A stretch of DNA of 24,524 nt, taken from positions 1 to 24,524 of the IMG/VR virus record IMGVR_UViG_3300031208_000196, one strand, 5' to 3'. The notes beneath the pieces were generated by a model. The model worked only from the letters and a program-made list of their open reading frames with translations. It made no database searches and had not been told where the DNA came from. The position numbers and the translations under genes are program-made. This stretch comes from a virus. Shown here piece after piece: positions 1 to 24,524 of the stretch (positions are counted from its first letter, which is position 1; the number at the start of each line of letters is the position of its first letter).

Positions 1-52
1 AATTCTTTCGCCTGCATAGCGAAACACCCCAAATAAAAGTGGAAAGAAAAGT

Positions 53-2077
53 TTAAAGTGCAATCCTCCTGACGGCACGCACCCGGCCGCTGAACGTCTT
101 GCTGTTCCGGTACTGGCCGCCATAGCTGAAGTACTGGCCCCAGGCGAAGCTCGCATCGTTCTCCGTCGATGACCAGTAGAAGCTGGGCTCGAAAGCGTCG
201 GCGGACGCGCCTTTGAAGCTTTCACGGTCGGTTTGCGCTGGGTCTCCTGCGGTGTAGCCAGTTTGAGTGGGCCGCGAATTTGCGTTAGTACCGAAAGTGG
301 CGCCATCACCGCCGAAACCCGTAGTTTGGCGAGCGGAGGTGTTGTTTGCCGTGGTGTCGGGCTTGAAGTTTCGATAGAGGATTTCAAGCTCGTCGCGGCT
401 TGGCAGGTACCAGTCGGTGTGGCCATTCAGACCCTGGGCCGCGTTGCAGTTGTCTTCAATCCACTTAAAAGCCGGAAACTCAGACAAGCTATTCAGCGCA
501 AGAATGGCGTTGTGATTTGTGCGGCCGTCGGCCAGGGTCATCGGCGGCACGCCTGCAGTGCCGGTCACAGCCGTGTTAGCGGTGCGCCAGCTCATTGTTC
601 CGTCGCCCATCTTAACGCTGTCGCCACCGCCGTCCGACACAACAAGGCCGTACGTCTGACCGTCGTAATCTGAGACAATTTTGCCCGCGACATAACCGCC
701 GCCGTAGGGTGCGCCGATCTCGGTATCAAAATCAGGCACAAACGATGCAGACGTTGTGATGCTGCTGCCGGCGCCGCGGGCGGAATCGCCATAGACCGCG
801 CCGTGGTACTGCGGCTCAATAGTGTAAGTCTGGCCTGGCTGCAGGATATCTGCGGGCACCGTGACGCTGGTGAGCTGCGTTTCAGAGCGGATCACGTCGT
901 AAACAATGCCGCCGGTGCTGTCGCGAATACGCAGTGACGTGGCCACGTGCTCGTCTGTGCCGCTGATTACGTTAAATGCGGACAGCTCGATAACCGGCTG
1001 CTCAGGTATGTCGGTTGCGCCAGCTGCCGGGCTTGTAACGCTCGGCGTGTCGATGTAGGTGTCAGCGGTACCGAAACGGGTGCGGGGTGAGCGCTGCGCC
1101 CACTCGCCTTCCACGTTTTCGTCCTGGTACTGCCATTCGTGATCTGAGCCCACGTCTATTGGCGATGCAACCGTGTGAGCTTCGATCGGATTTTCGTCAA
1201 GCGGCGTCTCGTCGGCTTCGTAGACTGGCACGTCTTCGTTCAGTCTGAAGATGTAAAACCGGCGGAGATTTTGCGGCACGCCGTACAGGGGGTAATAAGG
1301 CGAACCGACCAACTCTGGCGTTGCTGTTACACCGGTGGCGGCGGCGGCCGGTGAGATGTTTTCGGGGCGGCGGGTGACGCCGATCGGCAAGGCTGTGATG
1401 ATCGCGACGCGGGAAATAACGCCCATCACGCGCAAGCGCGTGACGTTGCTGGGGATGTGCCAGCTGCCGTCTGCCCGTGCTGTCAGGTTCTGCCACGCAC
1501 TGCCGGTCCAATACCGTGCTGCCAGGTTTGAGCCCTGCACGTGCAAATAAGCGCCGCGCTCCATGTCTGTCAGCTCTGGCGTTGCGTACTCTGCCGGAGC
1601 AAGGCGGCCAAGGGTTGAGCCCACAGCGACGGTGCTGGTGAGCGAGCCGTACAGCGTGATGCGCTTATCCGAGAGCACTTGACGAACCCGAACGCTTTGG
1701 GTGTTTCCAGAGTCAACAATGAAATAGTGCTGGCCAGGCTGAATGCCGGCAGTGCTTACCAGGTCGATGCTGTCATCGCCGCCCACAGCGGATTCGATCA
1801 CAAACTCAGGCACTTGTTCTGCACGCTCAACAAAAACGCGTTGCGCGCCGTATTGAACCAGGGCGTCAAGCCGATCTGACAGGTTGACAGGGTCACTGCC
1901 CAGAATGTCTTCCACCTGGTTCTGGGTTTGCAGGATCAGGGTGCGCAGCCAGTGGTCATTGGCCAGCAGATCGGTGAACTGCGGGTTCCAGGTGTCCGGA
2001 TGTGCCGGGTCGGTGGTCTGAATGGCGCGCAGCTCTTCGCTGAACTGCGGGTCGGTAATGGTAATTTGCTGTGTCAT
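53..2077 (-). CDS. H: Large tail fibre / receptor-binding protein with DUF1566-like C-terminal domain, probable DGR target
   Basis: This 674-aa protein is the last late gene in view and sits where P2 has its tail fibre gene H, although most of it does not look like P2 gpH. Residues 1-80 resemble a phage particle-attachment region. Two Ig-like stretches begin near residues 240 and 345, each opening with an SPAA motif. Residues about 455-674 form a DUF1566/Lcl-type C-type-lectin-like domain with WYLPSRDEL (556-564) and YWSSTE (634-639), ending in RVRAVRR. Residues 641-664 are dominated by small and aromatic residues encoded by NNC codons (AGC, TTC, GGC, TAC), the pattern expected of a DGR variable region derived from AAC codons. 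The ATG has a GAGGA Shine-Dalgarno 7 nt upstream. It should bind the host surface at the baseplate. Fibre role is strongly supported; DGR targeting is an inference. Confidence 0.85.
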   Translation of the reverse strand: MTQQITITDPQFSEELRAIQTTDPAHPDTWNPQFTDLLANDHWLRTLILQTQNQVEDILGSDPVNLSDRLDALVQYGAQRVFVERAEQVPEFVIESAVGGDDSIDLVSTAGIQPGQHYFIVDSGNTQSVRVRQVLSDKRITLYGSLTSTVAVGSTLGRLAPAEYATPELTDMERGAYLHVQGSNLAARYWTGSAWQNLTARADGSWHIPSNVTRLRVMGVISRVAIITALPIGVTRRPENISPAAAATGVTATPELVGSPYYPLYGVPQNLRRFYIFRLNEDVPVYEADETPLDENPIEAHTVASPIDVGSDHEWQYQDENVEGEWAQRSPRTRFGTADTYIDTPSVTSPAAGATDIPEQPVIELSAFNVISGTDEHVATSLRIRDSTGGIVYDVIRSETQLTSVTVPADILQPGQTYTIEPQYHGAVYGDSARGAGSSITTSASFVPDFDTEIGAPYGGGYVAGKIVSDYDGQTYGLVVSDGGGDSVKMGDGTMSWRTANTAVTGTAGVPPMTLADGRTNHNAILALNSLSEFPAFKWIEDNCNAAQGLNGHTDWYLPSRDELEILYRNFKPDTTANNTSARQTTGFGGDGATFGTNANSRPTQTGYTAGDPAQTDRESFKGASADAFEPSFYWSSTENDASFAWGQYFSYGGQYRNSKTFSGRVRAVRRIAL

Positions 2078-2094
2078 GGTTGGTCCTCGTCTGA

Positions 2095-2454
2095 TCAGAA
2101 CTGTAGGTCTAGTGTCGCGACAATGCTGGTGCCGGAATCCAGCTCCAGCGGGCTGTGAACTCTTCGTGCGGCCAGGTCACCCTCGGAATCGAACAGGCCG
2201 ATTTCCCGAATGGACCGCCCCAGCACGCTGTCGCCTTCCAGCGTTGCGCCGATTTTCAGGGTGACGCCATCGGCCACGGCGGAATCCACCGCCTGCCGGT
2301 GGTCCTCGCTGGCCAGGGCCTGATCGTCTGGGTTTGTTGGCGCGCTCCCGGTGCCCCAGGCCACAGCGGTTATGGCTGGCACAGCGGTGCCGGCAGCCGC
2401 TGCGGCCGCCACCTTCGCCCGGTATATTTCAGTTGCGGGTATCACGGTTGTCAC
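2095..2454 (-). CDS. Small tail fibre N-terminal-like (adaptor) protein
   Basis: The 119-aa product resembles the N-terminal segment of P2-type tail fibre proteins (DUF3751 style). It opens with an alanine-rich helix after IYRAKVAAAAAA, has a VAWGTGSAP turn, and carries REIGLFDSEGDL near residues 83-94, the motif that in P2 gpH reads REIGLFDADGDL. In P2 this module is fused to the fibre; here it is a separate gene ahead of the large fibre, so a baseplate-to-fibre adaptor role is likely. The start codon is GTG, chosen because AAGGAG lies 8 nt upstream; it overlaps the TGA of gene I by four bases (GTGA), implying translational coupling. Family call is fairly firm; the adaptor role is inferred from position. 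Confidence 0.72.
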   Translation of the reverse strand: MTTVIPATEIYRAKVAAAAAAGTAVPAITAVAWGTGSAPTNPDDQALASEDHRQAVDSAVADGVTLKIGATLEGDSVLGRSIREIGLFDSEGDLAARRVHSPLELDSGTSIVATLDLQF

Positions 2455-3548
2455 AATCGAATCTCCTTGCGCTGTCTGCGGTCCCGTAGCACGGCATGGG
2501 CGTCTGTCCCGATGGAATTAATGGTTGTCTTTTCTCCCAGCAGCCGAATGCCGTCCAGTGGTGTTTTTCGGACCTGGTATAGCTGGGAAAGAGCGAGCCC
2601 CCAGGTGCCGTCAATGGAGCGGTGGCCGTCGATGATCTCGTTCAGGCCCCAGCTGGCATCCAGCGTGTCGGTTTCGGTTTCGCCCAGAGTCCAGTGGTTC
2701 CGGCTTGAGGCTTGCGCGGCGGCGGTGGTGCGCTGCTTAATCTGTATGTCGATGGTGCCCCAGCCCTGGTCCAGCGGTTCGCCGGTCGGTTGCTGGCCGG
2801 TGAGCTGGTAGTCCCCGCGCAAAGAATTGAAGCCGTCAAGGACTCGAGGGAGGTAGTCGCCGGAAAGGGACTGGCACCCCATGAGCTGGCGCGCCCGGTG
2901 AACAGGTGCGCCCTCGCAGCCCTGCCAGGACTGCTGCACTGTCTGGGTTAGCGGTGAGACGGTAATTTCTGCAGACCAGGTGGCGGCATACTGATACAGC
3001 AGCGCCACAAGCTCGGACCTGAGCGGGGCTGCGCTCTCGACGCGGTCCCGGACACGGCGCTGGTCTGCGGCTGTGAACGGAGCGTCTGCAATGTTGAAAG
3101 CCAGGGCGTACTGAGCCCAGTTGGTGGTGACGACTTTGGGCGGGTTAACCAGGTGTCCGCCGAGAACAGCGGTGCCATCGACCGTAAAGCTGCCATCGAC
3201 ATACAGGCCGCCGGCTTCGCGCCAGGCTGAATCCTGCCTAGTGTGCTCCAGGATCTCGACATCACTAAAGCCCAAAACCTCCAGGGCTCGGCGGACAGCC
3301 CACACGGTTCCGCGTCGGCGGCGAATAGGAATAGCTTCGCTTATGGCGTCGCGCTTAACCTGTTCTGGCCAGTCAGTGCTCCAGTGGTCGACGCCGGTCG
3401 CCCAGCCCAGCCAGGGCAGCATGTGCACGGGCATGCGCTGGGCATCCCAAAGGGCGTCAAACGGGGCGATGGCCGCTACCAGATCGGCAGAGACTTGCTC
3501 TATTCGCCGTTCAAGCGCGGTGGTGTTTGGCGGCAGCAAGCTAGCCAT
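2451..3548 (-). CDS. I: Baseplate/tail protein I with long C-terminal extension
   Basis: The first about 170 residues match the P2 tail protein I family: a helical N-terminus (ALERRIEQVS), PWLGWATGVDHW, RRRRGTVWAVRRALEVLGF and an EAGGLYVDG segment. P2 gpI is about 176 aa, whereas this protein is 365 aa. The extra roughly 190 residues contain degenerate repeats built on D/LDG..S..G.Y/W (SLSGDY, SLRGDY, SIDGTWGL) and are rich in Trp and Gly, suggesting a beta-rich appendage added to the baseplate protein. The ATG overlaps the end of gene J by 8 bp. The family member forms part of the baseplate where fibres attach; the function of the extension is unknown. Confidence 0.87.
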   Translation of the reverse strand: MASLLPPNTTALERRIEQVSADLVAAIAPFDALWDAQRMPVHMLPWLGWATGVDHWSTDWPEQVKRDAISEAIPIRRRRGTVWAVRRALEVLGFSDVEILEHTRQDSAWREAGGLYVDGSFTVDGTAVLGGHLVNPPKVVTTNWAQYALAFNIADAPFTAADQRRVRDRVESAAPLRSELVALLYQYAATWSAEITVSPLTQTVQQSWQGCEGAPVHRARQLMGCQSLSGDYLPRVLDGFNSLRGDYQLTGQQPTGEPLDQGWGTIDIQIKQRTTAAAQASSRNHWTLGETETDTLDASWGLNEIIDGHRSIDGTWGLALSQLYQVRKTPLDGIRLLGEKTTINSIGTDAHAVLRDRRQRKEIRL

Positions 3549-4446
3549 TCGCCGTCACCTCAATGCTGGAGCAATAGGGCGCTTCGCTCCGGTCGCCACC
3601 TATGTCTGCGGTTGGGCTTAGCAGGGTGGCCCGCTCAACGCCGGGCGCATAAAGCCGGGCCTCCAGTGCGCCCAGAACGATTTTTGCACCCAGGGCGTGG
3701 CGCTCTTCCACGTATTGCTTGGCGCGGCGTTCGGCCTCAGAAATGACAACGGTGGTATCTGGCCCATCCTGTATTTCAAGCTCGGCAATCACCTGGAACT
3801 CCAGAACCGTGGCGCTGCCCGCCCGAACTGTATCTGTGAGCGGGCGCACGGTGTCTTCATTCAGCGCCAGCTCGACGGTAGTTATCAGCTCAGGGCTGGC
3901 CTCGCCATCACCTTCACGGGACAAGACATAAACCTGCACAACGCCCGCAATCGGCCGGACGGCTTCGGCATCTTTTACGGCCGGGGCGGCGCTCAGTGAG
4001 AAGTACCGGTAAGCCTCGCGGCTGCCGGCGGTGCTGAAGGCGTCATGAGCCAGCAGGATACGGCGCAGGTAGTCGGGGTCGCTTTCCATGGTTGGTGGCG
4101 TGGGCGGGTTAGCGTCAGGCTCTCCGGGGTCCAGCGTCAGGCGCTCAGTCAGGTAATAGGTGACGCCGATATGGTCCAGCTCCGGGCCGGTGGCATAGGC
4201 CAGAAGTAGCGACTTCGCGCGCTCATTGTGCTGCTGGCGTAGATTGAGCTCTCGATATGCCGACTCCTCGAGGAACTTTGTCAGCGGCTCGCTTTCCAGC
4301 GCCAGGGTTTCGGCCAGCTCTTGGCGCTCTGATTCGGGGGTGAGCTCCAAAAGCCTGCTTTTCCTAGATTCCAGAATGGTCTCGAAATCCAGCGGGTCGA
4401 TGATGGTCGGGGCCGGCAGCAGAGAAAGATCTATATGGCTTGGCAC
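3541..4446 (-). CDS. J: Baseplate assembly protein J
   Basis: The 301-aa product has the length of P2 gpJ (about 302 aa) and its typical features: an N-terminal PTIIDPLDFETILESRK segment, a LAYATGPELDHIG motif near residues 83-95 and a YLRRILLAHDAFSTAGSREAYRYFSLSA stretch around the middle. gpJ forms the wedge portion of the contractile-tail baseplate with gpW and gpI. The start is GTG rather than ATG: GGGAGG lies 6-7 nt upstream, and the G of the GTG is shared with the TAG stop of gene W. Order V-W-J-I is as in P2. Confident family call. Confidence 0.93.
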   Translation of the reverse strand: MPSHIDLSLLPAPTIIDPLDFETILESRKSRLLELTPESERQELAETLALESEPLTKFLEESAYRELNLRQQHNERAKSLLLAYATGPELDHIGVTYYLTERLTLDPGEPDANPPTPPTMESDPDYLRRILLAHDAFSTAGSREAYRYFSLSAAPAVKDAEAVRPIAGVVQVYVLSREGDGEASPELITTVELALNEDTVRPLTDTVRAGSATVLEFQVIAELEIQDGPDTTVVISEAERRAKQYVEERHALGAKIVLGALEARLYAPGVERATLLSPTADIGGDRSEAPYCSSIEVTANG

Positions 4447-4784
4447 TACACACCTCCCACGGGAACACCGAATGTCTGCTGTTCGCCAGAGTCTTTGATG
4501 GTGGCCCCGATCTCAATGACCGCCCTCCCGCTGGCGTCTACGGTACGATTTACCCGGCTGATCCTTACTCGGGACTCCCAGAGCGACACAGCGGTCACCG
4601 TTGCGCTATAAAGCCGCAGCAGGTTGGCATTATTCAGCGGCTGGTCGATCAGCGCCGGGATGAGCGATCCGTAGTCACGGCGCATGACTCTGGATCCCAG
4701 CGGTGTGGCCAGAATGTCGGTGATGCTTTGCCGGATGTGGTCGTTACCGGTCAGTGATCGGCCATCGCCTGAGTTCATTCCCAT
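4446..4784 (-). CDS. W: Baseplate wedge protein W (GPW/gp25 family)
   Basis: The 112-aa product matches P2 gpW in length (about 115 aa) and in the conserved GPW/gp25 core, with IRQSITDILATPLGSRVMRR followed by DYGSLIPALIDQP. gp25-like proteins are baseplate wedge components related to type VI secretion TssE and help nucleate sheath assembly. The ATG overlaps the TGA of the preceding 65-aa gene (TGATG); a second ATG two codons later is an alternative start. Its neighbours V and J support the identification. Confidence 0.93.
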   Translation of the reverse strand: MGMNSGDGRSLTGNDHIRQSITDILATPLGSRVMRRDYGSLIPALIDQPLNNANLLRLYSATVTAVSLWESRVRISRVNRTVDASGRAVIEIGATIKDSGEQQTFGVPVGGV

Positions 4785-4981
4785 CAGGTCACCTTGTAGC
4801 TGCCGGCGGACGATCCGCCCGGTACCGGCACTTGTGCGTTCTGCTGAATCTCATCGACCACCGCAGAGGCGATCGCTTCGGCCAGGCGCTCCACCCAGCT
4901 GTGTGGGCCGGCGGCTGTGGCGCCGGCGGCTTCCATTTCGCTGACAATCCGGCCTTTAAGTGCGCTTTTGCTCATAGCCAT
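4784..4981 (-). CDS. Small conserved-looking phage protein between V and W
   Basis: This 65-aa protein is mostly helical, with an amphipathic N-terminal half (KSALKGRIVSEMEAAG) and a second helix (WVERLAEAIASAVVDEIQQ), followed by a short glycine/serine/proline-rich tail. It has a good Shine-Dalgarno (AGGAAAG, 6-7 nt upstream) that overlaps the stop of V, and its TGA overlaps the ATG of W. These couplings make it a real gene. P2 itself has no gene here; I recall similar small open frames in other P2-like phages, but I cannot name a function. A tail or baseplate accessory role is a guess from position only. Confidence 0.7.
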   Translation of the reverse strand: MAMSKSALKGRIVSEMEAAGATAAGPHSWVERLAEAIASAVVDEIQQNAQVPVPGGSSAGSYKVT

Positions 4982-4983
4982 GA

Positions 4984-5568
4984 TTACTTTCCTGCCGTCA
5001 CGGTGCTGGAGCCGTCGCCGTGGGGGTTGCCGGTGAAGTGGCAGATGTGCCCCTGGGTAACGACACCTTTACCGCTGTTGTGGTGGATCTTCTGGGCGTT
5101 AACCTTGCAGACCTTGGCCACGTCCAGGTCGCAGTTGCCGCCCACGGCGGTTTTGGCATCTCCGCCGATGTTGATGGTGGCATCGCCGGTCACGTTGATG
5201 GTGGTGTCTCCGGCCAGGTGCACATCCAAAAGCTTTTTCTGGTGGTCGTAGGTGATGCGCGATCCGTCCGGAAACTCCCGGTGGCAAAGGTCGGCACTGT
5301 CCTTCGGGGCGTTGCCCGCGTATATGCCGGTAAAAATGATGGCCTGGGCCAGATCGCCCGCCGGCGAGAACAGCACAACCTGCTCGCCAACGGTGGGGGG
5401 ATCCCAGTCTATGGTCGTGCCCGTTCTGGCTGAGGCCCACGGCCGCCACCCGGTCAGGTTATCCCCGGCTTTGACTCGCGCGCGGGCGCCGGTTACGTCC
5501 ACCTCGGCAATGGTGCCGATGCGAACGATGTTGTTAATAAGCCGGAATGCTTCAGTGATCCTGTCCAT
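4984..5568 (-). CDS. V: Baseplate spike protein V
   Basis: The product is a 194-aa gpV-family spike (P2 gpV about 211 aa). Residues near 10-80 form the OB-fold-like domain (IVRIGTIAEVDVTGARARVKAG, then WRPWASARTGTTIDWDPPTVGEQVVL). The C-terminal half is a repetitive beta-helix (DTTINVTGDATINIGGDAKTAVGG) that ends near HHNSGKGVVTQGHICH, consistent with a metal-bound tip that pierces the outer membrane. The open frame extends upstream to a TTG at 5598, but family alignment favours the ATG at 5568 (MDRITEAFRLINN). That ATG has only a weak Shine-Dalgarno (TGGGG), unlike its neighbours. Two candidate activator sites lie directly upstream, matching the P2 V late promoter. Confidence 0.92.
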   Translation of the reverse strand: MDRITEAFRLINNIVRIGTIAEVDVTGARARVKAGDNLTGWRPWASARTGTTIDWDPPTVGEQVVLFSPAGDLAQAIIFTGIYAGNAPKDSADLCHREFPDGSRITYDHQKKLLDVHLAGDTTINVTGDATINIGGDAKTAVGGNCDLDVAKVCKVNAQKIHHNSGKGVVTQGHICHFTGNPHGDGSSTVTAGK

Positions 5569-5577
5569 AACCCCAGT

Positions 5578-5635
5578 TTGTCGCGTGGGCGATGACAACA
5601 GGAAGCGGGGGCGGTTGTCCGGGGCTTTCTGACAA
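5578..5635 (-). promoter_or_regulatory. Candidate late promoter region of V with two Ogr/Delta-type sites
   Basis: Two 21-bp imperfect dyads of the form TTGT-N13-ACAA lie between S and V, at 5615-5635 and 5578-5598. Read on the minus strand both begin TTGTCA and end GACAA. P2 late promoters carry, as I recall, a TGT-N12-ACA dyad centred near -55 that binds Ogr/Delta activators, and V is one of the P2 late transcription starts. The upstream site centre (5625) is 57 bp before the V start codon. No strong -10 box was recognised, as expected of activator-dependent promoters. Spacing here is 13 rather than 12. Confidence 0.6.
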
Positions 5636-5644
5636 AACGCGGGG

Positions 5645-6100
5645 CTACGGGGAGATGTGCTCCAGGATCTTTTCGGTGATCATTTCCAGGTCTTCCCGGG
5701 TGGTGCCGATCAGGGGCCGGGCCGGGTAGTCGTAAACCGGGCCATCCCGATCCACCTTTGCCCGCAAGCCGTAGTGGTGGGTACGGGCGATTCGACCGGC
5801 AATGCCGCCAAACGCCAGGCCGGCGCTGTTCGGGTCGGTCTGGATCTTCAGAAACTTGGCCGTTCGCAGTTTGGTGAACATGGCCTTCTTGCGGATGCCG
5901 CCGGATTTGCCTTTCAACTTCCGGGGTTTTCGGGGTTCCCACCGCTTACCGTCCGGGCCTTCCTGCTTCTTCATGCGCTCCTGGTTGGACTTCCGCAGAC
6001 CACGGGATATCGATTTCATCAGCTTGCGGCGTTCAGCGGGCTCCATCTTGCGAAGCAATGGCTCGGCCCACCCGGACAGCGCGTCAATATCGTCAGTCAT
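5645..6100 (-). CDS. S: Tail completion protein S (phage virion morphogenesis family)
   Basis: The 151-aa product (P2 gpS about 150 aa) shows the family pattern: an N-terminal helix ending in LLRKMEPAERRKLMKSISRGLRKSNQERM, a basic QEGPDGKRWEPRKP segment, and the C-terminal HHYGLRAKVDRDGPVYDYPARPLIG signature typical of Phage_tail_S / virion morphogenesis proteins. It acts in tail completion and head joining. The frame is open nine codons further upstream, but the ATG at 6100 has AGAGGA about 10 nt upstream and overlaps the end of R by 8 bp, so it is preferred. It is followed by the V promoter region. Confidence 0.9.
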   Translation of the reverse strand: MTDDIDALSGWAEPLLRKMEPAERRKLMKSISRGLRKSNQERMKKQEGPDGKRWEPRKPRKLKGKSGGIRKKAMFTKLRTAKFLKIQTDPNSAGLAFGGIAGRIARTHHYGLRAKVDRDGPVYDYPARPLIGTTREDLEMITEKILEHISP

Positions 6101-6554
6101 CGAACGGCACATCCTCTTCCAGGCCATGAAGGTCCATGATGATCTCCCATTCCGTGGCGTCCATTTCCATGGCTGGCTCTGGCAGGATGTGTTCCACGTC
6201 CAGGCCCGCTTCGGTGGCTTTCACGATGACCCGTTCGGTGACCTGGACGGTGATGGCGATGTCGTAGCTGTCGTTCTTCAGCAGCTCTGCCTCAAAGCTG
6301 AGGGTATTCTTCGGATCGTGCCCCGGCTCCCGGACTTTGAGCCAGGACAGTAACGGCAGGATGATGTTGTCCACGGATCCGGAATAGTCTGTGATGATCA
6401 GCTGGATCGGAAAAGAGTACATGTGGCTGAGGTTCGGGCCCTCCCAGAACTCGATGCTGCCATCTTCGATAAAGGTCAGCAGCTTTTCCGGGTTGCGCTT
6501 CAGGTTTGGCACGTTGGCCAGTATGTGCCCGCGTAGGTCTTCCAGTTTTTTCAT
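6093..6554 (-). CDS. R: Tail completion protein R
   Basis: The 153-aa product matches P2 gpR in length (about 155 aa) and in key segments: MKKLEDLRGHILANVP at the N-terminus, a FIEDGSIEFWEG segment, and MYSFPIQLIITDYSGSVDNIILPLLSWLKVREP. gpR is needed to complete tails in P2. Its ATG overlaps the TGA of Rz1 (ATGA), and a GGAG lies 5 nt upstream. Gene order lysis-R-S-V is the same as in P2. Confidence 0.92.
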   Translation of the reverse strand: MKKLEDLRGHILANVPNLKRNPEKLLTFIEDGSIEFWEGPNLSHMYSFPIQLIITDYSGSVDNIILPLLSWLKVREPGHDPKNTLSFEAELLKNDSYDIAITVQVTERVIVKATEAGLDVEHILPEPAMEMDATEWEIIMDLHGLEEDVPFDD

Positions 6555-6850
6555 TGCGGCTCCGGCGTGCTCAGGGTTCGGGCTTGGGTTTCGCAGTCAC
6601 CCACTTCATCGGCGATTTCTGCCATGCGTTCGTTTAGGGTGTTCAGCTTAACCGCGTACTGGTCAATCAGATCCAGCAGGCTGGCGTTCTTTTTCAGAGC
6701 TGCCCGGCTGGGGTGGCGTTCCGGCGTCGCCAGTGGCTTCACGTTGCCGCACACCAGGTAATCGGTGGTCTGTATATAGCGGACTTTCCCGGAGCAGCCG
6801 GCCAACAACACCAGGCAGGTCAGCGCCAGCCCAATTCCTATACGCTTCAT
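6551..6850 (-). CDS. Rz1: Rz1-like outer-membrane spanin lipoprotein
   Basis: The 99-aa product begins with a lipoprotein signal (MKRIGIGLALTCLVLLAGC), with the LAGC lipobox Cys at residue 19, followed by a periplasmic segment with NVKPLATPERHPSRAA and a helical C-terminal half. It is the outer-membrane subunit of the two-component spanin that fuses inner and outer membranes after endolysin action. The open frame extends far upstream inside Rz, but the ATG at 6850 carries a strong GGAGGAAGAG Shine-Dalgarno. Its first 188 bp lie inside Rz in a different frame, the usual overlapping Rz/Rz1 architecture, and it extends past the Rz stop. Confidence 0.88.
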   Translation of the reverse strand: MKRIGIGLALTCLVLLAGCSGKVRYIQTTDYLVCGNVKPLATPERHPSRAALKKNASLLDLIDQYAVKLNTLNERMAEIADEVGDCETQARTLSTPEPQ

Positions 6851-7133
6851 TCTCTTCCTCCAGGGCTGCCCGCTTCGCTTTCTCAGCGTCCAGCTGGGCT
6901 TCAAGGTTTGCTTCCACTGTTTCGATGCGCCGGATCCGGCCGGCCAGGCGGTCACGGGCAACAACCATTTCCGCAAGCCGGCCCTTCGTGTCCTTGTGCT
7001 CCTGCTCTTGCCGATCCAGAGCCCCGGACACAGAAGCCAGCTTGCCGCTTGTGGCCAGATTGCGCTCAATGCTGTACCAGAGGGCGCCGCACAGGGCAGC
7101 GACCACTAAACCGATTACCAGGTAAACCTTCAT
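6663..7133 (-). CDS. Rz: Rz-like inner-membrane spanin (LysB)
   Basis: The 156-aa product has an N-terminal membrane segment (residues 2-20, VYLVIGLVVAALCGALWYS) followed by a long charged coiled coil (about 30-110, SGALDRQEQEHKDTKGRLAEM onward) and a low-complexity polar tail. This is the i-spanin layout: type II membrane protein reaching through the periplasm to Rz1. The frame is open 38 codons upstream, but the ATG at 7133 precedes the membrane segment and overlaps the TGA of the 69-aa gene (ATGA). Rz1 is embedded in its 3' half. Confidence 0.87.
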   Translation of the reverse strand: MKVYLVIGLVVAALCGALWYSIERNLATSGKLASVSGALDRQEQEHKDTKGRLAEMVVARDRLAGRIRRIETVEANLEAQLDAEKAKRAALEEENEAYRNWAGADLPGVVGRLLRESPLYTDHRLPGVRQREATGDAGTPPQPGSSEKERQPAGSD

Positions 7134-7339
7134 TCCTGCTTTCGCCCGCTGTTGACGTAGAAACCAAACCAGGCGGCGGCACCGCCCCAGATCACGCTGG
7201 CGTAAAGCTGCTGAGGGGTGGCCGGATCGCCCAGGGCGGTGAACCACTGGTGAGTGTCAAAGCACAACCATCCGTAAAGGATGACCAACAGGCGAGGGAC
7301 AACGCGCCAGGCGTCCAGCTGCTCCGGAGTGAATTTCAC
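7130..7339 (-). CDS. Small two-helix membrane protein, candidate holin
   Basis: The 69-aa product has two probable membrane helices (about residues 13-33, VVPRLLVILYGWLCF, and 44-62, LYASVIWGGAAAWFGFYV) joined by a short polar loop, and a charged C-terminal end (SGRKQE). It lies between the endolysin and Rz with four-base ATGA overlaps on both sides. Size, topology and position fit a class II holin. A second membrane protein upstream of the endolysin competes for that role, so one could be the holin and the other an antiholin or accessory protein. Confidence 0.72.
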   Translation of the reverse strand: MKFTPEQLDAWRVVPRLLVILYGWLCFDTHQWFTALGDPATPQQLYASVIWGGAAAWFGFYVNSGRKQE

Positions 7340-8133
7340 GCGGCACGCCCCAGCTGCCGGTACCGGTCATAAGCTGTGGCCATGCGGGTGTCGTACTGGT
7401 TGCGGGCGTAGGCCGGGCCGTTGTAGCGTTCGGCAAAGGCGGGCCAGTCCCGGTCTTTCAATGCGGCGTGCAAGGCTTTGTCCTGTTTGATGAAGCGAAC
7501 AAAGGCTTCCAGGTGTTCACACTCGCTTCGGTGCATTGCTTCCGAATAGTCAGCGGCGGAGGCGTACCCCAATCCCTGCCAGTGAAAGCCCATGATCTGG
7601 AACAGGCCCCAACTGGCTGACTCGATGGCAGTGGATCGGTCGATAGCGCTGGCCCGTTTCAATCGTCGCCATTCACCATCGCCGCCAACGTATCCGCCTG
7701 GGTCTTCATTGACGATGGCCGGGAACTTGGCCGCATTGTGGGCGCGTGCTGAATTATCCAGTCGGCGGAACATGACGTGACGCTCGAAGAGAATGACCGG
7801 ACGGCCAGACGGCAGGAAGCCGCTTTCCTTGCTCTCCACTTCGGTTACCGCCTTGATGGCAGCCAGCTGAACCCCGAGTTTTCGAGCGGCGGCCTTCAGG
7901 TCTTTTTCGCAGAGCTCCTTTCCGGAGTTTTGGGTGCTGTTCGGGTTCAGCCTGCCCAGTGTTGCCGGCCCGGCGACACCGTCGACCATTAACCCCTGAT
8001 CACGCTGGAAGCGGATGACCGCCTTTTCGGTGGCGTCGCCAAACCACCCATCCACTTCAATGGCGACACCCGTTGATTTCAGGGCCTGTTGAAGTGCGGC
8101 CACATGCTGTCCTACGTCTCCGATCCGGATCAT
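7336..8133 (-). CDS. Endolysin: peptidoglycan-binding domain plus N-acetylmuramidase
   Basis: The 265-aa product has an N-terminal PG_binding_1 domain (residues about 1-60, with ALQQALKSTGVAIEVDGWFG and FQRDQGLMVDGVAGPATL) and a C-terminal N-acetylmuramidase domain of the DUF3380 type (about 75-262). The probable catalytic glutamate is E100 in AVTEVESKESGF; the SASWGLFQIMGFHW and RYNGPAYARNQYDTRM segments are also typical. It would cleave the glycan backbone during lysis. There is no signal peptide or SAR helix, so release should need a holin, and candidates flank it. The ATG overlaps the upstream stop (TGATG). Confidence 0.92.
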   Translation of the reverse strand: MIRIGDVGQHVAALQQALKSTGVAIEVDGWFGDATEKAVIRFQRDQGLMVDGVAGPATLGRLNPNSTQNSGKELCEKDLKAAARKLGVQLAAIKAVTEVESKESGFLPSGRPVILFERHVMFRRLDNSARAHNAAKFPAIVNEDPGGYVGGDGEWRRLKRASAIDRSTAIESASWGLFQIMGFHWQGLGYASAADYSEAMHRSECEHLEAFVRFIKQDKALHAALKDRDWPAFAERYNGPAYARNQYDTRMATAYDRYRQLGRAA

Positions 8134-8546
8134 CAGCTGTTTGCTCCTATCAAGGTCAGTGCTGCGCTGAAAAGCTCTTTACGCAGGGCGAAACCAAGCG
8201 CTGCGATGCCAATAAGCACCCAGATTGCGCCCGCGAAAAACCAGACCTTTCGGGAAAGCCCGGAAACGATTTTACCCAAGCCATCGATCGCTTCAGCGGT
8301 GGTTTTATCGCTTTTTTCTATGTACTCCTTGTTCTGCTCGAGGAACTTCTCCAGCGCTTCCTTGGTTTCTTTTTGCTGCTCCTTTTGGCTCACAGTGAAC
8401 TCCCGCAGGTCGCCGCGGATGTCAGAAACGGCGTTCTCCAGGGCGTTTACCCTGGGGTGGAGATCTTCCAGTTGTCTGAGTCTCGCCGCCCAGTCGAGGG
8501 CGACCATTTCTTGCAGTTGCATCGCTTCGGTCCGTTGTTCAGGCAT
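8133..8546 (-). CDS. Coiled-coil protein with C-terminal membrane helix, lysis cassette (holin-like or XhlA-like)
   Basis: The 137-aa product is a long charged coiled coil (about residues 20-95, with RLRQLEDLHPRVNALENAV and KEQQKETKEALEKFLEQ) followed by one membrane helix (101-121, VWFFAGAIWVLIGIAALGFAL) and a short tail. This resembles the XhlA / tail-anchored holin-partner layout rather than a classic holin. It directly precedes the endolysin, with a TGATG overlap, and a GAGGAG Shine-Dalgarno overlaps the stop of gene X. A lysis role is inferred from position and topology. Confidence 0.72.
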   Translation of the reverse strand: MPEQRTEAMQLQEMVALDWAARLRQLEDLHPRVNALENAVSDIRGDLREFTVSQKEQQKETKEALEKFLEQNKEYIEKSDKTTAEAIDGLGKIVSGLSRKVWFFAGAIWVLIGIAALGFALRKELFSAALTLIGANS

Positions 8547-8555
8547 GCCGTCTCC

Positions 8556-8762
8556 TCAGTTCCACAGCTGGACGGTCGGTTGAGTGGGTTGCCGGTCTGC
8601 CTCTGGCAGTTTCACCAGGGTCCCCGCGGGAATGGTAGGGCCAAAGCTCGCAAGCCCCGGATTGGCTTCATAGGCGGCTTCAGTGACGCCAGCAGTGTGG
8701 CCATAAACCCGGTAGCAGATGCGGTCCAAGGTGTCGCCCTGTATCGCCCTGACTTCTATCAT
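8556..8762 (-). CDS. X: Tail protein X (LysM-like)
   Basis: The 68-aa product matches P2 gpX (about 67 aa): a LysM-like fold starting IEVRAIQGDTLDRICYRVYG, a AAYEANPGLASFG segment and an IPAGTLVKLPE segment. gpX family proteins are tail components in P2 and T4-like systems (gp53-C-like LysM fold). Its ATG overlaps the TGA of L, and the lysis cassette follows as in P2. Confidence 0.93.
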   Translation of the reverse strand: MIEVRAIQGDTLDRICYRVYGHTAGVTEAAYEANPGLASFGPTIPAGTLVKLPEADRQPTQPTVQLWN

Positions 8763-9223
8763 CAGATCAGCTCCACGGTGGTTCGGGCCCTGCCTCGAAT
8801 GTCTGAAAGCGCCCAGGCAGCATCACGCCGGTAGTCGTCGTCCGTCATTTCCAGGGCTTCAGCGCGGTCGTGCCCGGCGCCGGTGCTGTCATAATCTCGG
8901 TACCGCTCTACCAGGTTGGACTTGGCCAGTGACCAGACCGCACGCAAGTAAAGGGATTTGTGATAACCGGCAGGCTGCCAGGTGGGCTGGGGCGTATCCT
9001 CGATGGCGTCAACACCGGCATCCTGCTGTTCCTGCATCCACTTGGCCAGCAGCTGGTTGGCTTCGTACATCGCCGCCTCAAGGGCGTGAACGGCGCGGCT
9101 GTCAGTGACCGTGCCGTCGATCCGCATCGCTTCCCGGAAGTTCTGAAGTTGAAGATCAGGAAAGAAGCTGGCGTTGGTGATGGTGATGGTTTCGGTGGTA
9201 CCACCGGCTGCAATCAGGCTCAT
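8762..9223 (-). CDS. L: Head completion protein L
   Basis: The 153-aa product (P2 gpL about 169 aa) has the family pattern: ITNASFFPDLQLQNFREAMRIDGTVTDSR, then ALEAAMYEANQLLAKWM and LYLRAVWSLAKSNLVERYRDYD near the C-terminus. gpL completes the capsid for tail joining. A GGAGG lies 5 nt before the ATG. A 103-bp gap separates it from M. Confidence 0.92.
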   Translation of the reverse strand: MSLIAAGGTTETITITNASFFPDLQLQNFREAMRIDGTVTDSRAVHALEAAMYEANQLLAKWMQEQQDAGVDAIEDTPQPTWQPAGYHKSLYLRAVWSLAKSNLVERYRDYDSTGAGHDRAEALEMTDDDYRRDAAWALSDIRGRARTTVELI

Positions 9224-9247
9224 GTTGCCTCCGTGTGAGGGCGGTGG

Positions 9248-9292
9248 ACGGGGCCGTAGAGCTTGTGGCGTAGCCTTGGCTCAGGGCCCCGT
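9248..9292. repeat. 8-bp perfect inverted repeat in the M-L gap
   Basis: ACGGGGCC (9248-9255) and GGCCCCGT (9285-9292) form a perfect inverted repeat separated by 29 bp, in the only noticeable gap (103 bp) within the head gene run. There is no T-tract on either side, so it is not a classic terminator. It could be an mRNA stem that alters expression between the terminase and head-completion genes, or chance in GC-rich DNA. Confidence 0.4.
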
Positions 9293-9326
9293 GCCGCCTG
9301 GCGTCGGGGTGCCGACTCGGGTCCGG

Positions 9327-10160
9327 CTATTCGCCGGAATTCTTCAGTTCTTTCCTCAGCGCCTCGATGTCCTTCTTCACGCCGGCGCGATCGTTCAGTT
9401 TCAGGGCGCGGTCGAGGGCATCCAGCGCTTGATCGGGTTTGCCGCTGTCACGCAGGCGGTACCCGTAAGCCTTGTAGAGCTTTGCCTTTACCTGGTCGTG
9501 CATGTCGGATTCCCCGAACATGTTCACAGTGCGCTCAACGGCTTGGATGAATTTTCCATCGGGGTCTTCACCCTCGGTTTCCAGCGCTGACACGGCCACT
9601 TCTTCAGCCACCAGGTTGGCGGTGGTCCGTTGGTAACGGTCCGGTGTTTCCAGCCCGTTGGCCACGGCGTAATCAGCAATATCCAAGCCGGTTTCCAGAT
9701 CACCCACGTCCAGGTACCAGACCATCAGCGTCATCAGGACTTCGTCCTGGTGCCCGGGTGCGGCCTGCAGTACGCCCTTTACATACTCTTCGTAGTTGGG
9801 CAGCAGTTCGCGTTTGGCCTCTACCTTGCGCTCGATGCTCTGGATGTCGTGCAATCGCCGGGTGTCCTCGATGATCGCTGCCAGGTGCAGTTCGTAAGCG
9901 TCGCCCGTGGGGCGATCAGGTGTTGATGCCGATGCTTCCTTTTCAACCAGTTTGCGCTGGTAGCGCTTGGCGGCCGGGCTAAGCGGTCCGCCGCCCGATG
10001 GCTGTTTCTGGAACGGGTTCGGCTTTGCTTCGCTGCCCCGTTTTGCGGCCTGCTCTTCCCGCTTTCCCTGTGCCTTGCGGGCTTTTTCCTGTGCTTCGGC
10101 CCTGGCCGCCTCCCGGGCGGCCTGGACTTTTTCGAAGCGCTTCTTGGCTGGACTAACCAT
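9327..10160 (-). CDS. M: Small terminase subunit M
   Basis: The 277-aa product corresponds to P2 gpM (about 247 aa). It begins SPAKKRFEKVQAAREAARAEAQEKARKAQ and has the SPAAKRYQRKLVEKEAS repeat of that opening near residue 62. A conserved central region follows (YELHLAAIIEDTRRLHDIQSIERKVEAKRELLPNYEEYV, then DEVLMTLMVWYLDVGDLETGLDIADYAV). The tail has a TPR-like stretch, YKAYGYRLRDSGKPDQALDALDRALKLND. It recognises the packaging site and works with P. The extra N-terminal length is a charged Ala/Lys/Glu region. AAGGGGG lies 5 nt before the ATG, overlapping the end of N. Confidence 0.92.
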   Translation of the reverse strand: MVSPAKKRFEKVQAAREAARAEAQEKARKAQGKREEQAAKRGSEAKPNPFQKQPSGGGPLSPAAKRYQRKLVEKEASASTPDRPTGDAYELHLAAIIEDTRRLHDIQSIERKVEAKRELLPNYEEYVKGVLQAAPGHQDEVLMTLMVWYLDVGDLETGLDIADYAVANGLETPDRYQRTTANLVAEEVAVSALETEGEDPDGKFIQAVERTVNMFGESDMHDQVKAKLYKAYGYRLRDSGKPDQALDALDRALKLNDRAGVKKDIEALRKELKNSGE

Positions 10161-10170
10161 TACGCCCCCT

Positions 10171-11178
10171 TTACACCAGTGTTATGTTCTCGACCACGGC
10201 GCCGGCGCCGAAATCTTCCACTACGTAGGCCTCGTTTGAAGACTCGTAGTTCTCGATGCGGTTGCGCTTCGGGTTGTCCATGACGTGACGGCGGCGGCCG
10301 CCGTTCTGGTAATAGATGGACAGGTTTTCCATGGTGGTGACCATCATGGTTCCGTCCGGAATGAACGGTACCTGCACGCCCTGCAGGCCGCCAATGCGCA
10401 TCTGGCTGACGATCAGATCCAGTGCCTGCTGTTCAGTCGGATCGTTATCCTTGTTGATCAGCGGGAAGTACTTGTCGCTCATCAGGGTGCGGCCAACCAG
10501 CACCACCAGATCCTGGCTTTCCCGGTGCCACGGATCCAGCATGCTGTGAACCACGTCGTAAACCAGGGCGTCCAGGTTCTTGTAGTCACCGGTTGAGCCA
10601 ACAGTGACTTCGCCAGATGCTGCCACTACCTCATCCATTACCCGCTCTGGGGAAGTGGTGCGGTAGTGCTGGAGCCAGCCTTTGTTGACGTCTTCCAGAA
10701 GCGGGTTGGCTACCCGGTCTGTCTCGGATGCAGCGCTGAGGCCGTTGAAGCCGATCATGATCCGGTCTAGGGCCTGCTGCTTCACGATCGCGTCGCGCAA
10801 CATGGCCTGGAAGTTGGGGAACTTGGCCCAGGCGTCGATTTTGGCGTAGGGCACGGCGGTGTCGAATTCGGTCAGGAAGCACTCGTAACCGTTCGCGCCC
10901 AGGTCACTCAGATCGCGCGGTGTGCGATCCTTGGCTGACACATCGGTGCGCCCGGCAATGGTGGATCCCACGCCCAGGCCGATCTTCTCGCCTTTGACTT
11001 CGTCCACGCCGATCACGTTGATCCGGTTCAGAAAGCCGCTGGATTCCTGAATTCGCTGTTCCAGCCGCTGCTGGACGGACGGTTCCACCGCGAAGGTTTC
11101 GGCGGCGGACTCTACGCCATTGAGCTCCGCGATCCGGCGGCGGAGCTTGTTGAACTGTACTCTGGATTCGTTGCGCAT
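10171..11178 (-). CDS. N: Major capsid protein N
   Basis: The 335-aa product is a P2 gpN-type major capsid protein (about 357 aa in P2). It opens MRNESRVQFNKLRRRIAELNGV, close to the P2 start, and carries FLNRINVIGVDEVKGEKIGLGV, LDRIMIGFNGLSAASETDR and LVVLVGRTLMSDKYFPLIN. The open frame runs 30 codons further upstream, but the ATG at 11178 matches the family start and has GGAAG about 9 nt upstream. P2 gpN is trimmed at its N-terminus by the O protease, which is encoded just upstream here. Confidence 0.94.
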   Translation of the reverse strand: MRNESRVQFNKLRRRIAELNGVESAAETFAVEPSVQQRLEQRIQESSGFLNRINVIGVDEVKGEKIGLGVGSTIAGRTDVSAKDRTPRDLSDLGANGYECFLTEFDTAVPYAKIDAWAKFPNFQAMLRDAIVKQQALDRIMIGFNGLSAASETDRVANPLLEDVNKGWLQHYRTTSPERVMDEVVAASGEVTVGSTGDYKNLDALVYDVVHSMLDPWHRESQDLVVLVGRTLMSDKYFPLINKDNDPTEQQALDLIVSQMRIGGLQGVQVPFIPDGTMMVTTMENLSIYYQNGGRRRHVMDNPKRNRIENYESSNEAYVVEDFGAGAVVENITLV

Positions 11179-11191
11179 AATCTGACTTCCT

Positions 11192-12019
11192 TCAGCAGTC
11201 GGTGAGGATAGCGTTCTGACCACCGGTGGCCGGCGTGCGGGGACTGTGTTGGTGAGGCGTGGTTTCAAGCTGGTTCTTCAGCTCGTTGAAGCTCTGCTCA
11301 AGGGCTTCATGAGACTGCTTCAGCTGTGCGTACTCGTGCTGGACTCCGTCCATAGAGCTGCGCAGATGCTGGCCTTCGGACACGAACAGCTCCAGGGTTT
11401 TCTCCAGATCGGCCCGGAAATCCGAGAAGCGGGCGGCCGTGGCGTCGCGGTGTTTGCTGAACAGGGCTTTTACCTTGGTCAGCATGGATTCACCGCCTTG
11501 ATCACCGCTGCCCTGGTCGCTGACTGCTTCAGAGAAATCCAGCTCTGCTTCAACGGCTTCTGAGAAGAGGTTTTCCGCACGCTGCTTCCGCGCATTCAGC
11601 GGGCTGTTTTTGGCCCTACTGCTGAACTGGAGCATTTCGGTGCCCAGGGATGCGGGGGAATCAGTCACGGCCAGACCTACCAGATAGGCTTCGCCGGTGT
11701 CCGAGAACTTGGGATCGACCTCGATGGAGGTGTAAATCTTCTGCCGGTCCTTTGTCATTTTGACTAGGTCTTCGGTGGGATCGATCTCCGCGAACAGCTC
11801 CAGCTTGCCTGCGTCATTCTCTTCGGCCTTCACTGCAGTCACGTCACCAAAAGCCTTGAAAGGCCCATCGGCGAACATGCCGCGCATGTGTTCAAGCCAG
11901 ACCCGGGCGCCGTATTTCTCCCGGTTGAAGTTCGCGGCCATCTGTTCGATCCAGGCGCGGCTGATTGCCCGTCCGTCGGTAGTGGCACCTTGAGTGGCCA
12001 CTCGAAACCATTTTTTCAT
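11192..12019 (-). CDS. O: Capsid scaffold and maturation protease O
   Basis: The 275-aa product matches P2 gpO (about 284 aa). The N-terminal serine protease domain (about 1-140) has the triad positions of P2 (D19, H48, S107) at D15 (TTDG), H44 (LEHMRG) and S98 (IYTSIEVDP), plus LVGLAVTDSPASLGTEML. The C-terminal part is helical scaffold (EYAQLKQSHEALEQSFNELKNQLE). It cleaves the capsid, scaffold and portal during maturation. The start at 12019 is preferred over an upstream ATG at 12136 because MKKWFRVATQG aligns with the family start and GGAGAG lies about 6 nt upstream. It is divergent from P. Confidence 0.93.
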   Translation of the reverse strand: MKKWFRVATQGATTDGRAISRAWIEQMAANFNREKYGARVWLEHMRGMFADGPFKAFGDVTAVKAEENDAGKLELFAEIDPTEDLVKMTKDRQKIYTSIEVDPKFSDTGEAYLVGLAVTDSPASLGTEMLQFSSRAKNSPLNARKQRAENLFSEAVEAELDFSEAVSDQGSGDQGGESMLTKVKALFSKHRDATAARFSDFRADLEKTLELFVSEGQHLRSSMDGVQHEYAQLKQSHEALEQSFNELKNQLETTPHQHSPRTPATGGQNAILTDC

Positions 12020-12107
12020 GTTGCTCTCCAATCGGGGGTGCGAGATGCTGTCTTTCGCGTGTGCCACCAGATTCGGGCCCCAGCCCGACAAAGCCAACCG
12101 CCGCCGA

Positions 12108-12128
12108 TTGTTACGCCGCTCCTCACAA
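12108..12128. promoter_or_regulatory. Candidate Ogr/Delta-type activator site in the O/P divergent promoter region
   Basis: TTGT (12108-12111) and ACAA (12125-12128) are separated by 13 bp, the same form as the two sites before V. The site sits in the 154-bp gap between the divergent late operons O and P, where P2 has two Ogr-dependent promoters. Its centre (12118) is 56 bp before the P start codon and 99 bp before the O start codon. One site could therefore serve both directions, or only one of them. Confidence 0.55.
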
Positions 12129-12173
12129 ATGAACATGCGATAGCGCCACCCCCGCAGCCTTTAGGCTGACGGC

Positions 12174-13937
12174 ATGGATAAGACTGTCGAATCGGATTAC
12201 CGCGATCACTTTGTGAAGGCACGCACCCTCTACTGGATGGGATGGCGAGCGCAGCGCATTGCCGATGAACTGGGCATCAGTCCTCAGCTGTTTCACAACT
12301 GGAAAAAGCGGTTCAGCTGGGACGAAGCCGGGCCGATCCAGCGGGTGGAGAGCTCGCTGGAAGCCCGCATGGTTCAGCTGGTGTTCAAGGATGAAAAAGA
12401 GGGGAAGGACTTCAAGGAAATTGACTTGTTGGGCCGGCAGATCGAACGGCTGGCCAGGGTGCATAAATACGAAGAGTCCGGGCGCGAATCAGACCTGAAC
12501 CCGAACATCCAGGAGCGCAACAAGGCACCGCGAAAGGCCAAGAACGATATCGGCGATGAAGGGCTGGAAGAGCTGACCAGCGCTTTCGATAAATCGCTGT
12601 TTGACTACCAGCACAAATGGAAGGTGGCTGGGCTCACCCACCGGATCCGCAATATTCTGAAGTCCCGGCAGATCGGCGCCACCTGGTACTTTGCCCGCGA
12701 AGCGATCGTGGACGCCTTCCACACTGGTAAGAACAAGATCTTCCTGAGTGCGTCGAAGGCCCAGGCTCATGTTTTCCGGCAGTACATCGTTCAGTTCGTC
12801 AAGGACACCGCCGGCGTTGAACTGCGCGGTGATCCCCTGGTGTTGCCCAACGGCGCCACCCTGTATTTCCTCGGTACCAACGTGCGAACAGCCCAGAGCT
12901 ATCACGGCGATCTGTACATGGATGAGTACTTCTGGATCCAGAGCTTCCAGCAGTTCCGGAAAGTCGCATCCGGTATGGCCATGCACAAGAAGTGGAGCCA
13001 GACCTACATTTCCACGCCTTCCGCGATCACCCACGAAGCCTATCCGTTCTGGACTGGCGAGCAGTTCAACAAGCGCCGGGCCAAAGATAAGCGGGTGTCC
13101 ATCGACACATCGCACGCCGCGCTGGCTGAAGGAAAGGCATGTGATGATGGGCAGTGGCGCCAGATTGTGACGGTAGAAGATGCCATCGCCGGCGGCTGTG
13201 ACCTGTTCGATATCGACCAGCTGCAGATGGAGTACTCCGCGGACGAATACTCAAATCTGCTGATGTGCCAGTTCGTTGACGACACCCACGCCGTGTTCCC
13301 GCTCGCCAAGCTTCAGCGCTGCATGGTCGACAGCTGGGTGGAGTGGCGCGAACTAAAGCCATACGCCGAAAGGCCGTTGGGTGATCTGGAAGTGTGGCTG
13401 GGCTATGACCCATCCGGCGGCGGGGACGATGGCGACGGCGCCGGCCTGGTGGTGGTTCTGCCTTCAAAATCCTCCAATAAACCTCACCGGGTGGTGGAGA
13501 AGGTCCGCCTTCGTGGCCTGGATTACGAGCGCCAGGCAGAAGAGATACGCAAACTGACCAAACGCTATAACGTGTCGTTTATCGGCATGGACACTACCGG
13601 CCTGGGTGAAGCCGTGGCGGAGCTGGTGGAAAAGTTCTTCCCGTCGGTAACCCGTTTCAACTACTCGCCGGATGTGAAGGCCCGGCTGGTGATCAAAACC
13701 CAGAACATCATCGACCATGGCCGGCTCCAGTTCGATGCCGGCTGGAGCGATATGGCGCAAAGCTTCATGGCGATTCGACGTGCCATGACAGATTCACAGA
13801 GACAGCTCACCTACAAGTCCGGCCGCAGTGAAGACACCGGCCATGCCGATCTGGCATGGGCGGTGATGCACGCGTTGTCGAATGAACCCCTCGAAGGGCC
13901 CACCGAAAAGGGTGGCAGCATGATGGAGATTTACTGA
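12174..13937 (+). CDS. P: Large terminase subunit P (ATPase/nuclease)
   Basis: The 587-aa product matches P2 gpP (about 590 aa). It has an N-terminal helix-turn-helix (about 22-46, WRAQRIADELGISPQLFHNWKKRF). The ATPase domain has a Walker-A-like KSRQIGAT (163-170) and a Walker B LYMDE (247-251). The RNase H-like nuclease has LGYDPSGGGDD (D412) and FIGMDTTGLGEAVAEL. It packages DNA into proheads with M. It is divergent from O, as in P2. The start codon has only weak Shine-Dalgarno sequence (TTTAGG), while a candidate activator site lies 56 bp upstream. Confidence 0.95.
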   Translation: MDKTVESDYRDHFVKARTLYWMGWRAQRIADELGISPQLFHNWKKRFSWDEAGPIQRVESSLEARMVQLVFKDEKEGKDFKEIDLLGRQIERLARVHKYEESGRESDLNPNIQERNKAPRKAKNDIGDEGLEELTSAFDKSLFDYQHKWKVAGLTHRIRNILKSRQIGATWYFAREAIVDAFHTGKNKIFLSASKAQAHVFRQYIVQFVKDTAGVELRGDPLVLPNGATLYFLGTNVRTAQSYHGDLYMDEYFWIQSFQQFRKVASGMAMHKKWSQTYISTPSAITHEAYPFWTGEQFNKRRAKDKRVSIDTSHAALAEGKACDDGQWRQIVTVEDAIAGGCDLFDIDQLQMEYSADEYSNLLMCQFVDDTHAVFPLAKLQRCMVDSWVEWRELKPYAERPLGDLEVWLGYDPSGGGDDGDGAGLVVVLPSKSSNKPHRVVEKVRLRGLDYERQAEEIRKLTKRYNVSFIGMDTTGLGEAVAELVEKFFPSVTRFNYSPDVKARLVIKTQNIIDHGRLQFDAGWSDMAQSFMAIRRAMTDSQRQLTYKSGRSEDTGHADLAWAVMHALSNEPLEGPTEKGGSMMEIY

Positions 13938-14923
13938 TGAGCAAAAGCATTGAAGCGTTCACTTTTGGTGAGCCGGTACCGGTGATGGACAGGTACGACA
14001 TGCTCTACACCGGCTGCTGGATGGCCGGCCAGGATTACTACGAACCACCGGTCGATATGGCTGCACTCGCCAAGTCCTACCGATCCACCGCTCACCATGG
14101 CAGCGCATTGCAGGTTAAGCGCAACATTCTGGTGAAAACCTTCCAGCCCACTCAATACCTGAGCCGGCAAGACTTCGCGCGCATGGCGATGGATTACCTG
14201 GTGTTCGGCAACCTTTACGGCGAAAAACTGGAAAACCGGATGGGGCGACTGATCCAGGTGAAGCCGATTCTGGCGAAATACTGCCGGCGAGGCGTGAAGC
14301 CCGGATCCTTCTGGTGGGTTCATGACTGGATGAACCACACGGAATTCGCAATGGGGAGCGTCGTTCACCTAATGGAGCCAGACATTGACCAGGAGCTGTA
14401 CGGTGTTCCCGATTATCTGGGCTCGCTTCAGTCCGCCTGGTTGAACGAATCCGCCACACTGTTCCGCCGCAAGTACTACCAGAACGGAAGCCATGCCGGT
14501 TTCGTGATGTACATGACGGACGCCACCCAGAGCGCGGATGATGTCGACAACCTGAGAAATGCACTGAAGGAAAGCAAGGGCCCGGGCAACTTCAAAAACC
14601 TGTTCGTCTACGCCCCCAATGGCAAGAAGGACGGCCTGCAGGTGATCCCGGTCAGCGAGGTAGCTGCCAAGGATGATTTCTGGAACATCAAAAATGCCAC
14701 CCGCGATGACCAGCTGGCCGGGCACCGGGTTCCGCCCCAGCTGATGGGCATAATTCCCACCAACACATCCGGCTTCGGTGACGCAGAGAAGGCGGCCCGC
14801 GTCTTCGCCGCCAACGAACTGGAGCCCCTGCAGGAACGCTTGTTGGAGATGAACGACATCGTGGGCAAGGAAGTGATCAAGTTCAAACCTTACACCCTGG
14901 GGGAACTCTCCCCCGACACCTGA
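13937..14923 (+). CDS. Q: Portal protein Q
   Basis: The 328-aa product matches the P2 gpQ portal family (about 344 aa), with IEAFTFGEPVPVMDRYDML near the start, HHGSALQVKRNILVKTF, LSRQDFARMAMDYLVFGNLY, and the C-terminal QLAGHRVPPQLMGIIPTNTSGFGDAEKAA signature. It forms the dodecameric DNA gate at one capsid vertex. The ATG overlaps the stop of P (TGATG). A strong terminator follows 27 bp after its stop codon. Confidence 0.94.
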   Translation: MSKSIEAFTFGEPVPVMDRYDMLYTGCWMAGQDYYEPPVDMAALAKSYRSTAHHGSALQVKRNILVKTFQPTQYLSRQDFARMAMDYLVFGNLYGEKLENRMGRLIQVKPILAKYCRRGVKPGSFWWVHDWMNHTEFAMGSVVHLMEPDIDQELYGVPDYLGSLQSAWLNESATLFRRKYYQNGSHAGFVMYMTDATQSADDVDNLRNALKESKGPGNFKNLFVYAPNGKKDGLQVIPVSEVAAKDDFWNIKNATRDDQLAGHRVPPQLMGIIPTNTSGFGDAEKAARVFAANELEPLQERLLEMNDIVGKEVIKFKPYTLGELSPDT

Positions 14924-14950
14924 CAGATTTCGGCGACTGCGTCAGCCTTT

Positions 14951-14975
14951 GGCCACCTTCGGGTGGTCTTTTTTT
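14951..14975 (+). terminator. Rho-independent terminator after Q
   Basis: GGCCACC (14951-14957), a TTCG tetraloop (14958-14961) and GGTGGTC (14962-14968) form a 7-bp stem with one G-T wobble, followed by seven T residues (14969-14975). It ends the rightward P-Q late operon and would protect the downstream repeat region from late transcription. Confidence 0.93.
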
Positions 14976-15140
14976 GTGCCCGACATACGCCCCCCGGCGG
15001 GGGTGCTCACGCCCACAGCTCGCGGTCACCCCACCCCACCTGCGGGCTCTTGGTACTGCGATTATTCAAGGCCCACGGATAACCAACAAGGGTACGCACG
15101 TAAGTCATTGATTGTTGGTTGCTGGGAGCCTGAGAAAGTA
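14976..15140. other. Non-coding stretch downstream of Q, expected cos neighbourhood
   Basis: No gene is visible. By P2 synteny the cohesive-end (cos) packaging site lies downstream of Q, so it may be in this stretch or in the repeat element that follows; I do not recognise a cos sequence. The first part is C/G-rich with C- and G-runs. AACCAACAA (15081-15089) and TTGTTGGTT (15112-15120) are a perfect 9-bp inverted repeat with a 22-bp spacer. Confidence 0.4.
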
Positions 15141-15424
15141 GGGGGGCTTCGGAAAAGTGTAACAACGTAACAGGGCCGGATATTGGCTTTTATGCTGCTG
15201 ATATATATAGGGTTTTTCTGTTACACCTAAAGTGTAATAAAACGTAACGAAAACGTTACATCGTTGATTTTATTAGGGTGCCTATAGGCATTCCGTTACA
15301 GTTAGATAGTGTAACAACATTACGTTTTTATCTTCTAAAGTGTAACAACTTAATTCTAGGAATATCAGATAGATAGATACAATTATTACACTTATTACGT
15401 TTGTTACACTTTTCCGAACCCCCC
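15141..15424. repeat. 284-bp AT-rich inverted element centred on a 12-bp palindrome
   Basis: The two halves are imperfect inverted copies. The outer arms (15141-15170 and 15395-15424) share GGGGGG, TTCGGAAAAGTGTAACAA and CGTAA with two differences. Moving inwards, matched pairs are CTGATAT 15198-15204 with ATATCAG 15362-15368; TGTTACAC..TAAA 15219-15231 with TAAAGTGTAACA 15336-15347; ACGTAA 15242-15247 with TTACGT 15320-15325; and GTTACA 15255-15260 with TGTAAC 15310-15315. All pairs are symmetric to within about 5 bp around TGCCTATAGGCA (15279-15290). GTGTAA/TTACAC occurs seven times. The element lies between convergent operons. An origin, telomere-resolution site, partition site or packaging site are all possible. 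Confidence 0.85.
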
Positions 15425-15757
15425 AAACATTCTGAGCCAGCACGCCCCGCACGCACGCCCGCACACGCGTATATCACTCCAGAATATCCACACTTTCATA
15501 AACAGAAAGACTCCATCCTTGGCTTCGTGGCGATGGTGTGTGGCGGGCGGCAATACCTGGTCTTGGTCTCAGTCACCGGCGGCAGCACGTCGACAACGCT
15601 AACGTATGTTATTGATTACTGGGGCGGGGAATGTGCGCTTGTGAGCGGGGGGATTCTGCTGGGAGAGGCTTTAAGATGCTGAATATAATAGAGATAAGCA
15701 TATCGGTGACGTGGCTCAAGCCACTCCTGGCCGGGTTTTCTGCGTGGTGGGGCCATA
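15425..15757. other. Non-coding stretch between the inverted element and the early operon end
   Basis: I see no convincing gene in these 333 bp. It starts with a CGCAC-rich low-complexity tract and ends next to the excisionase-like gene. GTGGCTCAAGCCAC (15711-15724) is a short hairpin downstream of that gene, but no T-tract follows on either strand, so I do not call it a terminator. Short plus-strand frames are present and are discussed among the rejected items. Confidence 0.5.
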
Positions 15758-15997
15758 TTATTGCAACTGTTCTGCCAGATCCTGAAGTAATCCTAGCTCC
15801 TGCGGGTTCTCCGGCAAACCCCGGATCCGCCGTTCCATGGTTTCGAAGTAGGTATCCAGATCAATTCTCCAGCGCCGGCCGTCGCGGAACGCGCCCGGGA
15901 TGTCCGGGCAACGCCTGCGAATGGTGGCGAGCGACGGCGGCTGGTTGTCTTCGCAATAAACCACCTCGATGAAGGTCTGTATTGAGACCGGTCTCAC
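15758..15997 (-). CDS. Excisionase-like winged-helix DNA-binding protein
   Basis: The 79-aa product resembles lambda-type Xis: a short N-terminal helix, then QPPSLATIRRRCPDIPGAFRDG, parallel to PRSLETVRRWVRE...PPPVKDG in lambda Xis, then a wing strand RRWRIDLDTYFE. Such proteins bend DNA at att sites and can also act as repressors. It is the last gene of the early operon and no integrase is next to it. The start is GTG with GGAGG about 9 nt upstream; it overlaps the preceding stop (GTGA). A Cox-like regulatory role is an alternative. Confidence 0.72.
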   Translation of the reverse strand: MRPVSIQTFIEVVYCEDNQPPSLATIRRRCPDIPGAFRDGRRWRIDLDTYFETMERRIRGLPENPQELGLLQDLAEQLQ

Positions 15998-16323
15998 TGG
16001 GTTACCGCCTCCCGCCGAACGTGCCGGCTTTTCCAGCGCTGAAAGTGTGCCTTGATCTGCCGGAACTTGGTGGCAGCCCGCACGTTATGGTCCAGTTCCG
16101 CCCGGCTGCTGATCTGGCATGCGGTGGTGATCAGGTCCCGGGCATCTTCTTCGGTGTGGGTACCGTCCGGAATTTCGACGTTGCCTTTTACGCTCTGGGC
16201 CCGGTCGAGGTACAGCTGGAAGGCTGGATCCTGGCAGAGCATGGCGGCCGAGCGGGCCAGGTGGCCGCCTTTGAGGTCAGCCATTTTCCTGTTCGCCAAT
16301 TCGTTATTCTGGGTGCCGGTCAT
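15994..16323 (-). CDS. Hypothetical early protein (109 aa)
   Basis: I do not recognise this family. The 109-aa product is mainly helical, with ARSAAMLCQDPAFQLYLDRAQ, an EEDARDLITTACQISSRAELDHN stretch and a strongly basic C-terminus (KFRQIKAHFQRWKSRHVRRE). The basic end suggests nucleic-acid contact, which is only a guess. It has a GGAGG 5 nt before its ATG, and ATGA and GTGA overlaps with its neighbours show it is translated as part of the operon. DNA metabolism next to a primase-helicase would be a reasonable context. Confidence 0.72.
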   Translation of the reverse strand: MTGTQNNELANRKMADLKGGHLARSAAMLCQDPAFQLYLDRAQSVKGNVEIPDGTHTEEDARDLITTACQISSRAELDHNVRAATKFRQIKAHFQRWKSRHVRREAVTQ

Positions 16324-16922
16324 AAACCCTCCAGTGAAACCCGCTTTCTGTCTTCCAGGTATTCCCGGTTAACCTGCTGCCACCGGTCGTAACGCTGCTG
16401 GCTGAAGCCCGGGCCTTTCATGCGGTTGATGGTTTTCTGGTTTTTGGTGACCTGCCGGATTATTTCTTCCGGCGCGTACTGGTATTGCCAGAGTTCCAGG
16501 GCGTCATCTGGCTTGGAACCGTGCCAGGTCTGGCAGATCCAGCCCACGTCGAATACCTGGGATGTGCGCTGGGCGGACATTACGTCCGCTCGGAGCTGGT
16601 GATAGGCGCCCTGGATCTGCTGCAGGTTGTAGCTGGGCAGGTCGAATGTTCTGCTCTCCATCCACTTGGCCCCATCCACGGATTGGCACAGGGCGCGAAC
16701 GCCAACTGACCAGTTGCGCGGGTACTTCAGTAAGTGGCTGGCCAGGTCGTAGCCCATGGGTATCCAGCCGAACTGCGTCCGCTTCTCTGCCGTGGTGTAT
16801 TGCTGGCTATCGTCGGGGCTGATCATGCCCTCCCAGGTCCACAATCGGCACTGGGAGAACAGGCGCTGGTCGCGGGCGTGGGCGCTGTGCTGCTTTCTGC
16901 GGTTGTTACGCTTTTGGCTCAT
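16320..16922 (-). CDS. Hypothetical early protein (200 aa)
   Basis: I do not recognise this family. The 200-aa product has a very basic N-terminus (MSQKRNNRRKQHSAHARDQRL), a WTWEGMISPDDSQQYTTAEKRTQFGWIPMGYDLA segment, and a C-terminal half rich in Gln, Trp and Tyr with PEEIIRQVTKNQKTINRMKGPGFSQQRYDRW. No catalytic motif or membrane helix is evident. GGGGAG lies about 9 nt before the ATG, and four-base overlaps join it to both neighbours. It is a real gene by coupling and start signals; function is unknown. Confidence 0.73.
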   Translation of the reverse strand: MSQKRNNRRKQHSAHARDQRLFSQCRLWTWEGMISPDDSQQYTTAEKRTQFGWIPMGYDLASHLLKYPRNWSVGVRALCQSVDGAKWMESRTFDLPSYNLQQIQGAYHQLRADVMSAQRTSQVFDVGWICQTWHGSKPDDALELWQYQYAPEEIIRQVTKNQKTINRMKGPGFSQQRYDRWQQVNREYLEDRKRVSLEGL

Positions 16923-17239
16923 TGCGGAATCTCCCCGATTTCGGCCAGGGCTTTGCGGCCGGCGCGAAGCATGGCTTGCCGGTGGGACTTCTTCTCGATG
17001 CCGCGAAAATTCATCAGGTGCAGCACGCTCAGTACCTTTCGGATGGTGCCGGCGGGGTCGCGTTCGGCATCGTTGTTCAGGCTGATGGCGCAGTCGCTGG
17101 CGCTGGTGTTGATCAGGGCGGTCATCTGCTGTTCCGTCCTGTCAATCAGGCCCCCGAGTGGGGCGCGGACTGGCTTCCGGATGCCGTCTTCCCGAAGCCC
17201 TTCTTCGAAGTCCTGCCTGGTTGCTTCTTGGATGCTCAT
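16919..17239 (-). CDS. Hypothetical early protein (106 aa)
   Basis: The 106-aa product is predicted mostly helical and soluble, with charged ends (MSIQEATRQDFEEGLREDGIRK and EKKSHRQAMLRAGRKALAEIG) and a central RTEQQMTALINTSASDCAISLNNDAERDP segment. No known motif was seen. It has AAGGAG about 9 nt before the ATG and ATGA overlaps on both sides. It is linked with the unknown early genes around it, and function cannot be assigned. Confidence 0.72.
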   Translation of the reverse strand: MSIQEATRQDFEEGLREDGIRKPVRAPLGGLIDRTEQQMTALINTSASDCAISLNNDAERDPAGTIRKVLSVLHLMNFRGIEKKSHRQAMLRAGRKALAEIGEIPQ

Positions 17240-17610
17240 GCCGCAGTCTCCTTCAGCTCGACTTCGATGGGTTTGTTCATGGTAATCAGGTGATCCAGGT
17301 AGCGGATGAAGGTTTCCAGCCTGGCCATCCGCTCGCGGTAGTCCTCGTGCATCTGCGTCAGGTCCATAAACTCATAGAAATACAGGCGGATATCCAGACC
17401 GCCCAATGGTTCTGGCAATTCGAAGCCCTCGCGCCACACCGTGTTCACCGGCATGATCTGCACATCAGCAGTAGAGGTGTGCCCATGAAAATCAAAGTGT
17501 GCCTGAACGATCTTTCTGCGGTTCAGGATCATGCCCTGCAGGAAGATTTCCTCTAATGCCAGGTGCAGGTTGTCGGTCATCTGTTCTTCGGTTAGCGTCA
17601 GCGTATTCAT
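17236..17610 (-). CDS. Hypothetical early protein (124 aa)
   Basis: The 124-aa product starts MNTLTLTEEQMTDNLHLALEEIF and contains an alpha/beta-looking centre (RRKIVQAHFDFHGHTSTADVQIMPVN) and an acidic, aromatic-rich second half (LYFYEFMDLTQMHEDYRERMARLETFIRYLDHLI). I do not recognise it. The frame is open for 46 codons upstream, but the ATG at 17610 has GGAGAAG about 5 nt before it, and the upstream part would run into the DksA-like gene in another frame. A 32-bp gap separates it from that gene. Confidence 0.72.
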   Translation of the reverse strand: MNTLTLTEEQMTDNLHLALEEIFLQGMILNRRKIVQAHFDFHGHTSTADVQIMPVNTVWREGFELPEPLGGLDIRLYFYEFMDLTQMHEDYRERMARLETFIRYLDHLITMNKPIEVELKETAA

Positions 17611-17642
17611 ATTCTTCTCCGTCTGGCCTTTCCGGCCTGTAT

Positions 17643-17861
17643 TTATCGGTAATTCCGCGTCTTCACTTCCAGCAGCTGCTGGCAATCCACGCAGGTGGCG
17701 CAGCCGGGCAGCGCTTCCCGCCGTTTGGCGGGGATCTCGGTACCGCACTCTTCGCAGTAAGGATCGTTACTCGTGCCCTTTGGCTGGTTCCGCTGGTTCT
17801 CCAGGGCCAGCTCCAGGGACTGCTCGATGTAGTCACCGGCGATATCGGCTTTATCCGCCAT
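17643..17861 (-). CDS. DksA/TraR-family C4 zinc-finger protein
   Basis: The 72-aa product is a short TraR/DksA-type protein: an N-terminal helix (IAGDYIEQSLELALENQR) followed by the zinc finger CEECGTEIPAKRREALPGCATCVDCQ, with the four cysteines arranged CxxC...CxxC. Such short family members are common in P2-like and other phages and on plasmids, and can bind in the RNA polymerase secondary channel to alter host transcription. GGAGG lies about 9 nt upstream of the ATG. It overlaps the KilAC-domain gene by 11 bp. Confidence 0.9.
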   Translation of the reverse strand: MADKADIAGDYIEQSLELALENQRNQPKGTSNDPYCEECGTEIPAKRREALPGCATCVDCQQLLEVKTRNYR

Positions 17862-18333
17862 GGCGCAGGGCCTCCGTGGCGTCTGGGTTCAGGTCCATGG
17901 CCGGGACCAGGCGAACGGATCCGGCTTTCACGCAGGCCTGGGCCTGCTCGGGGGAATCGAACACCACCACCATGGCCACGCGGTGGTGGCAGCGGCCGTG
18001 GTCTTCGTTGATCACGGTCAGCTCTCCAAGGTCGTGCACGCGGCCGGTGGGTTGATTTGCAGGTTCGTTGTTCATGGGCGCTTCCTTATTTGGCGGTAGC
18101 CGGTAACGGATCAGTTTCAGGCCACGGTCGGTGATCAGGGTTTTGGTGTAGGGCGTTTTACCCCTGGTTGGGTGCTCATAGGTGCCGGTCTTCACCACGA
18201 AGATGCCTTTGCCGCGGAACGGTCCGGCGGGCATGTTGTGTTTGTCCAGCATCTTCAGCCTGCGAAGCTCGCGGGCCAGTGTGTTGCGGCCGGTGTCCAG
18301 CAGGGCGGCGGCCTGGTCGAAGGTGTGTTCCAC
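17851..18333 (-). CDS. KilAC-domain (phage antirepressor C-terminal type) protein with an extra C-terminal domain
   Basis: The 160-aa product starts with a KilAC-like domain (about residues 1-80): DQAAALLDTGRNTLARELRRLKML, then a strand-rich GIFVVKTGTYEHPTRGKTPYTKTLITDRGLKLI. KilAC domains bind DNA at the C-terminus of phage antirepressors; here the N-terminal Ant/Bro part is missing. A second part of about 74 residues begins at an internal methionine (18075) preceded in frame by AAGGAAG, and has a VFDSPEQAQACVKAG segment. I chose the GTG at 18333 because GGGAGG lies 8 nt upstream, directly after the primase stop; an upstream GTG at 18351 has a weaker signal. Confidence 0.75.
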   Translation of the reverse strand: MEHTFDQAAALLDTGRNTLARELRRLKMLDKHNMPAGPFRGKGIFVVKTGTYEHPTRGKTPYTKTLITDRGLKLIRYRLPPNKEAPMNNEPANQPTGRVHDLGELTVINEDHGRCHHRVAMVVVFDSPEQAQACVKAGSVRLVPAMDLNPDATEALRHGG

Positions 18334-18347
18334 GGTGGTTTCCTCCC

Positions 18348-21056
18348 TCACAGCTCTTTCTCAAAGATCCAGCACCGGACGCTGTCGCTGCCAAGACTGT
18401 TGCCCTGGCTGCGAATCACGGAACGGACGGTGCGGCTGGATTCGATGAACTTGCGGCTGCGCGATGTTTTCAGGTGGCGCTTTAGCTCGCTCATCGGTGG
18501 TATGCGCAGCTTCTCTTCTGCACACACATGCTCGAAGTGCTTCAGGTTGACGGCGATCAGCTTGGCTTCGTCACCGTAGTGGTTCAGCACCGGGTAGCTG
18601 TTCAGACCCTCGATGTAGTCAACCGCTTCCCAGAACTCCTGCACCATCGGGTGGTCCGCATTCACGGACGTTTGGCGCTCCAGGGCCATTTCCTGAACCA
18701 TCTCCCGCGCGGGCTCAAGGTAGGATTCGGGCAGCAGCTTCAGGCCATCCGGCCCCAGGCAATCCACCAGGGCCAGAAGCTGCCCGTGGTTTTTCGCAAT
18801 CCGGTGGATGCGGATGTCGGGCATCTCGGCCAGGGCTTTTTCGTACTGGGGGGCGCGCTCAGTCACCAGGCGCATTACCTTAGATTCGCCGGCGGTGGCC
18901 TGCAGCACGAAGCCGCTGACCTTTTCCATGGGCGTGCGTTCCAGCTTCTCGGCCAGGGCCTTGGTGGTCTCGTTGTGGTTTTCGCGGGTGACGTTCAGGT
19001 GCATGATGCGCTGCAGCACGGCATCGCTGGCGTTTACCTGGGCGTTCTGGCTGATCACGATGGCGCCACGGAAGGGCGGTTCGTAGGTGTCGTTGCCGCC
19101 GTTCTTCTGGCCACGGCTGCGCACGCTGCGGCCGTTGTAGGCGGTTTTCAACTCATCCCAGTCGAACTGTTTCTGCTTTCCGCCGGCGCCGTCCTGGTCG
19201 CGGTCGGACTCAATCAGCACAACCGGCAGGTTGGACACCTGGGCGAAGTTCCGGGCCCGGGCGGCTAGGGTGGCCTTGCTGGGGTCGAAGCCTTCGTAAT
19301 CCTGCCGGCCTACCAGCTTCCACAGGAATTCGATCAACGTGGATTTACCGGAGCCGGCTTCGCCCACAATCTCGATGAAGGGAAAGCTTTTGTGTGCCTT
19401 GCGGATCTGCTCGGCGAACAGCGTGCCCAGCCAGTAGGACAGGGCGATCACACCCTTGGGGCCGAAACAGTTGGCCAGATCCTGAGCCCAGCCGCGCTGG
19501 TAGTCTGCGGAGTTCTTATTGATGTTCAGGGCTACCGATTCCGACAGCGTTTTCACGCTCATGCGGCCGATGTCGTAGTAGTCTTCGTTGTTCAGCTCGT
19601 GTATCTGCCCGGCGTGAACGGCCAGCTCCGGGAATACCCAGGTTTCGTGCTCTTTGCTGTAGCCGATGAAATCGATGGTCTCGACAGTTTTAATGCCGGA
19701 GATTTGCTGCTTCAGCAGGCGGTCCAGCTGATGGCTGGAACCGGTCCACACGGCACCGGGCGCCACGCCCAGCAGGCGCTTCTTGAATTCGCTGGCGCTG
19801 GCCAGCTGGCCGCCGCTGAAGGTGTTCTTAACCGGCCGCCCGTCGTGCGGGAAATCCACACGGTAGTAGTACCAGCTTTCATCGGTGATCTTGTTGGCCA
19901 GGTAATACAGGGCGGTGGGGTAGCAGTTGGCGATCTCGATGACCGCGTTGCACTGTTCCAGGGCCCGGGTAACGATCTGCTTGTCCGTCAGCGGCTCGTC
20001 GCTTTCCTCCAGGTCGCTCATCGCCTTGTGGAATTCGTCCATGTTCAACTTGAACCAGAACAGGCGGTTGTTGAACCCGAAAGGGAATTCTTTCCGGTTG
20101 GTGTGCGTGTAGATGCGGTTGGCTTTCTCGCCAGCGCTGCGGGCAATGACCAGGTCGCCCTGGTAAAGGAATTCGTCGGTGGTCGGCTCGCCGTGTTCGT
20201 TGACCAGCTCGCCTCGCTGCCAGGCGTCGTTCCAGTCACGCTTGAACTTGCCTTCCCGGGGGATAACCGCAGCGCCTACCTTCAGGCCCTGTGACCGGGC
20301 GATGTTGGCAAACTTGCCAATGTAGCGAACACCGGCTTCGTCACCGTCCATGGCCCAGATGATGCGGGGCATGTCTTGGCCCGCTTTTTCCCGGGTGGCT
20401 GTCAGGGTGTCCAGGAACTTATCCGGGTAGTTGTTGCAGCTGAACGCGGCCACGGCGGGTATGCCGGCGTGGTACAGGGCGATCGCATCGAAGATGCCTT
20501 CCACCACCCAGAGCTCCTTGCCCTGGGACAGATCCAGCCCGGGCGGTGCCCAGGCCAGGCCTTTGAAGTTGGCGCCCCGGTTGAAGTGGGCTTTCATTTT
20601 GCCGAACCGGTGGGGCTTGTCGATCAGCCGTTCCCAGTGGTCGCGGTCGTTGATCTGGAAGCGCACGGTGGCGCTGCTGATGTTGCGCTCGTAATCCCAG
20701 TAGGTTTCCTGGTTGTACCAGCCCTTCACCACAGCCAGATCGAAGCCGCGGCCGTGCTTCATATACGCATCGGCCACTTCGGTACCGGTGGGCTTTTCGC
20801 CTTGCTTCAGGTCGGTTCTGGCGTAGCGCTCTGTCCAGCTGTCGAACAGATCCGGGAACAGCTCCTTTACGTGGTGCTGTTCACCGCAACGGCTCTCACG
20901 CCCGCACTTCACCATCCATGGTTCGTCGGTGCCCACGAAGGCTTCACGCTTGCCACAGGAGTGGCAGCGCAGGCGGCGCAGGAACTTGCCGCGCTCCAGG
21001 CCTTCGTAGTCACTCTGGAGCCGTAGAAGGATGTCGGCCCTTAGTTGGTCTTGCAT
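18348..21056 (-). CDS. Replicative primase-helicase (zinc-binding, Toprim and P-loop ATPase domains)
   Basis: The 902-aa product has a zinc-binding N-terminus (C31-x2-C34, then C51 and C57, with H61/H62), a Toprim primase domain with ELWVVEGIFDA (E186) and AMDGDEAG (D237 and D239), and a C-terminal ATPase with Walker A GEAGSGKS (565-572, K571) and Walker-B-like VVLIESD (613-618). The layout matches phage replication primase-helicases such as P4 alpha in general concept, though not in detail. It is the largest early gene and replaces the P2 rolling-circle gpA, which is absent. GGAG lies 8 nt before the ATG. It likely initiates theta-type replication, which is an inference. Confidence 0.88.
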   Translation of the reverse strand: MQDQLRADILLRLQSDYEGLERGKFLRRLRCHSCGKREAFVGTDEPWMVKCGRESRCGEQHHVKELFPDLFDSWTERYARTDLKQGEKPTGTEVADAYMKHGRGFDLAVVKGWYNQETYWDYERNISSATVRFQINDRDHWERLIDKPHRFGKMKAHFNRGANFKGLAWAPPGLDLSQGKELWVVEGIFDAIALYHAGIPAVAAFSCNNYPDKFLDTLTATREKAGQDMPRIIWAMDGDEAGVRYIGKFANIARSQGLKVGAAVIPREGKFKRDWNDAWQRGELVNEHGEPTTDEFLYQGDLVIARSAGEKANRIYTHTNRKEFPFGFNNRLFWFKLNMDEFHKAMSDLEESDEPLTDKQIVTRALEQCNAVIEIANCYPTALYYLANKITDESWYYYRVDFPHDGRPVKNTFSGGQLASASEFKKRLLGVAPGAVWTGSSHQLDRLLKQQISGIKTVETIDFIGYSKEHETWVFPELAVHAGQIHELNNEDYYDIGRMSVKTLSESVALNINKNSADYQRGWAQDLANCFGPKGVIALSYWLGTLFAEQIRKAHKSFPFIEIVGEAGSGKSTLIEFLWKLVGRQDYEGFDPSKATLAARARNFAQVSNLPVVLIESDRDQDGAGGKQKQFDWDELKTAYNGRSVRSRGQKNGGNDTYEPPFRGAIVISQNAQVNASDAVLQRIMHLNVTRENHNETTKALAEKLERTPMEKVSGFVLQATAGESKVMRLVTERAPQYEKALAEMPDIRIHRIAKNHGQLLALVDCLGPDGLKLLPESYLEPAREMVQEMALERQTSVNADHPMVQEFWEAVDYIEGLNSYPVLNHYGDEAKLIAVNLKHFEHVCAEEKLRIPPMSELKRHLKTSRSRKFIESSRTVRSVIRSQGNSLGSDSVRCWIFEKEL

Positions 21057-21071
21057 GCGGGGCGCTCCGGA

Positions 21072-21410
21072 TCAGGCGTTGATTCGATTGATGGTGTTGT
21101 GCTGCGAGTCCCGCAGCTGCAGGAGCTCGTGCACTGAAAAGATGTTGGTGCGGCCGCTGGCGTCGTGGATAACCACGGTATTGCCGGTAGTGAGGCTGAC
21201 ATCGACGTAGGCCGGCGGCTTGCCGGTGGCTTCCAGATCCGCCCATGCCTTGGTGGTGACCAGTGCCGCCCGCCGCCGACTGCATTGGTACTGCTCCATC
21301 AGGCTGTCGATGGTCATATCCACACACTCGCGGGCGTCGTAGTGGCCATTGCGCAGAGCCAGAAGCTGGGCATAGGCGGAGTCGGTCATGTTTTGTGCGA
21401 TCGCGTTCAT
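21072..21410 (-). CDS. Hypothetical early protein (112 aa)
   Basis: The 112-aa product has two parts: a helical N-terminal half (AYAQLLALRNGHYDARECVDMTIDSLMEQYQCSRRRAALVTTKAWADLEATG) that could be a small DNA-binding helical bundle, and a beta-rich C-terminal half (AYVDVSLTTGNTVVIHDASGRTNIFSVHEL). No family was recognised. The frame is open for 81 more codons upstream, but the ATG at 21410 has AAGGA about 9 nt before it and overlaps the TGA of the Ogr-like gene (ATGA). It lies directly before the primase, so a replication accessory role is plausible. Confidence 0.7.
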   Translation of the reverse strand: MNAIAQNMTDSAYAQLLALRNGHYDARECVDMTIDSLMEQYQCSRRRAALVTTKAWADLEATGKPPAYVDVSLTTGNTVVIHDASGRTNIFSVHELLQLRDSQHNTINRINA

Positions 21411-21970
21411 CGTTGTGGTTCCTTTTTCTTGGGTTGGAACTTCTCGTAGGCCAGCTCCATTTCCTGCTGGCATTGCTCCCGGACTTCCGGGGATAACGGT
21501 ATCTCTCGCAGGCCGCCGTCCGGGTCCAGTGACAGGCGGTCGGTGTGAGTAATGAACACCACGCCCCGGTACCCGCAATGGTCTGCGTCCTGGCAGAACA
21601 CGTAGAGCTGACGCTGGGCCCGGATCATCTGCACGCTGGTGCGAACACGGCACACGCCCTGGCAGTGCGGGCAGAGAATTCTAAGAAAGCTGTTTCGAAT
21701 GCCGGGCTGAAGTTTCTGGTGGCCTTCCTCCGGCATTGTCGGGTGCCTGGCTTCCAGCACCGGGCCGTAGGAGACCTGAACGGACCCCCGGTAGCCGCAC
21801 TCAAGGTTCCGGCACTGCACCAGAGCGTCCGATCCGCGCTCCTGTATGCTGCGACTGGACTGAATGGAACACGCCTCCCCGCAGGATGGGCAGTTCAGGT
21901 GCAGGAAGTTCCGGGTCAGCCGGCTCATGGTTGCCGGGTTTTCCGCTTGCTGTGCGTTGTCGCTCGCCAT
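21407..21970 (-). CDS. ogr: Tandem Ogr/Delta-type zinc-finger late transcription activator
   Basis: The 187-aa product carries two Ogr-like zinc-finger modules. The first has CPSC...CRNLEC with ECGYRGSVQVSYGPV after it; the second has CPHC...CQDADHC followed by GYRGVVFITH. P2 Ogr has one such module (about 72 aa, CPKC...CQNVNC); the P4 Delta protein has two fused copies, as here. These proteins activate phage late promoters by binding TGT/ACA dyads near -55 and touching the alpha subunit of RNA polymerase. The exact start is uncertain: ATGs at 21997, 21970 and 21928 are possible. It lies in the early operon rather than beside gene D as in P2. Confidence 0.85.
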   Translation of the reverse strand: MASDNAQQAENPATMSRLTRNFLHLNCPSCGEACSIQSSRSIQERGSDALVQCRNLECGYRGSVQVSYGPVLEARHPTMPEEGHQKLQPGIRNSFLRILCPHCQGVCRVRTSVQMIRAQRQLYVFCQDADHCGYRGVVFITHTDRLSLDPDGGLREIPLSPEVREQCQQEMELAYEKFQPKKKEPQR

Positions 21971-21987
21971 GGTGATTGCTGCGCCCC

Positions 21988-22185
21988 TTAGTGCCATTGT
22001 TTGCCGCCCGGATGAACCAGATGGTCGCGGCTGTCCCGCTCCTCGAGGGTTTTCAGGAACCGGAGCCCTTCTGCCATCGGCAGCCCTGCTCTGATTACGT
22101 AGGCGTTGATGCGCCACTTGGTGTCCCTTTCCTGTCTGTCGAACCACTCCATCAGCTCTTTTTCGGTGTTGGTTTGTTGGTGCAT
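21988..22185 (-). CDS. Hypothetical early protein (65 aa)
   Basis: The 65-aa product is a soluble, highly charged helical protein (EKELMEWFDRQERDTKWRINAYVIRAG then MAEGLRFLKTLEERDSRDH). I do not recognise it. GAGGA lies 5-6 nt before its ATG, a good start signal. It is followed directly by the late activator gene; there is a 94-bp gap upstream of it. Confidence 0.65.
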   Translation of the reverse strand: MHQQTNTEKELMEWFDRQERDTKWRINAYVIRAGLPMAEGLRFLKTLEERDSRDHLVHPGGKQWH

Positions 22186-22279
22186 TCAGTCCTCGGTGGT
22201 GATTAAGGGATTCTCTGGGGATTCCCTACGGAAGCTGTTAAAAGCCAAAACTCCCTGGCGTCGTTAATTCATTGCGAAA
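22186..22279. other. Gap inside the early operon
   Basis: This 94-bp gap holds no gene. It has a direct repeat of GGGATTC and GGGATTCC on the plus strand (about 22207-22226). I see no terminator hairpin and no strong promoter; it might hold an internal promoter or a processing site. Confidence 0.3.
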
Positions 22280-22606
22280 TTAGAGCGTTCGGCGCTCGTA
22301 CCTCTGGCGCAGCTCTTCGCCGCCCGGAATGCCTTCTTCGTCCAGGAAGCGATCAATGGCCCGGCGGCGCTGGCCGGGGACTTGACTGGCTTTCAGGATT
22401 TCTTCGGCAGAGGGAACACCGGCCTGTTCCAGGAACTGCTGGATGGCATGGCGCGCAGCGGCCGCACGGCGGCGGGTGCCGTCAGACCCCAGATTGCGAG
22501 CCCACCACAGAAGGCGGATGTGGTCTTCCGTGCTCAGGCGGATGCTGAACTTATGCTCGCGTACCGCTTTTGGCGGCGTGTGCTGGGTGTAGCCAATGTC
22601 CGTCAT
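22280..22606 (-). CDS. Possible ribbon-helix-helix regulator (108 aa)
   Basis: The 108-aa product has a segment that could form a ribbon-helix-helix: HKFSIRLSTEDHIRLLWWARNLG as strand plus helix, then RRAAAARHAIQQFLEQAG as the second helix. Its C-terminal half has two related pieces, EQAGVPSAEEILK and DEEGIPGGEELRQ, which look like an internal duplication. AAGGAG lies 7 nt before the ATG. It is the second gene of the early operon. Either a DNA-binding regulator or an unrelated helical protein is possible. Confidence 0.6.
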   Translation of the reverse strand: MTDIGYTQHTPPKAVREHKFSIRLSTEDHIRLLWWARNLGSDGTRRRAAAARHAIQQFLEQAGVPSAEEILKASQVPGQRRRAIDRFLDEEGIPGGEELRQRYERRTL

Positions 22607-22654
22607 GTATTGCTCCTTGGCGCCGATGCAGTTACCGGGCCGTTACTCCGGGAA

Positions 22655-22858
22655 TCAGCTGGAGGTGCTTTCCTGATAACTGGCAAGGCCCTGGAGGAAA
22701 AAAATTCGAGATTGAGACGCCATGGATCGCCCCTCTGCCAGAGCGGCTTTTTCAAGGCCTGCTCTCTCTTCCGGTAGAAGGCGCAGAGCAATAGGCTTGG
22801 CAGTTAGAACGCCAGACGGTGCTCGGTGGCTGTAGCCGGGTTTTTTTGAATCCTTCAT
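22655..22858 (-). CDS. Arc-type ribbon-helix-helix regulator, first gene of the early operon
   Basis: The 67-aa product has the Arc/MetJ-like pattern: an N-terminal basic arm, a beta strand (PIALRLLP), then helices EERAGLEKAALAEGRSM and SQSRIFFLQGLAS. It is divergent from the S24 repressor and is first in the leftward operon, where Cro-type regulators usually sit. The start at 22858 lies just downstream of the operator; the open frame extends 16 codons upstream, but those codons would lie in the operator. Shine-Dalgarno is weak (AGAGAA). It may bind the shared operator, which is an inference. Confidence 0.72.
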   Translation of the reverse strand: MKDSKKPGYSHRAPSGVLTAKPIALRLLPEERAGLEKAALAEGRSMASQSRIFFLQGLASYQESTSS

Positions 22859-22867
22859 GGTGTATTC

Positions 22868-22892
22868 TCTGTGTAACGATGTATTACACAGA
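22868..22892. promoter_or_regulatory. 25-bp operator palindrome in the repressor/early-operon control region
   Basis: TCTGTGTAA (22868-22876) and TTACACAGA (22884-22892) form a perfect 9-bp inverted repeat with a 7-bp spacer. It lies between the divergent RHH and S24-repressor genes and directly abuts the -10 box of the leftward early promoter. It should be bound by the S24 repressor or the RHH protein. The GTGTAA half-site is the same hexamer that recurs in the 284-bp element. Confidence 0.8.
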
Positions 22893-22922
22893 ATGATAGA
22901 CCCCAATGCGCAAGAATGTAAA
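22893..22922 (-). promoter_or_regulatory. Leftward early promoter
   Basis: On the minus strand, -35 TTTACA (22917-22922) and -10 TATCAT (22893-22898) are separated by 18 bp. Transcription would start inside the 25-bp operator, so binding there would block it. It is placed correctly to drive the operon from the RHH gene to the excisionase-like gene. Confidence 0.65.
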
Positions 22923-22958
22923 CAAAACGGGAATTTAAAGTTCCTATCGTTATCCAGA

Positions 22959-23636
22959 ATGAGCGAAAGACTTTTAAATAGTGAACAGATTATTCACAGA
23001 ATGAGAGAGGTTATCGGCGCCAGGAATGACGGGCTTGTCGGCGAGTTTGTTGGAGCTTCGAAGCAGGCGGTCTACAACTGGAAAAACCGTGGATCTATTC
23101 CAATTGAGTACTGCGTCAATTTTTGCGTGAAGACGGGACGGAGCATGGACTGGCTTATTTTTGGTTCTGAACCCGGAATGTCAGTGGCAGTAGCCGCGTC
23201 TAATTATGGGATCACCGCCGATGAGGACTACAGCGAAATCCCGGTGTACGACATCGAGGCCAGTGCAGGCCCTGGGTCCATTTTTGACCAGGAGCTGATA
23301 AGCACCTATTTAAAGTTTCGGAAGGACTGGCTAACACGCGAATGCCTGCATGTTCATAACCTGGTAGCGATTCGCGTTACCGGTGATTCAATGGACGGCA
23401 CTCTAACCACGGGTGACACGGTTCTTATTGATCGGTCCAGGAAGAAGCCTGACGGCGTATTTGCCATAAGGATCGGTGACTCGCTGCGCATTAAGCGCCT
23501 GCAGAAGATGACTGACGGAACTCTCCGGGTATCCAGCGACAACCCGGTTTATCAGCCTGAGCATATCCACCCTGAGAACATGAACCAGGTGGAGATTGTT
23601 GGGCAGTGTTACTGGCGAGATGGTAGGGTTTTTTAA
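22959..23636 (+). CDS. cI: LexA/CI-type S24 phage repressor
   Basis: The 225-aa product has an N-terminal CI-type helix-turn-helix (about 11-68, IIHRMREVIG, VGASKQAVYNWKNRGSIPIE, GRSMDWLIFG) and a C-terminal S24 peptidase domain with the serine in VTGDSMDG (S144) and the lysine in LRIKRLQ (K179). An Ala-Gly pair in IEASAGPG (103-104) is the likely self-cleavage site. It should keep the phage in lysogeny and be inactivated by RecA filaments on DNA damage. The open frame extends 34 codons upstream through the operator and is not the likely start; ATG 22959 lacks a clear Shine-Dalgarno. Confidence 0.9.
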   Translation: MSERLLNSEQIIHRMREVIGARNDGLVGEFVGASKQAVYNWKNRGSIPIEYCVNFCVKTGRSMDWLIFGSEPGMSVAVAASNYGITADEDYSEIPVYDIEASAGPGSIFDQELISTYLKFRKDWLTRECLHVHNLVAIRVTGDSMDGTLTTGDTVLIDRSRKKPDGVFAIRIGDSLRIKRLQKMTDGTLRVSSDNPVYQPEHIHPENMNQVEIVGQCYWRDGRVF

Positions 23637-23698
23637 GTTTTAGTAGTAGTCGCCCTTGAAGCCGGGGGCGGCAGTATTTGACGAAGGGAGCAGTAACC

Positions 23699-24250
23699 AT
23701 GGCTATGACGAAGTGCAAAGAGTGCAAGGCAGAGGTATCCACCAAGGCAAAAAAATGCCCGAACTGCGGCGTATCAAGCCCCGGTGTTAGTGGCAAGGAC
23801 ATGCTGGCAGGACTGGGCGGAATTGTTGTTCTGGTGTTGATTACGATTGTGGCGTGTTCACCAGACGATAAGCCGACCGAGAAACCTGCGACTAAAAACC
23901 CGAAGTTAAGCGAAGAAGACCAGGCCGCTGCTAAAAAGGCGGAAATGGAAGCCTGCCGGCAGGATCTACAGTGTTGGGGTGAGGAGCACTGGGCAGCTGC
24001 TACTAACCGATGCGAGCGGGAAATCGAGCGCCAGGCGCAATATGAAGTTAAGTGGACTGACTCCTACCCGGACACCAAGCTGACCCGCCGTGGGTGGTTG
24101 GACAAGGAGGCTGGCACTTTGACCTTCTACGGTGACCGGGTTCAGTTCTCTAACCGCTATGGCGCCTTTCAGAACTATACCTACCGCTGCGACTACGACC
24201 CGGCCGCCAAAAGAGTGATCAACCTGCAGATGGAGCCCGGCAGGATCTAG
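23699..24250 (+). CDS. Zinc-ribbon membrane protein, probable lysogeny cargo (moron)
   Basis: The 183-aa product has an N-terminal zinc ribbon (C6-x2-C9 and C20-x2-C23), one membrane helix (about 36-53, LAGLGGIVVLVLITIVAC), a charged linker (PTEKPATKNPKLSEEDQAAAKK), and a C-terminal domain with four cysteines and WTDSYPDTKLTRRGWLDKEAGTLTFYGD. The zinc ribbon would be cytoplasmic and the tail periplasmic. AGGGAG lies about 9 nt before the ATG at 23699, preferred over a start at 23678. Its place after the repressor suggests expression in the lysogen. A surface or superinfection role is possible but unproven. Confidence 0.72.
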   Translation: MAMTKCKECKAEVSTKAKKCPNCGVSSPGVSGKDMLAGLGGIVVLVLITIVACSPDDKPTEKPATKNPKLSEEDQAAAKKAEMEACRQDLQCWGEEHWAAATNRCEREIERQAQYEVKWTDSYPDTKLTRRGWLDKEAGTLTFYGDRVQFSNRYGAFQNYTYRCDYDPAAKRVINLQMEPGRI

Positions 24251-24252
24251 CC

Positions 24253-24524
24253 CTATCTTCGAGCGGCTCGCTTGAAAGGGTTGATGATGAACGTCATCCC
24301 CACGGGCCGCTCCCGCTCCGGATCGTCTGGCAACAGCTTAAAACCTATCCTGCACTCAAAGTCAAACCAGGGGCAGTACGGCATCATGGCATAGAAGCCG
24401 GTGAACAAGCGCCAGCCATCCTTTGCCCAGACGACCTGGCGACCGTACTTTCCGTTGTCGACAACCAGTCTTCCTTCGTGCCTCACGTAATCGCAAGCGC
24501 CCTGCACGCAACTGAACAGTGCCA
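24253..24524 (-). CDS. Partial hypothetical protein, 5' end beyond the window
   Basis: The frame is open from 24253 to the window edge with no stop upstream, so the start probably lies beyond 24524. A GTG at 24507 is possible but has no clear Shine-Dalgarno in view. The visible part is rich in aromatic residues (WAKDGWRLFTGFYAMMPYCPWFDFECRIGFKLLPDD) and ends with a basic KRAARR. It converges on the zinc-ribbon gene with only 2 bp between stops. I do not recognise a family. Confidence 0.5.
   Translation of the reverse strand, partial: ALFSCVQGACDYVRHEGRLVVDNGKYGRQVVWAKDGWRLFTGFYAMMPYCPWFDFECRIGFKLLPDDPERERPVGMTFIINPFKRAARR

Follow-up and report, generated by a model that had tools for sequence, protein, structure and literature searches.

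An inverted iteron array near the cos region of P2-like phages is a probable replication origin paired with a Toprim primase-helicase

The inverted element located between the portal gene and a convergent minus-strand ORF in a P2-like phage genome is interpreted here, with a probability of roughly 0.86, as a replication origin forming part of a module in which a single Toprim primase-AAA+ helicase would replace the gpA nickase of P2, the textbook rolling-circle temperate phage. This reading, deduced from sequence comparison, is favoured because the element exhibits a fixed inverted iteron layout that is kept in distant phages and, among P2-like relatives, occurs only together with the primase. 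The analysed stretch of DNA (here called the window) represents an entire IMG/VR record of 24,524 bases, itself probably a genome fragment. Its genes for terminase, portal and scaffold, as well as those for capsid and baseplate, are P2-type, and no integrase gene was identified (Table 1).

Table 1. Features of the window that bear on the proposed origin
Feature	Position	Strand	Basis
Inverted-iteron element, proposed replication origin	15130..15436	.	Dyad, iteron and layout analyses
Left outer arm: G-tract, TTCGGAAAA, first iteron	15130..15165	.	Complementarity; kept in relatives
Right outer arm	15401..15436	.	86% complementary to left arm; kept in relatives
Left outer tandem iteron pair; GTAAC cores 15159 and 15167, 8 bp apart	15157..15172	+	
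Right outer tandem iterons, inward-facing; cores 15385, 15394 and 15403, 9 bp apart	15383..15410	-	
Inner iterons: TGTTACAC (-), GTGTAATA (+), ACGTAAC (+)	15219..15248	.	
Conserved AT-rich central motif TCGTTGATTTTATTAGGG, near-IHF	15261..15278	+	Relatives' alignment; motif enrichment
Central palindrome TGCCTATAGGCA, unconserved	15279..15290	.	Comparison with relatives
Inner iterons right of centre; cores 15295 (-), 15311 (+), 15319 (-), 15342 (+)	15295..15346	.	
Exact match to IHF consensus, AATCAATGACTTA	15101..15113	-	Motif scan
Predicted cos overhang GGTGGGGTGGGGTGACCGC, separate from element	15022..15040	-	Similarity to P2/Smp131
Terminator-like hairpin after portal gene	14951..14968	+	Consensus match only
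902-aa Toprim primase-helicase (phrog_1139), proposed origin-binding initiator	18348..21056	-	
P2 gpP-like large terminase	12174..13937	+	
P2 gpQ-like portal	13937..14923	+	

The 307 bp of the element were shown to contain ~13 iteron cores (AAGTGTAACA-like), representing the several short-site copies within a compact AT-rich region that characterize iteron origins, and GTGTAA/TTACAC was observed seven times compared with 0.37 expected. The outer arms (36 nt each) are 86% complementary, and the dyad score of the element (42, gapped local alignment) lies far above that of 1000 dinucleotide shuffles (13.5 ± 2.5, maximum 24), confirming the inverted element of the preliminary description, although its true span is slightly wider than the 15141-15424 proposed there. 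The near-symmetry ascribed to the two halves holds for the outer arms, whereas the inner part without arms exhibits modest symmetry (32 of 1000 shuffles were equally good), because it is composed of iterons in both orientations and not of one long palindrome; a bidirectional array of short iterons is thus the more apt description of the element. The palindrome noted at its centre is present, but, unlike the arms, it is not kept even in close relatives. The other surroundings were largely as first described: the element is AT-rich (36% G+C compared with 59% for the contig) and is located between convergent genes, with the portal gene ending at 14923 and the next minus-strand ORF ending at 15758, while the supposed shielding terminator corresponds to a hairpin found by consensus match only, of which approximately one was expected by chance in the scan. 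This small minus-strand ORF (15758-15997) showed weak similarity to an excisionase (phrog_629, E 6e-4). No GC-skew turn was observed at the element, no exact DnaA box was found in the elements, and no Rfam RNA or tRNA was detected in the window.

Portal relatives were drawn from viral contigs and from Marinobacter, Halomonas, Ectothiorhodospiraceae and Iodobacter genomes; a DNA similarity search in phages yielded nothing useful. The elements of Marinobacter relatives are alignable to that of the window, as are the arms of Halomonas relatives, and an equivalent layout of near-equal span, each with its own iteron word, was observed in Marinobacter, Halomonas and Ectothiorhodospiraceae phages. 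Layout and near-equal span, again with a separate iteron word each, recur in the Pseudomonas phages Dobby and phi3, the Stenotrophomonas phage Smp131 and the Escherichia phage ESSI2. Across 20 elements, the iteron order '++-++...---' is near-constant, and nearly all have, at their outer ends, tandem pairs spaced by 8-9 bp that face inward (in L015, the right pair lies outside the pattern used) and span 249-283 bp in total, with 315 bp in phi3. Most other elements contain 8-17 iteron cores, and a looser pattern gave 23 in L188. Because the pairs of window-type elements are mismatched, these escaped a strict detector of tandem pairs, and looser word counts and inspection were used for them. The iteron word shifts in concert within an element, being GTGTAACA, AGTAACA, AGGTAAC, GGTAATT, CCGGAACA or CATCACA; by inspection, the word is GTGTAACA for Marinobacter, AAGGTAAC for Halomonas and Ectothiorhodospiraceae, and AGTAACA for L014. 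Furthermore, the IHF consensus was matched exactly 15 times in 19 elements compared with 0.72 expected.

In L008 (5446-5698), the element past a normal left arm matches that of the window in inverted orientation (68%), indicative of either a recombinant origin or an assembly chimera. The Pseudomonas aeruginosa 'plasmid p3' (NZ_CP077991.1), with a dyad at 41716-41990, looks like a Dobby-like phage fused to a second element, possibly a satellite, with DUF927, Toprim and integrase genes.

Among P2-like records, the element was found in all 26 that encode the primase and in which the region is visible, some of these being close kin (the window, L006, L064, L046, L047, L015, L028, L049, L050, L052, L062, L147, L148, L149, L169, L172, L179, L188, L187/G041, G046, G049, HboP_4908, Dobby, Smp131, phi3 and ESSI2; that of G041/L187 is degenerate and was recognized by eye), and in none of the 11 with P2 gpA (P2, G006, G009, G010, G014, G015, G019, G020, G021, G023 and G025; for G015 and G021, the scan covered the stretch around the portal gene). 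Records ending before the cos region (G001, G011, G013, G040, G047 and G048) were set aside as uninformative, as was G003, which carries a transposase gene there. Conversely, no match to PF05840 (gpA), the hallmark of a P2-type rolling-circle origin, was found in the primase-bearing viral relatives searched, a set outside which the window record lay. On a portal tree, well-supported branches require at least three changes of the module, out of a total of five; a tree-aware sign test has no power, because only two independent contrasts are supported (the best tree gives four), a number insufficient for significance. The case also rests on phi3, the element of which has a different address, at 7404-7720 directly after the primase gene and not beside the portal gene. 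No clear dyad was found in primase relatives outside P2-like phages (the Azospirillum phage-plasmid p2, with a RepA of its own, and record G045), and strict linkage to this initiator is therefore claimed for P2-like phages only. The prophage record L011 carries a transposase-like gene (7272-8473) after the portal terminator and ends without cos or dyad, and OR820920.1, labelled as a Bacillus pumilus phage, lacks the cos-dyad junction. The genes of the latter are P2-type, its primase shares 58% identity with that of the window, like that of the Halomonas phage, and its host label looks doubtful.

The same distribution bears on packaging. A GC-rich motif resembling the P2 cohesive end (GGCGAGGCGGGGAAAGCAC) and that of Smp131 (GGCGTGGCGGGGAGACGAG; PMC3931495) is kept in relatives whether or not they carry the element and is predicted, from this similarity, to be the cos overhang; cos and dyad are therefore neighbours and not identical. 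A GC-rich 19-nt cohesive end of the P2 type is thus predicted outside the element, and the placement of the element 'at the P2 cos position' was nearly right, the cos-like motif being separate, ~90 bp to the left, and kept where the element is absent. The iterons might nevertheless be bound by the terminase and flank cos in the manner of lambda, where cosB lies beside cosN, a reading consistent with the short distance to the cos-like motif and to the terminase and portal genes, and with the presence of IHF sites in lambda cos. However, the cos motif occurs with or without the element, gpA-type relatives with an identical terminase family lack it, and the phi3 element adjoins the primase gene instead of the portal gene, which renders the packaging site listed in the preliminary description improbable.

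The primase was shown to be the sole non-structural window protein common to all five cultured relatives (HboP_4908, Dobby, Smp131, phi3 and ESSI2), and it is lacking in P2. Pfam identified Toprim domains and no D5/Primase_C-type match in this protein. An AlphaFold model exhibited a mean pLDDT of 83.8 and a pTM of 0.60, the latter leaving domain placement unsure, and Foldseek matched it to SCCmec Cch (5dgk, 6.7e-12), SaPIBov1 Rep (8tch, 9.8e-11) and DnaG (5w33, 7.9e-6), suggesting that the primase is similar to a DnaG joined to an initiator helicase of the SaPI Rep/Cch type. In keeping with SaPI Rep/Cch-like proteins, the model contains an AAA+ helicase fold and a predicted C-terminal dsDNA-binding domain, the ~100 residues of which are modelled with the secondary-structure order of a winged helix; folded alone from a single sequence, this domain was poorly predicted (pLDDT 57) and that model was not used. 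The C-terminal domain differs between iteron classes. It also forms the end of a BRO-N antirepressor-like protein encoded by record G005 (L113:1144-1986); this protein might recognize these iterons as well and control replication.

Such a protein also illustrates how the sites could be bound by something other than the primase, the element then being a parS partition site or a repressor-operator array, linked to the primase module only by co-inheritance. Inverted multi-site arrays do occur in such systems, yet no ParA-type gene (PF13614, the search covering ParA only) was found in 14 records, and no non-structural window gene besides the primase is common to all element-bearing phages; a partition site, as had been suggested, or an operator array is accordingly about as improbable as a packaging site.

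Still less probable is an attP with arm-type and core sites for an integrase. An integrase gene is located nearby in HboP and Dobby, and IHF sites occur in attP too. However, the phi3 dyad does not adjoin int, the dyad of ESSI2 is ~1.7 kb away from a repeat cluster directly after int, and the attP of Smp131 was mapped near int, away from the dyad (PMC3931495). This second inverted cluster of ESSI2 (GTCCACA; L091:26743-26960) probably represents attP arm sites. The telomere of a linear plasmid prophage, proposed earlier and consistent with a large dyad with a central palindrome, is the least credible reading, as the centre is unconserved, neither a ResT/TelK-type protelomerase nor a ParA-type gene was found in 14 records, the sampled relatives sit in chromosomal contigs (with a tRNA-Leu close by in L049) and several encode integrases. 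A Tn3-type miniature transposon, considered because of the G-rich ends, was rejected, as there was no matching target duplication, second copy in the record or plasmid match, and the element is conserved at one place in vertical relatives.

If the element is a replication origin, the winged-helix-like C-terminal domain of the primase would bind the iterons, most tightly at the outer tandem pairs, and IHF would bend the DNA. Two helicase rings would then be assembled face to face, the AT-rich middle would melt, and primers would be laid by the same primase-helicase protein. Theta replication would yield circular genomes, to be cut at the neighbouring cos site by the P2-type terminase. No description of an origin in these phages was found in the open literature searched, subscription papers being outside the search. 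It is an evenly balanced proposition that these elements constitute an undescribed and widespread class of dyad-symmetric phage origin, at which inverted tandem iterons receive the primase-helicase in the form of two opposed rings, and that this initiator-origin pair, although origin and gene are kilobases apart, is swapped as a unit against the gpA nick-origin between similar P2-like phages.

The findings indicate that many P2-like phages replicate otherwise than P2, from an origin with a nameable place and shape that is now testable in the cultured phages Dobby, phi3, Smp131 and HboP_4908. The concerted drift of iteron words provides a natural data set for initiator DNA specificity, and the module swap is relevant to the question of which P2-like prophages are able to replicate in situ and to mobilize host DNA.

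Among known systems, P2 shares the phage family and virion genes with the window, whereas it employs gpA with a nick site inside gene A and lacks the inverted-iteron cluster. In P4, which partners P2-type capsids, a single protein (alpha) binds the origin (ori1/crr, with iterons), unwinds and primes, as is proposed here for the primase-helicase; the P4 ori and crr are two separate sites, unlike the single element described here. SaPI Rep and SCCmec Cch, both folds of which are matched by the primase model, are self-loading initiator helicases with an iteron origin, and SaPI Rep, apparently in the form of two hexamers, contacts this origin via its C-terminal domain (PMC7581432). The phi3 element is located directly downstream of its initiator gene, as in SaPIs; elsewhere, the proposed origin is usually kilobases from the gene and near cos, in a P2-like phage and not a satellite, with different iteron words and with a DnaG-like Toprim primase fused to the helicase. 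Iteron plasmid origins (RK2, P1, R6K and pSC101) likewise combine iterons, IHF and AT-rich unwinding DNA (reviewed in PMC4980987), but their Rep proteins recruit host DnaB and often DnaA, whereas the elements described here are devoid of an exact DnaA box and would be served by a phage-encoded helicase-primase.
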